A stretch of 64,000 bases of DNA, taken from positions 434,001-498,000 of the forward strand of contig NZ_CP036273.1 in NCBI RefSeq assembly GCF_007747215.1, given 5' to 3'. The position numbers were made by a program, and so were the translations under genes. The stretch's first letter is position 1; every line of letters begins with the position of its first letter. Shown piece after piece: positions 1 through 64,000 of this stretch. The stretch is from Urbifossiella limnaea (lineage in GTDB: Bacteria > Planctomycetota > Planctomycetia > Gemmatales > Gemmataceae). The notes beneath the pieces are model-generated. The model was not told the DNA's origin, did not search any database, and saw nothing but the letters and a program-made list of their open reading frames with translations.

Positions 1-1238
1 GCGAGCTGGTGAAGGAGGCGCTGGACAAGGGCTCGAAGGAGGTGAAGGTCGCGGCGATCTCGTGCCTCGGGGCCGAGCCCGAGGACCGCGACTACCTCAT
101 CGACCAGGCCGCGTCCAAGACGCAGGACGTGCGCGGAGCGGCGTACCAGGCGCTCGCCAAGCTCGACCACCCGGCCGCGGTCGCCGTGCTGGCGAAGGCC
201 GTCCAGGGGAAGGACCTGCACCTCGCCGCCCACGCCATCGTCGACAGCAAGAACCCGAAGCTGGCTGCGGTGCTGGCCGCGGAGATCCGCACGTCGGTGG
301 ACGCGTTCCTGAAGCTGAAGGACAAGAAGAAGGCGTCCGAGGCCGCCGACCGCATCACCGACCTGCTCAACGCCCTGCCCGACGCCAAGTCCGCCGAGCT
401 CGACGCACTGCTGCTCGACCTGTTCGCCCGCCGGGCCGAGCTGGCGAAGGTGAAAGGTTCGACCTACTCCGGCACCGACGTGGTGGAGTCGGTCGTCTCG
501 CAGATGGCCGACGGCTCCGAGGCGGTGCGGCGGGCGCTGGTGGCGGCGCACGCCGAGCTGGAGCCCGACCAACTCCAGCAGGCGTTCGAGGCCGGCCGGC
601 CGTACCTCACGCCGGCCGAGCTGTACGACAGCTTCGCCCCCTACATCGCGGCCACGGCCGGCCGGGGGAAGAAGCGGGGGAAGGACCCCGAGTGGGAACG
701 GCGGGAGGCGGTCCTGGACGCGATCGACAGCGACTTCTACCCGTACCAGTGGCTCAACCCCGACGACGATGACGACGACGATTCGGAGCTGGACGAGCCG
801 GAGCGCGAGCGGCCGGAGCCGCAGCCGTACGACCCGCGGTGGCTCGACCTGGCGGTGGCGGCGAAGCACACCGGGGCGATTCAGGCCCTCGCCCGGCCGG
901 GTCACGCGGGGGCGCTGGCGTTCGCCAAGAGCGAGTTCGACGCGGCCCTGAAGAAGGCCAAGCACCCGTCCGACGTGCAGAACGAGATGACCACCCTGCT
1001 CCGGGTCGCGCACCCGGACGCGGCCGACGCCTTCTTCGCGGGGCTGGCGCGGCGGCCGAAGAAGGTGCACTTCTACCAGTTCTACTGGTACGCGAACATG
1101 ATCCCGCGGCTGCCGCTGTCGGCGGTGCCGCGGCTGGAGGAGGCGCTGGCCGGCTTCCCGAAGGACGTCGCCGAGCACGTCGGCGAGGACTGGCAGAAGG
1201 CGATCGACAAGCTGAAGGCGAAGGGCGCGGCGCCCTGA
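1..1238 (+). CDS. HEAT-repeat protein, 5' truncated by window edge
   Basis: The frame is already open at the first bases, so the true start lies upstream; a GTG at position 9 is only the first in-window start candidate. About 410 residues are visible. The N-terminal 100 residues show helical HEAT-type units (hydrophobic helices after VKVAAISCL and VRGAAYQALAKL), followed by Lys/Glu-rich helices, an acidic Asp run near residues 253-260, and a second helical region. HEAT scaffolds bind protein partners and have no catalytic activity. It stands 84 bases upstream of a MoxR ATPase, DUF5682 and VWA gene, so it is probably the scaffold of that cassette. Family assignment is by repeat pattern only; DUF5691-like proteins that accompany such cassettes elsewhere are an alternative. 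Confidence 0.75.
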   Translation, partial: ELVKEALDKGSKEVKVAAISCLGAEPEDRDYLIDQAASKTQDVRGAAYQALAKLDHPAAVAVLAKAVQGKDLHLAAHAIVDSKNPKLAAVLAAEIRTSVDAFLKLKDKKKASEAADRITDLLNALPDAKSAELDALLLDLFARRAELAKVKGSTYSGTDVVESVVSQMADGSEAVRRALVAAHAELEPDQLQQAFEAGRPYLTPAELYDSFAPYIAATAGRGKKRGKDPEWERREAVLDAIDSDFYPYQWLNPDDDDDDDSELDEPERERPEPQPYDPRWLDLAVAAKHTGAIQALARPGHAGALAFAKSEFDAALKKAKHPSDVQNEMTTLLRVAHPDAADAFFAGLARRPKKVHFYQFYWYANMIPRLPLSAVPRLEEALAGFPKDVAEHVGEDWQKAIDKLKAKGAAP

Positions 1239-1244
1239 TTCCCT

Positions 1245-1288
1245 CCGCTTGCGGCGTAGCGGCGTCAACGCCGCTACGCCGCAAGCGG
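1245..1288. repeat. Perfect 20-bp inverted repeat (GCGGCGTAGCG family)
   Basis: The left arm 1245-1264 (CCGCTTGCGGCGTAGCGGCG) and right arm 1269-1288 are exact reverse complements around a TCAA loop. It begins seven bases after the HEAT gene stop codon. Related elements lie at 41924-41969 and 62958-62991. There is no T-tract after it, so it is not a textbook intrinsic terminator. Confidence 0.95.
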
Positions 1289-1322
1289 CAAACCCAATAC
1301 ACCTCACCCCCGAGCCCCGGTC

Positions 1323-2453
1323 ATGGCCAAGAAGAAACCCGACGACGCCCCCGCCGCCGCGAACGGCACCGCGTCCACCGTCCTCCGCGCCCCCGCCGAA
1401 GAGATGTTCGCCGCCGAGCTGGAACAGCTCATCAAGACCGACACGCACCCGAAGCCGCCCGGCTGGCGGATGTCGCCGCGGGCCGTCGCCACGTACATCT
1501 GCGGCGGCAAGGCCGGCACCCTCGCCGTCACGCCCAAATACATCGGCCACCGCCGCCTCGTCGAGATCGCCATCTCGACGCTCGTCACCGACCGCGCGCT
1601 GCTGCTGATCGGTGAGCCCGGCACGGCGAAGTCGTGGCTCAGCGAACACCTCGCGGCGGCGATCAACGGCGACAGCACGAAGGTGGTGCAGGGCACCGCC
1701 GGCACCACGGAGGAGCAGATCCGCTACACGTGGAACTACGCCATGCTGATCGCCCGCGGGCCGAGCCCGGAGGCGCTCATCAAGTCGCCGGTGTTCCGCG
1801 CCATGGAATCCGGCACCCTCGCCCGCTTCGAGGAAATCACCCGCTGCGCCGCCGAGGTGCAGGACGCGCTCATCTCGCTCCTGTCCGAGAAGCGGCTCGC
1901 GGTGCCGGAACTGGCGACCGAGATTCCCGCGGCGAAGGGCTTCTCCATCATCGCCACCGCGAACACCCGCGACCGCGGCGTCAACGACATGTCCGCGGCG
2001 CTGAAGCGGCGCTTCAACACCGTCGTGCTGCCGAGCCCGGCGACGCTCGAAACGGAGGTGGATATCGTCCGCAAGCGCGTCGCCGAGCTGGGGGCGCACC
2101 TGGAGCTGAAGGCGGCGCCGCCGTCGGAGGACGCCGCGACGCAGGTCGTTACCATCTTCCGCGAACTGCGCGGCGGCCAGACGCTCGACGGCAAGGCCAA
2201 GATCAAGACGCCGACCGGCGTGCTCTCGACCGCCGAGGCGATCTCGGTGCTGACGAACGGCATGGCGCTGGCCGGTCACTTCGGCACGGGCGAGGTCAGC
2301 CCGATCGACCTGGCGGCGGGGTTACAGGGCGCCGTCGTGAAGGACGAGGAGAAGGACAAGGTGGTGTGGGGCGAGTACCTGGCGAACGTGCTGAAGAAGC
2401 GCGGCGCCGACTGGCGGCCGCTGTTCACCGCGTGCGCGGAGGCGAACTCGTGA
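1323..2453 (+). CDS. MoxR-family AAA+ ATPase
   Basis: A 376-residue AAA+ ATPase of the MoxR type, expected to hexamerise and remodel a client protein together with a VWA-domain partner. The Walker A motif GEPGTAKS lies at residues 97-104. A Walker B-like RFEEITRC segment follows near residue 163, and a sensor-1 segment IIATANTRDRG near residue 215, where the GVN continuation is typical of MoxR. The first 75 residues are poorly conserved. The stop codon overlaps the GTG start of the DUF5682 gene (GTGA), so the two are translationally coupled, and a VWA gene follows. Substrate is unknown. This MoxR/DUF5682/VWA order is a recurrent bacterial gene set; its biological role is not established from the sequence. 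Confidence 0.93.
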   Translation: MAKKKPDDAPAAANGTASTVLRAPAEEMFAAELEQLIKTDTHPKPPGWRMSPRAVATYICGGKAGTLAVTPKYIGHRRLVEIAISTLVTDRALLLIGEPGTAKSWLSEHLAAAINGDSTKVVQGTAGTTEEQIRYTWNYAMLIARGPSPEALIKSPVFRAMESGTLARFEEITRCAAEVQDALISLLSEKRLAVPELATEIPAAKGFSIIATANTRDRGVNDMSAALKRRFNTVVLPSPATLETEVDIVRKRVAELGAHLELKAAPPSEDAATQVVTIFRELRGGQTLDGKAKIKTPTGVLSTAEAISVLTNGMALAGHFGTGEVSPIDLAAGLQGAVVKDEEKDKVVWGEYLANVLKKRGADWRPLFTACAEANS

Positions 2454-4771
2454 CCGCCCCCGGTACGGTCCACGTCTTCGGCGTGCGCCACCTGTCGCCC
2501 GGCGGCGCGTGGCACCTCCGCGCCCTGCTCGACCGCGTGAAGCCGAAGGTGATCTGCGTCGAGGGGTTGGCCGACGCCGGGCCGATGGTGCACCACCTGC
2601 AAAAGAAGGGGACGAAGCCGCCGGTCGCCATCCTGGCGTACACGGACAGCATGCCGGTGCGCACGCTCGTGTACCCGCTCGCGGCGTACAGCCCGGAGTT
2701 CCAGGCCGTCGTGTGGGCGAAGGAGCACGGCGCCCGCGTCGAGTTCATCGACCTGCCGTCGGACGTGTTCCTCGGGTTGCAGGACGTGGAGATCGAGCGG
2801 CTGACGCGCGGCGCCGCCAAGGACGCGGACGACGGCGAGGCCGAGAAGGACGCCGCGTGGCGGCCCGAGCGCGGGGAGTCGATCTACGAGCGCATCGCCG
2901 ACCGCGAGGGCGAGCCGGACTACGACAGCTACTGGGAGCGCCGCTTCGAGCACAACCTGAACGACGCTTCGTACCAGCGCGCGGCGTTCGAGCTCGGGCG
3001 CGAGTTGCGCGCCGAGGCCGACGAGCCCGTGTGGCGCGCCGAGAACCTCGTCCGCGAGGCGTACATGCGCCGCCGCATCCGCGAGGTGCTCGACGACGGC
3101 GTGAAGCCCGAACAGGTCGTCGCGGTCGTCGGCGCCTTCCACGCGCCGGTGCTCGGCCCCGAGCTGCCGGCGATGACCGACGCCGAACTCGCGTCGCTGC
3201 GGCGCCGGCCCGGCAAGCTGACGCTGATGCCGTACTCGTACTTCAAGCTGTCGAGCCAGTCGGGGTACGGGGCGGGGAACCGGGCGCCGGCGTACTTCCA
3301 CCTGTGCTGGGAGATGATCCAGGCCGGCGGCCTCGCCGAGCTGCCGCACCGCTACCTGAGCGAGGTCGTCCGCCACCAGCGCGCCGCCGGCACGCACCGC
3401 AGCACCGCCGAGGTCATCGAGGGCGTCCGCCTGGCGTGCACGCTCGCGGCGCTGCACGACGGCACCGCCCCCACCCTCGCCGACCTGCACGACGCGGCCG
3501 TGACGCTGATGGGCCACGGCGACGTGAGCACGATCGCCGAGGCGCTGGCGAGCGTGGACGTGGGCACCGCCATCGGCGCGCTGCCGCAGGGCGTGGCGCG
3601 CACGTCCATCCAGGAGGACTTCGACCGGCAGATGAGCCGGCTGCGGCTGGAGAAGTACAAGACGACCGTGGCCGTGGAGCTGGAGCTGGACGTGCGCGAG
3701 GACCGCCGCGCCAAGACGGCTGAGTCGGCGTTCACGGACCTGCGGCGGTCGTCGTTCTTCCACCGCCTGCGCGTGCTGGACATCGGCTTCGCCAAGCCGC
3801 TGAAGGGCGGCACCGACCAGGGGACGTGGTACGAGCGCTGGAAGCTGCAGTGGACGCCGGAGCACGAGATCGCGCTCGTCGAGGCGGTGCTGCTCGGCGA
3901 GACGGTCGAGCTCGCGGCCGGGTACAAGTTCAAGCAGCGGCTCGAAGCTGCGGTGACCATCGCGGACGCGGCCGACGTGGTGATGGACTCGTGCCTGTGC
4001 GGCCTGGGTCGCTCCACGGACGCGGCCCGGAAGCGGCTCCAGGAACTCGCCGCGGTCAGTTCCGACCTGGCGGCGGTCGCCCACGCGGCGGCGCGGCTGA
4101 GCCAGGTCGTGCGCTACGGCGACGTGCGCAAGTTCGACCCGGTGCCGCTCCTGCCGCTGATCGACGAGCTGTTCGTGCAGGGCTCGCTTGCCCTGTTCGG
4201 TGCCGCCAACTGCGACAACCAGGCGGCCGCGACCTACGTCGAGGCGATCGACCAGCTGAACCGCGTGAGCGACGAGCACCACGAGCGGGTGGACATCGAG
4301 ATGTGGCTGCGCGAGCTGCGGAAGCTGTCCGACGCCGACGACCGCAACCCGCTGCTGTCGGGCTACGCCTGCGCCGTGCTGCTGGAGCGCGGCGTGATGG
4401 AAACGGACGCGCTGGCGCGGGAGGTGTCGCGGCGGCTGTCGCCGGGCATCCCGGCCGACCTCGGCGCCGGATGGTTCGAGGGGCTGTCGCGGCGGAACCG
4501 CGGCGCGTTGCTGGCGCGGCAGCCGCTGTGGGCGGAGCTGGCGGACTACGTCGCGGCGCTGGACGACGACCAGTTCCGCCGGGCGATCGTGTTCCTGCGG
4601 CGGGCGTTCGGCGGCTTCACCCCACACCAGAAGCGACAGATCTGCGAGAACCTGGCCGAGCACTGGGGCGTGAGCGCCGAGCAGGCGTCGGAGGTGCTGA
4701 GCGCCGAGCTGACGGAGACGGAGCAGAAGAAGGTTGCGGAGCTGAGCGAGTTCAACTTCGACGACATTTAA
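2450..4771 (+). CDS. DUF5682 family protein with TraB/TIKI-like motifs
   Basis: 773 residues. The GTG start at 2450 overlaps the MoxR stop by four bases; longer upstream extensions in this frame only shadow the MoxR gene. The N-terminus reads like the TraB/ChaN/EreA (TIKI-type) fold: a GVRH motif at residues 11-14, then KPKVICVEG with Glu38, and later VVGAFH at about residues 226-231. Paired GxxH motifs plus an early Glu are the metal-site signature in that superfamily. The remaining 500 residues are helical and unassigned. In operon with MoxR and VWA genes it is the likely effector or client of the ATPase. DUF5682 membership is recognised from motif and context; the enzymatic suggestion is inference. 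Confidence 0.85.
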   Translation: MTAPGTVHVFGVRHLSPGGAWHLRALLDRVKPKVICVEGLADAGPMVHHLQKKGTKPPVAILAYTDSMPVRTLVYPLAAYSPEFQAVVWAKEHGARVEFIDLPSDVFLGLQDVEIERLTRGAAKDADDGEAEKDAAWRPERGESIYERIADREGEPDYDSYWERRFEHNLNDASYQRAAFELGRELRAEADEPVWRAENLVREAYMRRRIREVLDDGVKPEQVVAVVGAFHAPVLGPELPAMTDAELASLRRRPGKLTLMPYSYFKLSSQSGYGAGNRAPAYFHLCWEMIQAGGLAELPHRYLSEVVRHQRAAGTHRSTAEVIEGVRLACTLAALHDGTAPTLADLHDAAVTLMGHGDVSTIAEALASVDVGTAIGALPQGVARTSIQEDFDRQMSRLRLEKYKTTVAVELELDVREDRRAKTAESAFTDLRRSSFFHRLRVLDIGFAKPLKGGTDQGTWYERWKLQWTPEHEIALVEAVLLGETVELAAGYKFKQRLEAAVTIADAADVVMDSCLCGLGRSTDAARKRLQELAAVSSDLAAVAHAAARLSQVVRYGDVRKFDPVPLLPLIDELFVQGSLALFGAANCDNQAAATYVEAIDQLNRVSDEHHERVDIEMWLRELRKLSDADDRNPLLSGYACAVLLERGVMETDALAREVSRRLSPGIPADLGAGWFEGLSRRNRGALLARQPLWAELADYVAALDDDQFRRAIVFLRRAFGGFTPHQKRQICENLAEHWGVSAEQASEVLSAELTETEQKKVAELSEFNFDDI

Positions 4772-4777
4772 GTGAGA

Positions 4778-4876
4778 GAATGGCCGCAAAAAGGCACAAA
4801 AAGCACAAAACATGACGTGTGGTGACTCGCTTTCTGACTTTCATTTTGTGCGTTTTGTGCCTTTTTGCGGCCATTC
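4778..4876. repeat. A/T-rich inverted repeat, 33-base arms
   Basis: Arms 4778-4810 and 4844-4876 are reverse complements with one mismatch in 33. Each contains A-runs (or T-runs) spaced by GCAC or GTGC, very unlike the surrounding GC-rich DNA. The 33-base loop holds no obvious motif. It starts seven bases after the DUF5682 stop codon and ends 15 bases before the VWA start codon, so it separates two genes of one cassette. Confidence 0.95.
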
Positions 4877-4891
4877 AGTTCGGAGCGTCCC

Positions 4892-6082
4892 ATGCCCACT
4901 GCTACCCCCGACGCCACGCAACTCCGCCGCTGGCGCCTCATCCTCGGCCAGGACGCGCAACCGGCCCTCGGCGGCATGGGCGGCTGCGCCCTTAGCGCCG
5001 CCGAGTCCGAAATCGACGCCGCCCTCGGCGCCATCTACGACGACATCCCCGAGGACGAGGACACCCCCAAGAAGCGCTCGGCCGGGCTCGGCGCCTCCGC
5101 CCCGCGGCTCGCCAAGTGGCTCGGCGACGTGCGCACGTACTTCAAGGAAGACGTCGTCTCCGTCATCCAGACCGACGCCATCGAGCGGAAGGGGCTCAAG
5201 CAGCTGCTGTTCGAGCCGGAGACGCTCAAGTCGGTGCAGCCGAACGTGCAGCTCGTCGGCACCCTGATGTCGCTCTCCGGCCGCATCCCGGAGCGCACCA
5301 AGGACACCGCCCGCATGGTCGTTGCGGCCGTCGTGGACGAGATCAAGAAGAAGCTGGAGCAGCAGATTCGCCAGGCCGTGACCGGGGCGCTGAACCGGCG
5401 CGAACACTCGCCCATCCCCAGCGCCACGTCCATCGACTTCAAGCGGACGATCGGCCGGAACCTGAAGAACTACCAGCCCGACCTCGGCACCATCGTGCCG
5501 GAGCGGGTGTCCTTCTTCAGCCGGGCGCAGCGGTCGAACGCCTACACCGTGATCGTGGACATGGACCAGTCCGGCAGCATGGCCGACTCGGTCGTGTACG
5601 GCGCCGTGTGCGGGTCGATCTTCGCCAGCATCCCGGCGCTGAACACGCGCGTCGTGGCGTTCGACACCGAGGTCGTGGACCTGACGGAGAAGTGCGGCAA
5701 CGACCCGGTCGGCATGATCTTCGGCGTGCAGCTCGGCGGCGGCACCGACATCAACAAGAGTGTGGCGTACTGCGAGCAGTTCATCACCGATCCGAAGAAG
5801 ACGCTGTTCATCCTGCTGACGGACCTGTACGAGGGCGGCAACGAGGCGCAGCTGGTGCGGCGGATGGGCGAGATGAAGGCGGCGGGGGTGAAGGCGATCT
5901 GCCTGCTGGCGCTGGCGGACGGCGGCGCCCCGTGCTACGACGAGCGGCTGGCGCGGAAGCTGGCGGCGCTGGGGATTCCGTGCTTCGCGTGCACGCCGGC
6001 CCGGCTGCCGGAACTGGTCGAGGCGGCGCTCAAGGGCGGCGACCTGACGCGGTTCGCCACGAAGGCCGAGCCGGCGAAGTAA
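4892..6082 (+). CDS. VWA-domain protein, MoxR partner
   Basis: 396 residues. The ATG at 4892 is preferred over a TTG at 4865, which lies inside the upstream inverted repeat. The C-terminal half is a von Willebrand factor A domain with a complete MIDAS: DQSGS with Asp225, Ser227 and Ser229, then GGGTD with Thr285, then LLTDLYEGG with Asp311. The N-terminal 210 residues are helical, with a long Lys/Glu segment. In MoxR systems the VWA protein supplies a metal-dependent adhesion surface that links the ATPase to its substrate. It closes the HEAT-MoxR-DUF5682-VWA cassette and is followed by a strong inverted repeat. No signal peptide is visible, so it is presumably cytoplasmic. Confidence 0.92.
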   Translation: MPTATPDATQLRRWRLILGQDAQPALGGMGGCALSAAESEIDAALGAIYDDIPEDEDTPKKRSAGLGASAPRLAKWLGDVRTYFKEDVVSVIQTDAIERKGLKQLLFEPETLKSVQPNVQLVGTLMSLSGRIPERTKDTARMVVAAVVDEIKKKLEQQIRQAVTGALNRREHSPIPSATSIDFKRTIGRNLKNYQPDLGTIVPERVSFFSRAQRSNAYTVIVDMDQSGSMADSVVYGAVCGSIFASIPALNTRVVAFDTEVVDLTEKCGNDPVGMIFGVQLGGGTDINKSVAYCEQFITDPKKTLFILLTDLYEGGNEAQLVRRMGEMKAAGVKAICLLALADGGAPCYDERLARKLAALGIPCFACTPARLPELVEAALKGGDLTRFATKAEPAK

Positions 6083-6088
6083 CCATTC

Positions 6089-6169
6089 GGCGAGCCGGGT
6101 GCGTGAGCGACCGGAGTGGCACGCCACACATGCGCGTGCCACTCCGGTCGCTCACGCTCCCGGCTCGCC
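6089..6169. repeat. 36-bp inverted repeat, GGCGAGCCGGG family
   Basis: Arms 6089-6124 and 6134-6169 match with one mismatch in 36 around the nine-base loop CACACATGC. The outer 29 bases of each arm are shared with the element at 43467-43550. The inner part (GGCACGC) differs from that copy but is still complementary to its own other arm. It starts seven bases after the VWA stop codon. Confidence 0.97.
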
Positions 6170-6210
6170 TCTCGCGCGAACCTGCCCCGACCAACCGTGT
6201 CCCTTCTCGC

Positions 6211-6281
6211 GTCCCCGGGGTGTGGCGGAGGCACGCGACTCTACGAAAGTCGTAGGCCTGGTTCGACTCCAGGCGGGGATA
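6211..6281 (+). tRNA. tRNA-Arg(ACG)-like gene, non-canonical core
   Basis: It folds as a full cloverleaf. Acceptor GTCCCCG/CGGGGAT has one G-T pair. D stem GTGT/GCAC encloses a seven-base loop. The anticodon stem CGACT/AGTCG is perfect, with loop CTACGAA giving anticodon ACG (Arg). The variable region has four bases, and T stem CCTGG/CCAGG encloses TTCGACT. The discriminator is A and CCA is not encoded, as for the tRNA-Gly at 55449. Unusual points are G rather than T at position 8 and a very short D loop. A second tRNA-like gene follows after two bases. No clear promoter is visible upstream. Confidence 0.7.
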
Positions 6282-6283
6282 CT

Positions 6284-6352
6284 GACGCCGACCGACGGGT
6301 CGGCCGGCCGGCTGCAACCCGGCCCGCGTGGGTTCGACTCCCGCCGGCGTCT
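6284..6352 (+). tRNA. tRNA-Cys(GCA)-like gene, reduced D arm
   Basis: Acceptor GACGCCG/CGGCGTC is perfect. Anticodon stem GCCGG/CCGGC is perfect, with loop CTGCAAC giving anticodon GCA (Cys). The T stem GTGGG/CCCGC (one G-T pair) encloses TTCGACT. The discriminator T is the conserved identity base of tRNA-Cys. The D region is abnormal: the best stem is CCGA/TCGG with a four-base loop and a three-base linker. It is 69 bases long with no encoded CCA. It starts two bases after the Arg-like gene, so the two are probably processed from one transcript. Confidence 0.68.
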
Positions 6353-6387
6353 CTACGAGCCGGGGGCCGTGGGACGTGGATCGAAAG

Positions 6388-6414
6388 AAAGCCGGGTGAA
6401 GATCCCCCGGCTTT
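6388..6414. terminator. Hairpin between tRNA pair and transaldolase gene
   Basis: Arms AAAGCCGGG (6388-6396) and CCCGGCTTT (6406-6414) pair perfectly over nine bases. On the minus strand the stem is followed by CTTTCG, a weak T-rich tail, fitting termination of the transaldolase gene that ends at 6439. On the plus strand it follows the two tRNA-like genes. It could therefore act in both directions. Confidence 0.75.
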
Positions 6415-6438
6415 GTTGCACGGTACTACCCACGCCCC

Positions 6439-7497
6439 CTACTTGAGCTCGGCGCGCTTCTTGGTGATCAGCGCGAGGAGCGCCTTCTGCGGGTCGGCGA
6501 ACTTCTCCAAGCCCTCCCGCATCAGCGTCTCTTCCAGCTTCTGCATGTCCACCTTCGCGTCGATCTCGGCGAGCACGTCGGCCGGCGGCAGCTCGTTGAT
6601 GTGGGAGGTGAACGTCCGCCCACACTCCTGCACGGCCTTGTTCGTGGCCGGCGGGTTCGTCTCGATGTCGCTGCCGGCGAACGCCTCGACGTACATCCAG
6701 GCCGGCGGCGTGGTGCCGTCCATCATCTTCTTCGTGCCGGTGCTGGCGAAGATCATCTCCTGCGACCGGGCCAGCCCCTTGTCGGCCCAGTAGTCCTTGT
6801 TCATCTTCCAGATCCGCTTGGCGTTCACGATGCCGACCTGGCCCTGGGCGGCGGGCGACAGGCTCGGAACGGCCTTCTCGGTGTACACGTCCACCCGGCT
6901 CACGAAGATGCTGTACACCGACTTCACATTCGCCTTGTCGCTCCGCCGCTGGGCGCCGCGCCAGCAGGCGTCGCGGGCCGCCTTGTACTGCCGCTCGCTG
7001 AAGATGAGGGTGACGTTCAGCGCCACCCCGGCGGCCATGAGCTCCTCGAGCGCGCCGAGCCCGCCCGGGGTCGCCGGCACCTTGATCATCCGGTTCGTGT
7101 GCCCGGCCGACCACTTCTTGCCGAGCTCGATGTACTTCTTCGACCGCTCCGCCGCCGGCATCGTGTTGGCGGTGTCTTCGAGGAGCGGGTCGAGCTCGAA
7201 GCTCACCCACCCCTCGTCGCCCTTCGTCTCCTCCCACACCGGGAGGAACACCGCCTGCGCGTCCTTCACCAGCTTGTCGGTCATGGCCCACGCCACGGCC
7301 TCGTCGTCGAGCCCCTGGGCGAAGAACGCCTTCATGTCGCCGTCGAACTTCCCGGTCTTGATGAGGTCCGAGATGATGATCGGGTTGGACGTGGCCCCGG
7401 TCGCCCCGTTCGCCCGATTGGTGGCGATCTCGACGGGGTCGACGGAGTCGAGGTACAGCTTGGTGCCGGCGGCGACGAGCGATTGGAGCGGCGTCAC
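6439..7497 (-). CDS. tal: Transaldolase
   Basis: 352 residues from a GTG at 7497. Transaldolase moves a dihydroxyacetone unit between sugar phosphates in the non-oxidative pentose phosphate pathway. The N-terminus [11 protein letters not shown] and the following GATSNP segment are typical, the latter being the usual T-S-N-P phosphate-site region. The Schiff-base lysine is Lys139 in [11 protein letters not shown]. Later NVTLIFS, FVSRVD and FASTGTK strands fit the barrel. Length suits the standard family. It is the last gene on the minus strand before the hairpin at 6388 and is convergent with the tRNA-like pair. The MATE gene upstream is 57 bases away and functionally unrelated. Confidence 0.9.
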
Positions 7498-7554
7498 GGG
7501 GTGCCCTCGGGGGTGGGTGCGTCGGGGTGATTGTACCGGAATCGGGCGCGGCGG

Positions 7555-8925
7555 TTACACCACGGCCCGCTTCCACCGGCCGCCGGCGAACCGCAGCGCG
7601 AAGAACGCCCCGCGGACCCAGATGTCGGCGACCATCGCCACCCACGCGCCGTACAGCCCGAGGCCGGCCGGGCCGGTCAGCAGGTACGCCAGCGGGATGC
7701 GCACGCCGAGGAAGCCGAGCCAGCTGAACAGCACCGGCACCCGCGCGTCGCCGGCCCCGCGGAGCGCCGCCGTGAACACGATCTGGCTCGCCAGCGCCGG
7801 CATCGCCAGCGCGATCAGCCGGAGCGTCGGCACGCCGGCCTCGACGATCGGCTCCTCGTCGGCGGCGTGGCAGAAGACGAGGAACATCGGCCGGGCCAGC
7901 ACCGCGAACAGCACGCCCATCGCGGTCATCACGCCGCACGCGACGCCGAACGCCGTCCAGCCCGCCTTCGCGGCGCGGCCGGGGTCGTTGGCGCCGAGGC
8001 TCTGGCTCACGAGCGACATCGCCGCGGTGCCGAACGCGCCGCCGGCCAGGAACCCGAGCGCCTCCCACTTCAGCGTGATGCCGTGCGCCGCCGCGGCCAC
8101 GTCGCCGAGGCCGTTGACGATGCCGAGGAACCACAGCTGGCACGCCGCCACGCTCAGGCTGTCCACGCCCGCCGGCACGCTGACGCGGAGCACGCGGTAC
8201 AGCAGCGCGCCGTCCGGCTTCAGGGCGGGCAGCGTGATCTTCAAGCCGGAGCGGCCGCGGGCCAGCAGTGACAGCACGATGACACAGCCGGTGAGGTGGC
8301 TCAGGCCGGTGCCGAGCGCGATGCCGCGGAAGCCGAGGCCCTCCAGCGGCCCGACGCCGAAGCACAGCCCCCACGCGAGCGGCACGTTCAGCACGGCGAC
8401 GCCGCCGAGCACCTTCAGGCCGGTGCGGGTGTCGCCGGCGCCGGCCAGGCACGCGACGCACGCCGACTCGGTGATCTGGAACGGCAGCAGCAGCGCCAGC
8501 GGGAACAGGAACGAAAGGCAGTACGCGGCCGCGTCGCCGGTGAGGCCGAGCGCGGCGACGAGCGCCGGCAGCCCGAGCAGGGCCGCGACCGTTCCCGCGA
8601 CGCCGAACGCGAGCGCCAGCAGCACCGCCTGTGCGGTGGCCCGCCTCGCCCCGCCCCAGTCGCCGGCCCCGACGAACCGCGCCACCAGCGCCGTGCTGCC
8701 GACGCTGACGAGCACGGTGTAGCTGGACACGACCCAGTAGAGGTAGCCGGCGGTGGTGAGGGCCGCGAGGTACGCCTTCCGGGCGGCCGGGTCGGGCAGG
8801 TCGAACCGGTCGGCGAGGTACTGGTCGGACAGGCTGACGACGAGGTGCAGGTACTGTTGCGCGAGCGCCGGCAGGGCGAGGGCGAGCACCCGGCGCGCGA
8901 TCGGGGGTTCTCCCATACCAGGCAT
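7555..8925 (-). CDS. MATE-family efflux transporter
   Basis: 456 residues and about 12 hydrophobic segments, the length and topology of MATE multidrug/Na+ (or H+) antiporters in the inner membrane. The N-terminal RRVLALALPALAQQ and the QYLADRF segment after the first helix fit the family, as does the two-lobe repetition (GSTALVARFVGAGD in lobe 1, GTAAMSLVSQSLGAND in lobe 2). The start is ATG 8925; an alternative ATG lies three codons downstream. It begins 10 bases after the stop of the RND adaptor gene and so probably forms the tail of the RND-adaptor operon. Substrate cannot be read from the sequence. Confidence 0.9.
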   Translation of the reverse strand: MPGMGEPPIARRVLALALPALAQQYLHLVVSLSDQYLADRFDLPDPAARKAYLAALTTAGYLYWVVSSYTVLVSVGSTALVARFVGAGDWGGARRATAQAVLLALAFGVAGTVAALLGLPALVAALGLTGDAAAYCLSFLFPLALLLPFQITESACVACLAGAGDTRTGLKVLGGVAVLNVPLAWGLCFGVGPLEGLGFRGIALGTGLSHLTGCVIVLSLLARGRSGLKITLPALKPDGALLYRVLRVSVPAGVDSLSVAACQLWFLGIVNGLGDVAAAAHGITLKWEALGFLAGGAFGTAAMSLVSQSLGANDPGRAAKAGWTAFGVACGVMTAMGVLFAVLARPMFLVFCHAADEEPIVEAGVPTLRLIALAMPALASQIVFTAALRGAGDARVPVLFSWLGFLGVRIPLAYLLTGPAGLGLYGAWVAMVADIWVRGAFFALRFAGGRWKRAVV

Positions 8926-8935
8926 GATACGGCCG

Positions 8936-10234
8936 CTACGGCAGCGCTTGGCCGTCCGTCACGGCGGCGGCCGGGGCGGCGACCGACTCGGCGCCGGTGA
9001 AGTCGGTCCAGTCGGCGGTGCCGGGGCGGCGGTAGCGGCGGACCTGCGTGTGCTGCGCGTCGCCGCGGTGGAACTGCACCGCCACGCGCACCGCCTTGCC
9101 GCCCTCGGCCAGGAACACGACCGGCTCGTCGTTCGCCTTGCCGACCGCGGCCGCCGGCACCGCCCACTCGGCCGGCAGCTCGGCCGTCAACTTCGCCACC
9201 ACGTACATCCCGGGCCGCACCTTCCCGCCCGGGTTCGGCAGGTCGATCTCCGTCCGCAGCGTGCGCGAGCCGGGGTCGAGCGCCCACGACGTGCGGACCA
9301 CCTTCCCGCTCACCGGCGCGCCCGCGGTCGGCAGGGCGACCGACACGGCGGTGCCGGCGTCGACCAGCCCGGCATCCGCCTCCGGAACGTTTACCACGAC
9401 GCGGACCGGGTCGAGCCGCGCCACGGCGAACAGGCCGTGCCGGCCGTCGGCGGCGACGAAGTCGCCGGTGTTCGCGGTGCGGCGGGTGACGACGCCGTCG
9501 AACGGCGCCTTGATGCGGGTGTAGGCGCGCAGCGCGTCCGTGCGGCGGACGCCGGCGCGGGCCACGTCGAGCCGGGCGTCGGCGGCGGCCACGTCGGCGG
9601 CGGCCTTGTCGCGGTCGGCGTCGGCCTTCGCCACCGCGGCCCCGGCCGACGTCACTTTTGCCGTCGCCTCCGCCCTCCCGGCCTCGGCCGACTTCAGCTG
9701 GTTGAGCGTCTCGTCGCGGGTCTGCGTGTCGATGACGCCGCCGGCGACGAGCCGCCCGATCCGCTCCGCCTCCGACTGCCAGCGGACGTACACCGCCTGG
9801 GCGCGGCCGAGCCCGGCCTCGGCCTCGACGACGTGCGCCTTGGCCGCGGCCACCCCCGCGGCCGACGCCGCGAGCGCCTTCTTGGCCTGCGTTACCTCGG
9901 CGTCGGCCTGCCGAACGAGGGCTTCCTTCTGCTTGAACTCCTCCTCCAACTCCGGCACCGCGAGCTCGGCGAGCACCTGGTCGCGGGTGACGCGGGTGCC
10001 GATGTCGGCGTCGAGCTTCTGGACGTAGCCGCCGACGCGGGCGTGCAGCACCGTCTCCTCGAACGGGTGGACGGCGCCCGGCTGCTCCACGACGCGCTTG
10101 ACGGGGCGCTTCTCGACCTTCACGACGGTGACCGGCGGCGCGGCCGCGGGCGCGGCGGCGCCGGGGCCGGCCGGGGGCCGCGAGCAGCCGGCCGCGAGGA
10201 GCGCGACGAGGGCGACGGCACGGTCAAGTCGCAT
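8936..10234 (-). CDS. RND efflux periplasmic adaptor (lipoprotein)
   Basis: 432 residues from ATG 10234. The leader ends in LLAAGC with lipobox Cys17, so the protein is anchored in a membrane. A barrel-sandwich half VLHARVGGYVQKL is followed by a long alpha-hairpin/coiled coil at about residues 95-215, then the return barrel-sandwich segment IKAPFDGVVTRR. Beta-barrel and membrane-proximal domains follow (VPEADAGLVDAGTAVSVAL; NPGGKVRPGMYVVAKL). The adaptor bridges the RND pump and an outer-membrane channel. Its start lies 11 bases inside the end of the RND pump gene, indicating translational coupling. A TolC-like gene is present at 18511 but not in this operon. Confidence 0.93.
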   Translation of the reverse strand: MRLDRAVALVALLAAGCSRPPAGPGAAAPAAAPPVTVVKVEKRPVKRVVEQPGAVHPFEETVLHARVGGYVQKLDADIGTRVTRDQVLAELAVPELEEEFKQKEALVRQADAEVTQAKKALAASAAGVAAAKAHVVEAEAGLGRAQAVYVRWQSEAERIGRLVAGGVIDTQTRDETLNQLKSAEAGRAEATAKVTSAGAAVAKADADRDKAAADVAAADARLDVARAGVRRTDALRAYTRIKAPFDGVVTRRTANTGDFVAADGRHGLFAVARLDPVRVVVNVPEADAGLVDAGTAVSVALPTAGAPVSGKVVRTSWALDPGSRTLRTEIDLPNPGGKVRPGMYVVAKLTAELPAEWAVPAAAVGKANDEPVVFLAEGGKAVRVAVQFHRGDAQHTQVRRYRRPGTADWTDFTGAESVAAPAAAVTDGQALP

Positions 10235-13200
10235 GGCCAGGCTCCTGCACACCGGGAACGTATACGGGGCTCGCCGGGTCGAACGGGTTCCGCGACGCCG
10301 ACCGCGCCGGCCGCCGGCCCATCGCCAGCCCGAACGCCGCCGGCAGCACGAACAGCGTCGTCAGCGTACCCGCCACCAGCCCGCCGACGACGGCGCGCCC
10401 GAGCGGCGCCGTCTGGTCGCCGCCGAGCGCCATCGGGATCATACCGGCGGTCATCGCCGCGGCCGTCATCAGGATCGGCCGCGCCCGCTCCCGCGCCGCC
10501 GCGGCGCCGGCCTCGGGGCCGGGCAACCCCCCGGCGCGGCGGCGCTCGGCGAACGTCACCAGCAGGATGGCGTTCGCCGTCGCCACGCCCACGGCCATGA
10601 TCGCGCCGGTGAACGATTGCAGGTTCAGCGTCGAACCCGTCAGCAGCAGCGCCGCCGCGACGCCGGCCAGCACCGCCGGCACCGGCGCCACCGCCACCAG
10701 CGCCAGCCGCAGCGACTGGTAGTACGCCACGAGCATCAGCCCGACGGCGACGACCGCCACGGCGAGCCCGAAGCCGAGGCCGCGGAACAGCTCGCGGAAC
10801 GGCGTGATCTGCCCGCGCACGTCCACGGCCACGCCCTTCGGCGCGTCGCCGGCCGCCTTCACGGCCGCGTCCACGTCCTTCGCCACTGTGCCCAGGTCGG
10901 CGCCCTGCACGTTCGCCGTCAGGCTGACGACGCGCTTCATGTTGTACCGGTCGATCTCGCCCGGCATCACGCCGTCCTTCACGCTGCCGACGTCGCGCAG
11001 CAGCACGGCGCCGGATACGGGCACCACCTCCAGGTCCTTCCCGGACTTCACCAGCGCGAACGGCACCTCCACCTGCACCTGGTAGCCGATGCCGCTGGCC
11101 GGGTCGCGCCAGAAGTTCGGCACGGTGAACCGGCTCGACGACGTGTACGGCGTCACCGCCCGCGCCACGTCGGCCGCCGTGCTGCCGCTCGCCGCCAGCT
11201 TGCGCCGGTCCACGGTCACTTCCACCGTCGGGTAGTCGAGCGGCTGCGCGAACTGCACGTCCTTCAGCGCCGGCACCTTGCCCAGCTCGGCGGCCAGCTT
11301 CTCGGCGTACGCCCGGCTCGCGGCCATGTTGGCCCCCGCCACCTGCACCTCGACCGGCGTCGGCGAGCCGAAGCTCATCACCTCGTTCACGATGTCGGCC
11401 GGCTCGAACGACAGCCGAATCTCCTTCGCCCGCCGCTCCGCCACGTCGGCGGGCACGCCCTGCGCCTTCCACCGCGCCGCCGTCCACGCCTCGAGGTGCG
11501 CCGGCAGCTTCTCGCGCAGCCGCGCCGTCAGGTCGTCCACGCGAACGGAGCCGGGCTTGAGCGCGACGCGAACCGCCGACTCGTGCGGGCCGCCCATCCA
11601 CAGGTACACCGCGTTGATGGGGTAGCTCGACGCCACCACGCCGACGTAGCCGAGGGTGATGTCCACCTCGCCGCCCGCGGCCTTCGCCTCCTCGCCGATG
11701 TAGCGCAGCGCCTCCTGCGTGATCGCTTCGGTCTGCTCGATGCGGGTGCCGGTGGGGGCGCGGAGGCGGAGCTGAAACGCGCCGGCGTCCACGCGCGGGA
11801 AGATGTCCGTTCCCACCTGCGGCACCAGCAGCGCGAGCGCGCCCCCGGCGAGTACGAGGTACGCCGGCACGAGTACCCACCGCCCCGCGACCAGCCCGCC
11901 GACGGCGCGGCCGTACCACCCCGGCGGCCGCTCCGCCGCCGCGGTGTGCTTGCTCTTCAGCAGCCACACGCACAGCACCGGCACGAGCGTGCCGGACAGG
12001 ACGTAGCTGGCGATCATGGCGAAGCCGACGGCCAGCGCCAGCGGCAGGAACAGGCCGCGGGCCGCGCCCTCCATCACGAACGCCGGGATGAACACGGCCA
12101 GGACGCACAGCATCGCCAGGAGCCGCGGCACCGCCGTCTCCGTGACGCCGCGCCACGCGGCCAGCGCCACCGACGGCGTGCGCGTCATCTGCACGTGGAC
12201 GTTCTCGACGGCCACCGTGGACTCGTCCACGAGCACGCCGACGGCGAGCGCCAGGCCGCCGAGGGTCATCAGGTTGAGCGTCTGGCCGGTCAGCCACAGG
12301 GCCACGACCGCGGCGACGAGCGCGAACGGGATGTTCAGCACGACGACGACCACGCTCCGCCAGTCGCGCAGGAACAGGAGCACCATCAGCCCCACGAGGC
12401 CGGCCGCGAGCAGCCCCTCGTAGGCGACGGCCTTCATCGACGCGGTGACGACCGGCGACTGGTCCAGCTCGAAGCTGACGCGGATGTCGTCGGGCAGCTC
12501 GGCCTGCATCTGCGGCAGGTTCGCGCGCACGTTCCGCACCACGTCGAGCGTGCTGGCGCTGGCCCGCTTCGTCACCAGGATGTAGACGGCGCGCTTGCCG
12601 TTGACGAGGGCGTAGCCGGTGGGGACGTCGCTGGCGTCGTCGATGAGCGGGCGGCCGGTCACGGGGTCGCGGCGGACCACGTCCTGCAGGAAGACGCCGG
12701 GCTTCACCTCGATCGTGCCGAGCTCGTCGGGCCGCACCACCATCGCGTTGCTGGGCACGAGCGGCATCCGCGTCTCGTCGCGGATCTGGCCGGACGGGGC
12801 GATGGTGTTGCCTTCCGTCAGCTTCTTCACCACGTCGTCGGCGGAGAGGCCGTAGGCCTGGAGGCGCTCGGGGTCGGCGCGGACGACGACGGTGCGCTGC
12901 GACCCGCCGAACGGCGGCGGGGCGCTGACGCCCTCGATGGCGGCGAACATCGGGCGGACGCGGAACAGCGCCTTGTCCTGGATCTCGCCGACCGAGCGCG
13001 TCTCGCTGGACAGCACGAGGTAGCCCACGGGCACGCTGCCGGTGTCGAACCGCATGATGAACGGGTTGACGGTGCCCGGCGGCATGAACGCCCGGCTGCG
13101 GTTGACGTAGCCGACCGTCTCGCCCATGGCCTGCGCCATGTCGGTGCCGGGGTGGAAGTACAGCTTCATCAGGGACATGCCCTGGACGTTCTTCGACTCG

Positions 13201-13439
13201 ACGTGGTGGATGCCGTTCACGTACAGGAAGTGGTACTCGTAGTAGTTGGCGATCAGCCCCTCCATCTGCTGCGGGTCCATGCCGCCGTACGGCTGGCACA
13301 CGTAGATGACCGGCAGGTTGAGGGCGGGGAAGATGTCGGCCTTCATGCGGCCGAGGGCGAGGGCGCCGGCCAGCGCGACGCCGGCGGCGAGCACGAGCAC
13401 GGTGACCGGGCGCGACAGGGCGGACGTGACAATGTTCAT
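10224..13439 (-). CDS. RND efflux pump, inner-membrane permease
   Basis: 1071 residues, the usual size of AcrB/CzcA-type RND permeases driven by the proton gradient. It begins with a typical first helix after the short N-terminus MNIVTSALSRPVTVLV. Two large periplasmic loops are separated by six-helix blocks. The TM4 region has GGLALAVGVLVDESTVAVENV, matching the conserved Gly-Val-Asp-Asp/Glu proton-relay helix, and the second half ends in a further multi-helix block. It is first in an operon with its adaptor (11-base overlap) and a MATE pump. Drug (HAE) versus metal (HME) specificity cannot be settled by eye; the sequence looks HAE-like. The start ATG is 97 bases from the preceding gene. Confidence 0.94.
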   Translation of the reverse strand: MNIVTSALSRPVTVLVLAAGVALAGALALGRMKADIFPALNLPVIYVCQPYGGMDPQQMEGLIANYYEYHFLYVNGIHHVESKNVQGMSLMKLYFHPGTDMAQAMGETVGYVNRSRAFMPPGTVNPFIMRFDTGSVPVGYLVLSSETRSVGEIQDKALFRVRPMFAAIEGVSAPPPFGGSQRTVVVRADPERLQAYGLSADDVVKKLTEGNTIAPSGQIRDETRMPLVPSNAMVVRPDELGTIEVKPGVFLQDVVRRDPVTGRPLIDDASDVPTGYALVNGKRAVYILVTKRASASTLDVVRNVRANLPQMQAELPDDIRVSFELDQSPVVTASMKAVAYEGLLAAGLVGLMVLLFLRDWRSVVVVVLNIPFALVAAVVALWLTGQTLNLMTLGGLALAVGVLVDESTVAVENVHVQMTRTPSVALAAWRGVTETAVPRLLAMLCVLAVFIPAFVMEGAARGLFLPLALAVGFAMIASYVLSGTLVPVLCVWLLKSKHTAAAERPPGWYGRAVGGLVAGRWVLVPAYLVLAGGALALLVPQVGTDIFPRVDAGAFQLRLRAPTGTRIEQTEAITQEALRYIGEEAKAAGGEVDITLGYVGVVASSYPINAVYLWMGGPHESAVRVALKPGSVRVDDLTARLREKLPAHLEAWTAARWKAQGVPADVAERRAKEIRLSFEPADIVNEVMSFGSPTPVEVQVAGANMAASRAYAEKLAAELGKVPALKDVQFAQPLDYPTVEVTVDRRKLAASGSTAADVARAVTPYTSSSRFTVPNFWRDPASGIGYQVQVEVPFALVKSGKDLEVVPVSGAVLLRDVGSVKDGVMPGEIDRYNMKRVVSLTANVQGADLGTVAKDVDAAVKAAGDAPKGVAVDVRGQITPFRELFRGLGFGLAVAVVAVGLMLVAYYQSLRLALVAVAPVPAVLAGVAAALLLTGSTLNLQSFTGAIMAVGVATANAILLVTFAERRRAGGLPGPEAGAAAARERARPILMTAAAMTAGMIPMALGGDQTAPLGRAVVGGLVAGTLTTLFVLPAAFGLAMGRRPARSASRNPFDPASPVYVPGVQEPGHAT

Positions 13440-13536
13440 CGCGGGTTCCGGCGGCGCGGGGCGGCACGGGCATTGAACCCGGCGGCGCGGCAGAAGTCAC
13501 CATCTCGGGGCAAAACTCTCCGCCACCGGAGCCGCG

Positions 13537-14817
13537 CTACGGGCTCCGGTTCTGCCCGCCGGCCGGGCTCGGTCGCACGTCCGCCGGCGCCAGCAGCGGC
13601 GCCTGCCCGAACGGCCGGTACAGCGGGTCGCCGACCAGCACCGTCATCCAGCTGCAGAACAGTGCCGACCGCGCGTACGCCTCGATCAGGGTGTCGCCGG
13701 CCGCCAGGAAGCCGAAGAACTCGGCGGGCTTCGGGAAGCCCACCGTGTACGGCTCCGCCACCGGCCCCAGCGTCGCGGCCACGCCCTTCTTCAGCAGGTT
13801 CGGGCACCACACCTTGCTGTCCGGCCGCCGCAGCGTCGTCGCCTCCGAGCTCGCCAGGTGCCACGCGATCGCGCCGCGCTCGTACCCGCAGCAGTCCACG
13901 AAGTTGGCGTGCGAGTACCACCCGCAGTACAGCGCCACGCCCTTCGCCGCGCCCGCCGGCAGCACCGGCTCCTTGTCGTCGAGTGTCACCGGCAGCGGCG
14001 TCTTGCCGAACAGCGTCGCCGTCTCGCGCATCGACTCGTCGTACCCGGCGTAGCCGTGGCCCGTGTCCTTCCCCTTCGGGTCGAAGCGGATGCCGCGGGC
14101 GTCGATCACCACGCGGCCGGTCAGCCCCTTCTCCTCGACGGCCAGCGCGTCGTCCACGAGCCGCGTCGCCGTCTGCGGCGTCGGCCCGTCGAGGCGGCAC
14201 GTCATCACCGCCGGCGGCGACGCCTTCCGGTAGCGCTCGCTCCCCTGGAAGTACAGCGGGTTCGGCACCCACCGGTCGAGCGGGTAGCGGTCCCACCACA
14301 GCAGCATCAGCTCGCTGTCCACGGCGGCGTGGCTCTCGTCGTGCGACAGGTTGCGGCGCTTGCGGTCGAGCGCGTCGCGCTTCTCCCGCGCGGCGGCCAC
14401 GTCCTTCGGGTCGGCCTTGTCCTTCTCCAGCGCCTCGACGGCCTTGCGGGCGGCGTCGAGCTCGGGGGCCAGCTTCGCCAGCGCGGCCTTCTCGTCGGCG
14501 CCGGGGTCCTGCCGGCCGACGCGCAGCGGCACGCCGTACACGGTCAGGATCACCTTCACGGCGTCCTTCCGCTCCGCGAGCGCCTTCCGCAGCGGGCCGG
14601 CGAGGCGGGAGTCGTAGTCGGCGCGGCTGATGTCCTCGGCCGCCGGCAGGTCGAGCAGCACGAGGTTCGCCGCGGGCACCTTCCGCTTCGCGAGGTAGTG
14701 CTCGGCCACGCGCACGGACTCGGGGACGGTCTTGTTCGCCACCACGACGACGTCCGCGGGCTCGACAGCCAGTGCGGGCGAGGCCGTCAGGAAGATCAGG
14801 GCGAGGGCGTGGCGCAT
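13537..14817 (-). CDS. TIGR03790 family exported protein
   Basis: 426 residues from ATG 14817, with a signal peptide (LALIFLTASPALAVEP). The body matches the TIGR03790 pattern: DVVVVANKTVPESVRVAEHYLAKRKVP, ILTVYGVPLRVG, then a later GLTGRVVIDARG stretch and a C-terminal IEAYARSALFCSWMTVLVGDPLYRPF. The last motif resembles the end of gingipain/caspase-like clan CD peptidase homologues, but a catalytic His-Cys pair was not confirmed. The charged segment around residues 105-155 is coiled-coil-like. Function is unknown; members are frequent in planctomycetes. It lies upstream of the RND operon on the same strand. Confidence 0.8.
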   Translation of the reverse strand: MRHALALIFLTASPALAVEPADVVVVANKTVPESVRVAEHYLAKRKVPAANLVLLDLPAAEDISRADYDSRLAGPLRKALAERKDAVKVILTVYGVPLRVGRQDPGADEKAALAKLAPELDAARKAVEALEKDKADPKDVAAAREKRDALDRKRRNLSHDESHAAVDSELMLLWWDRYPLDRWVPNPLYFQGSERYRKASPPAVMTCRLDGPTPQTATRLVDDALAVEEKGLTGRVVIDARGIRFDPKGKDTGHGYAGYDESMRETATLFGKTPLPVTLDDKEPVLPAGAAKGVALYCGWYSHANFVDCCGYERGAIAWHLASSEATTLRRPDSKVWCPNLLKKGVAATLGPVAEPYTVGFPKPAEFFGFLAAGDTLIEAYARSALFCSWMTVLVGDPLYRPFGQAPLLAPADVRPSPAGGQNRSP

Positions 14818-14918
14818 GGGGTCCGGTTCCTCCCGCGGCAGGGCCGGGAGTGAATTACCCAGAACCCCCGCCCTTGCCAAGCGCAGTCCGCGCGGCGTGC
14901 CTGTGGACCGGGGCGACA

Positions 14919-14989
14919 GCCGTTAGGCCGGGGCGCAAGCCCCGGCGGGTGTCGGGACCACAACGGGGCTTGCGCCCCGGCCTAACGGC
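14919..14989. repeat. Perfect 26-bp inverted repeat
   Basis: Arms 14919-14944 and 14964-14989 are exact reverse complements around a 19-base spacer. The arm core GGGGCGCAAGCCCC is itself nearly palindromic; the same GGGCTTGCGCCC motif recurs alone at 23172-23191. It lies between the divergent TIGR03790 and foldase genes, about 100 bases from each start, so unlike the other elements it does not follow a stop codon. Confidence 0.95.
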
Positions 14990-15103
14990 GGGCCGGAATC
15001 CGCAAACGCACCCAGTCGGCGGGGCGGCCCGGAATTCGGCTCAAGTTCTCTTGCCCCGCGGCCGGGGGGTGGGTATCCCGCGGCGAACCTCGGAGGAGCA
15101 CGT

Positions 15104-16939
15104 ATGGGCACCCGCGCGGCGGTCTGGCGGTGGGGCGGGGTCATCCCGGCGGTACTGGTGGCGACGGCCGCGGCCGCCCAGCCGCCGGCGCAGGCCCCGG
15201 ACGTGGGGAAGCGCGTCGCCGCGTTCATCCACGGCACCACGGCGGTCACCCGCGAGGAGCTCGGCGAGTACCTCATCGCCCGCGGCGGCATGGACAAGAT
15301 CGACCTGCTGGTGAACCGCAAGATCGTGGAGATCGAGGCCGCCCGCCGCGGCGTCAGCGTCACCGCGCTCGAGGTCGCCGCCGGGTTCAACGAGGACTTG
15401 CAGGCGTCCGGCCTCAGCCGCGACGACTTCGTGCGGGCCGTCCTGCCGCGGTACGGCAAGAGCCTGTACGAGTGGGAAAACGACGTGGTCCGCCAGCGGC
15501 TGCTGCTCGGCAAGATGACCCGCGACCAGGTGAAGGTGACCGAGGACGAGGTGCGCAAGGCGTTCGAGGCCAAGCACGGCGAGCGGCGCGAGGCGTTCGT
15601 CATCAAGTGGCCGAGGCAGCCGACGCCGCTCCCCGACGACGTGAAGAAGCTCGCCGTCAGCGACCAGCAGCAGTTCGAGAAGCTGGCCACGCAGCAGCCG
15701 AACGACCTGAAGGAGAACGGCGGCCGCATCGCCCCCATCGGCCGGCACATCGACGGCGAAGACCCGCGCGTCGAGAAGGCGCTGTTCGAGCTGAAGAACC
15801 CCGGCGACGCGGTGTGGGTCGAGACCGAGACGACGAGCACGTGCCTCCGCCTCATCCGCGTCGTGCCGCCGGACGCCGTGACGTTCGAGCAGGCGAAGGC
15901 CGCGATCGAGAAGGACGTGTTCGACCGCAAGCTCAGCCGGCTGATGCCGGAGGTGTTCCTGAAGATCCGCACCGCCGCGAACCCGCAGCTGACGCAGCAC
16001 GTGCCCGAGCGGCCGGCCGAGCCGAACGCCAAGCCGGCCCCGCGGGCGCAACACCCGGACCCGAAGGTGCTGGCGGTCGTGTTCGGCACCGTCCCCGTCA
16101 CCCGCGGCGACCTCGGCGAGTTCCTCATCGCCCGCGGCGGGTTCGAGCGGCTGGAGCCGCTCATCAACGTGAAGATCGTGACCACCGAGGCCGCGAAGCG
16201 CGGCGTCACCGCCAGCCCCGAGGAGGTCGAGGCGGCGCTCGCGGACGACCTCAAGGCCGTCGGCGTGGAGAAGGCCGACTTCGTGTCGAAGCTGCTGCCG
16301 AAGGCGAAGAAGACGCTCCCCGAGTACCTGGAGGACGAGGTCCGCCCGCGGGTGCTGCTCGAGAAGATGTGCAAGGGGAAGGTGCAGGCGACGGAGGAGG
16401 AGCTGAAGAAGGCGTTCGAGCGCCACTACGGCGAGAAGCGGACGGCGAAGATCATCATGTGGCCGGCCGGCCAGTTCCGCCAGGCCCAGAAGGACTGGGA
16501 CCTGGCCCGCCAGGGCGACGCGCAGTTCGACTCCGTGGCCCGGGGGCAGAACGACCCGAACCTGGCGGCCGCGGCCGGGCAGGTGCGGCCGATCGGCCGG
16601 CACGGCGACGCCCCGAACCCGCTCATCGAGAAGGTGGTGTTCGAGCTGAAGGAGGGCGAGCTGAGCCAGCTGTTCCAGACGCCCGCCGGCATCGTGTGCG
16701 TGAAGTGTACCGGCGTGATCCCGCCGGCGCAGGCCGTGGACTTCGCCGCCGTGCGGCCGGCGCTGGAGAAGGAGGTGCTGGCGCGGAAGCAGGGGCAGGA
16801 GGTGGCGGCGCTGTTCGCGCAGCTGAAGGCGGCGGCGAACCCGAACCTGATCCTCCGCGGCCCGCCGAGCGAGGCCGAGAACGCCGAGGGCATCCGCCAG
16901 ATCATCAACCAGTCGGGCGTGACGCCGCCGAAGCAGTGA
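15104..16939 (+). CDS. Exported PrsA/SurA-like foldase with internal duplication
   Basis: 611 residues with an N-terminal signal segment cleaved after ATAAAAQ. An excellent ribosome site GGAGGA precedes ATG 15104. The protein consists of two similar halves. Residues about 34-300 begin with AAFIHGTTAVTREELGEYLIARGG, and residues about 325-590 begin with AVVFGTVPVTRGDLGEFLIARGG. Each half then repeats NRKIVEIEAARRGVS or NVKIVTTEAAKRGVT and ends in the same order. This is the layout of SurA/PrsA-type periplasmic chaperones with a parvulin-like C-terminal part, so a role in folding exported proteins is likely. Peptidyl-prolyl isomerase activity is not certain because the parvulin core is degenerate. 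Confidence 0.8.
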   Translation: MGTRAAVWRWGGVIPAVLVATAAAAQPPAQAPDVGKRVAAFIHGTTAVTREELGEYLIARGGMDKIDLLVNRKIVEIEAARRGVSVTALEVAAGFNEDLQASGLSRDDFVRAVLPRYGKSLYEWENDVVRQRLLLGKMTRDQVKVTEDEVRKAFEAKHGERREAFVIKWPRQPTPLPDDVKKLAVSDQQQFEKLATQQPNDLKENGGRIAPIGRHIDGEDPRVEKALFELKNPGDAVWVETETTSTCLRLIRVVPPDAVTFEQAKAAIEKDVFDRKLSRLMPEVFLKIRTAANPQLTQHVPERPAEPNAKPAPRAQHPDPKVLAVVFGTVPVTRGDLGEFLIARGGFERLEPLINVKIVTTEAAKRGVTASPEEVEAALADDLKAVGVEKADFVSKLLPKAKKTLPEYLEDEVRPRVLLEKMCKGKVQATEEELKKAFERHYGEKRTAKIIMWPAGQFRQAQKDWDLARQGDAQFDSVARGQNDPNLAAAAGQVRPIGRHGDAPNPLIEKVVFELKEGELSQLFQTPAGIVCVKCTGVIPPAQAVDFAAVRPALEKEVLARKQGQEVAALFAQLKAAANPNLILRGPPSEAENAEGIRQIINQSGVTPPKQ

Positions 16940-16958
16940 GGCCCCGGCGGCGCGCCGC

Positions 16959-16989
16959 CGCGGGCGGCGCTACGCCAGCGCCGCCCGCG
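16959..16989. terminator. Bidirectional hairpin at a convergent gene end
   Basis: Arms CGCGGGCGGCGCT (16959-16971) and AGCGCCGCCCGCG (16977-16989) pair perfectly with a five-base loop. The stem lies just past the foldase stop and overlaps the stop codon of the convergent gene at 16970. There is no T-tract. Confidence 0.75.
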
Positions 16990-18439
16990 CCCGGGCCACC
17001 ACCGGCGCGTCGGGCCCGGCCGAGCCCTTCAGCCAGAACAGGCTCGCCGCCAGGAACCGGTCGCGCCACGCCGGCCCGAGGGCGGCGTGGTCCTCCAGCA
17101 CCGCCGAGCTGAACTTGTAGTCGTGCGAGTCGGTCCCCTTCAGGAACACCAGCCGGCGGCCGGCGTCGGTCAGCCGGCGGGCGTTCGCCGGGTCGGCGCG
17201 GAGCAGCCCGAGCGCCAGCCCCGCCGCCGCCGCCCGGTCCTTCGACAGCGTCTCGAACACCGCCGCCACGTCGCCGCCGGCCACCGGCTCGAGCGCGTCG
17301 ATGCGGGCGACGCCCACCTTGCCGCGGCTCACCATCGCGGTGCGGAACAGCGGCAGGAACGCCGCCGCCTGGAGGAGCAGCAGCCGCCGCGTGGCGTCCA
17401 CGCCGCTGGCCTGGTAGGCGTAGCGGAGGGCGTTCAGCGTCGTGAGCGTGTGCAGCCCCACGATGCCGGGCTGGCGCATCAGCAGCTCGCCGGCGCCGGC
17501 GAACAGCCCGTCCCACACCGCCGCCGGGCCGACGCCGCCGTTCAGCAGCGACACCACCTTGTCGCTCAGCTCGTCGGCCGTCGCCGCGCGCACCGCGGCG
17601 AGCACGTCGGCCCCGGCCGCGGGGTCGGCGCGGCCGCCGAGCCACTCGGGGCGAATCTTCGCCACCTGCTCGCGGTTGCGGCGGCCGGGGCGGTCCGGGT
17701 CGCCGTCGCGCTTGGCCGGGTTGGTGCCCTCGTGGGCCAGGAGCGCGAACGCCAGCGACCGCAGCACCGGCTCGGCGTGCGGCCAGCCGATCGTTTGCAG
17801 CGTGCGGAAGGCGTTGGCGACGAAGATGGCCTTGTGGCCGATGTCGCGGAAGTCGCGGCAGCCGAAGCGGGCGAACAGCTCGAACGCCTCGGCCGCGCCG
17901 ACCCCGCGCGCCACGCCGGCCGCGGCGGCGTCGGCGGCGTCCACGTCCCAGGCGTCGAGGGCCGCGGCGAGTGCCTCGGCGGCGCGGTGCGGCGGCGGCA
18001 CCTTCGCCTCGTCCACCGGCCCCATGCGCCAGCCGGACTCGCGCTGGTTGTCGGCCTGCGCCCCCTTGAACGAGTCGAGCGCCCAGAACAGCGGCAGCCA
18101 CCGCTCCCGGTCGGGGCCGGCGAGGCTGGCGAGGTGCGCGGAGTTCACGACCAGCACGGCGTGGAACTTGAACCCGACGCTCGGCCGCGGCCGCACGTTC
18201 CGCACGCCGGCCAGGAACAGCGCCGCCAGCACGTCGCGGTACGGCAGCCCGGCCTTCACCCGGGCGCCGACTTCTTCGAGCAGCCGCGGCCGCGGCGTGT
18301 CTTCGATGAGCCTCACGAGGGGTTCGGCGTCGGCGTCGAGGCGGACGACGCGGGCCTCGTCGGCGCGCACGGCGGGGAGGCCGTCGAGGAACGCGAGGGC
18401 CGACGCGGACAGGAACGCGCGGCGGTCGGGTGCGGGCAT
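16970..18439 (-). CDS. Tat-exported protein of unknown function
   Basis: 489 residues. ATG 18439 follows a GGAG ribosome site; the longer frame upstream shadows the TolC gene. The N-terminus DRRAFLSASALAFL is a twin-arginine-type leader, with an Ala-rich hydrophobic run and cleavage near VRADEA. The mature part is helical and shows GFKFHAVLVVNSAHLASL, a conserved-looking FGCRDFRDIGHKAIFVANAF segment, and HEGTNPAKRDGDPDRPGRRN. Several His residues in helices hint at a metal or cofactor site, but no known family was recognised with confidence; a questin-oxidase-like helical protein is one possibility. It is convergent with the foldase gene and downstream of the TolC gene on the same strand. Confidence 0.75.
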   Translation of the reverse strand: MPAPDRRAFLSASALAFLDGLPAVRADEARVVRLDADAEPLVRLIEDTPRPRLLEEVGARVKAGLPYRDVLAALFLAGVRNVRPRPSVGFKFHAVLVVNSAHLASLAGPDRERWLPLFWALDSFKGAQADNQRESGWRMGPVDEAKVPPPHRAAEALAAALDAWDVDAADAAAAGVARGVGAAEAFELFARFGCRDFRDIGHKAIFVANAFRTLQTIGWPHAEPVLRSLAFALLAHEGTNPAKRDGDPDRPGRRNREQVAKIRPEWLGGRADPAAGADVLAAVRAATADELSDKVVSLLNGGVGPAAVWDGLFAGAGELLMRQPGIVGLHTLTTLNALRYAYQASGVDATRRLLLLQAAAFLPLFRTAMVSRGKVGVARIDALEPVAGGDVAAVFETLSKDRAAAAGLALGLLRADPANARRLTDAGRRLVFLKGTDSHDYKFSSAVLEDHAALGPAWRDRFLAASLFWLKGSAGPDAPVVARARAALA

Positions 18440-18510
18440 GGCCGGCTCCGGGAGAGGTGGGGCGAACGGGCCACCGGGATTGTACCGCGCCGCCGCCCCG
18501 CACGCCCCGA

Positions 18511-19962
18511 TCACCGCGGCCCCGCCAGCGCCGCGAGCGCCTCGGCCGGGTGGCCGAGCGCCCGGTACAGCCGGAACTGCGCCCGGTTGTGGTCGCCGAC
18601 GGCCTGGTAGAAGTCGCGGTACGCCTGGTCCAGCGCCGCCACCGCGGCCACCGCCTCCTGCGGCCGGAACACCAGCACCAGTTGCTCGCCGGCCCGCCGC
18701 GTCTGGCCCAGCCCCTGCAGGTTCTTCTCCGCCGTCGCCACCGCGTTCCGCACCCCGTCGCCGGCCGCGGCCAGCCGCCGCGCCGAGCGCTCCAGCTGCG
18801 CGTGCGCCTGCGTCACCTCGGCGGCCACGGCGTCCTGCGTGCGCAGCAGCTCGAGCACCGCCCGCCGGCTGTCGGCGGCGCGCTCCCGGGTCGCGGCGCG
18901 GTTGCCGAACCCGAGCCCTTGCAGCTCCCACACGGCCTGGATGTCCACGCTGAAGCGCGGGCCGAAGTCCTGCACGTCGTCGTTGATGCCGCCGCCGAAG
19001 TAGCCGCCGGCCAGGCCCGGCGTGTTCGAGCCGACGCCGCGCACCGCGACCGTGGGGTACAGCGGCCGCTTACCCTCCTGCCGCGCCCGCGTCAGCGCCG
19101 CCTGCACCACCGCCTGGTACGCCGCCAGTTCCGGCCGGTGCGTCAGCCCGACGGCGATCAGCTCCTCGACGGGCTGCCCGGGCTCGACCAGCGCCACCGT
19201 CAACGACGGCTCCTCGGCCGGCTCGACGAGCGTGCCCGGCCGCAGCCGCAGGAGGCGCGTCAGCTCGGAGCTGGAAAGCTGCCACCGCTCGTACGCCGCC
19301 TCCACGGCCTGCCGGCGGTGCGCCGCCTCGGCCCTGGCGCGGTTCACCTCCAGGTCCGGCGCCAGGTCGGGGGCGAGCTTCTCGGTCCGGGCCACAAGGT
19401 CTTCGGCCCGCCGCAGCGCGTCGGCGGCGCCGGCCACCTCGCCGCGCGCCTGCTGCACGTTGAAGTAGGCCACGGCCACGGCCAGCGTGGTGTCGTTGCG
19501 GGCGGCGCGGGCGTCGGCCTCGGCGGCACGCACCAGTTGCCGCGCGGCGAGGGGGCCGAACACGGCGTCGGCCGTGGACACCACCGCCTGCGGCCCCACG
19601 CCCAGCAGAAGCGACGACCGGCTCGTCGTGAACACGGTGCCGACGATGTCCTGGATCTGCCCGTCGTGGCGGAAGTAGTCGACGCCGACGTTGACGTTCG
19701 GCAGCCACAGGGCGTTCGCCCGGTCGAGCCGGGCCGCGGCGGCACGGGTGCGCTCGTCGGCGATCTGGATGTCGAGGGCGTTGGCGCCGGTGAGGGCGAG
19801 CGCGGCGGGAAGGGTGATCGGCAGCGCGCCGGCGCCCGCCTCCGGGGCGGCGGTCGGCGGGGCGGAGACGGTATCGGGGGGGCGGAAGCTGGCGCACGCG
19901 GGAACGGCGAGCAGCCCGGCGGCCGCGACCCAGCACACGGCGGCCCGTCCGGGCAGTAACAT
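18511..19962 (-). CDS. TolC-type outer-membrane efflux lipoprotein
   Basis: 483 residues. ATG 19962 is preferred over one 17 codons upstream because it places a proper lipoprotein leader (LLAVPAC) at the N-terminus. The body has two similar helical-hairpin halves typical of the OEP family: long Ala/Arg/Glu coiled coils around residues 80-110, 150-235, 285-310 and 380-470. Each half carries the usual strand segment (LWLPNVNVGVDYF; LYPTVAVRGVG). Such channels cross the outer membrane and dock to an RND or ABC adaptor. The RND operon at 8936-13439 is its plausible partner, though it lies 5 kb away and is separated by other genes. Confidence 0.9.
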   Translation of the reverse strand: MLLPGRAAVCWVAAAGLLAVPACASFRPPDTVSAPPTAAPEAGAGALPITLPAALALTGANALDIQIADERTRAAAARLDRANALWLPNVNVGVDYFRHDGQIQDIVGTVFTTSRSSLLLGVGPQAVVSTADAVFGPLAARQLVRAAEADARAARNDTTLAVAVAYFNVQQARGEVAGAADALRRAEDLVARTEKLAPDLAPDLEVNRARAEAAHRRQAVEAAYERWQLSSSELTRLLRLRPGTLVEPAEEPSLTVALVEPGQPVEELIAVGLTHRPELAAYQAVVQAALTRARQEGKRPLYPTVAVRGVGSNTPGLAGGYFGGGINDDVQDFGPRFSVDIQAVWELQGLGFGNRAATRERAADSRRAVLELLRTQDAVAAEVTQAHAQLERSARRLAAAGDGVRNAVATAEKNLQGLGQTRRAGEQLVLVFRPQEAVAAVAALDQAYRDFYQAVGDHNRAQFRLYRALGHPAEALAALAGPR

Positions 19963-20064
19963 CCGACCCCCCCAAGGCGCCCCGACGACCGACACCACGG
20001 GGATTATCGGCACGACGCAAACCCCCGCTTCAGCCGGGGGCGGGAATCCTGCCGATCGCGCGGG

Positions 20065-23025
20065 TCAGGGTGCGGGCGGGGCGGGGCCGCGCCGGCCGCC
20101 GGGGCCGTCCAGGCCCGGCGCGCCCGGCGCCGCCGGCACACCCGGGTTCGGCTGGCCGGGGCCGGGCTGACCCGGCCCGAGCTGGCCAGGGGCCGGCCGC
20201 CCCGGGCCGGGCTGACCCGGCCCGAGTTCGCCGGGCGCCGGGGCTCGCCCCGGGCCGGGCTGGCCCGGCCCGAGCTGGCCGGGGGCGGGCGGCGGACCCG
20301 GCTGACCCGGGCCGGGCTGACCGGGGGGGGCAAACCCGCCGCGACCGGGGCCGGGTTGACCCGGGCCGGCCACGCCGGGCTGACCCGGGCCGGGCTGACC
20401 CCCGTTGCCGTCCAGACCCGCGGGCTCGGGGCCGCCGACGTGCTCCGTCAGCTTTGCCGTTTCCAGGACGGCGCCGGTCAGCTGGATCACCACCCGCTCG
20501 CCGTCCGGCGACACGTGGAAGTAGCCGCCCACGTACTGCATCCCGGCGCTGCGGATGGTGCCGGCCTTCTTGTAGCTCGTCGGGTCGGCCGGGTCCGTCA
20601 CCTCGTACACGTCCATGCCGGGGGCGAAGTTCTGCTGCTCCATCCCGTGCGACGCCACCAGCAGCTTCTTGCCGTCCGGGGTGAACCGGGCGTAGCCGTT
20701 CTGGTTCTTCCGGGCGGCCGTCGCCAGCAGCTTCTTCGGGGCGGCGGCGGCGTCGATGAGGACCAGGTCGCCGGCCTGCCCGCCGGACGCGCCGGCGGCG
20801 GCCACCATCTTGCCGTCCGGCCCCACGGCCACGTCGGTGGTGCCGCGCGGCAGCGACAGCGGCCGCGGCTCCAGCGTCACGGGGTCGCACACCAGCAGCG
20901 CCTGGCTGGCGACCCGCGGGTCCTCGGTCACCAGCAGGCCCTTGCCGTCGGCCGTGCGGGACAGGTTCCACGCTGCGTTGGGCAGCTCCTTGTCCTTGAT
21001 CACCTTGCGGTCGGCGGTGTCGTACTGGCGGAGCATCGCCTTCCCCTTGCCGCCGACCGGGGCGCGCGACGTGAGCACCGTCAGCACCTTGCCGTCGGGC
21101 GACACGTCGAGCCCGCGGACCGGGGCGCCGGTGGCGATGGTGGCGACCGACTTCAGCTCGGTCCGCTCGGCCACCTTCTTCTCCCGGATGCCGGCCAGGT
21201 CGTACACGAGGATGTCGCCGGCGCCGGTGACGCGGTCGCCCTTCTGGGCCAGCGTGGCGGGGCTGAGCGGGGCGGTGGCCAGGTACAGCTTGCCGCCGGC
21301 GGTGTCGAGGGCGGCGCGGACGCCGAGCTGGCTGATCTTCCAGTCGCCCTTGGGCGCGAAGTCGGGGTAGGAATAGCGGTTCAGCTTGTACGTCGCCTTG
21401 GAGGCCGAGACGGCCTGCATGGTCACCGTGAACACCTCCGACTTGTCCACGTCGAAGGCGATGGCGAAGAACGGGTCGATCTGCACGGCGAGGGCGGGGG
21501 TGATGTAGCCGGCGCCGGAGCTGCCGCCGAACCCGGGGGTGCCGCCGCCGAACCCGGGGGTGCCGGGCCCTTGCATCGGGAAGCCCATGCCGGGCGGCGC
21601 GCCGGGCGGCGGGGGCACCGCGCCCGGACCCTGAATGCCCATACCGGGCGGCGGGCCGCCGGGGATGCCCATACCCGGAGGCGGGCCGCCACGGCCGGGG
21701 ATGCCCATACCCGGAGGCGGGCCGCCACGGCCGGGGATGCCCATGCCGGGGGGCGGGCCGCCGGCGCCGGGGATGCCCATGCCGGGCGGCGGGCCGCCGG
21801 CGCCAGGGAACGTCATACCCGGGGGCGGGCCGCCGGGGCCGGGGATGCCCATGCCCGCGGGCGGGCCGCCGCCGGGCAACGTCATGCCGGGGGGCGGGCC
21901 GCCGGAGGTCACCTGCCCGTCGACGCCACCGCCGCGGGGGGTCGGCTTGCCGGTCCCGCCGGCCTCGGGGCCGTTCGGCGTGTTCGCGGCGACGTTCTCG
22001 CCGCCGCTGCCGGCGGTGAACTTCAGGGAGTCGATGAACCGCTTGCCCTGCGGCGCGAACGACGCGTCCGTCTCGTGACCGGCGATGAGGACGATGAGCT
22101 TCCCGCCGGCCGCCACCAGCTTCCCGACGGCCACCCCGCCGGGTGGGTCGAAGGCGAAGTCCACGTCGTAGGCGGGGTTCCCGTCCACGGTCGTCTCCCG
22201 CTTACCGGCGACCTTCAGCTTCCGCTCGGTCTTCTGCCGGCCGAACCGGAACGGGCTGCCGCGGGTCTGCTTCTGGGAACTCTTCTCCAGCCCGGTCAGC
22301 ATCAGGTCGAGCATCATCCGCGGCGGGACCGTCCGGGCCTCGGGCGGCAGCGTCGCGGCCACCACGACGAACGCGCTGGTCTCGTCCGCGGACAGGAGCC
22401 CGTTCATCTTCGTCGTCGTGCCGCCGTCGCTCTGGGTCTCGTTCTTGTTCGGCGTGCCGGGCATCTCGACGGTGAACCCGTCGCCCATGAAGGGCTGCCA
22501 GGCCGCCTCGCCGCCGCCCGGCGGGGTCATGCCGCGCGGCGGGCCGCCCTTCGAGCCGCCCTCCGCCGGCGTCGTCGTGCCGCCCGACGACGCGACCGGC
22601 GTGTCCGTCTTGAACGCGAAGTACGCCCCGATGCCGCCGCCCGCCAGCACCACGACGCCGACCACCGCCAGGATCAGCGGCATCGCCGACCCGCCGCCGC
22701 TCGCCGCCTTCTTCTTCCCCTTCCGCCGCGGGCGGTCGTCGTCGTCATCCTCGTCGTCGTCCTCGTCGTCGTCGCGCCGGCGGCTCGGCTTCCCCTTCGG
22801 GAGCATGTCCGCGGCGGACTTGGCGGGCGGGCCGTTCGAGCCACGGGACGGCGCCGTCTTCGCGGTGGGGAGGGCGTCGCCGGCCGACTTGGCGCGGCCG
22901 GCGGGGACGGGCAGCTGCGTCTTGCACGACGTGCAGCGGATGGTCTTGCCGGCGAGGCTGGTGGGAACGTCGAATCCGGCCTGGCACCCCGGGCACTTGA
23001 TGGCGATGGTGTCGGCGGTGGCCAT
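20065..23025 (-). CDS. Zinc-ribbon membrane protein with collagen-like tracts and propeller
   Basis: 986 residues. ATG 23025 has a GGAGG site; the frame upstream is not coding. The order is: a cytoplasmic zinc ribbon (CPGCQ...CTSC, residues 11-32, MJ0042-like); a charged linker with Asp/Glu and Arg/Lys runs; one TM helix (LILAVVGVVVLAGGGIGAYF, about 115-134); an exported domain to about residue 340; a collagen-like tract of iterated GGPPPGMGIPG units (about 375-490); a WD40/YVTN-like beta-propeller (DVSPDGKVLTVL, FTPDGKKLLVAS, HVSPDGERVVIQ); and a second tract of GPGQPGPG units at the C-terminus. Function is unknown. The lack of long introduced gaps in the tracts suggests active repeat expansion. 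Confidence 0.85.
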   Translation of the reverse strand: MATADTIAIKCPGCQAGFDVPTSLAGKTIRCTSCKTQLPVPAGRAKSAGDALPTAKTAPSRGSNGPPAKSAADMLPKGKPSRRRDDDEDDDEDDDDDRPRRKGKKKAASGGGSAMPLILAVVGVVVLAGGGIGAYFAFKTDTPVASSGGTTTPAEGGSKGGPPRGMTPPGGGEAAWQPFMGDGFTVEMPGTPNKNETQSDGGTTTKMNGLLSADETSAFVVVAATLPPEARTVPPRMMLDLMLTGLEKSSQKQTRGSPFRFGRQKTERKLKVAGKRETTVDGNPAYDVDFAFDPPGGVAVGKLVAAGGKLIVLIAGHETDASFAPQGKRFIDSLKFTAGSGGENVAANTPNGPEAGGTGKPTPRGGGVDGQVTSGGPPPGMTLPGGGPPAGMGIPGPGGPPPGMTFPGAGGPPPGMGIPGAGGPPPGMGIPGRGGPPPGMGIPGRGGPPPGMGIPGGPPPGMGIQGPGAVPPPPGAPPGMGFPMQGPGTPGFGGGTPGFGGSSGAGYITPALAVQIDPFFAIAFDVDKSEVFTVTMQAVSASKATYKLNRYSYPDFAPKGDWKISQLGVRAALDTAGGKLYLATAPLSPATLAQKGDRVTGAGDILVYDLAGIREKKVAERTELKSVATIATGAPVRGLDVSPDGKVLTVLTSRAPVGGKGKAMLRQYDTADRKVIKDKELPNAAWNLSRTADGKGLLVTEDPRVASQALLVCDPVTLEPRPLSLPRGTTDVAVGPDGKMVAAAGASGGQAGDLVLIDAAAAPKKLLATAARKNQNGYARFTPDGKKLLVASHGMEQQNFAPGMDVYEVTDPADPTSYKKAGTIRSAGMQYVGGYFHVSPDGERVVIQLTGAVLETAKLTEHVGGPEPAGLDGNGGQPGPGQPGVAGPGQPGPGRGGFAPPGQPGPGQPGPPPAPGQLGPGQPGPGRAPAPGELGPGQPGPGRPAPGQLGPGQPGPGQPNPGVPAAPGAPGLDGPGGRRGPAPPAP

Positions 23026-23171
23026 GGCGTCCTCCGGGGCCGGGGGCGGTCGGCGAGTGATCGTTAGAATAGCGTATCCGGCCGCGGCCGGCGGTGCAAC
23101 GCTGGTGTTACGTTCGGAGGGGCCGCGCCGTTGGCGCGAGTCCGTCACGCCCCCGGGTCATCGCCCACGCT

Positions 23172-23191
23172 CCCAGGGCTTGCGCCCTGGG
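23172..23191. repeat. Short GGGCTTGCGCCC hairpin
   Basis: CCCAGGGC and GCCCTGGG pair over eight bases with loop TTGC. The motif is the same as the inner core of the inverted repeat at 14919-14989. It lies in the divergent space between the collagen-like protein gene and the FAD oxidoreductase gene. Confidence 0.6.
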
Positions 23192-23234
23192 CTGTTGGCT
23201 GCCGCCCCTTCGGGGCTTCGGGCCAACGCCGTGG

Positions 23235-23240
23235 TATAAC
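23235..23240 (+). promoter_or_regulatory. Candidate -10 box for a leaderless transcript
   Basis: TATAAC stands seven bases before the GTG start at 23248, where transcription would begin at or next to the start codon. No ribosome-binding sequence lies between, and no good -35 was found at the usual distance. Confidence 0.4.
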
Positions 23241-23247
23241 GTCCCCC

Positions 23248-24831
23248 GTGAAGCCGACCCGCCGCGACCTCCTCGCCGCCGCCCCGCTCGCCGTGACAGC
23301 CGGGTGTCACTCCGACCCCGCGCCGCTCCCGCCCGGCGACCTCGTCGGCCCGTCCGATTCGCTCGGCCACCGCCTCCGCGACGGCTGGCGCCCCGAACCC
23401 GACGCCTGGACCGCGCACCGCGTCGTGATCGTCGGCGGCGGCGCCGCGGGGCTCGCGGCGGCGTGGCGGCTGCGCCGCAAGGGCGTTTCCGACTTCGCGC
23501 TGCTGGAACTCGAACCGGAACTCGGCGGCACCGCGCGCGGCGGCACGTCCGCGGCCGGGCCGTACCCGTGGGGGGCGCACTACGTCCCCGCGCCGCTCGC
23601 CGGCAACCCGCTCCTCGTCGAACTGCTCCGCGAGATGGGCGCCGTCGAGGCGATGAACCCCGACGGCTCGCCGGTCGTCGCCGAGGGCGTGCTGTGCCGC
23701 GACCCGCAGGAGCGGCTGTTCTTCCGCGGCCGCTGGTACGACGGCCTCTTCCTCCACGCCGGCGAAGAGCCGGGGGACGTGGAGCAGCTGCGGCGCTTCA
23801 CCGCCGAGGTCGGCCGCTGGGCCGGCTGGCGCGACGGCGCGGGGCGGCGGGCGTTCGCCATCCCCGTCGCCACCGGCTCCGACGACGCGGTCGTGGTCGC
23901 GCTCGACCGACAGCCCTTCGCCGACTGGCTGACCGCGAACGGGTTCACGTCGCCGCGCCTCCGCTGGCTCGCCGACTACGCCTGCCGCGACGATTATGGC
24001 CTGACCGCCGAGCAGGCGAGCGCGTGGGCCGGCCTCTTTTACTTCGCGTCGCGGGTGAAGGGGCCGGGGGCCGAGGCGCAGCCGCTGATGACGTGGCCCG
24101 AGGGGAACGCCCGCCTCATTCGCCACCTCGCCGACAGCGCGAAGGAGCAGGTGCAGCCCGGCTGGGCCGCCGCCGACGTGCGGCCCGCCGGCGATGGCGT
24201 GGAGGTGGTGGCGGTGTCCGCCGACGGCCGGGTGCGCGGGCTGCGGGCGCGGCGCGTGATCGTGGCGACGCCGCAGTTCGTGACGCGGCAACTGGTGCGC
24301 GGGCTGCGCGAGCAGCCGTGGCGGGCGGCGTTCACATACGGGGCGTGGCTCGTCGCCAACCTCCACCTGCGCGACCGGCCGACGGGCCTCGGCGTGCCGC
24401 TCGCGTGGGACAACGTGCTTTACGAAAGCCCGTCGCTCGGCTACGTCGTGAACACGCACCAGCGCGGCGCCGACCACGGCCCGACGGTGTGGACGTACTA
24501 CCGGCCGTTCACCGACGCCGACCCGCGCGACGCGCGGCTGCGGCTGCTGGGCACCGGCCGCGACGGCTGGGCCGAGGCGGTGCTGGCCGACCTGGCGATG
24601 GCGCACCCGGACCTGCGGCGGCTGGTGACGCGGCTCGACGTGATGCGCTGGGGCCACGCGATGGTGCGGCCGGTTCCGGGGTTCGTGTGGGGGCCGGACC
24701 GGCGGCGGGCGGCGGAGCCGCTGGGGCGCGTCCACTTCGCGGGCGCCGACCTCGGCGGCGTGCCGATCTTCGAGGAGGCGCTGCACCACGGCGCCCGCGC
24801 CGCGGACGAGGTGATTCGAGGACCGGAATAA
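23248..24831 (+). CDS. FAD-dependent oxidoreductase, Tat lipoprotein
   Basis: 527 residues from GTG 23248. The N-terminus PTRRDLLAAAPLAVTAGC combines a twin-arginine motif with a lipobox Cys near residue 20, so a folded, cofactor-loaded lipoprotein is expected. A Rossmann FAD site VVIVGGGAAGLAAAWRL lies at about residues 58-74, followed by LLELEPELGGTARGG. The C-terminal GRVHFAGADLGGVPIFEEALHHG is the usual second FAD contact of amine-oxidase-like flavoproteins (flavin monoamine oxidase/phytoene desaturase fold). Substrate is unknown. No Shine-Dalgarno precedes the start; a TATAAC box seven bases upstream suggests a leaderless mRNA. An inverted repeat begins directly at the stop codon. Confidence 0.87.
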   Translation: MKPTRRDLLAAAPLAVTAGCHSDPAPLPPGDLVGPSDSLGHRLRDGWRPEPDAWTAHRVVIVGGGAAGLAAAWRLRRKGVSDFALLELEPELGGTARGGTSAAGPYPWGAHYVPAPLAGNPLLVELLREMGAVEAMNPDGSPVVAEGVLCRDPQERLFFRGRWYDGLFLHAGEEPGDVEQLRRFTAEVGRWAGWRDGAGRRAFAIPVATGSDDAVVVALDRQPFADWLTANGFTSPRLRWLADYACRDDYGLTAEQASAWAGLFYFASRVKGPGAEAQPLMTWPEGNARLIRHLADSAKEQVQPGWAAADVRPAGDGVEVVAVSADGRVRGLRARRVIVATPQFVTRQLVRGLREQPWRAAFTYGAWLVANLHLRDRPTGLGVPLAWDNVLYESPSLGYVVNTHQRGADHGPTVWTYYRPFTDADPRDARLRLLGTGRDGWAEAVLADLAMAHPDLRRLVTRLDVMRWGHAMVRPVPGFVWGPDRRRAAEPLGRVHFAGADLGGVPIFEEALHHGARAADEVIRGPE

Positions 24832-24915
24832 TGGACAGGATAACAGGATGAACGGGATGCCGAACCAAGGCAATCAGCCCGGTTCGGCATCCCGTTCATC
24901 CTGTTATCCTGTCTA
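24832..24915. repeat. 35-bp inverted repeat with GGAT-rich arms
   Basis: Arms 24832-24866 and 24881-24915 pair throughout except for one G-T wobble, around a 14-base loop. The arm has iterated units (ACAGGATA, ACAGGATG, ACGGGATG). It starts at the base after the TAA of the FAD oxidoreductase gene and ends 30 bases before the next start codon. Confidence 0.97.
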
Positions 24916-24945
24916 AATTGCTTTCGTGATCGATCAGGAGCGCCG

Positions 24946-26160
24946 ATGCGCCTCACGTTCCTCCTCACGCTCGCGCTCGCCGTCCCGCTCGGCGCCGCCG
25001 ACTGGCCGCAGTTCCACGGCCCCGGCCGCGACAACCACTCCGCCGAGACCGGCCTCGCCAAGGAGTGGCCCGCCGCCGGCCCGCCCGTGCTGTGGACGAA
25101 GGCCGTCGGCCAGGGCTGGGCCGGGCCGGTCGTCGCCGGCGGCAAGCTCCTCGTCTTCCACCGCGTCGGCGACGAGGAGAAGCTCGAAGCGCTCGAGCCC
25201 GCTACCGGCAAGGGGCTGTGGGCGTTCGCCTACCGCACCCGCTACCGCGACGACTTCGGGATGGACGAGGGGCCGCGCGCCACGCCCACCGTCGCCGGCG
25301 GCGCCGTCGTCACGCTCGGCGCCAACGGCGACCTGCACGCCGTGGACCTCGCCACCGGCAAGGCCCGCTGGCACCGCGCGCTCCTCGCCGACTACGGCGC
25401 CGACAAGGGCTTCTTCGGCGTCGCCGGGTCGCCGCTCGTCGCCGACGGCCGGGTGATCGTGAACGTCGGGGCGAAGGGCGCCGGCGTGGTCGCGTTCGAC
25501 GCCGCCACCGGCAAGGAGGTGTGGAAGGCGACTGACGACGCGGCCGGGTACTCGTCGCCGGTGCTGGCCACGCTCGACGGCAAGGCCACGGCCGTGGTGC
25601 TGACGCGCGACGGCCTCGTCGGCCTCGACCCGGCCACCGGCGCCGTGCGGTTCACGCACCCGTACAAGCCGCGCATCCGCGAGAGCGTGAACGCCGCCAC
25701 GCCGCTGGTGTGGAACGGCGACGTGTTCCTCACCGTGTCGTACGGCCTCGGCGCGGCGCTACTGCGGCCGACGGGCGCGGCCGTGGAGGAGGTGTGGGCC
25801 AACGACCGGTCGCTGTCGTGCCAGTACAACACGCCCGTGCGCGTCGGCGAGTTCCTGTACGGCGCCCACGGCCGGGCCGACGGCGCGCCGCCGGAGTTGC
25901 GGTGCGTCGAGTGGAAGACCGGCGCCGTGAAGTGGGCGCGGCCGCGGTTCGGCCCGGCCAGCCTGATCGCCGCCGACGGCGGCCTGTTCGCGCTGACGGC
26001 CGGCGGCGAGCTGGTGCGGTTCGACGCCAGCCCGGCGGGGTACGTCGAGCGCGGCCGGGCGGCCGTGCTGGGCACGCCGACGCGGGCCGCCCCCGCCCTC
26101 AGCGACGGCCGGCTGTTCGCCCGCGACGGGACCAAGCTCGTGTGCATGAACTTGAAGTGA
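24946..26160 (+). CDS. Exported PQQ-like beta-propeller protein
   Basis: 404 residues. ATG 24946 has an AGGAG ribosome site. A signal peptide (FLLTLALAVPLGAAD) is followed by WPQFHGPGRDNHSAETG, the opening seen in planctomycete PQQ-like proteins. Propeller blades carry the tryptophan-docking pattern (ALEPATGKGLWAF, AVDLATGKARWHR, AFDAATGKEVWKA, GLDPATGAVRFTH). Residues known to bind PQQ and calcium in quinoprotein dehydrogenases were not identified, so it may be a scaffold rather than an enzyme. It follows the FAD oxidoreductase gene after a long inverted repeat and precedes a small zinc-ribbon gene by 19 bases. Confidence 0.88.
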   Translation: MRLTFLLTLALAVPLGAADWPQFHGPGRDNHSAETGLAKEWPAAGPPVLWTKAVGQGWAGPVVAGGKLLVFHRVGDEEKLEALEPATGKGLWAFAYRTRYRDDFGMDEGPRATPTVAGGAVVTLGANGDLHAVDLATGKARWHRALLADYGADKGFFGVAGSPLVADGRVIVNVGAKGAGVVAFDAATGKEVWKATDDAAGYSSPVLATLDGKATAVVLTRDGLVGLDPATGAVRFTHPYKPRIRESVNAATPLVWNGDVFLTVSYGLGAALLRPTGAAVEEVWANDRSLSCQYNTPVRVGEFLYGAHGRADGAPPELRCVEWKTGAVKWARPRFGPASLIAADGGLFALTAGGELVRFDASPAGYVERGRAAVLGTPTRAAPALSDGRLFARDGTKLVCMNLK

Positions 26161-26179
26161 CCCCACCCCGGAGGTTCCC

Positions 26180-26500
26180 GTGAGCCGCTACGCCGAGGAC
26201 GACGACGACCGCCCGCGCCGCCGCCGCCGCGGGGCCCGCGACGTGCCGTGCCCGAAGTGCGGGTCGGAGTACAGCTTCCCGGGCCTGTGGCCGTGGTACC
26301 TGGGGACGGTGGGGCTGATGTTCTGCCGGGCGGTGGTGTGTGCCGACTGCGGCCACGAGTTCGACGCGAAGAAGCCGTCGGCGGACCTGCCGACGCGGAA
26401 GCGGAACCTGGCGATCGGCATCAACGGGTGCGGCCTGCTGGGCATCCTGGCGGTGTTCGGCCTGCTGGCGCTGTGGCTGACGCTGACGATGAAGCGGTGA
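26180..26500 (+). CDS. Small zinc-ribbon membrane protein
   Basis: 106 residues from GTG 26180 with a GGAGG site six bases upstream. After an Asp/Arg-rich N-terminus comes a zinc ribbon (CPKC at about residues 24-27, CADC at about 54-57). A hydrophobic stretch GLWPWYLGTVGLMF lies between the Cys pairs, and a C-terminal TM helix (GLLGILAVFGLLALWLTL) follows. This is a common architecture among unknown planctomycete proteins. It is 19 bases downstream of the PQQ-like gene and probably co-transcribed. Function is unknown. Confidence 0.8.
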   Translation: MSRYAEDDDDRPRRRRRGARDVPCPKCGSEYSFPGLWPWYLGTVGLMFCRAVVCADCGHEFDAKKPSADLPTRKRNLAIGINGCGLLGILAVFGLLALWLTLTMKR

Positions 26501-26529
26501 CGGCGCCCGACCTACAAAGCCGAGGATCC

Positions 26530-27336
26530 ATGCACTTCCTCTTCCCCCAAGACCCACGCGGCCGGAACTTCCCGGAAGACATCTTCGAGGAGCAAGCCGC
26601 CGCCCTCGCGGCCGCGGGCTTTACATACTCCCTGCTTCGAAGCGGCGTGCTGCGGCGCGGGCAGCCGCTCGACGGCGTCCCGCCCGGGGCGGACGTGGTC
26701 TATCGCGGCTGGATGCTGACCGCCGTCGAGTACGGCCGCCTGTCGGCGGCGGTCGAGGACGCCGGGGCGAGGCTGTTCACCACGCCGGGCGAGTACCTCG
26801 CCGCACACCACCTGCCGAACTGGTATCCGCTGATCACCGACCTGACGCCCGAAACCCGCGTCTACCCGGCCGACGCCGACCTGGCTCGTGAGCTGGCGAC
26901 CCTGAGTTGGGACGGGTTCTTCGTCAAGGACTACGTGAAGTCGCTCAAGACATCGGTCGGCTCGCTCGTCCGCGACCCGGCCGGGGTCGAGCGGGTCGTG
27001 GCCGAGATGAGGGAATACCGCGGCGAGATCGAGGGCGGGGTCTGCGTCCGCCGGGTCGAGGACTTTCTGGTCGAGACGGAGCGGCGGTACTTCGTGATTC
27101 GGGGGCGGGCCTACGCCTCCGACCCGCACGCCCCGATCCCCGGTGCTGTCGCGACCTGCGCCGGGCGCGTCCCGAGCCCGTTCTTCTCGGTGGACATCGT
27201 CCGGCGAGCCGACGGCGTGGACCGCGTGGTCGAGGTCGGCGACGGCCAGGTGTCCGACCTGGTCGGCTGGTCAGCCGACACGTTCGCGGCGATGTGGCGG
27301 ACGGCGATCGTTGGTCCCGCCGGTGACGGGGCCTGA
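26530..27336 (+). CDS. ATP-grasp domain protein (DUF4343-like)
   Basis: 268 residues from ATG 26530. The protein has an N-terminal alpha/beta part (MHFLFPQDPRGRNFPEDIF; VVYRGWML) and a C-terminal ATP-grasp half. FFVKDYVKSLKTS provides the nucleotide-contacting lysines, and VEVGDGQVSDLVGW provides the metal-binding acidic segment near the end. ATP-grasp enzymes join a carboxylate to an amine or thiol through an acyl phosphate. The RGWML and VEVGDGQVSD patterns resemble DUF4343 proteins. Substrate is unknown. The gene lies 29 bases after the small zinc-ribbon gene and is convergent with the Fae gene. Confidence 0.75.
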   Translation: MHFLFPQDPRGRNFPEDIFEEQAAALAAAGFTYSLLRSGVLRRGQPLDGVPPGADVVYRGWMLTAVEYGRLSAAVEDAGARLFTTPGEYLAAHHLPNWYPLITDLTPETRVYPADADLARELATLSWDGFFVKDYVKSLKTSVGSLVRDPAGVERVVAEMREYRGEIEGGVCVRRVEDFLVETERRYFVIRGRAYASDPHAPIPGAVATCAGRVPSPFFSVDIVRRADGVDRVVEVGDGQVSDLVGWSADTFAAMWRTAIVGPAGDGA

Positions 27337-27347
27337 CCGGTCGCGCC

Positions 27348-27902
27348 CTACAGCTTCCCGTCCAGCCCCAGTTGGTGGAAGTAGTGCGTCACGCTGTCCT
27401 GGTTCTCCAGCAGCCAGTCGATCGTCGGCTCGCCGCGCATCGCTTTCTTGATCACCTTCGCCGTCGCCTCGCGGTTCACCGCGAACAGCGCCGCGTGGTC
27501 CACCTCGCCCTCCGGCACGCTCAGCACCGCCGGGTCGAGCCACACGCTGTAGATGATCCCCAGGTCGTTCGCCTTCTCCTTCGGGATGTCGCCGGCCCGC
27601 ACTGCGTCCAGCACCCCGTGCGCGATGCCGGCCTGGACGGTGCCCATCAGGATGCCGGTGTACCGGGCGTCCTTCACCGTCACCTTGCTCACCATCAGCG
27701 TCGCCGGCTTCACCTGCACGTCCGAGTTCAGGATGGCGAACACCCGCGTGTGCCCCTTCACCTGGTCGCCGACGAGCGTGGCCAGCGCCGTGCCCACCGG
27801 GCCGTCCAGCTCGCCGATGACGACTTCGGGTTCCGCACAGAGGTAGTCCTTGTCGCCCTCGACCAGCGCCTCGCCGGTCCGCATCAAGATCCGCTCCGCC
27901 AT
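27348..27902 (-). CDS. Formaldehyde-activating enzyme (Fae) homologue, active-site His replaced
   Basis: 184 residues; ATG 27902 has a GGAGGA site. Fae condenses formaldehyde with tetrahydromethanopterin (H4MPT) in C1 metabolism. The protein matches Fae along its length: GEALV near the N-terminus, GPVGTAL, KGHTRVFAIL, VQVKPATLMVSKVTV, IPKEKANDLGIIYSVWLDP and a C-terminal NREATAKVIKKAMRGEP. However, the family's AHID motif with the catalytic His reads AEPE here, so residue 24 is Glu. It may be a regulatory or otherwise altered Fae paralogue, as some bacteria carry several. No other H4MPT-pathway gene is in the window. A fasciclin gene lies upstream on the same strand. Confidence 0.88.
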   Translation of the reverse strand: MAERILMRTGEALVEGDKDYLCAEPEVVIGELDGPVGTALATLVGDQVKGHTRVFAILNSDVQVKPATLMVSKVTVKDARYTGILMGTVQAGIAHGVLDAVRAGDIPKEKANDLGIIYSVWLDPAVLSVPEGEVDHAALFAVNREATAKVIKKAMRGEPTIDWLLENQDSVTHYFHQLGLDGKL

Positions 27903-28044
27903 CGCGCGTCCTCCGGGCGGGGCCGGGCTGGCCCCGCGGCGGAGTCAGCTTACGGAGCGGGCCGGGCGGCGGGCGGGTAAGTGCCGGCGAGGAACTTTGC
28001 AACCGACCCGCGGCTTGCCGGGGACAGGATCTTCACCCGGCTGA

Positions 28045-28093
28045 CGCGGTGCCGGGCCGCCCCCTGACAGCCGGGGGCGGCCGGGGCACCGCG
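28045..28093. terminator. Interrupted hairpin after the fasciclin gene
   Basis: Outer arms CGCGGTGCC (28045-28053) and GGCACCGCG (28085-28093) and inner arms CCGCCCCC (28057-28064) and GGGGGCGG (28073-28080) pair perfectly with a small internal loop. On the minus strand it starts 10 bases after the fasciclin stop codon. There is no T-tract. Confidence 0.75.
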
Positions 28094-28102
28094 TCGGGGA
28101 GG

Positions 28103-28510
28103 TCAGGCCGGGATGAGCACGGTGTCGATGACGTGGATCACGCCGTTGCTGCACGCGATGTCGGCCTTGGAGACGGTGGCCGCGCCGACTTTCACCCCGT
28201 TCGTCGTGTCGATCGCCAGGCCGCCGCCCTGCACGGTCTTGGCGGTCTTCCCGTTCAGCCCCACCACGTCCGCCGCCGTCACCTTCCCGGCGACGACGTG
28301 GTACGTCAGGATGGCGGTCAGCTTGGCCTTGTCGGCGAGCACGGCCTCCAGGGTGCCGGCGGGCAGCTTCTTGAACGCGTCGTCGGTGGGGGCGAACACG
28401 GTGAACGGCCCCGGCCCCTTCAACGTGTCCACCAGCCCGGCCGCCTTCACCGCCGTCACCAGGGTCGAGAACGAACCGGCCGCGACCGCGGTCTCTACGA
28501 TGTCTGCCAC
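28103..28510 (-). CDS. Fasciclin-domain protein
   Basis: 135 residues from GTG 28510 with a GAGGTG site. A single fasciclin (FAS1) domain fills the protein: [15 protein letters not shown], the first signature [27 protein letters not shown] with the conserved Tyr-His, and the C-terminal [17 protein letters not shown]1 domains mediate weak cell-surface adhesion. No signal peptide is visible, which is unusual for this family; either the protein stays inside or an upstream start was missed. It lies upstream of the Fae gene on the same strand, separated by about 200 bases and a hairpin. Confidence 0.93.
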
Positions 28511-28837
28511 GGGATGCACCTCGGATGGGATCGCGACGGACCGCCCTCGCGGCCCGCGGGAACCACTCCCGCCGGCCCCGGAACCCGGCCGTCGCAGGGT
28601 CATGCATAGACGGCAGTCGGGAGCCTCGGACCAATCTTCGGCGACAAAATCTTCGGGAGTTAGTTGCGAGGCGGGGCTGCGATTAGGCCTGTATTTTCCG
28701 CGTCGTGCGTCCGCCCGGTCGGGCGCGGGTCTCACGCCTTTCCCCGGACGGCCGGCGGTCGCACCGACTATGAATGGAAGGCGCCGGCCCACCCCACCCG
28801 CGGACCGAGATGGAGCATCACCGTCCCGAATACCGTC
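28511..28837. other. Divergent intergenic region
   Basis: 327 bases between the fasciclin gene (minus) and the FAD oxidoreductase (plus). Part of it is locally richer in A/T (around 28630-28700, ATTAGGCCTGTATTTTCC), so it probably holds promoters for both directions. No box pair was convincing and no coding frame is credible. Confidence 0.4.
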
Positions 28838-29851
28838 ATGCATGAGCGTGGGCCGCGGGTGGCCGTCGTCGGCGCCGGGGTCGCCGGGCTGGCGTGCGCC
28901 CGCGCGCTCGCCGACCACGGGTTCGACGTGACCGTCTTCGACAAGGGCCGCGGCCCCGGCGGGCGGACCGCCACCCGCCGCGTCGACCCGGGCCTGGCGT
29001 TCGACCACGGGGCGCAGTACTTCACCGCGCGGCACCCGGACTTCGCCCGGGCAGTCGCGGCATGGCTGGTGCGCGGGGTCGTCGCCGAGTGGGGCGGGCG
29101 GGTGGTGAAGCTCGAGGGCGGCGTCGCTACCGACACGCCCCCGCAGCCGCGGTACGTCGGGGTGCCGGGAATGGCGGCGGTCGCCGCCGACCTGGCCGCG
29201 ACGCTCGCGGTGCGCCGGGCGACCCGCGTCGCACGCGCCGCGCGCACGCCCGCCGGGTGGCAGGTAGTTGATGAGGCGGGCGGCGGGGCCGGGCCGTTCG
29301 ACTTCCTGGTCGCGGCCCTCCCGGCGCCGCAGGCGGCGGAGCTGCTCGCGCCGCACCCGTTCGCGGCCGAGGCCGCGTGCACCCCGATGACCCCGTGCTG
29401 GGCGGTGCTCCTGGCGTTCGCGGACCGGCTGGACGTGCCGTGGGACGGCGCCTTCGTGCACGGCTCGCCGCTGTCGTGGGTCGCTCGCAACAGTTCCAAG
29501 CCCGGCCGCCCGGGTGGAGCCGACTGCTGGGTGCTGCACGCCGGCGCGGGGTGGTCCGCGGCCCACCTCGAAGACTCGCCGGACGCCGTCGTTCCGCTGC
29601 TCCTTTACGCATTCGCCGCGGCGACGGGCCGAACCCTCCCGCCGGTCGCCTACCGGGCTGCGCACCGGTGGCGGTACAGTCTCGGAGCCGACCCCGCGGC
29701 CCGCACGACGCTGTTCGACGCCGCCGCCGGGTTGGCGGTGTGTGGCGACTGGCTCGCCGGCGGGCGCGTCGAGGGGGCGTTCCTGTCGGGAGCCGCGGCG
29801 GCAGGCCGCATCGTCCGCGCGGCGGACGGGCCCGTTGCGTCCGCCGGCTAA
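28838..29851 (+). CDS. FAD/NAD(P)-binding oxidoreductase, renalase-like
   Basis: 337 residues from ATG 28838. It has a Rossmann FAD site [17 protein letters not shown] close to the N-terminus, then [16 protein letters not shown] and [15 protein letters not shown], the typical sequence of the bacterial renalase/amine-oxidase-like group. The C-terminal [20 protein letters not shown] contacts the flavin again. Members often sit near photolyase and other light- or stress-responsive genes, as here: SDR genes and a photolyase-related gene follow on the next 7 kb. The next gene begins 28 bases downstream. Substrate is unknown, and no signal peptide is seen. Confidence 0.88.
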
Positions 29852-29879
29852 CGTCTGCTCCGTGACCGAAGGGTGTCTC

Positions 29880-32525
29880 GTGACCCCGCCAGAAGCCACC
29901 GCCGAATCCGTCTTCGTGACCGGGGCCACCGGCTACGTCGGCGGCCGGCTCGTGCCCGCGCTCCTCGCGGCCGGGCACCGGGTGCGGTGCCTCGCCCGGG
30001 AGCCGCGGAAGCTCGACGACCGGGCGTGGCGGGCCAACCCGAACGTGCAGGTCGTGACCGGCGACATGTCCGACGTGGCCCACCTCGCCGGCCAGCTGGC
30101 GGGGTGTTCCGCGGCGTACTACCTCGTTCACTCCATGGAGGTGACGGGCGCGGAGTATGCCGCGCGGGACCGCCTGCTGGCGGCCAACTTCGCCCGGGCC
30201 GCGGCCCGCGCGGGCGTGGCCCGCATCATCTACCTCGGCGGCCTCGGCGAGATGGGGGCGGGCCTGAGCGAGCACCTCCGATCCCGCCGCGAGGTCGAAA
30301 CGGAACTGGCGTCGGCCGGGATTCCGGTCACCACCTTCCGGGCCGCGATGATCATCGGGGCCGGCTCGGCCTCCTTCGAGATCCTCCGCTACCTCGTCGA
30401 GCGGCTGCCGGTCATGGTCACCCCGTCCTGGGTGACGACCGAGTGCCAGCCGGTCGCGATCGACGACGCGCTGCACTGGCTCGTCCGCTGCCTCGGCGTC
30501 ACGGAGACCGCCGGCAAGACACTCGAGATCGGCGGGCCGGACGCCCTCCCGTACCGCGAGCTGATGCGGATCATGGCTGAGGAGCTCCGCCTCCCGAAGC
30601 GGCTCATCCTTCCCGTCCCCCTCCTCACCCCGCGGCTGAGTTCGCTCTGGATCGGGCTGGTCACGCCGGTGTCGTACCGGATCGCGCGGCCGCTCGCCGA
30701 GGGGCTGCGGAACCGGGTGGTCGTGACGAGCGGCGAGGCGCAGCGGCTCATGCCGCACGCGGCGGCCGGCGTCCGCGACGCGATCCGGCAGGCAATCCGG
30801 AGCGTCGAGGCGAACGCCGTCGAGACGCGGTGGTCGGCGGCCGGGACGGTGCCGGGCGACCCGCAGTGGGCGGGCGGGACCGTCTTCACCGACCGCCGGT
30901 CGGTCGACATCCGGGCAGACCCGCGCCACGTGTTCGCGGCGGTGTGCCGGATCGGCGGGGGGAACGGCTGGTACGCCGGCGACGTCCTGTGGCGCGTCCG
31001 CGGGTGGATGGACACGCTGGTCGGCGGGCCGGGGCTGCGGCGCGGGCGGCGGAACGCCGAGCGGGTGGAGTTCGGCGAGGCGCTGGACTTCTGGCGGGTG
31101 GTCGGGGTCGAGCGCGACCGCTCGCTGTCGCTGCGGGCCGAGATGAAGTTGCCGGGCGAGGCGAAGTTGAACTTCGACGTGGAGCCGGGCGCGGGCGGCG
31201 ACCGGACCCGGTTCACGATGACGGCCCTGTTCCGCCCGCGGGGGCTGCTCGGGCTCCTCTACTGGTACGCCGTGGTGCCGCTGCACGGCATCGTCTTCGG
31301 CGGCATGCTGCGGGGGATCCGGAAGACGGCCGAGGCGATGCACCGGGCCGAGAACCCGGAGCCGGACGACGGGCCGCGCGCCGCTCCCGCCGCCTCGGGG
31401 TACGGGCGGGCGCGGCTGTGGCTGGGGATGTCCGCGGTCGGAACCGTGGTCACCCTCGCGGCGCTCGCGCTGGCACTGGGCCTCGCGGCGCGAGTCGCGC
31501 CCGACCCCGACGCGCCGCCGGCGACACAGGTGCTTGCGCTGGCGGGCTTCGTGCTGGGCTACGCGCTCGTGCACCTCCCGTTCGACGTGGTCGGCGGCTA
31601 CCTGCTGCCGCGGCGGTACGGCCGGTCCCACCCGCCGCCGGGGCGGTTCCTGGCGGGCCTGGCGCGCGGGGCCGCGGCGCACGCGGCGGTGCTGCTCTCG
31701 GCCGCCGTCATCCTCATGTACGCGGGACGGTACGCCGGCGTCGGCGGGACCGTCGCGGCGGGGGCGGTGTTCACGCTGGCGCTGCTCCGCGGCCGGGTGA
31801 CGATCGCGTCCGCGGTGGCCCCCCTCGAACTGACCCCGAGCGCGCCGGACGGCGGCGCGGCGGGCGGCCCCGTGCCGGTCGTCATGGCCGAAAGCCCGGA
31901 CGAGGGGTTTACCGGGGCGGTCCTCGGCGTGGTCCGCCCGCGGCTCCACCTCCTTCCCCTGAAGTGGGGGCAGGTGCTGGGGGCCGAGGGGCTGCAGATC
32001 ACGCTCCGGCGGCGCGGCCTCGCGGTCCTGACGGGGAGTTGGCGGCGGGGCCGGGTGGTCGCGCTGCTGTTCACGCTCGCCGGCCTCACGACGGCGGCCC
32101 TCGCCGTCGGCCCGGCCCGGCTCGGGACGGCCGCGGGGACGATCGAACTGAGCCTGTGGTTCACCGTCTGGTCCTTCGTCGGCCTGCTCACGCTGCCGAC
32201 CCTGAGCCGCCGCGGGGTGGCCGAGGTGGACGAACGGCTGCTCGCGGAGGGGTGCCCCCGCGGGGCGGTCGAGACGACGGCCCGCCGGCTCGACGACCTG
32301 CAGGACGGCGAGCGCGACCGCCCCGCGCTCGTCGAAACCATCTTCCACCCCATCCCGAGCCTGGAGCAGCGGCTCCGCGGCCCGCGCGCCCACGGCCGCC
32401 TCGGCTACTGGGACGCGGCCCGCACGGCGGTGTACCTGAGCCTCGCCGGGGTGGGGTTGCTGGGGCGTGCGGTCCATTGCAACTGCGGCCGGCCGGCGTT
32501 GTGGGTGTTCCTGCCCACGGACTGA
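29880..32525 (+). CDS. SDR epimerase / DUF2867 / membrane M48-like three-part fusion
   Basis: 881 residues from GTG 29880, chosen because GAAGGG lies eight bases upstream; a GTG six codons earlier is possible. Residues 1-290 form an atypical SDR ([31 protein letters not shown]). Residues about 310-480 match the DUF2867 pattern ([54 protein letters not shown]). SDR-DUF2867 proteins of about 490 residues are common. Here a further 380 residues follow, with several TM helices and an M48/BlaR1-like segment ([28 protein letters not shown]) but no HExxH zinc motif. It is either a genuine fusion or a loss of a stop between adjacent genes. It is followed by an SDR gene. Confidence 0.8.
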
Positions 32526-32574
32526 CCCGCTACCGCGGCCGGCGGGTGCGCATTCACTTGGGAGGGGAGTCGCC

Positions 32575-33327
32575 GTGAGTTCACCTGACGCAGATGCCGC
32601 CCCGGTGTACCTGGTGTTCGGGGCGACCGGGGGGATCGGGTCCGCCCTGTCCCGCCGGCTCGCCGCGCGGGGCGCGCGGCTGGTCGTGGCCGCCCGCGAC
32701 GCCGACCGCCTCCGGGCCTTCGCCGCGGAAATCGGGGCGGAGCCGCACCCGGTCGATGCCACCCGGTTCGACGACGCGACCGCCTGCGCGGAGGCGGCCG
32801 TGCAGCGGTTCGGCCGGCTCGACGGGGTCGCCAACTGCGTCGGGTCGCTGCTGCTCAAGCCGGCCCACACCACGACCGAGGACGAATGGGCGGCGACGGT
32901 CGCGGCGAACCTGACCAGCGCGTTCGCCGTGCTGCGGGCCGCCGCGAAGGCCGTGACCGCGCCCGGCGGGTCCGTCGTCCTCGTGTCGTCGGCGGCGGCG
33001 CGGGTGGGCCTGATGAACCACGAGGCCATCTCCGCCGCGAAGGCCGGGGTGATCGGCCTGACGCTGTCGGCCGCGGCCACGTACGCCCCCCGCGGCATCC
33101 GGGTGAACTGCGTGGCCCCCGGCCTGGTGCGCACCCCGATGACCGCCCGCTTGACGGCGAACGAGGCCTCGCTCAAGGCGTCCACGGCCATGCACGCCCT
33201 CGGGCGGGTCGGCGACCCGGACGACGTGGCCGGGGCGATCGAGTGGCTGCTCGGCCCGGAGTCGGGCTGGGTCACGGGGCAGGTTCTGGGGGTGGACGGC
33301 GGGCTCGCCACCGTCCGCCCCCGCTGA
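32575..33327 (+). CDS. Short-chain dehydrogenase/reductase lacking the catalytic Tyr
   Basis: 250 residues from GTG 32575 with a strong GGAGGGGAG site. The Rossmann motif GATGGIG lies at residues 16-22. NCVGS replaces the usual NNAG, the catalytic Ser is in VVLVSSAAA, and the C-terminal RVNCVAPGLVRTPMT is typical. The Tyr of the YxxxK motif is absent: the segment reads HEAISAAK, with Ile at the Tyr position and Lys retained. Similar NHExI-AAK sequences occur in a divergent SDR subgroup, so this may be a lineage feature rather than decay. It follows the SDR/DUF2867 fusion and precedes two small membrane-protein genes. Confidence 0.88.
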   Translation: MSSPDADAAPVYLVFGATGGIGSALSRRLAARGARLVVAARDADRLRAFAAEIGAEPHPVDATRFDDATACAEAAVQRFGRLDGVANCVGSLLLKPAHTTTEDEWAATVAANLTSAFAVLRAAAKAVTAPGGSVVLVSSAAARVGLMNHEAISAAKAGVIGLTLSAAATYAPRGIRVNCVAPGLVRTPMTARLTANEASLKASTAMHALGRVGDPDDVAGAIEWLLGPESGWVTGQVLGVDGGLATVRPR

Positions 33328-33342
33328 CCGAGGGGAGCGCGA

Positions 33343-33771
33343 ATGACCACGACCCGCACGCACCCACCCGGGTGGGCCCGCTGGTGGCTCCGGGCCGCCG
33401 GGGTGTACAACCTCGCGTGGGGCGCGACCGTGATCGCGGTCCCCCACCTGCTGTTCGACCTGTGCGGCATCCCCCGCCTGAATTACCCCGAGATCTGGCA
33501 GTGCGTCGGGATGATCGTCGGCGTCTACGGGGTGGGCTACCTCGCGGCCGCCGCCGACCCGTGGCGCCACTGGCCGATTGTCCTCGTCGGCCTGTTGGGG
33601 AAGGTGTTCGGCCCGATCGGCTTCGCCGCCGCGCTCGCGAAGGGCACCTTCCCGCCGGCGTTCGGCCTGACGATCCTGACCAACGACCTTCTGTGGTGGG
33701 TGCCGTTCGCCCTCATCCTGTGGGGGGCATTCCGGAACCACCGCCGGACCGGGGCCGCGACCGATGCCTGA
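33343..33771 (+). CDS. Small four-helix membrane protein
   Basis: 142 residues; ATG 33343 has an AGGGGAG site. About four TM segments are seen (LRAAGVYNLAWGATVIAVP; CVGMIVGVYGVGYLAAA; WPIVLVGLLGKVFGPIGFAAAL; DLLWWVPFALILWGAF). The opening, with a Tyr-Asn-Leu in the first helix, recurs in unknown membrane proteins of planctomycetes and proteobacteria. It is downstream of the SDR gene by 15 bases and overlaps the next gene by eight bases, so it lies within one operon. Function is unknown. Confidence 0.8.
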   Translation: MTTTRTHPPGWARWWLRAAGVYNLAWGATVIAVPHLLFDLCGIPRLNYPEIWQCVGMIVGVYGVGYLAAAADPWRHWPIVLVGLLGKVFGPIGFAAALAKGTFPPAFGLTILTNDLLWWVPFALILWGAFRNHRRTGAATDA

Positions 33772-34207
33772 CGAAATCGCCCGCGGGGTGGTGCTGCTCC
33801 ACCTCGCGGCCACGCTGTTCCTGGTCGGGCTGATCTGGTTCGTGCAGGTCGTCCACTACCCGCTCATGGCCCGCGTCGGGCGGGCGGAATTCGTGGCGTA
33901 CGAGCAGGCGCACGCCCGGCGGACCACGTGGGTCGTCGCGCCGCCGATGCTGGTGGAACTCGGCACCGGAATCGCCCTCCTGTGGGTCCGGCCCGCGGGG
34001 GTGTCGCTCGCCGCGGCTCTCGCGGGCGTGGCCCTCCTCGCGGTCGTCTGGGGCTCGACCCGGTTCGTCCAGGTTCCGTGTCACGAGCGGTTGTCGCGGG
34101 CCTTCGACCCGGGCGTTCACCGACGGCTGGTGTCCACCAACTGGGTGCGCACGGCGGCCTGGAGTTTGCGGGGAATTCTGGCCGTGTGGATGGTCACGCA
34201 ATCCTGA
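33764..34207 (+). CDS. Small membrane protein, DUF1772-like
   Basis: 147 residues; ATG 33764 overlaps the previous gene by eight bases (translational coupling). Four hydrophobic segments are seen, with a conserved-looking QVVHYPLMARVG after the first helix and WVVAPPMLVELGTGIALL in the second. The third helix is followed by QVPCHERLSRAFDP and a last helix. The pattern resembles DUF1772/anthrone-oxygenase-like membrane proteins, with which it shares the Gln and His in the loops. Function is unknown. Confidence 0.75.
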   Translation: MPDEIARGVVLLHLAATLFLVGLIWFVQVVHYPLMARVGRAEFVAYEQAHARRTTWVVAPPMLVELGTGIALLWVRPAGVSLAAALAGVALLAVVWGSTRFVQVPCHERLSRAFDPGVHRRLVSTNWVRTAAWSLRGILAVWMVTQS

Positions 34208-34221
34208 CGGGAGGCAAGCCG

Positions 34222-34689
34222 ATGAGCGACCTCGATCACGAGCGGTCCATGCGCCGGGCCGTCGCCCTGGCCGCCCGGGTGCCCGAGCGGCCGTTTGCCG
34301 CGGTCGTCGTCGATCGCGCCTCCGGCGCGGTCGTGGCGGAGGGGTGGAACCGGTCGGACGAGAACCCGACCTGGCACGGGGAGATCGACGCGATCAACCG
34401 GCTGGTGGCGTCCGAGCCCGGAATCGATAGCTCCCGGCTCGTGCTCTACACGACCGCCGAGCCGTGCCCGATGTGCCAGGGGGCGATCCTGTGGGCCGGG
34501 ATCGGGGCCGTCGTCTTCGGCACGTCCATCCGGTTCCTGACGGCCACCGGCTGGCGGCAGATCGACATCGCGGCTGAGGAGGTCGTGCGGCGCGCCCCGG
34601 GGTGGCGGTGTGAGGTGGTCGGCGGGGTGCTGGAGGCGGAGTGCAACGAGCTGTTCCTGACCGCGGCCCGCGCCGCCCCCGGCCGGTGA
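34222..34689 (+). CDS. Nucleoside/cytidine deaminase-family enzyme
   Basis: 155 residues; ATG 34222 has a GGGAGG site. The zinc site is complete: His52 and Glu54 in WHGEID, and Cys82 and Cys85 in PCPMC. The HGE form of the motif and AEPCPMCQGAILWAGI resemble guanine deaminase and tRNA-adenosine deaminase relatives. The C-terminal part (GVLEAECNELF) fits the guanine-deaminase-like group better than TadA. The substrate is therefore a purine or pyrimidine base or nucleoside, not determined. It is last in the plus-strand run and converges on the photolyase-related gene eight bases away. Confidence 0.9.
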   Translation: MSDLDHERSMRRAVALAARVPERPFAAVVVDRASGAVVAEGWNRSDENPTWHGEIDAINRLVASEPGIDSSRLVLYTTAEPCPMCQGAILWAGIGAVVFGTSIRFLTATGWRQIDIAAEEVVRRAPGWRCEVVGGVLEAECNELFLTAARAAPGR

Positions 34690-34696
34690 CGGGCGG

Positions 34697-36160
34697 TCAC
34701 CCGTGAAGCCGGGCGAGGAACTCCTCGGCGGTGCGGTGGTGGGCCGCCAGCTTTTCGCCGAGCCGGTCCTTCAACTTCGCCATCATCGCCGTCCGCGGGT
34801 TGGCCGCGAAGAAGGCGGTGTTGCGGTCCACGAACCGCCAGTACAGCGCGTCCCACACGCCGCACCACGGCCCCTTCTTGAAGTCGCTCATCTTGAGCAC
34901 GTAGTTCGACCCGCTGACGTACGGCTTGGTCGTCATCAGCCCGCCGTCGGCGTGCTGGCTCATGCCGTACACGTTCGGCACCATCACCCAGTCGTAGGCG
35001 TCCACGAACAGCTCCATGAACCACCGGTACACGGCGTCCGGCCGCACGTCGCACAGCAGCAGGAAGTTGCCGAGGATCATCAGCCGCTCGATGTGGTGGC
35101 AGTACCCGGTTCGCAGCACCCGGCGGACGACGTGGTCGACCGGGTCGATGCCGGTGGTGCCGTCGTAGAAGGCCGCGGGCACGTCGCGGGTCAGCCCCCA
35201 GAAGTTCCGCGTCCGCTGCCCGCGGCCGCGGGCGAGGTAGACGAGCCGGACGAACTCGCGCCACCCGATCACCTGGCGGACGAACCCTTCGAGCGAGTTC
35301 AGCGGGACGCGGCCGGCGCGGGCGAGGGCGGCGTCGATCACCTGCCGCGGCGCGAGGAGCCCGGTGTTGAGGACCGGCGTCAGCACCGAGTGGAACAGGA
35401 CGTCGTGGTCGGCGCGGATGGCGTCCTCGTAGTCCCCGAACCGGTCGAGCCGCCGGGCGACGAAGTCGTCGAGCCGCGCCGCCGCGCCGGCGTGGTCGGT
35501 CGGGTAGCGGAACGGCTCGTCGTCGCCGAGCGATTTCGGAAACCGGGCGCGGACGTACTCGCGCGCCTCCCGAACGAACTCGTCCTCGGGTGCGGCCGGG
35601 GCCGGCGGGACCGCTACGCCCTTCGGGAGCTTCTTGCGGTTCTCGGCGTCGAAACTCCACTTCCCGCCGACCGGCTTGCCGCCGTCCAACAGGACGCCGA
35701 GGCGCTTCCGCTGGGCGACGTAGAAGTCGGTGAAGTACAGGCTCTCCTTGCCGGCGGTGAACCGGTCGATCTCGCCCGCGGGGGTCAGGAAGTGGGGGTC
35801 GTCGAGCCGGTCGAGGCGGATGCCGCGGGCCTGCAGCCCCGCGGTCAGCCGGCGTGTCAGCCAATCGTCGCACGGGTCCACGACGCGCGCCGCCTGGACC
35901 TTCCAGCCCGCCAGGCGGGCCGCGACGGTCCCGGAGTCCGCTAACTCGGCGGCCTCGATGTAGTGGACCCGGGCGCCGGCCGCGAGCAGCCCCGCGGCGT
36001 AGCGCTTCATGCTCGTCCGGTGGAGGATCAGCTTCTGCCGGTGGAAGCGGTACTGCGTGAAGAACAGCGGGTCTTCCACGAGTACGACCGCGTCGGCCCC
36101 GGCGACCGCCGGGTGGTCGGCGAAGAGTTGGTGGGGGTAGACGAGGGCCGCGGTTCGCAT
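34697..36160 (-). CDS. Photolyase-related protein (FeS-BCP family) without FeS cysteines
   Basis: 487 residues from ATG 36160. It belongs to the deoxyribodipyrimidine photolyase-related/bacterial cryptochrome group: YPHQLF near the N-terminus, an antenna domain with VVLVEDPLFF, and the C-terminal FAD core with GYCHHIERLMILGNFLLLC, PNVYGMSQHADGGLMTTKPY and ALYWRF. Such proteins repair (6-4) photoproducts or sense blue light. In the family a Cys-rich stretch between the KMSD motif and the LYW motif binds a 4Fe-4S cluster. Here that stretch is KMSDFKKGPWCGVWDALYW, with one Cys, so the cluster is probably absent. It stands upstream-convergent to an SDR/FAD gene cluster and next to katG. Confidence 0.9.
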   Translation of the reverse strand: MRTAALVYPHQLFADHPAVAGADAVVLVEDPLFFTQYRFHRQKLILHRTSMKRYAAGLLAAGARVHYIEAAELADSGTVAARLAGWKVQAARVVDPCDDWLTRRLTAGLQARGIRLDRLDDPHFLTPAGEIDRFTAGKESLYFTDFYVAQRKRLGVLLDGGKPVGGKWSFDAENRKKLPKGVAVPPAPAAPEDEFVREAREYVRARFPKSLGDDEPFRYPTDHAGAAARLDDFVARRLDRFGDYEDAIRADHDVLFHSVLTPVLNTGLLAPRQVIDAALARAGRVPLNSLEGFVRQVIGWREFVRLVYLARGRGQRTRNFWGLTRDVPAAFYDGTTGIDPVDHVVRRVLRTGYCHHIERLMILGNFLLLCDVRPDAVYRWFMELFVDAYDWVMVPNVYGMSQHADGGLMTTKPYVSGSNYVLKMSDFKKGPWCGVWDALYWRFVDRNTAFFAANPRTAMMAKLKDRLGEKLAAHHRTAEEFLARLHG

Positions 36161-36187
36161 GGGCGCGTCGGGAGGTGGAGCAGCGGA

Positions 36188-36225
36188 GTCGGCTCCGCAA
36201 GCCCGTCGGGGCTTGCGAAGCCGAC
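36188..36225. repeat. 17-bp inverted repeat
   Basis: Arms 36188-36204 and 36209-36225 (GGGCTTGCGAAGCCGAC) pair with one mismatch around GTCG. On the minus strand it begins 15 bases after the katG stop codon and lies before the photolyase-related gene. It contains the GGGCTTGCG motif also seen at 14964 and 23172. Confidence 0.9.
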
Positions 36226-36239
36226 CCAAAGTGCCGGGG

Positions 36240-39572
<3,333 letters not shown>

Positions 39573-39848
39573 CGCGTTGCCTCCTGCGTGCGCCGGCCGC
39601 GCGCCCGGGAGAAGGGCGCGCCGGCCCGGCGTACCGTCGGTTAAACGGCCGCGGCCGGCGGGGTCAAGGGGCCGCGTCGGTCCGACGTTCATTCGTGGCA
39701 TCGACTCAATGCTTCTCCTGACCCCCCCCGGTGGGGGAGGCGGAGAATCATCCGCGGCCGGCGACCGGAGGACGCTCGTCCCGGAATTCCTGACAGATTC
39801 CCCCCCGCGTGTGCCATCCTTATTGTTACACCCCGCGGAGGAGCCGCT

Positions 39849-41921
39849 GTGACCGCCGCCACGCACCCCCCGGCCGACACCCTCAGCGCCTTCGGCCGCG
39901 GGGAATTGCCGCCCGACGAACTCGCCACCGTCGCCGACCACGTCGCGGCCTGCGCCGACTGCTGCGCCGCGCTCGGCGACGTGCGCGACGACAGCCTCGT
40001 CGGCCTGCTCCGCGAGCTGCGCACGCCCCCCGACGACCGCACGAACGCCACGCCGGCCGGGAGCACGCCGTCGGTGCTGGCCTTCCCCGACGCGCGCTCG
40101 GTGCTGGCCGACCACCCGCAGTACCGGCTGCTGGACCAGCTCGGCGAGGGCGGCATGGGCGTCGTCTTCCGGGCCGAGCACAAGGTGATGGGCCGCGTCG
40201 TCGCGCTGAAGGTGATGGCCCCGCACCTGACCGAGAAGCCGAGCGCCGTCGCCCGCTTCAAGAAGGAGGTGAGCGCCGCGGGGAGGCTGAACCACCCCAA
40301 CATCGTCACCGCCCACGACGCCGGCGAGGCGGGCGGGCTGCACTTCCTGGTGATGGAGTACGTCGAGGGCGTGAGCCTGGACAAGCTCGTGGCGAAGAAG
40401 GGGCCGCTGCCGGTCCCGCAGGCGTGCCAGTTCGTCCGGCAGGCGGCGCAGGGGCTCCAGCACGCCCACGACAAGGGGATGGTGCACCGCGACATCAAGC
40501 CGCAGAACCTGATGGTCACCCGCAAGGGGCACGTCAAGGTGCTCGACTTCGGGCTGGCGCGGTTCGCCCGCGACGCCGCCGAGCACCCGCCCGAGGGGTC
40601 GAGTGCGTCGACGCGGCTGCCGCCGACGGCGGTGACCGGCATGAACATGATCATGGGCACGCCGGACTACCTCTCCCCGGAGCAGGCCCGGTGCGCGGCC
40701 GTGGACATCCGGGCCGACGTGTACTCGCTCGGCTGCACGCTGTACTTCCTGCTCACCGGCCGGGCGCCGTTCGAGGGCGCGGGGTCGGTGTTCGACAAGA
40801 TTCTGGCGCACGCCACGGAGCCGCAGCCGTCGCTGGCCGCGACCCGGCTCGACGTGCCCGGCGGGCTGGAACTGGTGCTGGCGAAGATGACCGCGAAAGA
40901 CCCCGCGGCGCGGTTCGCCACGCCGGCCGACGTGGCCGCGGCGCTGGCCCCGTACGCCCGCGGGGAGGGCGCCGGTACGCAGCCGGTGGTCGAGGCGGCG
41001 TTCGCCCCCGCGCCGCCGGCCGTGACGCCGCCGGCCGCGTCCACGCTCGTGCCCGACCCGCCGCCGACGGACGTGATCGTGCGGGCGAGGCCGGCGAAGA
41101 AGCGGAAGAAGGCGGCGCGCTCGGCGTGGACGCCGGCCCGGTGGGCGGCGCTCGCCGGCGTGCTGGTCGCGGTGCTGATCGGCGGGCTGGTGGTGCGCGC
41201 GGCGCTGAAGAAGCCGCCGCCGACGACCGCGGCCACGACGCCGACGCCCGAGCCGCCGCGGGCGGCGGCCGCGGCGCCGCCCGCGAAGTCGGTGGCGGCG
41301 ACGAAGCCGACGGAGCCGGCGCCGAACCCGTGGCGCGGGGCGCCGCCGCAGGTGCTGTTCGTGCTGCCGACGAAGGGGCTGTACCCGCCGGACTACGCGC
41401 CGGTGCGCGAGCGGCTCGAAGCCGCGGGCGTGGGGGTGAAGGTGGCCGTCGGCCCGCCGCCGCCGTTCGGCCCGTTCGAGCCGGGGTACTCGTACCCGAA
41501 GAAGGACGGCCCGCCGACGCCGCCGGTGCGCGCCGACCTGGTGTTCGGCGCGGACATCGACCTGACGCCGGTGCGGGCGCTCGTGTTCGTCGGCGAGGAC
41601 GTGGGCGAGTTCGTCGGCCCGTCGCCGAAGGGCCAGGCGACGGGGCAGGTGATCCGCCGGGCGCGGGAGAAGAACCTGGTGATCGGCGGCATCTGCACGG
41701 GCCAGCTGGTGCTGGCGAAGCACGGCGTGCTGGACGGGAAAACGGTGGCCCGGAGCCCGTACTCGGAGCAGTACGCGGGCCGGTTCGGGGTGCCCTACCC
41801 GGCGCCGCAGTTCACGCTCGACGACGCCCCGGTGCGGACGGCCGGCCGGGTGGTGACGGCGGCCGGCCCCGAGCACGCGGCCGCGTTCGCCGACGCGCTG
41901 GCGGCGGCGCTGCGGGAGTGA
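39849..41921 (+). CDS. Ser/Thr kinase fused to an exported DJ-1/PfpI domain
   Basis: 690 residues from GTG 39849 with a GGAGGAG site. Residues 25-45 hold a His-Cys-Cys zinc-finger-like motif (HVAACADCC) of the anti-sigma type. Residues 92-370 are a PASTA-type bacterial kinase: GEGGMG, Lys121, HRDIKPQN with Asp215, and DFG at 233-235. A Pro/Ala linker and one TM helix (about 432-449) follow. Residues 500-690 form a DJ-1/PfpI (glutamine amidotransferase-like) domain, with nucleophile Cys616 in GGICTGQ and the acidic VGEDVGEF strand. The kinase would be cytoplasmic and the DJ-1 domain periplasmic, so the latter may sense a stress such as a reactive carbonyl. The combination is unusual. Confidence 0.9.
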   Translation: MTAATHPPADTLSAFGRGELPPDELATVADHVAACADCCAALGDVRDDSLVGLLRELRTPPDDRTNATPAGSTPSVLAFPDARSVLADHPQYRLLDQLGEGGMGVVFRAEHKVMGRVVALKVMAPHLTEKPSAVARFKKEVSAAGRLNHPNIVTAHDAGEAGGLHFLVMEYVEGVSLDKLVAKKGPLPVPQACQFVRQAAQGLQHAHDKGMVHRDIKPQNLMVTRKGHVKVLDFGLARFARDAAEHPPEGSSASTRLPPTAVTGMNMIMGTPDYLSPEQARCAAVDIRADVYSLGCTLYFLLTGRAPFEGAGSVFDKILAHATEPQPSLAATRLDVPGGLELVLAKMTAKDPAARFATPADVAAALAPYARGEGAGTQPVVEAAFAPAPPAVTPPAASTLVPDPPPTDVIVRARPAKKRKKAARSAWTPARWAALAGVLVAVLIGGLVVRAALKKPPPTTAATTPTPEPPRAAAAAPPAKSVAATKPTEPAPNPWRGAPPQVLFVLPTKGLYPPDYAPVRERLEAAGVGVKVAVGPPPPFGPFEPGYSYPKKDGPPTPPVRADLVFGADIDLTPVRALVFVGEDVGEFVGPSPKGQATGQVIRRAREKNLVIGGICTGQLVLAKHGVLDGKTVARSPYSEQYAGRFGVPYPAPQFTLDDAPVRTAGRVVTAAGPEHAAAFADALAAALRE

Positions 41922-41923
41922 TT

Positions 41924-41969
41924 TCGCCGCTCGCGGCGTAGCGCCGCAACGCTACGCCGCGAGCGGCGA
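41924..41969. repeat. 20-bp inverted repeat (GCGGCGTAGCG family)
   Basis: Arms 41924-41943 and 41950-41969 are exact complements around CCGCAA. The arm TCGCCGCTCGCGGCGTAGCG shares its core with the elements at 1245 and 62958. It begins three bases after the kinase stop codon. Confidence 0.95.
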
Positions 41970-41982
41970 CAGCTTTCGTCGG

Positions 41983-42011
41983 TTGCTCCGTCCTCATCAA
42001 ACCCGCATAAT
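41983..42011 (+). promoter_or_regulatory. Sigma-70-like promoter of prs
   Basis: TTGCTC (41983-41988), a 17-base spacer and CATAAT (42006-42011) stand about 33 bases before the prs start codon. Confidence 0.65.
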
Positions 42012-42043
42012 GCCGTCACCGACACGTCGGGCGGGGGGACGCG

Positions 42044-43006
42044 GTGACCGGTAACGGCGGCACTCACAAGCTCAAAATCTTCAGCGGGCGGGCCAACAAG
42101 CCGCTCGCCGAGGGCATCGCCAAGCACCTCGGGGTGCCGCTCGGGAACATCAACCTGGGCAGCTTCCCCGACGGCGAGACGATGGTCCGCATCGACGAGG
42201 ACGTGCGCGGCCGCGACGTCTTCCTGGTGCAGCCGACGTGCCCGCCGGTCAACCAGCACCTGATGGAGCTGCTGACCATGCTGGACGCGTTCAAGCGCGC
42301 CAGCCCGGCCCGCATCACGGCCGTGATCCCGTACTACGGCTACGCCCGCCAGGACCGCAAGGACACCGGCCGCGTCCCCATCACCGCCAAGCTCGTCGCC
42401 GACCTCCTCACCACCGCCGGCGCCCACCGCGTCCTCTGCCTCGACCTCCACGCCGCGCAGATCCAGGGCTTCTTCAACATCCCCGTGGACCACCTGTACG
42501 CCTCGAACGAGATCACCGCCCACGTCCGCTCGCTCGGCATCCCGGCGAACGAGCTGGTGGTGCTCAGCACCGACGAGGGGAACGTCAAGAAGGCGCTGAA
42601 GTACCAGGGCCGGCTCGGCGGGCAGATCGCCGTCGTGGACAAGCGCCGCGCCAGCGCCACCGAGACGACCGCGGCCCACCTCATCGGCGACGTGGAGGGG
42701 AAGACGGTCGTCCTGTTCGACGACATGATCTCGACCGGCAGCAGCATGGTGAAGGCGATCGAAATTGCCCGCAAGCACCGGTGCAAGAAGGTGTACGCCT
42801 GCGCGACGCACGGGCTGCTGGTGGACAAGGCGGTGAACCGGCTGCGCGACGCCGGCATCGAGCAGATCGCCATCACCGACAGCATCCCGCTGCCGGCCGA
42901 GAGGGCGCTGCCGAACATCAAGGTGATCTCGGTGGCGGCGCTGCTGGCGAACGCCATCCGCCGCATCCACGAGGACCAGTCGATCAGCGAGCTGTTCAAC
43001 GACTGA
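42044..43006 (+). CDS. prs: Ribose-phosphate pyrophosphokinase (PRPP synthase)
   Basis: 320 residues from GTG 42044. The enzyme makes PRPP from ribose 5-phosphate and ATP, feeding purine, pyrimidine, His and Trp synthesis. Family signatures are intact: KIFSGRANKPLAEGIA, FPDGETMVRIDEDVRG, PYYGYARQDRK, the LDLHAAQIQGFF metal/phosphate loop, and the PRPP loop VVLFDDMISTGSS. Length is standard for class I. It has its own promoter and follows the kinase gene after a hairpin. Directly after its stop lies a heptamer repeat. Confidence 0.97.
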   Translation: MTGNGGTHKLKIFSGRANKPLAEGIAKHLGVPLGNINLGSFPDGETMVRIDEDVRGRDVFLVQPTCPPVNQHLMELLTMLDAFKRASPARITAVIPYYGYARQDRKDTGRVPITAKLVADLLTTAGAHRVLCLDLHAAQIQGFFNIPVDHLYASNEITAHVRSLGIPANELVVLSTDEGNVKKALKYQGRLGGQIAVVDKRRASATETTAAHLIGDVEGKTVVLFDDMISTGSSMVKAIEIARKHRCKKVYACATHGLLVDKAVNRLRDAGIEQIAITDSIPLPAERALPNIKVISVAALLANAIRRIHEDQSISELFND

Positions 43007-43010
43007 CGGC

Positions 43011-43043
43011 GTTCGTCATTCGTCATTCGTCATTCGTCGTTCG
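43011..43043. repeat. Heptamer repeat (CATTCGT)n
   Basis: Four imperfect copies of a 7-base unit (GTTCGTC ATTCGTC ATTCGTC ATTCGTC, read CGAATGA on the other strand) fill the space between prs and the next gene. No complementary second arm is present here, so this is the unpaired form of the unit family found in the hairpins at 44372, 52126 and 53719. Confidence 0.85.
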
Positions 43044-43046
43044 CCG

Positions 43047-43454
43047 ATGCCCCAGCTCCCCGTCACCTGCCCGCGCTGCGACGCCGACCTGACGGTCGGG
43101 CGGGAGCTGCTCAACCGCCCGGTCGAGTGCGGGGCGTGCGGCCGGGCGTTCGTGCCGGTGATGGACCCCGGCGGCCGCGAGCCCGACGACGAGCCGCCGC
43201 GGCCGAAGCGCGGCGGCACCCCGCTGTTCGGCGTGCTGTCGCTCATCCTGGGGTTGCTCGGGATCATCACCTGCTGCCTCGGCCCGCTGTCGCTCGTCAT
43301 GAGCGCCGGCGCCGTGGTGAGCGGGCTGATCGGCCTCCGCACACGCGACGGCCGGGCGCTGGCGATCGCCGGCCTGGTGGCCGGCGGGCTGATGGTGATG
43401 CTCCGGGTGCTCGGCCTGGCGGTGGGCTGGCGCGGGGCGTTCGACCTGTGGTGA
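43047..43454 (+). CDS. Zinc-ribbon membrane protein, DUF4190-like
   Basis: 135 residues from ATG 43047. An N-terminal zinc ribbon (CPRC and CGAC at about residues 8-11 and 28-31) is followed by a Pro/Arg linker. Two TM segments come next (LFGVLSLILGLLGIITCCLG; LAIAGLVAGGLMVMLRVLGL) around a short GLIGLRTRDGRALAIAG loop, the signature of DUF4190-type membrane proteins. Function is unknown. It sits 40 bases after prs, with a heptamer repeat in between, and is followed 13 bases after its stop by the longest perfect palindrome of the window. Confidence 0.8.
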   Translation: MPQLPVTCPRCDADLTVGRELLNRPVECGACGRAFVPVMDPGGREPDDEPPRPKRGGTPLFGVLSLILGLLGIITCCLGPLSLVMSAGAVVSGLIGLRTRDGRALAIAGLVAGGLMVMLRVLGLAVGWRGAFDLW

Positions 43455-43466
43455 CGGCGGGCGGTG

Positions 43467-43550
43467 CGGCGAGCCGGGAGCGTGAGCGACCGGAGTCCGA
43501 GGCGCATCGATGCGCCTCGGACTCCGGTCGCTCACGCTCCCGGCTCGCCG
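43467..43550. repeat. Perfect 42-bp palindrome without spacer
   Basis: 43467-43508 and 43509-43550 are exact reverse complements with no loop base at all. The outer 29 bases (GGCGAGCCGGGAGCGTGAGC...) are the same as in the element at 6089-6169, with one change; the inner 12 bases (CCGAGGCGCATC) are different but still pair. It lies between two convergent genes, 13 bases after the stop of the plus-strand gene and 28 bases from the stop of the minus-strand TPR gene. Confidence 0.98.
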
Positions 43551-43577
43551 GGTTGAAGTGTCTTGTCGGGCGCCGCC

Positions 43578-44357
43578 CTACTCGCCCGGCGGCACGTCGG
43601 GCAGCGTCAGCCCCGCGCCCGGCGCCGTCGGCGGTGCCTCCAGGCGGGCCAGCGCCGCCTGCGCCATCCGCAGCGCGGGCTCCAGGTTCAGCGCCCGCTG
43701 ATACGCCGCCTTCGCCTCGTCGCGCTTCCCCTGTACCGCGAGGCAGAACCCGAGGTTCGCCTGCGCCTCGGCCGGCGTCACCGCCTTCTCGAAGCACTCG
43801 AGGGCCTCGCGCTCCTTCCCCTGCATCGCCAGCGCCAGGCCGAGGTTGTTCCACGCCCGCTTGCTCGTGCGGTCGGCGGCCACGGCCTTCCGCAGGTGGA
43901 CTTCGGCCTCGGCCCAGCGGCCGCGGTTGTAGTGGCTGTAGCCGACGTCGCACAGCAGGGCGGCGTCGCGCGGCCGCTTCTTCAGCAGCGACGTGAACTC
44001 GGCCATCGCCTTGGCCTGCTCGTCGTTGCGGTCGTACAGGATGGCGAGGCGGTGGGCGGCGCGGTCGGCCACGCTCGGGTCGAGCTGCCGGGCGCGCTCG
44101 TAGCACGCGGCGGCGTCGGCGTCCTTGCCGTCCTTCTCGAGCCCCTCGGCCATCGCCAGCGTCAGCGCCGCCGACTCGTTCGGGGCCAGCTCCGTCGCCT
44201 TCGGCGGCGCCGCCGACGCCGGACCGGTTGGGCCGCTGGGAACGAGGGGCGAATCGGTCTTGGCGGCGAGCCACGCCGGCACCCCGCCGCCGCCGGCCGT
44301 CAGGCACCCGGACGCTGGAAGCGCCAGCGCGGTGATCAGCAGAGCGATCGGACGCAT
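43578..44357 (-). CDS. TPR-repeat lipoprotein
   Basis: 259 residues from ATG 44357. A lipobox leader (ALALPASGC) gives a lipid-anchored protein. Residues about 60-250 hold five to six tetratricopeptide repeats (ADRAAHRLAILYDRNDEQAKAM, RDAALLCDVGYSHYNRGRWAEAE, SKRAWNNLGLALAMQGKEREAL, AQANLGFCLAVQGKRDEAK). TPR lipoproteins beside secretin genes often act as pilotins or assembly factors (TadD-like in Tad pili). It stands directly downstream of the secretin gene on the same strand, separated by 142 bases and a hairpin, so a TadD-like role is a reasonable inference. Confidence 0.88.
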   Translation of the reverse strand: MRPIALLITALALPASGCLTAGGGGVPAWLAAKTDSPLVPSGPTGPASAAPPKATELAPNESAALTLAMAEGLEKDGKDADAAACYERARQLDPSVADRAAHRLAILYDRNDEQAKAMAEFTSLLKKRPRDAALLCDVGYSHYNRGRWAEAEVHLRKAVAADRTSKRAWNNLGLALAMQGKEREALECFEKAVTPAEAQANLGFCLAVQGKRDEAKAAYQRALNLEPALRMAQAALARLEAPPTAPGAGLTLPDVPPGE

Positions 44358-44371
44358 AGCTCACCCGTGCT

Positions 44372-44467
44372 GCGTGAAGGGGTGACGGGGTGACGGGGTG
44401 AAGGGGTGACGAATACGCCCCCCCGGTTGTCACCCCTTCACCCCGTCACCCCGTCACCCCTTCATGC
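44372..44467. repeat. 39-bp inverted repeat with GGGGTGAC octamers
   Basis: Arms 44372-44410 and 44429-44467 pair throughout, with one G-T wobble, around an 18-base loop. The arm is four copies of the octamer GGGGTGAC (one GGGGTGAA). On the minus strand it begins 33 bases after the secretin stop codon and ends 15 bases before the TPR lipoprotein start. Confidence 0.97.
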
Positions 44468-44499
44468 GGAGCCAGTCACCTTGCCCACCCATCCGTTCG

Positions 44500-46461
44500 C
44501 TACGGCAGCGGGGTGTAGCCCGTCGGCCCGGCGAGGTTCACGCCCTCGGCCCGGTAGAACTGCTTGATCCGGCTGCAGTCGGTGCGGATCGGGCTGCGGA
44601 AGTCGCGGCAGTGGCCCTCGATCCGGCCGAACAGGTAGAACTCCACGTCCGTCGGGTCGAGGATCTCGTGCCCCGGCAGGGTGACGTGCTGGTCGGCGTC
44701 GAGCGGGCGGGCCAGTTCGGGCGTCAGGAAGATCACCAGCTCCTGCTCCCCGGCCGACGTCTTGGTGACGCCGGTGAGCTGGCCCAGCCCCGGGATGTCG
44801 CCGATGAACGGCACCCGGCTCGAATCGGCCCCGTGGTTGGTCTGGATCAGCCCGGCGACCGCCAGGGTCTCCCCTTGCCGGAGTTCGACCGTCGTGTTCA
44901 CCTGCCGGGTGTTCAGCCCGGCCACGGTCCCGCCGCCGATGTTGGTGCCGGAGTTCAGGTCGCGGCTGCTCACGGCGGCGTTCAGCACCAGCCGGATGCG
45001 GTCCCGGTCGGTGATGAACGGGGTGAAGCTCAGCTGCACCCCGTACGGGACGAACTGGACGCCCTGGAGGCCGCCGCCGCCGAACGCCCCGCCCCCGAAC
45101 CCGCCGATGATGGGGACCGGGAACTGGCCGCCGGCCAGGAAGTTGGCCGACTGCCCGTTCATGGCCACCAGGTTCGGCTCGGCCAGCGACTTGGCGTACG
45201 AGAGCGTCTTGAGGGCGGCCAGGGCGAACGGCAGCCGGCCGGCGTCGGTCACGAACGGGAGGTTGGCGATGGCCCCGCCCTGAGCAATCTGACCGCCGGC
45301 CCCGCCGAACCCGCCGAGCCCGCCGAGCCCGCTGACCCCGGGGAGGCCGCCGATCACCGGGCCGGTCTTGTTGGCGAACACCGTCAGCCCCTGGTTGGTG
45401 GTGACGGCGAAGTTCAGGCCGACGGTGCGGGCCGCGGCGCGGTTCACCTCGGCCACCACCACCCGCAGCATCACCTGCTGCTCGCCGGCGACCTCCAGCA
45501 GGTTGATGACGTTCGGCCCGCCGGCGTTGCGGAACACGTCCAGGCTCGGCGCCTGCGTGGCGCCGGTCGGGTCGGTCGGGCCGCCGGGCGGGGACAGCAC
45601 GGGGACCTGCCCGGCCACGCCGCCGCCGGCGATCGGGGTGACGCCGCCGGCGGTGCCGCCCGCGCCCTGCATGTTCGAGCGCACGACCTGGAGCACCTGC
45701 CCGCCCTGCACGAAGTCGCGGACGCGGCCGCTGACGACGAGCTTGTCGCCGAGCACGCGGAGCTTGACGCGGCTGTCGGGGAAGAACTTGTTCAGGTCCG
45801 CTTCCAGCGCCTGGTAGGCGCGGTCGAGCCGCTCCTTCGCCTCGGGGTCGGGGAAGACCCGCACGAGGTACGACAGCGACTCCGTCTTGGCCGGGTCGTT
45901 CGGGTCGGCGAACCAGATGTTGAGCACGGTCGCGCCGACGCCCTTCCCCTGGATGATGAGCTCCTTCGGCGACAGCACGTTGACGGACGCGATGCTCTCG
46001 TCGCCGGCCTGGACGCGGGCGGGCGTGCCCTTCAGCACGAGGACGCGCGTCTGCCCGGCGGCCAGGTCGAGGGTGGTCTCGGGGTCGATCAGCTTGGCCA
46101 CGTACTTGGCCAGCTTCTCCTGCGCCGCCGCGGTCAGCTTCGGCGAGCCGCCGAGGCCCGGCGGGGCGGCCGACATGAGCGGGCTGCTGAGCGGCCCGAT
46201 GTAGCCGGGGGACGGCCCCTTGCCCGCCCCGGGCAGGACGCCCGGCGCCGGCAGCGGCTGCATCGGCTGCTGGAGGACGGCCGGGGTGATCGGGCCGGGG
46301 ATGCCGAGCCGGAGCGGCTCGGGGGCCGGCGGCTGGGCGAGGCCGGCCGCGTTGCCGACGTCGAGGACCGCCGCGCCCAGCAGGAAGAGGGCGGCGAACC
46401 CGCCGACCCGGACGAGGCCGGTGCACCGCGGCACGTCGGCTGGGCAACTCGTGCGCGTCAT
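44500..46461 (-). CDS. Type II/III secretion or Tad-pilus secretin (CpaC/RcpA-like)
   Basis: 653 residues from ATG 46461. A hydrophobic leader (about 20-42) is followed by a pilus-assembly N-terminal domain at about residues 115-205 (TLDLAAGQTRVLVLKG; IQGKGVGATVLNIWF). A BON-like region comes next (YQALEADLNKFFPDSRVKLRVLGDKLVVSGRV). The secretin core contains QVMLRVVVAEVNRAAARTVGLNF, VPFIGDIPGLGQLTG and ELVIFLTPELARP. Glycine-rich loops occur in two places. Secretins form the outer-membrane gate of a pilus or secretion system. No ATPase or pilin gene is nearby; a TPR lipoprotein follows it. The final 90 residues are an unusual tail beyond the secretin domain. Confidence 0.9.
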   Translation of the reverse strand: MTRTSCPADVPRCTGLVRVGGFAALFLLGAAVLDVGNAAGLAQPPAPEPLRLGIPGPITPAVLQQPMQPLPAPGVLPGAGKGPSPGYIGPLSSPLMSAAPPGLGGSPKLTAAAQEKLAKYVAKLIDPETTLDLAAGQTRVLVLKGTPARVQAGDESIASVNVLSPKELIIQGKGVGATVLNIWFADPNDPAKTESLSYLVRVFPDPEAKERLDRAYQALEADLNKFFPDSRVKLRVLGDKLVVSGRVRDFVQGGQVLQVVRSNMQGAGGTAGGVTPIAGGGVAGQVPVLSPPGGPTDPTGATQAPSLDVFRNAGGPNVINLLEVAGEQQVMLRVVVAEVNRAAARTVGLNFAVTTNQGLTVFANKTGPVIGGLPGVSGLGGLGGFGGAGGQIAQGGAIANLPFVTDAGRLPFALAALKTLSYAKSLAEPNLVAMNGQSANFLAGGQFPVPIIGGFGGGAFGGGGLQGVQFVPYGVQLSFTPFITDRDRIRLVLNAAVSSRDLNSGTNIGGGTVAGLNTRQVNTTVELRQGETLAVAGLIQTNHGADSSRVPFIGDIPGLGQLTGVTKTSAGEQELVIFLTPELARPLDADQHVTLPGHEILDPTDVEFYLFGRIEGHCRDFRSPIRTDCSRIKQFYRAEGVNLAGPTGYTPLP

Positions 46462-46860
46462 CCTGAAATCCCCCTGGCGTCGACCCCGGACCGGCCGGCG
46501 GCTTCCCGCGTCGGCCGGTTCCCTCCGGGCATCCGGCTGCGGCCGGCGGGCGTTCCCCCACGCCCCACGCGGCAGCTATTGGTCAACGAATGTGCCGGGA
46601 ATAACGGATACGACGGGTGTGTCAAGCAGTCTTCCGGCGATTCCGCACGGTTCCGGCGAAGTTTTTCCCACTGCCGCCGGGGAGATCGGTGACTGGGCGG
46701 GATGGGCGCCGGCGGCGCGGGGTCTCGCAAGTCGGGCCTCGCGGACTCGACCCGTACTCCGGACGCCGCGGCCGGGTCGTGCGGGTCTGGTCAAGTTTGC
46801 GGGTTCTGCTGTCGATACCGGATGCTGATGCGGCTCGGACCAATTCCGGAGGATCAGGCG
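46462..46860. other. Divergent intergenic region with candidate secretin promoter
   Basis: 399 bases between the secretin gene (minus) and the Pro/Ala-rich gene (plus). On the minus strand TTGACA (46625-46620) is followed after 16 bases by TATTCC, a plausible promoter for the secretin gene. For the plus gene a GGAGGA ribosome site at 46850 is clear but no promoter pair was found. Confidence 0.45.
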
Positions 46861-48648
46861 ATGACCGAACGGGCGCGGCGGAACCGCTGGCGGTGGGTGC
46901 TGGCCGGCCTGTTCGGCGCGGCCGCGGTGCCGGTCGGGGTGAGCGGCCAGACGAAGTTGCGGACGGCCGAGCCCGCCGCCGGCGGGTCGCCGGTCGTGCG
47001 GCTGGAGTCGGCCGTGAAGGCGCCGCCCGCCGCGGCCGGCCCCGGTATGAAGGCCGTCTTCGTGGACGCTGGCGACGGCTCCGGGCCGACCGTGCAGTAC
47101 GTGCCGCGCTACGGGACGCCGACGCCGCCGCCGCCGCCGGCCGCCGCCGCACCCGCCCAGAAGATGCGGGCCGTGCTCGTGGACGCCGGCGACGGCGCCG
47201 GGCCGACCGTCCGGTACGTGCCGGTCGGCGGGTCGGTCGTGACCGCGCCGACGCCGCCCGTCGCCGCGCCGCTGCCGATGCCCGCGGTCGCCGCGACGCC
47301 GGTGGTGCCGCCGACGCCGACCGTCGCACCCGCGCCGCGGACCGTCTCCCCGGCGGCGGCTGTCACGGCCGTGACCCCGCCGGCGGCACCGCCCGTGCCG
47401 GTCGTCGCCGCTCCGGCGCCGGTGTCGATGCCGGGCACGCCGGCGGTGCCGCCGCGGCCGATGCCGGTCGTCGCCGCGCCGGTCGTCGCCGCTCCGGCCC
47501 CGATGCCGATGCCGACCACGCCGGTGGTGCCGCCGCGGCCGATGCCGGTCGTCGCCGCACCGGCGCCGATGCCGGCCACGCCGGCGGTGTCGCCGCGGCC
47601 GATGCCGGTCGTCGCCGCGCCGGTCGTCGCCGCACCGGCGCCGATGCCGATGCCGACCACACCGGTGGTGCCGCCGCGGCCGATGCCGGTCGTCGCCGCG
47701 CCGGCGCCGGTGTCGATGCCGGGCACGCCGGTGGTGCCGCCGCGGCCGATGCCGGTGGCGAGCGAGCGGCCCGCAACGCCGGCCGTGCCGCAGGCGATGG
47801 TCGTCGCCCAGCCCGCGGCGCCGGTCGAGCACCGGGACTTCGCCCGCACCGCGGCGCCGGCCTCGATGCCGGCTCCGATGCCGACCCGGACGACGCCCGT
47901 CGCCGTGACGCCGCCGGCCCCGGTCGCGCTGCCGCCCGCGCCGCGCCCGGCGCCGCGGCCGACGTACGTCGTCGCCCAGCCGCCGTCCGACGCGCCGGTG
48001 GCGCTGCCGCAGGCCGCCCCGCCCACCCCGGCGCCGGTCACGGCGCACACGCCGCTTCCGACGCACGCCGGGCCGACGATGGTGCCGGTGGCCCCCGTCG
48101 CGGCCCCGACGGCGGCGTGCGCCACCAACGCCTGCGGCCACGGGCACCGCGGGCACGACAACTGGTGCGTCCACGTGCCGGCGACCTGGGTGCCGCCGGT
48201 CGGCGCGAACCTGCGGTCGTTCACCGACCAGATGCGGCTGAACGCCCTGGCCGAGTACTTCGTGGTGTTCGAGGAGGAGTGGTTCCAGGGCGCCGCCGAG
48301 CTGACCCCGAGCGGGCTGCGGCACCTCGACGGCATCGTCCGCCGGCTCGGCGTGCTGGGGGCGCCGGTCCGCGTCGAGCCGAGCGGCAACCCCGACCTCG
48401 ACGGCCGCCGCCGCGCCGCCCTGATCGCGGCCCTGTCCGGCGCCGGGGTGACCCCCGACCGCGTCGTCATCGGCGGCAGCCGGGCCGAGGGGCTCCGCTA
48501 CTCCGACATCGACGCCGTCTACGACACCCGCGTCCAGTCGGCGGCCGGCGGCGGGGGCGGCGGCATCGGCGGGTTCGGCGGGGGATTCGGCGGCGGGTTC
48601 GGCGGGATCGGTGGCATCGGCGGGTACGGCGGCGGCGTCATCCGCTGA
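46861..48648 (+). CDS. Exported Pro/Ala-rich repeat protein with OmpA-like end
   Basis: 595 residues; ATG 46861 has a GGAGGATC site. A signal peptide (WVLAGLFGAAAVPVGVSGQ) is followed by two copies of a short unit (VFVDAGDGSGPTVQYVP; VLVDAGDGAGPTVRYVP). About 300 residues of low-complexity Pro/Ala/Val repeats come next (VVPPRPMPVVAAPAPMP and variants). A small Cys/His segment follows (CATNACGHGHRGHDNWC), then an OmpA-like alpha/beta region (LTPSGLRHLDGIVRRLGVLG; NPDLDGRRRAALIAALSGAGV), and finally a Gly-rich tail. It is probably an envelope-spanning protein that reaches the wall or outer membrane. It is divergent from the secretin gene. Confidence 0.82.
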   Translation: MTERARRNRWRWVLAGLFGAAAVPVGVSGQTKLRTAEPAAGGSPVVRLESAVKAPPAAAGPGMKAVFVDAGDGSGPTVQYVPRYGTPTPPPPPAAAAPAQKMRAVLVDAGDGAGPTVRYVPVGGSVVTAPTPPVAAPLPMPAVAATPVVPPTPTVAPAPRTVSPAAAVTAVTPPAAPPVPVVAAPAPVSMPGTPAVPPRPMPVVAAPVVAAPAPMPMPTTPVVPPRPMPVVAAPAPMPATPAVSPRPMPVVAAPVVAAPAPMPMPTTPVVPPRPMPVVAAPAPVSMPGTPVVPPRPMPVASERPATPAVPQAMVVAQPAAPVEHRDFARTAAPASMPAPMPTRTTPVAVTPPAPVALPPAPRPAPRPTYVVAQPPSDAPVALPQAAPPTPAPVTAHTPLPTHAGPTMVPVAPVAAPTAACATNACGHGHRGHDNWCVHVPATWVPPVGANLRSFTDQMRLNALAEYFVVFEEEWFQGAAELTPSGLRHLDGIVRRLGVLGAPVRVEPSGNPDLDGRRRAALIAALSGAGVTPDRVVIGGSRAEGLRYSDIDAVYDTRVQSAAGGGGGGIGGFGGGFGGGFGGIGGIGGYGGGVIR

Positions 48649-48673
48649 CCCGCGGGTCGAGTCCCGGTCGCCC

Positions 48674-48709
48674 GCCGAAGCCCACCCGCCCGCGCGGGTG
48701 GGCTTCGGC
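48674..48709. terminator. Perfect 16-bp hairpin after the Pro/Ala-rich gene
   Basis: Arms GCCGAAGCCCACCCGC (48674-48689) and 48694-48709 are exact complements with a four-base loop, beginning 26 bases after the stop codon. GC-rich with no T-tract. Confidence 0.85.
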
Positions 48710-48756
48710 CGTTCCGGCGGCTACGCTACCCCCGGCACCCCCCGGAGGCCCGCCCC

Positions 48757-50061
48757 GTGTCCACCCGCCGCGCCTTCCTCGCGTCCGCCGCCCTGCTGCC
48801 GTCCGCGCTCGCCGCACAGCCCGGCCCGCGCACCCGCCCGCCGAAGCGCCCCCGGCCCGCCGAGAAGAAGGTCGCCGTCGTCGCCTCCGTCTACTGGTAC
48901 CTGTCGCACGCCTACCACATCGCCGGCCGCTTCCTCGACGGCTACATGGTCGGCGACGCCCACCACTTCCCCGACTTCGGCGTCGCCAGCTGCTACGTCG
49001 AGCAGCCGACGCGCAACCTCGCCCCGGAGCTGGCCCGCGAGCACGGCTTCCGCCTCGCCCCCACCATCGAGGACGCCCTGACGCTCGGCACCGGCCGCCT
49101 CGCCGTGGACGCCGTGCTGCTCATCTGCGAGCACGGCGACTACCCGTACAACGCGAGGGGCCAGAAGCTCTACCCGCGGCACGACTACTTCCAGCAAATC
49201 GTCCGCGTCTTCGAGCGGAGCGGGAAGACCGTGCCGGTGTTCTGCGACAAGCACCTCAGCTACGACCGGGCGAAGGCCGCCGACATGGTGGCGACGGCGA
49301 AGAAGATGGGCTTCGGCCTGATGGCCGGCTCCAGCCTGCCGGTGACGTGGCGCCGCCCCGAGCTCGAACTGCCGCTCGGGTCGAAGCTCACCGACGCGCT
49401 GCTGGTGTCGCGCGGCGAGCTGGAGATCTACGGCATCCACGCCCTCGAAGCGTTGCAGTGCATGGCGGAGCGGCGCCTCCCGGCCGGCGCGACGGAGCAG
49501 GGCGTGGCGGCCGTGACCGGCCTCCAGGGCGACGCGGTGTGGAAGGCCGGCGACGACGGCCTGTGGTCGTGGGAGCTGCTCGAACACGCCGTCGGCCGCT
49601 GCCCGTCGCGGAACGCCGGCGACATCCGCGCCAACTGCCGCCGCTTCCAGCGGCCCGCGGCGTGGGGCCACGTCGTGCCCGGCCCGATCGCCTTCCACGT
49701 CGAGTACCGCGACGGCTTCAAGGCCACCGTGCTGCAACTCGACGGCCACGTCGCCGACGAGGCGTTCGCGGGCCGCATCGCCGGGCAGCCGCGGCCGGTT
49801 TCGACGCTGTTCTACCTGCCCCCGCCGCCGGGAGCGGCGTTCCTGGAGGCGCTGGCGAGTCACGCCGAGCGGTTCGTGGCGACGGGCCGGCCGCCGTACC
49901 CGGCGGAGCGGACGCAGCTGACCGGCGGCGTGCTGGACTACGCGCTGGAGTCGCGGGCGACCGGCTCGCGCCGGCTGGAGACGCCGGACCTGGCGATCCG
50001 CTACGCGGCCCCCGCCGACAGCGGGTTCATGCGGGGCGAGTACGTCCGGCCGGTGAATTAG
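48757..50061 (+). CDS. Tat-exported protein, planctomycete-type, unknown function
   Basis: 434 residues from GTG 48757 with a CGGAGG site. STRRAFLASAALLPSALAA is a twin-arginine leader. The mature protein begins KKVAVVASVYWYLSHAYHIAGRFL, a Rossmann-like first strand and helix, with DAVLLICEHGDYPYN and VPVFCDKHLSY further on. The pattern is that of a widespread planctomycete family placed near Gfo/Idh-type oxidoreductases, but the dinucleotide motif is not evident. Enzyme function is unknown. It follows the Pro/Ala-rich gene after a hairpin and is isolated from known pathways. Confidence 0.8.
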   Translation: MSTRRAFLASAALLPSALAAQPGPRTRPPKRPRPAEKKVAVVASVYWYLSHAYHIAGRFLDGYMVGDAHHFPDFGVASCYVEQPTRNLAPELAREHGFRLAPTIEDALTLGTGRLAVDAVLLICEHGDYPYNARGQKLYPRHDYFQQIVRVFERSGKTVPVFCDKHLSYDRAKAADMVATAKKMGFGLMAGSSLPVTWRRPELELPLGSKLTDALLVSRGELEIYGIHALEALQCMAERRLPAGATEQGVAAVTGLQGDAVWKAGDDGLWSWELLEHAVGRCPSRNAGDIRANCRRFQRPAAWGHVVPGPIAFHVEYRDGFKATVLQLDGHVADEAFAGRIAGQPRPVSTLFYLPPPPGAAFLEALASHAERFVATGRPPYPAERTQLTGGVLDYALESRATGSRRLETPDLAIRYAAPADSGFMRGEYVRPVN

Positions 50062-50250
50062 GCGGAGGCCCCGCTGCGCATGCTCGGCGGACCGGCGTCG
50101 ACGGGGGCGGGTGTGACGGTGGGACAGGTCGAGTTCGGCCGGGGCGGCGAGGCGACCGGCCCGCCCACGGACCGACCCGACGAGGTGAATAACGAAGCCC
50201 GGCCAGCCACGAGGGCCGGCCGGGGGTACCGCGGTCGTGCTCGACCGAGC

Positions 50251-50436
50251 CTACTTGGCCTCGTCTTCCTTCTCCTCGATCGCGTCGGCCGCCGCGACGG
50301 CGTCGATCACGTCCTTCGCCTCCTGCGGCCCGCCGGCCAGCCGGGCGAGGCGCCGGACGGCGGCGACGAGGGCGTGGTGGAGGTCGTAGTCCGCCGCCGC
50401 CTTACTGAGCTTCGCCGGGTCGTACTTTCGTGCCAC
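50251..50436 (-). CDS. Small Lys/Ala-rich protein, unknown
   Basis: 61 residues from GTG 50436, supported by a GGAGGC ribosome site five bases upstream and a TATAAA box at 50477-50472. It is a single helical, charged protein (YDPAKLSKAAADYDLHHALVAAVRRL) with an acidic C-terminus (IEEKEDEAK) and no TM segment. Not recognised. The supporting signals and lack of competing frame make it likely real. Confidence 0.7.
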   Translation of the reverse strand: MARKYDPAKLSKAAADYDLHHALVAAVRRLARLAGGPQEAKDVIDAVAAADAIEEKEDEAK

Positions 50437-50471
50437 AAGTGCCTCCGCGGGTAGAGAGAGAGGGGACAGTC

Positions 50472-50477
50472 TTTATA
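50472..50477 (-). promoter_or_regulatory. Candidate -10 box (TATAAA) for the 61-residue protein gene
   Basis: TATAAA on the minus strand lies 36 bases before the GTG start at 50436. No clear -35 was found upstream of it. It lies outside the tRNA-like locus at 50499. Confidence 0.4.
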
Positions 50478-50498
50478 CGTGGGGCGGCAACTGGGAAG

Positions 50499-50571
50499 CG
50501 CGGGGGGTGGGTGTCGCACCCACGGCTCCGGGGGATTAGCCCGGCGAGTTGACTATCTACTCCACCCCCGC
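50499..50571 (-). tRNA. tRNA-like locus with unusual loops (formal anticodon AAT)
   Basis: All four stems are perfect: acceptor GCGGGGG/CCCCCGC, D stem GAGT/ACTC, anticodon stem CCGGG/CCCGG and T stem GTGGG/CCCAC. T8 is present and the variable region has four bases. The loops are abnormal. The anticodon loop CTAATCC puts AAT at 34-36 with C at position 37, the T loop TGCGACA lacks the TTC sequence, and the D loop AGATAGTCA lacks the GG pair. The discriminator is G and CCA is not encoded. A working elongator tRNA is doubtful; a tRNA mimic or a decayed tRNA fits better. No promoter is evident. Confidence 0.55.
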
Positions 50572-50592
50572 GAATCGCCTCGCCAGGCGCCC

Positions 50593-50895
50593 TCAGCGCT
50601 TGCTACCGTCCGGCGGGCCGGCCGGGCTCGTGACATTCGCCGGCGGCCCCGAGGTGTCGAACCGGTTGAGGCCGAAGTAGCTCCACTTCTGAACGACCAC
50701 GTTGCTCACCACCGCCCCGGTCGGCGGGGCCGGGGCCTGCTGCCAGGGCAGGAGAAGCCCCCGGTAGTGGAACACGGACGTGCCGTCGGGGCCGAGGTAG
50801 TCCCACGATTCCCACCGGCAAGCCAGCCCCACGACGAGGACGAACGGCACGACGAGAGCGGCGAAGAACCGTCGGTTGCCCGGGCTGTTGCTCAA
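50593..50895 (-). CDS. Small membrane-anchored protein, unknown
   Basis: 100 residues from TTG 50895 with AGGA five bases upstream. An N-terminal TM helix (FFAALVVPFVLVVGLAC) is followed by an exported part with three aromatic-rich short segments (WESWDYLGPDG, FHYRGLLLPW, QKWSYFGLNRF). Not recognised. The TTG start and short length reduce certainty. Confidence 0.6.
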   Translation of the reverse strand: MSNSPGNRRFFAALVVPFVLVVGLACRWESWDYLGPDGTSVFHYRGLLLPWQQAPAPPTGAVVSNVVVQKWSYFGLNRFDTSGPPANVTSPAGPPDGSKR

Positions 50896-51397
50896 GAAAT
50901 CCTCGTTCGTGGAAGCACAGGCGTGACTGTCGCGTACCGTGCCGGCCGCCCCAACGACTCAGCATACCACGAGCCGTCCGGGTAAAATAGCCGGATGTTC
51001 CGTCTGCAAGGGCAAGGCACGAATTGATCTTGGGTCGGGTCGCGAATTTGCGTAAGTGTGCGTCCCACCATCCGGCAGCCGTCCATGCCCGCCTACTTCA
51101 TCGACCGTTGCGACCGGGCGATCGACGCTGGCCGCCACTCGGCCGCCAGTACCCGCTTGACGGACTCCTGGTCTGCTCGCCGATGGTGCCGTGCCGGGAG
51201 AATCATCCGTGCTCCCACCGACCGGCGGTTCTGCCCGTCGCCTTCGAGGTCACGGACGCAACCCGTGTGCGTGGCACGGCCTGCGCCGTTCGCCAGGCCG
51301 GCGGCTGGATCGAACCAACTTTTTTATGAGTCGGTGACATGTTGCCGGGGATCGACCCCCCCGGCCGGAAGAATCATTCCGGGCGAGCAGAAGTGGC
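50896..51397. other. Long intergenic region without a supported gene
   Basis: 502 bases between two minus-strand genes. Parts of it (50980-51080) are less GC-rich than the neighbourhood, and codon use in its open frames lacks the local third-position GC bias. A short related pair AATCATCCGTG and AATCATTCCGGG appears at 51202 and 51372. No RNA or promoter was convincing. Confidence 0.4.
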
Positions 51398-52141
51398 TCA
51401 CCGCGGGGGTAGCAGCCGCGCCGCCGGGGCGCCGGACGGCGGCGGCAGCTCCTCGACGGCGGCCGGCGGCGCCGTCCCCGGCAGGAGCAGCTCGCGGCCC
51501 GGAGCCACCGCCGCCGGCCGCGCCCCGAGCATCGGCCGCACCGTCACGTCGCGGTCGGCCTCGAAGGCGCGGTTGTCGGTGGTGGTGAGCCGCACCGCGA
51601 CGCGCACCTTGCCCGTCGTCGGCGGCGTCTGCCACGGCAGGCGGACGAAGTAGCCGGTCGTGATGAGGCCGTTCCGCCACGTCGGCCGCAGCTGCTCGGG
51701 CGTCAGCTCCCAGGTGCCGATCGGCTGCTTCAGCCCCTGCGGCGTGACCTCCCACGCGGCGATCGTCGCCCGGCCCGGCACCTTCACCGCCGACTTGTCC
51801 TCGTCCGACGGCACGATGACGACCATCAGCGCCTCGTCGCCGGGGGTGCCGTCGTCGTCCACGCCGCCGGTGCCGCGGCCGACGGCGATCTCGCGCACGA
51901 ACACGGCCGCGCCGGCCCCCGTGGGCAGGCCCGGCGGCGCGCCGGGGAAGCCGGCCGGGTGCTGGTGCTCGTAGGCGCGGTTGAGGTTGCGGGTGGCGTC
52001 GAGCTGCTGGCGGGTGGCGGCCAGCTCGCGGTCGCGGGTGCGGAGCTCGGCCTCGATGAGGTCGTAGCGCTTGTTCGGCTTGCAGCCGGTCAGGGCGAGC
52101 GTCAGGGCGAGCCCCACACGCCGCCAATGACCAATGACCAA
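51398..52141 (-). CDS. Exported lipoprotein, unknown
   Basis: About 247 residues if read from TTG 52141; a GTG at 52117 (239 residues) and an ATG at 52207 are alternatives. The TTG is favoured because it keeps two Arg before the hydrophobic leader RVGLALTLALTGC, a lipobox. The mature part has a coiled-coil-like stretch (YDLIEAELRTRDRELAATRQQLDATRNLNRAYEH), a beta-rich domain (ALMVVIVPSDEDKSAVKVPG; WRNGLITTGYFVRLPW; GKVRVAVRLTTTDNRAFEADRDVTV) and a Pro-rich end. It is the last gene after tig-clpP-clpP on the minus strand. Its start region lies inside the inverted repeat at 52126-52215, so the repeat may affect its translation. Confidence 0.75.
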   Translation of the reverse strand: MVIGHWRRVGLALTLALTGCKPNKRYDLIEAELRTRDRELAATRQQLDATRNLNRAYEHQHPAGFPGAPPGLPTGAGAAVFVREIAVGRGTGGVDDDGTPGDEALMVVIVPSDEDKSAVKVPGRATIAAWEVTPQGLKQPIGTWELTPEQLRPTWRNGLITTGYFVRLPWQTPPTTGKVRVAVRLTTTDNRAFEADRDVTVRPMLGARPAAVAPGRELLLPGTAPPAAVEELPPPSGAPAARLLPPR

Positions 52142-52215
52142 TGACCCACCAATGACCAGGGGCGATCCGGCCCTGCCTTCCTTGGTCATTGGTGGGTCAT
52201 TGGTCATTGGTCATT
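52126..52215. repeat. 33-bp inverted repeat with CCAATGA heptamers
   Basis: Arms 52126-52158 and 52183-52215 are exact complements around a 24-base loop. The arm is CCAATGA repeated four times with one CCCA interruption. On the minus strand it begins nine bases after the downstream clpP stop codon and overlaps the start region of the lipoprotein gene. Confidence 0.97.
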
Positions 52216-52223
52216 CCCGGCGG

Positions 52224-52835
52224 TCACTCCGCCGGTCGGGCTCCGAGCTCGGCCGGCATCCGCTCCAGCACCTTGTCGATGAGCCCGAACTCGCGGGCCT
52301 CCATCGCCGACATGAAGTTGTCGCGGTCGGTCCCCTTCTCGATCACCTCGAGCGGCTGCCCCGAGTGCTTCGCCAGCAGCAGGTTCAGCGTCTTCTTCGT
52401 CCGCAGGAACTCCTTGGCGTGGATCAGGATTTCCTCGGTCGTGCCCTCCGAGCCGGCGAGCGGCTGGTGGATCATCACCCGGGCGTTCGGCAGGGCGAAC
52501 CGCTTCCCCTTGGTGCCGGCGGTGAGGAGCATCGCCCCCATGCTGGCGGCCTGGCCCATGCAGTAGGTCGCCACGTCGCAGGTGACGAACTGCATGGTGT
52601 CGTAGATCGCCATGCCCGCCGTCACGCTCCCGCCGGGGCTGTTGATGTACAGGTGGATGTCGCGCTTCGGGTCGTCGAACTGGAGGAACAGCATCTGGGC
52701 CACGATCAGGTTGGCCATGTCGTCCTGCACGACGCCCTGCAGGAAGATGATGCGGTCCTTCAGCAGTCGGCTGTAGATGTCGTAGGCGCGTTCCTCGCGG
52801 CCGCGACTCTCCACCACGATCGGCACGAGCGGCAT
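52224..52835 (-). CDS. clpP: ClpP protease subunit (second of two)
   Basis: 203 residues; ATG 52835 has a GGAGGAC site. ClpP forms the tetradecameric serine protease chamber fed by Clp ATPases. The catalytic triad is Ser98 ([11 protein letters not shown]), His123 (MIHQPLAG) and Asp172 (TDRDNFMSA). The sequence is close to the standard ClpP pattern from [18 protein letters not shown] onward. It is preceded by another clpP gene and tig, each separated by an inverted repeat. No clpX is in the window. Two ClpP subunits may form mixed rings, as in other bacteria with paired clpP genes. Confidence 0.97.
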
Positions 52836-52969
52836 GGTCGGTCCTCCGGGCGGCCCGCCGCGCCGTCTGGTATCGGGCGGCGGGCCGGCGGCGTATCAGG
52901 GTATGGGAACGGGCCGGGCGGCTTTCGGGCGGCACCGGCCGGACTTGGCGACTGTGCGGTTCGGGTGAT

Positions 52970-53033
52970 CTGAGCCGGCCCCGTCAGGGGTCGGAGTGGT
53001 TCAACGCTCCGACCCCTGACGGGGCCGGCTCAG
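52970..53033. repeat. Perfect 27-bp inverted repeat between the two clpP genes
   Basis: Arms 52970-52996 and 53007-53033 are exact complements around a 10-base loop. The arm contains GGCCCCGTCAGGGGTC, a shorter palindrome. On the minus strand it begins eight bases after the stop codon of the upstream clpP gene. Confidence 0.97.
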
Positions 53034-53040
53034 GATCGAC

Positions 53041-53697
53041 TTACTTCTTCACCGCGTCCGCCGGCTTCTCCAGCACCTCGTCGACGAGGCCGAACGCCTT
53101 CGCCTCCTGGGCGCTGTAGTACTTGTCGCGGTCCGTCTCGCGGGCGATCGCCTCCAGCGGCTGCTTGCAGTGCTTCGCCAGGATCTCGTTCAGCCGCGAC
53201 CGCTCCTTCAGGATCTCGTTGGCCTGGATCTCGATGTCCGACACTTGCCCGCCGACCTGGCCGTAGGGCTGGTGGATCATCACCTTCGAGTTCGGCAGGG
53301 CGTACCGCTTGCCGGCGGTGCCGGCGGCCAGCAGGATGGCCGCGCCGCTGGCGGCGATCCCCATGCAGTACGTCAGGATGGGGCACTCCAGGAACTGCAT
53401 CGTGTCGTACAGCGCCAGCGTGGCGGACACCGACCCGCCGGGGCTGTTGATGTACATGTGGATGTCGGCGGTCTTGTTCTCGTACTGGAGGTACAAGAGC
53501 TTCTGGATCGTCAGGTTGGCCAGGTAGTCGCTGATGACCGAGCTGCCGCCGGTCTCCGGGCTGCTGCCGACGAAGACGATGCGGTTCTCCAGCAGCAGGT
53601 CCGCCAGCGTCATCGTGCGCTGGCGGGAGTAGTTGCCGCGCTGCAACAGCGGCTGGATCGGGCCGGCCGCGGCCGTCGGATCGAAGGGAGGGAACAT
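53041..53697 (-). CDS. clpP: ClpP protease subunit (first of two)
   Basis: 218 residues from ATG 53697. The triad is Ser117 (YCMGIAASGAA, with Ala-Ser-Gly-Ala instead of the usual Ala-Ser-Met-Gly), His142 (MIHQPYG) and Asp191 (TDRDKYYSA). The N-terminal 25 residues (MFPPFDPTAAAGPIQPLLQ) are longer than in the second copy. The two ClpP sequences are clearly paralogous rather than recent duplicates. It is the middle gene of tig-clpP-clpP; tig lies upstream and the second clpP downstream. Confidence 0.96.
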   Translation of the reverse strand: MFPPFDPTAAAGPIQPLLQRGNYSRQRTMTLADLLLENRIVFVGSSPETGGSSVISDYLANLTIQKLLYLQYENKTADIHMYINSPGGSVSATLALYDTMQFLECPILTYCMGIAASGAAILLAAGTAGKRYALPNSKVMIHQPYGQVGGQVSDIEIQANEILKERSRLNEILAKHCKQPLEAIARETDRDKYYSAQEAKAFGLVDEVLEKPADAVKK

Positions 53698-53718
53698 CAG
53701 GCGTCACCCTTTCTCGGA

Positions 53719-53794
53719 GAGGGATGAGGGACGCGGGACGAGGGATGAATGCCCGAGTCGGCGTTCATCCCTCGTCCCGCATCCCTCATCCCTC
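53719..53794. repeat. 35-base inverted repeat with GGGATGA heptamers
   Basis: Arms 53719-53753 and 53760-53794 match at 33 of 35 positions around a six-base loop (CGAGTC); one mismatch is a G-T pair. The arm is GGGATGA, GGGACGC, GGGACGA, GGGATGA in tandem. On the minus strand it lies 29 bases after the tig stop codon and before the first clpP gene. Confidence 0.96.
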
Positions 53795-53822
53795 GGGGGT
53801 CATCTGCACTTTACGCGGACGG

Positions 53823-55313
53823 TCAACCCTCGGTCGGCGCCTCGGCCGGAGCCTGCTCGTCCGGGGCCGCCGCGGCCTGCACCGTCGCCACCACGCCGGC
53901 CTGCTCGGCCTTCTCCGCGGCCGTCAGCTCGTACTCCTCGAACGTCGCCGACTCCAGGATCAGGTCCAGCGCCTTGCGCTCCAGCAGGTCGGTGGCCAGC
54001 GCCTCCATCAGGTCGTCCTTCTCGAACCGGGCGCGGACCTTGCGCGGGCTCTCGCCCGACTGGTCGGCGATGCGGTCGATCTCGGCCTCCAGGTCGCTGT
54101 CCTCGATCTCCAGCTTCTCCACCTCGGCCACCTTCTGGAGCACGAAGTGCTCCTTCAGCGCCGCGGCGGTGCTCGCCACCACGTCCTGCTCCAGGATGCG
54201 CCGCTTGCCGGCGATCTGGGCGTCGGACATGCCGGCGTTCTTCATCTCCATCACCCGCCGCTGCAGCGTCTTGCGGGCCTGCCGGCGGAGCATGTCCTGC
54301 GGCAGTTCCCACGTCGCCGAGCTGGCGATCTTCTCCAGCACCTGCTTGCGGGCCTCCTGCCGCTGCGTGTACTCCAGCCGGCGGTTCAGCAGCGTGCCGA
54401 CCAGCTCGTCGAACCCGTCCGCGGTCGTCACGCCGAACGCGCCCTCGAGCAGGTCCTGCGTCAGCTCCGGCGGGCGGATCGTCTTCACGTCGTGGACGGT
54501 GAACGTGGCCTGCACCTTCTGGCCGCGCATGCTCGGGTTCGCCAGCTCCTGCGACAGCACGATGTCCACCGTGCGCACGTCGCCGGCCCTCGCGCCGGTC
54601 AGCTTCTCGCCGAAGTCCTCGGCCACGCCGTCCGACAGCGCCAGCCGCGGCTCGACCTTGAAGCGGACCTCCTTGAGCTGGTTCAGCAGCTTGTCGCCGT
54701 ACTTGATCTCCACGTCGGCGGTGACGGTGTCGTCGAGCGCGACTGTGGGGTTGTCGCCTTCCTTCGGCACGAGCTGGCCGTAGGGCTCCAGCAGCCGCTT
54801 CTTCTCGGCGGCGATTTCGTCGGCGTTGTAGGTGTGCGTCGGCCGGCGGAGCTTCAGCCCCTTGTAGTCGGGGAGGTCGAACTCGGGGCGGACCTCGATG
54901 TCGAACTCGTAGACGAACGGGCCTTCCTTCGGGATCTCGATGGCGTCCGGGTCGAGGTCCGGCGGCGACAGCGGCGAGATGTCCTGCTCGTCGGCCAGCT
55001 GCTCGAGGCTGGCCATGAGGACCTGCGTCTTCACCTCCTGCGCCACGGCCGGGTAGTACTGCTTCTCGATCATCTTCCGCGGCGCCTTACCGGGGCGGAA
55101 GCCGCGGACCGTGGGCTGGTCGGAGAGCGTGATCTCGCTGAACTTCTCGTCGAACCGCTCGTCGATCTGCTTCCGCTCGACGGTGACCTTGATGTGCTTC
55201 TTGCACGGGCCGACGTCCTTGATCTCGACCGTCTGGACGAGCTTGACCGGCCCCTCGGCGACGGCCGTGGCGCTGCCCTCGTCGGTGGTGTCGGGGGTGG
55301 GTTCGTCGGCCAT
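53823..55313 (-). CDS. tig: Trigger factor
   Basis: 496 residues; ATG 55313 has a GGAGGAG site. Longer upstream reading frames are not supported. Trigger factor is the ribosome-bound chaperone and peptidyl-prolyl isomerase that meets nascent chains. The ribosome-docking signature GFRPGKAP lies at residues 71-78, followed by the isomerase-like middle and a helical C-terminal domain with the charged coiled coils expected. It is about 60 residues longer than usual, mainly from N-terminal and C-terminal extensions (Ala/Glu/Pro-rich ends). It leads an operon with two clpP genes, the usual tig-clpP context. Confidence 0.95.
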   Translation of the reverse strand: MADEPTPDTTDEGSATAVAEGPVKLVQTVEIKDVGPCKKHIKVTVERKQIDERFDEKFSEITLSDQPTVRGFRPGKAPRKMIEKQYYPAVAQEVKTQVLMASLEQLADEQDISPLSPPDLDPDAIEIPKEGPFVYEFDIEVRPEFDLPDYKGLKLRRPTHTYNADEIAAEKKRLLEPYGQLVPKEGDNPTVALDDTVTADVEIKYGDKLLNQLKEVRFKVEPRLALSDGVAEDFGEKLTGARAGDVRTVDIVLSQELANPSMRGQKVQATFTVHDVKTIRPPELTQDLLEGAFGVTTADGFDELVGTLLNRRLEYTQRQEARKQVLEKIASSATWELPQDMLRRQARKTLQRRVMEMKNAGMSDAQIAGKRRILEQDVVASTAAALKEHFVLQKVAEVEKLEIEDSDLEAEIDRIADQSGESPRKVRARFEKDDLMEALATDLLERKALDLILESATFEEYELTAAEKAEQAGVVATVQAAAAPDEQAPAEAPTEG

Positions 55314-55448
55314 CGGGGCTCCTCCGTGGTCGCCGCGTCGGGGTGCGGGGTTGGGGGGTAAAAACACAAGGGCCGGGAAGCGGTGGGCGGCGGGCATTGT
55401 ATCCCGCCAAGTGCCCGCGACTTCCCGGCCCGGCAGACTGTGGCTAAG

Positions 55449-55520
55449 AGCGGGTGATGGGACTTGAACCCACGACAACCTCGTTGGCAACGAGGTACTC
55501 TACCACTGAGTTACACCCGC
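55449..55520 (-). tRNA. tRNA-Gly(GCC)
   Basis: A canonical cloverleaf: acceptor GCGGGTG/CACCCGC, D loop with AGTGGTAGA, anticodon stem CCTCG/CGAGG with loop TTGCCAA (anticodon GCC), and T arm GTGGG-TTCAAGT-CCCAT with discriminator T. CCA is not encoded. Promoter-like boxes stand at 55542-55570. Confidence 0.97.
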
Positions 55521-55541
55521 ATTACTACCACTGCACCCAGC

Positions 55542-55570
55542 ACTGTATGCCGGTGCCGCCGCGGCTTCAA
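55542..55570 (-). promoter_or_regulatory. Promoter of tRNA-Gly
   Basis: On the minus strand TTGAAG (55570-55565), a 17-base spacer and TACAGT (55547-55542) end 21 bases before the tRNA 5' end. Confidence 0.65.
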
Positions 55571-55596
55571 GGGAGAATATCGCGCCACGTGCGTGT

Positions 55597-55690
55597 GGAC
55601 AGGGGACAGGGGAACGGGGGCAGGGAACAGGAGACCGGAACTGAGTGGGCAGGAGCTGGTGTCCCGTTCCCTGTCCCCGGTCCCCTGTCC
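55597..55690. repeat. Imperfect inverted repeat of GGGACAG-type units
   Basis: Outer arms GGACAGGGGAC (55597-55607) and GTCCCCTGTCC (55680-55690) pair except for small bulges, and inner CAGGGAAC (55621-55628) and GTTCCCTG (55666-55673) also pair; the middle does not. The arm is iterated heptamers (GGACAGG, GGACAGG, GGAACGG). It lies between tRNA-Gly (minus) and HU (plus), upstream of both, so unlike the others it does not follow a stop codon. Confidence 0.8.
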
Positions 55691-55710
55691 CCCGGGGCCG
55701 GCCTATTTCC

Positions 55711-55739
55711 TTGACACTACTCCTTGCCCTATCTAGACT
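55711..55739 (+). promoter_or_regulatory. Promoter of the HU gene
   Basis: TTGACA (55711-55716), a 17-base spacer and TAGACT (55734-55739). The predicted transcript starts about 50 bases before the GTG start codon at 55796, which rules out a TTG start at 55724 inside the promoter. Confidence 0.7.
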
Positions 55740-55795
55740 TTGAAAACGACCAGCCGGTTACCGGTGCGAGCCCAGACCAGCGGGGGACTGCTTCC

Positions 55796-56218
55796 GTGAC
55801 CAAGAAAGAAATCGTCCGCCAGCTGTGCGAGAAGGCGAACAAGGAAAAGCTCCTCAAGGGGAACCTGACGCAGCTGGCGACCAAGGAATTGGTGCAGTGG
55901 ACTTTCGACGCCATCATCGACACCCTCGTCTCCGACGGCCGCATCGAGCTGCGCAACTTCGGCGTCTTCGAGGTGAAGCAGCGCAAGCCGCGGAAGGCGC
56001 GCAACCCGCGCACCGGCGAGCGCGTCGACGTGGCGTCGAAGAACGTGGTCACGTTCCAGCCGGGTAAGGAGATGGAGGAGCGCGTCCGGCTGGCGAAGGT
56101 GGCCGACCCGAAGCGGAAGACGCGCCGCGCCAAGCCCGACGACGACGCGGGCGACACGCCGGACCTGCCGGTGCCGTCGGCCAACGAGGCGCCGGAGCCG
56201 GTCGGCGCGACGGGGTGA
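55796..56218 (+). CDS. HU-family DNA-binding protein with charged tail
   Basis: 140 residues from GTG 55796. HU/IHF proteins bend and package [17 protein letters not shown], a dimer helix, is followed by the [21 protein letters not shown] arm-strand region and [13 protein letters not shown] at the end of the fold at about residue 95. The remaining 45 residues are a tail, first basic (KRKTRRAKP) then acidic and Pro-rich ([11 protein letters not shown]). An upstream frame to 55724 is not coding because the promoter overlaps it. HU homologues with long tails are known in other phyla; the tail may modulate DNA binding. Confidence 0.93.
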
Positions 56219-56224
56219 CCAGGT

Positions 56225-56245
56225 CGGGCGGCGGGCCGCCGCCCG
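56225..56245. terminator. GC hairpin after HU
   Basis: A near-perfect 10-bp palindrome CGGGCGGCGG/CCGCCGCCCG starts seven bases after the HU stop codon; it is followed by CCTTTCC. The tail is weakly T-rich. Confidence 0.6.
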
Positions 56246-56269
56246 CCTTTCCGCTTTCCGCCTTCCCCC

Positions 56270-56298
56270 TTGCACGCCGCCCGCCCGTAGACGACAAT
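56270..56298 (+). promoter_or_regulatory. Candidate promoter of the DUF1549 gene
   Basis: TTGCAC (56270-56275), a 17-base spacer and GACAAT (56293-56298), 68 bases before the start codon. Confidence 0.45.
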
Positions 56299-56366
56299 AC
56301 ACCCACTGCCTGCCCGCGCCCCGCGGCGCGTCCCCCCGCCTACCCGCCCTTCCGAGGGTCGTGTCC

Positions 56367-58877
56367 ATGCCGCTCCCGCCCCCCCGCCTCGCGGCGGTCC
56401 TGATCGCACTCGCGTCCCTGGCGTCGCCCGCCGCCGCGCAGGACGCCCCCAACCCGAACGACGTGAAGGCCGTCGCCGTCCACCCGGCCCGCGTCGCGCT
56501 CAACGGGACGGACGACGCCGCGCAACTGGTCGTCACCGGCACGCTCGCCGACGGCCGGCTCGTGGACCTGACGCACGTCGCCCGCTACGCCGTCGCCAAC
56601 GCCACCGCGACCGTCAGCGCCACCGGCCGCGTCCAGGCCAAGACCGACGGCGCCGGCGAGATCACGATCGCGTTCGGGGCGCACACCGCCCGCCTGCCGG
56701 TCGAGGCGCGAAACGTCGGGGTGAACCTGCCGCTCAACTTCACGAACCAGGTGGTGCCGATCTTCACGCGGCTCGGCTGCAACAGCGGCGGGTGCCACGG
56801 CAAGATCGCCGGGCAGAACGGCTTCCGCCTGTCGCTCCTCGGCTTCGAGCCCGACCTGGACTACATGACGCTCGTGAAGGAGGGCCGCGGCCGCCGGCTG
56901 TTCCCGGCCAACCCGGACGCCAGCCTGTTCCTCACGAAGGCGACCGGCCGCTCGCCGCACGGCGGCGGCAAGAAGATGGAGCCCGAGTCGGACGAGTACA
57001 AGGTGGTGCGCCGCTGGATCGCCGCCGGGATGCCGTGGGGCAACGAGACGGACCCGAAGGTCGTGAAGATCAGCGTGTTCCCCGAGCACCGCATCCTGAC
57101 CCGCAACGCCACCCAGCAGATCGCCGCCTACGCCCACTACTCCGACGGCACCACCGAGGACGTGACCCGGCGGGCGCAGTTCGAGAGCAACGACGGCGAG
57201 GTCGCGGCCGTGACCGAGGGGGGCCAGGTCCGCACGAACCAGCTCAGCGGCGAGGCGGCGATCATGGCCCGCTTCCAGGGGATGGTGACGGTCACCCGCA
57301 TCACCGTGCCGCTCGGCCAGAAGACGCCCGAGTGGCAGTTCCCCGCTCAGACCGTGGTCGATCAGCACACCGCGAAGAAGTGGCGCGAGCTGGGCCTCGT
57401 GCCGTCGGAGCTGTGCACCGACGAGCAGTTCATCCGCCGCGTGTCGCTCGACATCACCGGCTCGCTGCCGACGCCGGCGCAGGTGGCGGCGTTCGTGGCG
57501 GACGCGGACGCCAAGAAGCGCGAGAAGCTGGTAGACCGGCTGCTGGAGACGCCGGAGTACGCGTACTTCTTCGCCAACAAGTGGGCCGACATCCTGCGGG
57601 TGAAGCGCCGCGGCGAGGCGAACCGGGCCGCCGGCACGTTCGCGTTCCACGAACACATCCGCCTCGCGATGGCCAACGACACCCCGTACAGCGAGTTCGT
57701 CCGCGGCATCGTGACGGCGACGGGCGACGAGCGCCGCAACCCGGCGGTGGTGTGGTACAAGGAGCTCACGACGCCCGAGAACTTCGTGGACGACGTGGGC
57801 CAGGTGTTCCTGGGGCAGCGGCTGGCGTGCGCCAACTGCCACCACCACCCGTACGAGAAGTGGAGCCAGGACGACTACTGGGGGCTGGCGGCGTTCTTCG
57901 GCAAGGTCGGCCGCAAGGAGCTGCGCCTGCCGAGCAGCAACCCCAATAACAACGACAACAAGACGCAGGTGATCTTCACCCGGTCGTCGGGCTCGGTCAC
58001 GAACAAGCGGACGAACAAGGCCGCCGAGATCCGCCCGCTGGACGGCCAGCCGATGGAGACGTTCGACGGCGACCCGCGCGAGAAGCTCGCCGACTGGATG
58101 ACGGACAAGAGCAACCCGTTCTTCGCCAAGGCCGTGGCGAACCGCTACTGGGCCCACTTCTTCGGCCGCGGCATCGTGGACCCGCTGGACGACATGCGGA
58201 TCACGAACCCGCCGTCGAACCCGGAGTTGCTCGACGCGCTGGCCAAGAACCTGACCGACAACAACTACAGCCTGAAGTCGTTGATCCGCACGATCTGCAA
58301 GAGCCGGACGTACCAGCTCAGCAGCGCCCCGAACGACTTCAACAAGCTGGACAAGCAGGCCTACGCCCGGTTCTACCCGCGGCGGGTGAGCGCCGAGGTG
58401 CTGCTGGACGCGGTGAACCAGGTGACGGACAGCCCGGGCGGGTTCAACGGCCTGCCGAAGGACAAGAACGCGCCGGGCCGGGCGATCATGCTGCCGGACG
58501 AGTCGTTCACGAGCTACTTCCTGGACGTGTTCGGCCGGCCGCAGCGGATCAGCGCGTGCGAGTGCGAGCGGGTGAACGAGGCGAACCTCGCCCAGGCGCT
58601 GCACCTGCTCAACAGCGACGAGATTCAGGGGAAGGTGACGCGCCCGGGCGGCCGCGCCGCGACGCTGGCGGCGGACATGCGGCCGGACCGCGAGAAGGTG
58701 ACGGAGCTGTTCCGCTGGGCGTTCGCGCGGACGCCGACGGAGGCCGACCTGACCGCGGCGCTGGCCCACGTCCGCGACATGGAGGCGAAGCACATGGGCG
58801 CCGCCGGGAAGCGGATCGCCTACGAGAACATCCTGTGGGCGCTGCTGAACACGAAGGAGTTCGTGTTCAACCAGTAG
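56367..58877 (+). CDS. PSCyt-type DUF1549/DUF1553 exported protein
   Basis: 836 residues from ATG 56367; a GTG two codons upstream is also possible. A signal peptide (LAAVLIALASLASPAAAQ) precedes a beta-rich domain (big-2-like, PARVALNGTDDAAQLVVTG) and a haem-like region with LGCNSGGCHG. DUF1549 covers about residues 330-560, with CANCHHHPYEKWSQDDYW as a second Cys-His motif, and DUF1553 covers the last 250 (LADWMTDKSNPFFAKAVANRYW; FGRPQRISACECERVNEANLAQALHLLNS). These proteins are abundant in planctomycetes and usually pair with a DUF1501 gene; none is adjacent here. A role in polysaccharide breakdown has been suggested for the family, not shown. Confidence 0.93.
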   Translation: MPLPPPRLAAVLIALASLASPAAAQDAPNPNDVKAVAVHPARVALNGTDDAAQLVVTGTLADGRLVDLTHVARYAVANATATVSATGRVQAKTDGAGEITIAFGAHTARLPVEARNVGVNLPLNFTNQVVPIFTRLGCNSGGCHGKIAGQNGFRLSLLGFEPDLDYMTLVKEGRGRRLFPANPDASLFLTKATGRSPHGGGKKMEPESDEYKVVRRWIAAGMPWGNETDPKVVKISVFPEHRILTRNATQQIAAYAHYSDGTTEDVTRRAQFESNDGEVAAVTEGGQVRTNQLSGEAAIMARFQGMVTVTRITVPLGQKTPEWQFPAQTVVDQHTAKKWRELGLVPSELCTDEQFIRRVSLDITGSLPTPAQVAAFVADADAKKREKLVDRLLETPEYAYFFANKWADILRVKRRGEANRAAGTFAFHEHIRLAMANDTPYSEFVRGIVTATGDERRNPAVVWYKELTTPENFVDDVGQVFLGQRLACANCHHHPYEKWSQDDYWGLAAFFGKVGRKELRLPSSNPNNNDNKTQVIFTRSSGSVTNKRTNKAAEIRPLDGQPMETFDGDPREKLADWMTDKSNPFFAKAVANRYWAHFFGRGIVDPLDDMRITNPPSNPELLDALAKNLTDNNYSLKSLIRTICKSRTYQLSSAPNDFNKLDKQAYARFYPRRVSAEVLLDAVNQVTDSPGGFNGLPKDKNAPGRAIMLPDESFTSYFLDVFGRPQRISACECERVNEANLAQALHLLNSDEIQGKVTRPGGRAATLAADMRPDREKVTELFRWAFARTPTEADLTAALAHVRDMEAKHMGAAGKRIAYENILWALLNTKEFVFNQ

Positions 58878-58932
58878 GATGAGGTTCGGGGGCCGCGACC
58901 GGCCCCCGCTCTCGACCAAGGAGTGGTCTGTC

Positions 58933-59337
58933 GTGCTCCGCCCCGCCGGCCCACGACCGACGCCCGCTCAGGCGTCGGTCGCGCAACACCTCTCCTGGCG
59001 CCTCGCGCTGTTCGTCGTGCTCCTGGCGTTGTGGTCGTGGCGGCTCTGCTCGCCGATTTCGCCCGAGCTCCGCGACGGGATACTCGCCACCGGCCAGCCC
59101 TACCTCGCGGCGAAGACGGCGCACGTCGTCGGCTACGCCGCGCTGGCGGCGCTCGCCGTGGGCCTGCTGGCGCCGCGGCTGCTGATCGGCTTCCTCGTGC
59201 TGCACGGCGTCGCCACGGAAGTGATCCAGACCTACGTCCCCGGCCGCACCGGGCAGTTCACCGACGTGCTGATCGACTGGGCCGGCATTGCCGTCGGCGT
59301 TCTCGCCGCCCGCTTCGGGACCCGCCGCCGGGGGTGA
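58933..59337 (+). CDS. VanZ-like membrane protein
   Basis: 134 residues from GTG 58933, preferred because AAGGAG lies nine bases upstream; an ATG at 58879 would add 18 residues and start just after the previous stop. Four TM segments occur (LALFVVLLALWSWRLC; VVGYAALAALAVGLLAP; LLIGFLVLHGVATEVIQ; VLIDWAGIAVGVLAARF). The conserved HGVATEVIQTYVPGRTGQFTDVLID loop, with Glu and Asp at VanZ positions, places it in the VanZ family, linked to teicoplanin resistance in enterococci but of broad unknown role. It is followed three bases later by the FHA gene. Confidence 0.85.
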   Translation: MLRPAGPRPTPAQASVAQHLSWRLALFVVLLALWSWRLCSPISPELRDGILATGQPYLAAKTAHVVGYAALAALAVGLLAPRLLIGFLVLHGVATEVIQTYVPGRTGQFTDVLIDWAGIAVGVLAARFGTRRRG

Positions 59338-59340
59338 CGC

Positions 59341-60072
59341 ATGACCGCGCCCGAATCATTCCCGCGGATCGTGATCGTGAAGACGCCGATGGGGACGGTC
59401 GGCGACGTGATCCCGCTGCGGCCGGGCGTGACGGGGATCGGACGCGACCCGGAGCCGCGCCCCGGCGAGGCGGGGCTGATCCTCCTGCCGCACTACGCCG
59501 TCTCGCGCCGGCACGCCCGGCTGACCCGCACCGCCGACGGCGTGGTCATCTTCGAGGACTGCAACCCGCGCGGCGGGCTGACGCTGAACGGCCGGAACGC
59601 CATCGGCCGCGGGCCGGTCGCGCTCAACGACGGCGACCGCCTCAAGGTCTGCGACTTCCTGTTGGAGTTCCGCACCGGCCCGACCGCGCCGCCGGCCGCG
59701 GGGCTGTCCGACACCCGCCAGTACATCGTCGAGGTGGCCACCACTGAAGGGCCGATCTCGGAGCGGTACGACACCTACGAGGAGGCGGCGGCCCGAATCG
59801 AGGCGCTGCCGGCGGCCATCGTGCGCGGCATGCCGTTCCTCTTCCACGAGCTGCCGGACGGGTCGCAGCGGCTGGTGCGGAACGACTTGAAGCCGCTCCA
59901 GTGGCACCGGCTGGAGCACGAACAGGACGTGCCGCTGGGGGACGAGGTGATTCCGCTCGGCGACGAGAACGACATCCCGGAGGCGGTAGGGTACGTCGGG
60001 CCGCGGATCAAGCCGATCTCGCGGCCCGTCGAGGACGACGACGGGGAGGAGCCGCTGCCGCTGGCGGAGTAA
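59341..60072 (+). CDS. FHA-domain protein
   Basis: 243 residues from ATG 59341. An FHA domain at about residues 10-110 carries the phosphothreonine-binding signature GIGRDPE, YAVSRRHARL and NPRGGLTLNGRN, so it should read phosphorylation by Ser/Thr kinases such as the one at 39849. The C-terminal half is acidic and beta-rich (YIVEVATTEGPISERYDTYEEAAARIE; PLGDEVIPLGDE) and not assigned. It lies three bases after the VanZ-like gene in the same operon and is convergent with cobL. Confidence 0.9.
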   Translation: MTAPESFPRIVIVKTPMGTVGDVIPLRPGVTGIGRDPEPRPGEAGLILLPHYAVSRRHARLTRTADGVVIFEDCNPRGGLTLNGRNAIGRGPVALNDGDRLKVCDFLLEFRTGPTAPPAAGLSDTRQYIVEVATTEGPISERYDTYEEAAARIEALPAAIVRGMPFLFHELPDGSQRLVRNDLKPLQWHRLEHEQDVPLGDEVIPLGDENDIPEAVGYVGPRIKPISRPVEDDDGEEPLPLAE

Positions 60073-60076
60073 ACGT

Positions 60077-61333
60077 TCACACCACCCAGTCGGCGGCCGG
60101 CTTCTGCACCCGCAGCAGGAACGTCGGGTTGATCGCCTCGAACCGCAGCGCCTCCAGCTGCTCCACCCCGCGCGACAGGTTCATCAGCAGCACCTCGACG
60201 CCGCCGCCGAGGCGCTTCAGCACCGCGTACGTCGCCGTCAGCATCTCCAGCGTGCCGACGTTCGTCACCAGCCGGCCGCCGGGGCGAAGTGCGGCGTACG
60301 CCGCCTCCAGCAGGCGCGCCACCTCGCCGCCGTTGCCGCCGACGAACACCGCGTCCGGCGCCGGCAGATCCGCGAACACCGCCGGGGCCGAGCCGTACAC
60401 CGGCTTCACGTTCGACACCCCGAATTGCGCCGCGTTCGCCACGATCAGGTGGTAGTCGGCCGTGTCCTGCTCGATGGCGTAGCTCGGCGCGGGATGAACC
60501 AGCCCGGCCGCCTCGATCGCCACGCTGCCGCTGCCGGCGCCCACGTCCCAGAACACGTCGCCGGGGTGCAGGTCCAGCTGCGACAGCGCCACGCCGCGCA
60601 CCTCGGCCTGCGTGATGAGGCCGGTCTTGGGCCGCGTCTGGGCGAACACCTCGTCGGGGTTGCCGAAGCGGCGCAGGCGGGCGGCGCGCGGCCGGTCGGG
60701 GCGGTTCGGCTTCCGCTTCAGGATCAGGATGTTCAGCGGGTCGAACGTCATGTCGCGCACCTCGCCGAGGTCGGCGCGGGTGATGCGCTCGTCCTTGCCG
60801 CCGAGGTTCTCGCACACGAACGCGGTGAAGTAGTCCATGCCGCGGCCGAGCAGCTCCGCGGCCACGCGGCTCGGCTGGTACCGCGGGCTGGTGAACAGTC
60901 CCACGGTCTCGGCGCTGCGAATCTTGTCGAGCACGTCGTCCAGCGACCGCGCCGCGAGGTCGGTGAGGAACGCCTCCTCCCAACTCTCGCGGAGGCGGGC
61001 GAACGCCAGCTGCATCGACGAGACGTGCGGCATCACCTCGAACAGCTCGGGGCCGACCTTCTCGGTGAGGTAGCGGGCGGTGCCGTAGAACAGCGGGTCG
61101 CCGCTGGCGACGATCGCGGTGACGCGCTTCCCCACCGCGGCCTTCAGCTTCTCGACCACCACCGGCAGGTCGGTGCCGATGACGACGCGCTCGCCGGGCA
61201 GCTCGGGGAGGAGGCGCAGCGTGCCCTCGGAGCCGAAGACGACCTCGGCGGCCAGCAGCAGTTCGCGGCCGCGCGGGGAGAGGCCGGCGAGCCCGTCCGG
61301 GCCGATGCCGATCACGGGAACTTTGGAGGACAT
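60077..61333 (-). CDS. cobL: Precorrin-6B C5,15-methyltransferase (CobL, CbiE-CbiT fusion)
   Basis: 418 residues from ATG 61333. Residues 1-205 are the CbiE tetrapyrrole methylase half (VPVIGIGPDGLAGLS, ASGDPLFYGTARYL, FVCENLGGKDERI). Residues about 225-418 are the CbiT half with the SAM-binding motif DVFWDVGAGSGSVAIEAA and GGNGGEV. Together they add methyl groups at C5 and C15 of precorrin-6B and decarboxylate it in cobalamin (B12) synthesis. Other cob genes are not in the window. The start overlaps the outer edge of the inverted repeat at 61335. No strong ribosome site precedes it. Confidence 0.95.
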   Translation of the reverse strand: MSSKVPVIGIGPDGLAGLSPRGRELLLAAEVVFGSEGTLRLLPELPGERVVIGTDLPVVVEKLKAAVGKRVTAIVASGDPLFYGTARYLTEKVGPELFEVMPHVSSMQLAFARLRESWEEAFLTDLAARSLDDVLDKIRSAETVGLFTSPRYQPSRVAAELLGRGMDYFTAFVCENLGGKDERITRADLGEVRDMTFDPLNILILKRKPNRPDRPRAARLRRFGNPDEVFAQTRPKTGLITQAEVRGVALSQLDLHPGDVFWDVGAGSGSVAIEAAGLVHPAPSYAIEQDTADYHLIVANAAQFGVSNVKPVYGSAPAVFADLPAPDAVFVGGNGGEVARLLEAAYAALRPGGRLVTNVGTLEMLTATYAVLKRLGGGVEVLLMNLSRGVEQLEALRFEAINPTFLLRVQKPAADWVV

Positions 61334-61334
61334 G

Positions 61335-61460
61335 GGAGTTTGCAATTTGTGGGTTGTCATTTGGGATCGCGCGCCGACCCGGTCCGCACCGCGTTCAGGC
61401 TCAAGATACGGATACGTCGTTCTCGCACGCGCCCGGGGTGCCCCCCAAATTGCAAACTCC
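61335..61460. repeat. 15-bp inverted repeat with long spacer
   Basis: GGAGTTTGCAATTTG (61335-61349) and CAAATTGCAAACTCC (61446-61460) are exact complements separated by 96 bases. The right arm continues as heptamers (CCAAATT, GCAAACT, CCAAATT, CCAACTC). It lies between the divergent cobL and TPR genes, an A/T-richer location than the surroundings, so it is an exception to the after-stop placement. Confidence 0.85.
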
Positions 61461-61492
61461 AAATTCCAACTCACGCCGTTACCGAACCCGGC

Positions 61493-61522
61493 TTGGCACG
61501 CGAACCGCGCCCCGCGTAGAAT
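61493..61522 (+). promoter_or_regulatory. Promoter of the TPR protein gene
   Basis: TTGGCA (61493-61498), an 18-base spacer and TAGAAT (61517-61522), 53 bases before the start codon. Confidence 0.6.
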
Positions 61523-61575
61523 CGCCGTCAGGGGCGGTACAGTCCCCCCATCCTGCCACGCAGAAGGGTTTCGCC

Positions 61576-62949
61576 ATGGTACGGGCGGGTCACGGCTTCC
61601 TCATCCGGTTCGGCGTCCTCGCGGCCGCCCTCGTGGTCCTCTCGGCCGGCGGCCGGGCGCAAGACCCCGACCTGCCCAAGAAGGTCGAGAAGAAGGCCGC
61701 CCCGAAGGCCCTCGCCCCCGCCGACGAGGAGGCGCTCAAGGCCGAACTGCTCGACTTCAACAAGGCCAAGACGGACGCCGCCCGCACCGACGTGCTGCGG
61801 GCGTTCATCAAGGACAAGGCCAAGGCCAAGCAGGGCGTGCAGCTCGCGGCCAAGATGCAGAAGGCCGGCAAGGGGAAGGAGCGGGCGTTCACGTTCAACG
61901 GGGCGCTGGTCGTCGGCCGGGCCGCGCTCATCGTCCGGGAGTTCGACACGGCCGAGTACTTCTACGAGTTCTGCGTCGAGGCCGCGACCCGGCTGGAGAG
62001 CGGCGAGAAGATGCTCCAGGCCTACGACGGCCTCATGGACGTGTACTGGGACAGCAAGCGGTACGCCGACCTGGACGAGCTGTGCGAGCGGTTCCTGGAG
62101 CTGAAGGGGCCGAAGGAGGTCGAGGACGCGCAGGGGCCGGTGATCGAGAAGATGATCCAGGCCAAGGCCATGCGCGGCAACACCGACGAGGCGCTGCGGA
62201 TCGCCGAGAGCATGATCCAGGCGACCGACGGCGGCTGGTACTTCACCCAGACGAAGGGCTGGGTGCTCCGCAACGCCGGCCGCTACCCCGCCGCCATCGA
62301 GACGTACGAGGACGCGATCGCCAAGCTCGACACGTCCCGCGGCCTGAGCAAGGACATCAAGGCGCGCATGAAGGACAACATGCGCTACACCCTCAGCGGC
62401 CTGCACGTCGACAACAAGGACATCGACAAGGCGGCGAAGGAGCTGGAAGGGCTCATCAAGCGGCACCCGGACAGCCCCACGTACAAGAACGACCTCGGCT
62501 TCATCTGGGCCGACCACGACCTGAAGCTCGACGAGGCCGAGAAGCTCATCAAGGAGGCGCTCGACCTCGACAAGAAGCGCCAGGAGAAGGCCGTGGCCGA
62601 CGGCAAGCTCGACAAGGTGCAGGAGACGAGCGCGTACCTGGACAGCATGGGCTGGGTGCTGTTCAAGAAGAAGGACTACAAGGGGGCGCTGCCGTACCTG
62701 AAGAAGGCCGCGGCCGACGAGGACGACGGCGACCACCTGGAAATCTGGGACCACCTGGCCGACTGCCAGCTGGCGCTGGGCGACAAGGCGGGCGCGATCG
62801 CGTCGTGGCAGCGCGGGCTGACGTTCGACGACGTGTCGCGGCGGGACGAGGCGCGGCGGCGGCGGGTGATCGCCAAGCTGAAGGAGCAGGGCGCCGAGCC
62901 GCCGCCGATGCCGAAGCGCGAGACGCCGCCGCGGCGGAAGGTGGATTAA
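61576..62949 (+). CDS. Exported TPR protein
   Basis: 457 residues from ATG 61576 with an AGAAGGG site. A signal peptide (LIRFGVLAAALVVLSAGGRAQ) precedes a Lys-rich segment and about ten helical pairs, of which the clearest TPRs are WYFTQTKGWVLRNAGRYPAAIETYEDAI, YKNDLGFIWADHDLKLDEAEKLIKEAL and AYLDSMGWVLFKKKDYKGALPYLKKA. TPRs bind other proteins; here the protein is expected in the periplasm. The C-terminus is Pro/Arg-rich. A strong promoter precedes it, and an inverted repeat follows the stop codon. Confidence 0.88.
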   Translation: MVRAGHGFLIRFGVLAAALVVLSAGGRAQDPDLPKKVEKKAAPKALAPADEEALKAELLDFNKAKTDAARTDVLRAFIKDKAKAKQGVQLAAKMQKAGKGKERAFTFNGALVVGRAALIVREFDTAEYFYEFCVEAATRLESGEKMLQAYDGLMDVYWDSKRYADLDELCERFLELKGPKEVEDAQGPVIEKMIQAKAMRGNTDEALRIAESMIQATDGGWYFTQTKGWVLRNAGRYPAAIETYEDAIAKLDTSRGLSKDIKARMKDNMRYTLSGLHVDNKDIDKAAKELEGLIKRHPDSPTYKNDLGFIWADHDLKLDEAEKLIKEALDLDKKRQEKAVADGKLDKVQETSAYLDSMGWVLFKKKDYKGALPYLKKAAADEDDGDHLEIWDHLADCQLALGDKAGAIASWQRGLTFDDVSRRDEARRRRVIAKLKEQGAEPPPMPKRETPPRRKVD

Positions 62950-62957
62950 CCAGGGTT

Positions 62958-62991
62958 GCCGCTTGCGGCGTAGCGCTACGCCGCAAGCGGC
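62958..62991. repeat. Perfect 17-bp palindrome (GCGGCGTAGCG family)
   Basis: 62958-62974 and 62975-62991 are exact complements with no spacer. The core matches the elements at 1245 and 41924. It begins nine bases after the TPR gene stop and ends nine bases before the next start. Confidence 0.95.
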
Positions 62992-62999
62992 GAACCAAC

Positions 63000-63548
63000 A
63001 TGCCCCTCCTCTGGCTCCACGACGGCACTACGCCCGCCGCCGACCTCGACGTGATCGCCCCGCCGCCGTCCGAGCGGTGGTGGTCGCTCGCGTCCGAACC
63101 GGACCTCCTGGCGCTCGCCGACGCCGGCCGCCGCTGGGCCGTCGCCGGCGTCGGCATGGGCGGACAGGCCGCGGTCCGCCTCGCGCTGCGGCACCCCGAC
63201 CGCTTCCCCGTCGCCGCCGCCGTCGACGCCGCCTTCGACTTCCACGACCTGCACGGCCGCGGCACCGCGCTCGACGACCTGTTCCCGACCCGCGAGCGTG
63301 CCCGGCAGGCCACGGCGGTGCTGCACGTGGACGCGTGCCGGTGGCCGCCGCACCTGTGGTTCGCCGCCGACCCCGCCGGCCCGTGGCACCGCGGCGCCGA
63401 CCGCCTCCACGAGAAGCTCACCGCGTACGGCGTGCCGCACACCGCCGACCTGGACACCTCCGGCCCCGGGTACGCGGCGAAGAAGCTGCCGGAACTGCTG
63501 GCGTTCGTGGCGGCCGGCCTGGCCCGCGAGGCGCGGCGGCTGGCGTGA
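63000..63548 (+). CDS. Alpha/beta-hydrolase-like protein without the nucleophile
   Basis: 182 residues from ATG 63000. The elbow AVAGVGMGGQAAVRLALRHPDRFPVAAAV is the family's GxSxG region, but the Ser is replaced by Gly52 (GVGMG). The following strand AVDAAFDFHDL and the C-terminal HEKLTAYGVPHTADLDT fit an esterase D/FrsA-like hydrolase. Without the nucleophile it is probably not a hydrolase. The gene is otherwise intact with the local codon use, so selection seems to keep it. It starts nine bases after the palindrome at 62958. Confidence 0.75.
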   Translation: MPLLWLHDGTTPAADLDVIAPPPSERWWSLASEPDLLALADAGRRWAVAGVGMGGQAAVRLALRHPDRFPVAAAVDAAFDFHDLHGRGTALDDLFPTRERARQATAVLHVDACRWPPHLWFAADPAGPWHRGADRLHEKLTAYGVPHTADLDTSGPGYAAKKLPELLAFVAAGLAREARRLA

Positions 63549-63555
63549 CCGCCGT

Positions 63556-63584
63556 TTGACCCGCCGACGGCGCGTGCTTATACT
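63556..63584 (+). promoter_or_regulatory. Strong sigma-70-type promoter of the SGNH gene
   Basis: TTGACC (63556-63561), a 17-base spacer and TATACT (63579-63584), 28 bases before the start codon at 63613. Confidence 0.75.
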
Positions 63585-63612
63585 CCCTCACTTCCCGCCG
63601 GCCGGATGCCCC

Positions 63613-64000
63613 ATGTCGCGCAAGCTCCTCGCCGTCGTCGCCATCGTCGCCGCCGGCGCCGCCGCGTGGTACGTCCTCCGCCCGCCGCAGTCGCCCCCGC
63701 CGCCCGCCGCCAGGCTGCCGCTCAACCCCGGCGACCGCGTCGCAGTCGTCGGCAACGGGTTCGCCGAGGGGATGCTGTACCACGGCCACTTCGAGACGCG
63801 GCTGCACGCCCGCCACCCGGAGCACCGCCTCGTCGTCCGCAACCTCGGGTACGCCGGCGACGAGGTGACCACGCCGCCGACCCGCGCCGTCGGCCACCTC
63901 GACCACGGCACCACCCGCCTCGAAGACGTCAAGCCGGACGTGGTGATCGCCTGCTACGGCATGAACGAGTCGTTCGCCGGCGCGGACGGGCTGGCCGCGT
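63613..64000 (+). CDS. SGNH/GDSL-type hydrolase, 3' truncated by window edge
   Basis: About 129 residues visible from ATG 63613. A TM or signal segment (LAVVAIVAAGAAAWYVL) is followed by GDRVAVVGNGFAEGMLYHGHFETRLHARHPEHRLVVRNLGYAGDEV, the opening of the planctomycete SGNH-type hydrolases. In this group the GDS block reads GNx and the Asn-Leu-Gly-Gly-like block is present. VVIACYGMNESF is block III. The gene runs beyond the window. It has a strong promoter and no operon partner upstream. Confidence 0.82.
   Translation, partial: MSRKLLAVVAIVAAGAAAWYVLRPPQSPPPPAARLPLNPGDRVAVVGNGFAEGMLYHGHFETRLHARHPEHRLVVRNLGYAGDEVTTPPTRAVGHLDHGTTRLEDVKPDVVIACYGMNESFAGADGLAA

Follow-up and report, generated by a model that had tools for sequence, protein, structure and literature searches.

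A planctomycete Ser/Thr kinase with an anti-sigma motif and a DJ-1/PfpI-fold domain, a candidate transmembrane transducer linked to an ECF sigma factor

The stretch of DNA analysed here (the window) is 64,000 nucleotides of the Urbifossiella limnaea chromosome, and contains at positions 39849-41921 of the plus strand an open reading frame that begins with GTG, runs in a single frame with zero internal stops, and codes for a 690 aa fusion protein. Its segments, all on the plus strand, are an N-terminal zf-HC2 (ZAS) anti-sigma motif (residues 12-38, H31-x3-C35-x2-C38; 39882-39962; PF13490), which is also recovered in a whole-genome scan, a Hanks-type Ser/Thr kinase domain (residues 92-356; 40122-40916; PF00069, E 9.6e-49), a single TM helix (residues 435-453; 41151-41207; hydropathy 2.42 over 19 residues), and a DJ-1/PfpI-fold domain predicted to be extracytoplasmic (residues 496-690; 41334-41918). 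The kinase has the VALK lysine, the HRD of HRDIKP, and the DFG motif. Within the DJ-1/PfpI domain are Asp515 (codon 41391-41393), at the position of Glu18 of human DJ-1, and Cys616 (codon 41694-41696), at the nucleophile position. The frame, Pfam matches and motifs thus confirm the architecture described in an earlier note made from the DNA, including the location of Cys616 within GGICTGQ. The N-terminal side of the TM helix is K/R-rich, and in positive-inside reasoning such a flank lies on the cytoplasmic side of the membrane; hydropathy and charge would therefore put the kinase in the cytoplasm and the DJ-1/PfpI domain outside. A hydrophobic segment separates the two domains in all 26 relatives.

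About 1 kb from the kinase gene is a KatG-like catalase-peroxidase gene (36240-38837, minus strand) with two peroxidase domain matches, the product of which has an N-terminal stretch that looks signal-peptide-like. We rejected it as a redox partner, as it is absent from the neighbourhood of the fusion in all relatives. A small ORF that is rich in Cys and Gly and contains long Thr/Pro repeats (39096-39689, minus strand) has no Pfam match and is not conserved beside the fusion, and a partner role for it is not supported. The downstream PRPP synthetase gene adjoins the kinase gene in only one relative (G057, from one other genus), and a scan with sigma-70-like consensus sequences revealed neither a promoter nor a terminator. 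The FHA protein proposed previously to read the phosphorylation state of the kinase is real (an FHA-like protein of 243 aa, read from sequence; 59341-60072, plus strand), but its gene lies about 17 kb from that of the kinase, and no link between the two was found.

Assignment of the C-terminal domain is supported by profile matches and by structural modelling. The whole protein matches PF01965 (DJ-1_PfpI) at residues 597-685 with 37.4 bits (cut-off 26.6; E 3e-9), the domain scanned alone does so with 40.8 bits against 26.6 (E 2.5e-10), and all 27 family members match in individual scans (E up to 0.1). A family profile matches 82 PDB chains, and the 60 listed of these 82 are members of the DJ-1/PfpI superfamily, the foremost being plant DJ-1d (E 6e-30), PfpI/PH1704 and human DJ-1. 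A structural model of the C-terminal part, as suggested in the earlier note, was built with AlphaFold2 from the single sequence (pLDDT 69.5, pTM 0.72), and a fold search with it returned DJ-1/PfpI chains at Z 15-17.5 with about 165 residues aligned. Model, fold search and family profile all give DJ-1/PfpI rather than an unrelated Rossmann-like fold, and on this modelling and profile evidence the domain is a DJ-1 fold. It does not match the PfpI/YhbO-type deglycase model TIGR01382 (23.1 bits, cut-off 139), and the Cys-His pair of that type is absent, the window protein having Cys-Thr.

We searched for similar fusions in 95 genomes of the window's family, probably the planctomycete family Gemmataceae, and identified them in 27, almost always as one copy per carrier genome. 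Fusion proteins score at least 164 bits with the family profile and the next proteins no more than 85, and this gap together with the single frame across the 27 genomes shows that the fusion is not the result of a frameshift or an annotation artefact, nor are the kinase and DJ-1 domains separate proteins. Every one of the 19 genomes of genus g7 carries the fusion, as do two of the six of the window's own genus, and G032 contains a diverged kinase/DJ-1 fusion (L140:1112-3274) as a second copy. Beyond the family, a single genome of this phylum, G175, codes for a kinase that has a DJ-1 domain at its C-terminus (L123); of the long DJ-1 proteins sampled from the rest of the phylum (about 430-1200 aa), only this protein and the second G032 copy include a kinase. 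A pattern-based contig scan for the DJ-1 domain gave one match only, a distant one in Nocardia. We found no literature on a DJ-1/PfpI-kinase fusion in planctomycetes, an absence that is not proof, and the earlier view that DJ-1 is a rare kinase sensor is supported. We note that the window genome also codes for a protein with a DJ-1/PfpI domain and RTX calcium-binding repeats (L135:2021-3634; G000:C1:about 1373020-1374633), whose motif FYYREY resembles the kinase-fused domain; the association with RTX repeats hints that this organism has extracellular DJ-1 domains.

The N-terminal His-Cys-Cys motif had been noted previously and is indeed present, but its identity as an anti-sigma zf-HC2 motif, and with it the likely ECF output, had been missed. 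In a scan of the N-terminus by itself, residues 12-38 match PF13490 with 25.2 bits, above the cut-off of 22.2; in a scan of the whole protein the score is 21.8 bits, just under this cut-off. The Hx3Cx2C motif is present in 22 of the 26 relatives, with an alignable flanking region, and is missing from the other four in the frame examined. Hx3Cx2C is the recognition signature of zinc-binding class I anti-sigma domains (PMC7406223), and we interpret the motif as a putative anti-sigma signature through which the protein may bind a sigma factor. Other zf-HC2 motifs are located near ECF genes in the window's genome (e.g. at 3882716 and 890578).

A candidate for this sigma factor is apparent in the relatives. 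In 15 of 26 loci there is an ORF of about 200 aa immediately upstream of the fusion gene and on the same strand, and all of those scanned (n=4) are ECF sigma factors with TIGR02937 matches over the cut-off. The gene upstream of the window copy is not an ECF gene. However, the window genome contains an orthologue (L182:8151-8735; G000:C1:5702150-5702734) that is 72% identical to the ECFs of the relatives, 5.2 Mb from the kinase gene and adjoining groEL/groES; its next ECFs are 40-49% identical. We count this separation of the two genes against our preferred explanation, although the ECF is unlinked yet retained both here and in several other genomes. Among the 95 family genomes an ECF scoring above 230 bits is present in 21 of the 27 fusion carriers and in none of the 68 non-carriers. 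Eighteen of those 21 are in one genus, so the co-occurrence does not represent 21 independent events, and independent support for the link comes from genera g1, g7, g14 and g18, together with G080. The latter is one of six carriers without an ECF above 230 bits, and has an adjacent ECF that is 49% identical. In the window's genus, the window genome has both fusion and ECF, four genomes have neither, and in one (G001) the fusion is present but a close ECF is not. The ECFs have an acidic D-x-x-D motif in region 2.2, mostly DADD in place of DAED. From gene neighbourhood and co-occurrence, a dedicated ECF sigma factor is the likely output of the kinase, and is better supported than other outputs.

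Similar arrangements are seen elsewhere in the window genome, where the genes of four related ECFs (40-49% identical) have kinase genes nearby, the kinases mostly with Hx3Cx2C motifs. The C-termini of these kinases contain either WD40 repeats (read from sequence) or an FGE-sulfatase domain (Pfam), and the C-terminal domain therefore looks like an exchangeable sensor; the window protein looks like the DJ-1 version of such a module. L186:6710-8818, near a related ECF gene, codes for a membrane Ser/Thr kinase that has the Hx3Cx2C motif and in which an FGE-sulfatase domain occupies the sensor position.

The nucleophile position of the fused domains is variable. By position, Cys616 of the window protein is in place at the nucleophile elbow, but among the 27 fused domains this residue is Cys in 19 and Gly in five, with single cases of Ala, Ser and Asp; a ninth Cys-less domain is that of the diverged G032 copy, which has Ala. 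On the family tree (built from an alignment of 724 columns, the Cys column among them) the fewest changes that account for this pattern is eight, of which five are forced by well-supported branches alone, and the Cys-less members cluster no more than shuffled labels do. Seven columns other than the Cys position are invariant in the fused-domain alignment. The position equivalent to Glu18 is Asp in 25 of the 27 and Glu in two. None of the 27 has a His directly after the Cys, whereas nearly all standalone copies compared from the same genomes do. Human DJ-1 likewise lacks this His, and the missing Cys-His pair therefore does not exclude activity. We also note a standalone DJ-1/PfpI protein in the window genome (L092; G000:C1:947592-948029) in which Gly replaces the nucleophile Cys and the His is kept (AAIGHGPQ).

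We propose, with a probability of roughly 0.6, that the protein is a transmembrane transducer of the ECF-linked kinase class contained in one polypeptide, with the DJ-1/PfpI fold as its sensor. A more specific proposal, that a fold which was once a Cys enzyme now serves as an extracytoplasmic ligand sensor that drives the anti-sigma/kinase portion and its own ECF, with the Cys dispensable, is tentative and slightly less than an even bet. The extracytoplasmic domain would bind a small ligand in the old active-site pocket, which is the simplest reading of the DJ-1 pocket. The DJ-1 fold forms dimers in known structures, and ligand binding could alter how the kinase domains pair across the membrane, and through this the activity of the kinase. 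The Hx3Cx2C domain would hold the dedicated ECF sigma factor until either the domain is autophosphorylated or the sigma factor is phosphorylated, which would free the sigma factor to RNA polymerase. Because the ECFs keep the acidic motif they should bind RNA polymerase unless held, and an anti-sigma partner is thus to be expected; the acidic motif taken together with the anti-sigma motif favours sequestration with release on phosphorylation. Phosphorylation of zinc anti-sigma factors by PknB has been reported to release their sigma factors (PMC8999054). Activation of the ECF by phosphorylation in the manner of ECF43 was considered and rejected, as the partner ECFs keep the acidic motif.

Three other explanations warrant consideration. 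The earlier note had proposed an external DJ-1 sensor joined to an internal kinase, with oxidation of Cys616 as a signal, and the first part of this, a membrane kinase with an extracytoplasmic sensor, is supported. An oxidation or adduct at Cys616 could switch the kinase, making the protein a redox or carbonyl sensor, and this would fit the Cys at the nucleophile elbow of most members and the KatG-like peroxidase-family gene near the window copy. We take Asp17 of Pseudomonas isocyanide hydratase to be the equivalent of DJ-1 Glu18. This Asp is natural in that enzyme (PDB titles), and E18D DJ-1 has been crystallised with oxidised C106 (PDB 3f71), such that Asp at this position is compatible with some Cys chemistry. 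However, E18D lowers the propensity of the human DJ-1 Cys for oxidation (PMC8270312), the KatG-like gene is beside the kinase in no relative, and the Cys has been lost at least five times while the fusion and the rest of the domain were retained. With the Cys lost in eight of 27 members through at least five changes, its oxidation cannot be the general signal of the family, and we regard a redox switch as unlikely, although Cys chemistry is possible in the window protein itself, which keeps Cys616.

The domain could instead be a tethered enzyme of the outer face (a deglycase, glyoxalase or hydratase) to which the kinase is incidental. The fold and the retention of the nucleophile in most members are consistent with this, but the Cys-His pair typical of the standalone copies is in none of the fused ones, eight have no nucleophile at all, and the link to an intact kinase has been conserved; we consider this explanation very improbable. 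Somewhat less remote, but still doubtful, is that the kinase acts without a sigma factor on other targets such as FHA proteins, and that the zf-HC2 motif is a structural relic. The window copy has no adjoining ECF gene, there is an FHA gene in the same window, and four relatives lack Hx3Cx2C, but the zf-HC2 match is over its curated cut-off in the scan of the N-terminus, and a specific ECF, encoded elsewhere in the genome, has been retained and co-occurs with the fusion from genome to genome.

If the more specific proposal of a DJ-1 ligand sensor with a dispensable Cys is true, three bacterial signalling principles are combined in one polypeptide. The class of sigma-factor-linked kinases is already known; a DJ-1 sensor in which the Cys is often missing is unusual. 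The family would provide a natural set of DJ-1-fold sensors with and without the Cys, in which Cys-dependent and Cys-independent roles could be compared through kinase and sigma output. It further points to a way in which planctomycete-type ECF/kinase systems diversify, with the anti-sigma and kinase portions constant and the external sensor (WD40, FGE-sulfatase or DJ-1) swapped.

The protein resembles several known systems in part. It shares with human DJ-1 (PARK7), the PfpI/YhbO deglycases and isocyanide hydratase the fold, recovered with both DJ-1 and PfpI chains, and here the nucleophile-elbow Cys, but the fused domain is without the Cys-His pair, is joined to a kinase, is predicted to be extracytoplasmic, and has a Cys that has been dispensable in evolution; unlike human DJ-1, it has Asp at the Glu18 position. 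With the PASTA kinases (PknB/Stk1) its predicted topology has in common a cytoplasmic kinase, one TM helix and an external sensor, but the PASTA kinase model NF033483 (PknB_PASTA) gives 305 bits against a cut-off of 450, covers only residues 91-449 (the kinase and TM helix), and there are no PASTA repeats. Zinc anti-sigma factors of the RsrA and ChrR type (zf-HC2) have the same N-terminal Hx3Cx2C, and as with these a putative cognate ECF is next door in most relatives, but the window protein carries the motif in one chain with a kinase, a TM helix and a DJ-1 sensor of its own. The planctomycete groups ECF59, ECF61, ECF62 and ECF217 have a Ser/Thr kinase in their gene context (PMC8999054) and resemble most relatives of the fusion, and the related ECF/kinase pairs of the window genome, in having an ECF gene beside a kinase gene; here the differences are the DJ-1/PfpI sensor, the zf-HC2 N-terminus, and the acidic region 2.2 motif kept in the ECFs. 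Signalling from a kinase to an ECF is also the principle of EcfP/PknT of Vibrio parahaemolyticus (ECF43), in which STTA stands in place of the DAED motif of region 2.2 and the charge is regained through phosphorylation (PMC8103513; PMC8999054). EcfP needs phosphorylation to bind RNA polymerase, whereas the partner ECFs described here have mostly DADD.

Follow-up and report, generated by a model that had tools for sequence, protein, structure and literature searches.

The window, that is, the whole stretch of 64,000 nucleotides analysed here, contains on its minus strand (50498-50571) a gene that ARAGORN called as tRNA-Ile(aat). The features of this unit and its surroundings are as follows:

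50497..50571, minus strand: initiator-tRNA-like unit, the whole conserved block of 75 nt, ending G73-C74-T75 (ARAGORN; sharp-ended repeat block in its own genome and in relatives; covariance model, 101.5 bits)
50533..50539, minus strand: anticodon loop CTAATCC, with AAT at 50535-50537 (CTAATCC in 21/24 copies; exact reverse complement of GGATTAG in the 790 loop of its own 16S rRNA)
50512..50518, minus strand: T loop TGCGACA, in which position 55 is G (G55 in 24/24 copies)
50550..50558, minus strand: D loop AGATAGTCA, holding A18-G19 (both in 24/24 copies)
50593..50895, minus strand: ORF of 100 aa, whose end is 21 nt before the RNA unit (no match to a Pfam or NCBIfam family)
50251..50436, minus strand: ORF of 61 aa downstream of the RNA unit (likewise without a Pfam or NCBIfam family)

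All stems of the minus-strand cloverleaf are paired (acceptor, 7 bp; D, 4 bp; anticodon, 5 bp; T, 5 bp). An earlier note on this DNA, which gave no strand, had described four fully paired stems with T8, the T loop TGCGACA and an anticodon loop with AAT and C37; all of these were found on the minus strand, where the anticodon loop reads CTAATCC. The minimum free energy of the fold was -38.8 kcal/mol (z = -3.0), and an equally good fold was reached by 2 of 200 shuffled sequences. Infernal scoring, also suggested in that note, gave no report of the unit by the Rfam tRNA model (RF00005), even at E ≤ 10 over the 701 bases searched, and only 17.8 bits for RF00233. The unit did not reach the RF00005 gathering score of 29 bits and was not among the 69 Rfam tRNA hits over the whole genome. 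The surrounding genes had been described as small or unknown, which holds for both adjoining ORFs. A diverged DNA copy of the 100-aa ORF is located elsewhere in the genome (G000:C1:1793158), without the RNA unit. Elsewhere in the window, two adjacent short tRNA-like genes (6211-6353, plus strand; ARAGORN Arg-acg and Cys-gca) have normal T arms and unusual D arms and gave no Rfam report at the gathering score, and an Acido-Lenti-1 RNA (RF01687; 23172-23217, plus strand) scored 52.5 bits, above its gathering score.

The same genome contains a second copy of the unit with 97% identity (G000:C1:2349514). The RNA block is repeated with sharp ends, and the flanks are mostly unrelated between copies. 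BLAST detected the block in 21 of the 95 same-family genomes, two of them through marginal partial matches. A covariance model built from 24 copies was then run on these 95 genomes and returned 24 full copies (79.8-104.9 bits) in 19 genomes and 6 of 39 genera; because the model was trained on the same 24 copies, their scores are high by construction, and the result is the gap to the next matches, which scored at most 62.5 bits and were other tRNAs, with initiators the best among them. A further, 25th copy in G015 (G015:C3) scored 71.7 bits. Outside the family, nothing exceeded 66.1 bits in 392 genomes of the phylum, the own genome apart; of these, 19 fetched genomes carry ordinary initiators. 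A pattern scan of GTDB genomes yielded 16 stretches, with titles that refer to Gemmataceae genera or to metagenome-assembled genomes (MAGs), including planctomycete MAGs; two of these genomes are labelled Isosphaera and Singulisphaera. Among the carriers identified by name are Limnoglobus roseus PX52, Zavarzinella formosa DSM 19928 and Gemmata sp. IIL30. Since 76 of the 95 family genomes lack the RNA, it is not essential to the family.

The earlier note had proposed a comparison of stems with loops in relatives, and its reading would have fallen if related genomes had contained no homologue. Homologues are present in 19 of the 95 family genomes, their stems covary, and the altered loops are nearly invariant. 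Over the 22 distinct sequences of the 24 homologues, 99.3% of the cells pair, as against at most 61.4% for slid control structures. Two-sided changes were observed in 7 of 21 pairs (15 cells) and were not reached in any of 500 shuffles, a count that is no probability because the copies are related by descent. The cloverleaf is thus real, and it defines a conserved structured RNA family within one planctomycete family.

Other origins of the unit were considered. A chance palindrome, which the earlier note had already doubted, is ruled out by the 24 covarying homologues. An isolated pseudogene is ruled out for the family as a whole, though some copies are broken (L022, L035, L039 and L041). The partial matches suggest decay of some copies; two of them (L036 and L037) match only the 3' half and may be due to chance. 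A phage or plasmid RNA was rejected, as no match was found in phage or plasmid records.

The 24 copies were compared position by position. The anticodon loop is CTAATCC in 21 of them and contains CAT in none; C37 and C38 each occur in 23, and the CAU anticodon followed by A37 and A38, a feature of initiators, does not occur. The 1-72 pair is closed (G1-C72 in 23 copies, G-T in one), so that the unpaired or weak 1x72 position of initiators is not found. The discriminator position 73 varies (G in 17 copies, A in 7), and the variable loop comprises 4 nt. The tertiary partners 8-14, 15-48 and 19-56 are invariant, and 54-58 is nearly so; T8, A14, G15, C48, C56 and A58 are as constant as A18, G19 and G55.

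The earlier note had stated that the D loop lacks GG. This loop is indeed abnormal, and what it contains is A18-G19 in place of G18-G19, in every copy. The normal contact at this site is G18-Psi55 (PMC4810234). CAT-bearing initiator-like tRNAs with G55 were found in 4 of the 95 genomes at five places, one of them cut by a contig end (G065:C1:2501344 and 6367050, G071:C6:172505, G083:C824:2777, G107:C214:5), with A18 wherever this position is readable; the four readable ones, two of which are identical in sequence, also carry A18-G19. By eye, the T55 initiators of the listed set all carry GG. Since A18 accompanies G55 and GG accompanies T55, the 18-55 contact changes as a pair. The missing GG and the wrong T loop are therefore a single coordinated swap, with A-G instead of G-U at the 18-55 elbow. 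Of the proposed regulatory tRNA mimic with conserved stems and changed loops, the mimic part is supported and the regulatory part is putative; the D- and T-loop oddities are a compensating A18-G55 change and not a loss of structure. The A18-G55 elbow is a natural experiment, and a clean one, on a tRNA tertiary contact that is almost universal. The extra CAT/G55 initiator-like tRNAs could be altered initiators of a second class.

In a tree of 84 tRNAs, which has 75 columns only and in which many forks are open, the 21 mimics included formed one group (support 100/97). The enclosing branch (96/94) holds 46 rows, namely the 21 mimics, all 20 initiators, three G55 initiators and two elongators. 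Constraining mimics and initiators to one clade cost 0.17 log units (p-AU 0.508), so that this arrangement was not rejected. Marks of initiator tRNA are C1-A72 and A11-U24 (PMC8887418), together with a stem of three G:C pairs that is needed for initiation and that helps the final maturation of the 16S rRNA ends, with a mutant that causes cold sensitivity (PMC10486304). The mimics carry the G:C stem (29-31/39-41), with G30, G31 and C40 in 24 of 24 copies and C39 in 23 (one gap); the 29:41 pair is G:C in 21 and A:U in 3, and A29:U41 also occurs in most true initiators of the family. They also carry the purine 11 : pyrimidine 24 pair (A11 in 24/24, T24 in 23/24). Among the 65 fetched ARAGORN tRNAs of the own genome, the D stem GAG occurs in the mimic copy and the initiator only; six others have a purine at this place, five of them in an odd array where the numbering is possibly off. 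The 3' end CT is common to the mimics and the initiators of the family, and in G015 one copy is located ~190 nt downstream of the true initiator on the same strand. With the covariance model, the initiator of the own genome scored 47.2 bits, below tRNA-Lys (50.5 bits) and another tRNA (47.6 bits). The RNA family is, on this sequence comparison, a derivative of initiator tRNA, a point that the earlier note did not have; it kept the stem marks of initiators for the 30S P site and lost CAU and the C1xA72 mismatch. In initiator tRNA, the 1x72 mismatch is the feature read by the formylase.

Beside the ordinary set, odd tRNAs are densely arrayed (G000:C1:1566637-1568373, L078); their T arms are similar (GGTTCGA-CTCC), and they look like a second, divergent tRNA set. 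In G015:C8 (L120), an ORF that resembles an endolysin is found amid small ORFs, ~2.4 kb further downstream than the copy and the true initiator; as judged by eye only, it could indicate a prophage beside the initiator gene.

The RNA family is linked to two genes. Eight of the 25 copies are located within 100 nt downstream of infA, which encodes IF-1, seven of them at distances of 6-10 nt and the eighth at 94 nt; in G068, G079 and G080, the copy follows the only infA detected in the genome. These are not eight independent events, because the same upstream genes are found at L117, L121 and L126, and upstream genes are likewise shared between two of the three places in G001. Decayed mimics were not found behind infA at 30 infA loci of genomes without the RNA (best score, 10.9 bits). 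At least two copies of infA are present in 10 of the 19 RNA-bearing genomes and in 5 of the 76 others, kinship and genome size being ignored. Nine of the 25 copies are beside an ORF of 31-34 aa that is rich in lysine, M(G/A)KGNNSQ.KEKKKPKK..., for which no Pfam or NCBIfam family was found; three copies are upstream of it. Both neighbours occur in G081, in the order infA, RNA, ORF. The small ORF was detected in 18 of the 19 RNA-bearing genomes versus 11 of the 76 others, again ignoring kinship and genome size and with a profile made from copies near the RNA, which is biased towards RNA-bearing relatives. Within genus g17 the corresponding numbers are 10 of 10 versus 2 of 9, and within genus g1 4 of 5 versus 0 of 1. 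The small ORF also adjoins an infA in G070.

Lysine-rich ORFs of this kind (~27-38 aa, M-A/G-KGNNSQ...; L222, L228, L232 and others) belong to no family and have an SD-like purine stretch upstream in many copies. The KEKKKPKK form tracks the RNA. The KDKKKAK form occurs in genomes without any full RNA copy detected; G071 and G031, each with such a copy, have it as well.

Signals for expression were sought upstream of 17 copies that are not behind infA; the 7 infA-adjacent and 4 degenerate copies were left out. A -10-like TANNNT starts exactly at -12 in 5 of the 17 (TAGAAT, TACAAT, TAGACT twice, TACACT), against a background of 724 in 46,968 positions (1.5%); the binomial value of 5e-6 is too good, as the position was picked after looking. 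With a -10 box at -12, transcription would start at G1. Strong hairpins follow copies L025-L027. The window copy has no recognisable promoter or terminator and, located 21 nt behind the 100-aa ORF, may be co-transcribed with it.

GGATTAG, found once in the 16S gene of the same genome (context ...AACGGGATTAGATACCCC...), is exactly complementary to the anticodon loop CTAATCC. G785, G786 and G791 lie in this 790 loop, which has a role in subunit association and initiation (PMC4613259). The initiator loop CTCATAA pairs with the 790 loop at four of seven positions, and three changes make this seven of seven; two of the three variant mimic loops keep seven pairs when G:U is counted. Because the match was noticed after the fact and some perfect complement in the own 16S rRNA exists for 4 of the 64 CTNATNN loops, this 7-nt match is treated as a lead and is suggestive only.

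We consider a non-translating paralogue of initiator tRNA, that is, an uncharged mimic acting on the 30S subunit, the best explanation, and give it about even weight. The RNA would be co-transcribed with infA, or start at G1 by means of its own -10 box, and would presumably not be charged with fMet. It would bind the 30S subunit through its initiator-type anticodon stem. There it would serve as a decoy or checkpoint RNA, tuning initiation or the final stages of 30S maturation, and its anticodon loop might have the 16S rRNA 790 loop as a partner. The RNA family may thus be an unrecognised regulator of ribosomes. A much more specific version is improbable: a natural ribosome-checkpoint RNA, uncharged, whose stem would be read by the 30S P site and whose loop would pair with 16S positions 785-791, so that immature or idle 30S subunits are kept from 50S and fMet-tRNA, and which would be produced together with IF-1 and a small basic partner protein. 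If the binding to 30S is true, the RNA would offer a natural means of studying how ribosome maturation and subunit joining are licensed by initiator tRNA.

The several copies per genome, in unrelated places, could also reflect a dispersed tRNA-derived repeat, spread by integrative elements or small duplications and without a cellular role. tRNA genes are common integration sites, the upstream flank shared by the second copy in G070 is only ~24 nt long, the G071 copy is 82 nt from the end of a phage-integrase ORF, and one copy is on an IMG/VR contig. However, compensatory changes that keep the fold, together with fixed loops, are unexpected for a passive repeat, the recurrent placement beside infA and one small ORF speaks against it, and phage and plasmid records gave no match; we regard this explanation as unlikely, though worth keeping in mind. 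The same placement would suit an element within the 3' UTR of infA and of the small ORF, or a signal for their processing, in place of a free RNA, since 11 of the 25 copies are 5-10 nt behind the stop codon of one or the other. This is very improbable in view of the five copies with their own -10-like box and start at G1 and the three copies upstream of the small ORF; such an element would also have no need for a fixed anticodon-loop sequence.

The complete cloverleaf and its conserved tertiary partners would be expected of a charged decoding tRNA with an odd anticodon, either an alternative initiator or an isoleucine tRNA reading AUU, with which AAU would pair, in line with the ARAGORN label Ile. 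In decoding tRNAs, position 37 is a purine almost without exception, and elongator tRNA-Ile has pyrimidine 11 : purine 24, purine 37 and A73, whereas the mimics have A11:T24, C37 in 23 of 24 copies and A73 in 7 of 24. The almost constant C38, the G/A discriminator and the closed 1-72 pair also argue against decoding, and the own genome has two tRNA-Ile(gat) and four tRNA-Met(cat) among the fetched tRNAs, so that we regard a decoding role as rather improbable. By analogy with the staphylococcal cell-wall tRNA-Gly, the RNA could be a non-ribosomal aminoacyl carrier, with the loops of its tRNA-like body changed to avoid the ribosome; its altered elbow could make the normal contacts in translation weaker. 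No synthetase determinant was recognised, though, no transferase gene recurs among the listed neighbours (by eye), and the retained initiator-specific stem features point to the 30S P site, which makes such a carrier hardly probable.

A search of the literature returned no report of an initiator-derived bacterial RNA that is neither charged nor decoding, and we know of no described bacterial RNA that derives from the initiator, keeps the P-site marks and has given up charging and decoding. The cloverleaf-like match to the tymovirus tRNA-like 3' UTR (RF00233) is weak, its gathering score of 40 being far above the score of the window unit, and the known RF00233 elements are viral. With initiator tRNA-fMet, a member of RF00005, the RNA family shares descent, G30:C40, G31:C39, A11:U24, T8, A14, G15-C48, G19-C56 and the 3' CT trailer. 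It differs from this tRNA in AAU instead of CAU, C37 and C38, A18-G55, the closed G1-C72 pair and the 4-nt variable loop, and from RF00005 members in scoring below their threshold. Non-translating tRNA paralogues include the staphylococcal cell-wall tRNA-Gly and tRNA-Other of Bacillus cereus, and the RNA family resembles them as a chromosomal tRNA relative with altered loops. In contrast to these paralogues, which are derived from elongator tRNAs or are charged, it is, by its sequence, derived from the initiator and has kept the P-site marks.
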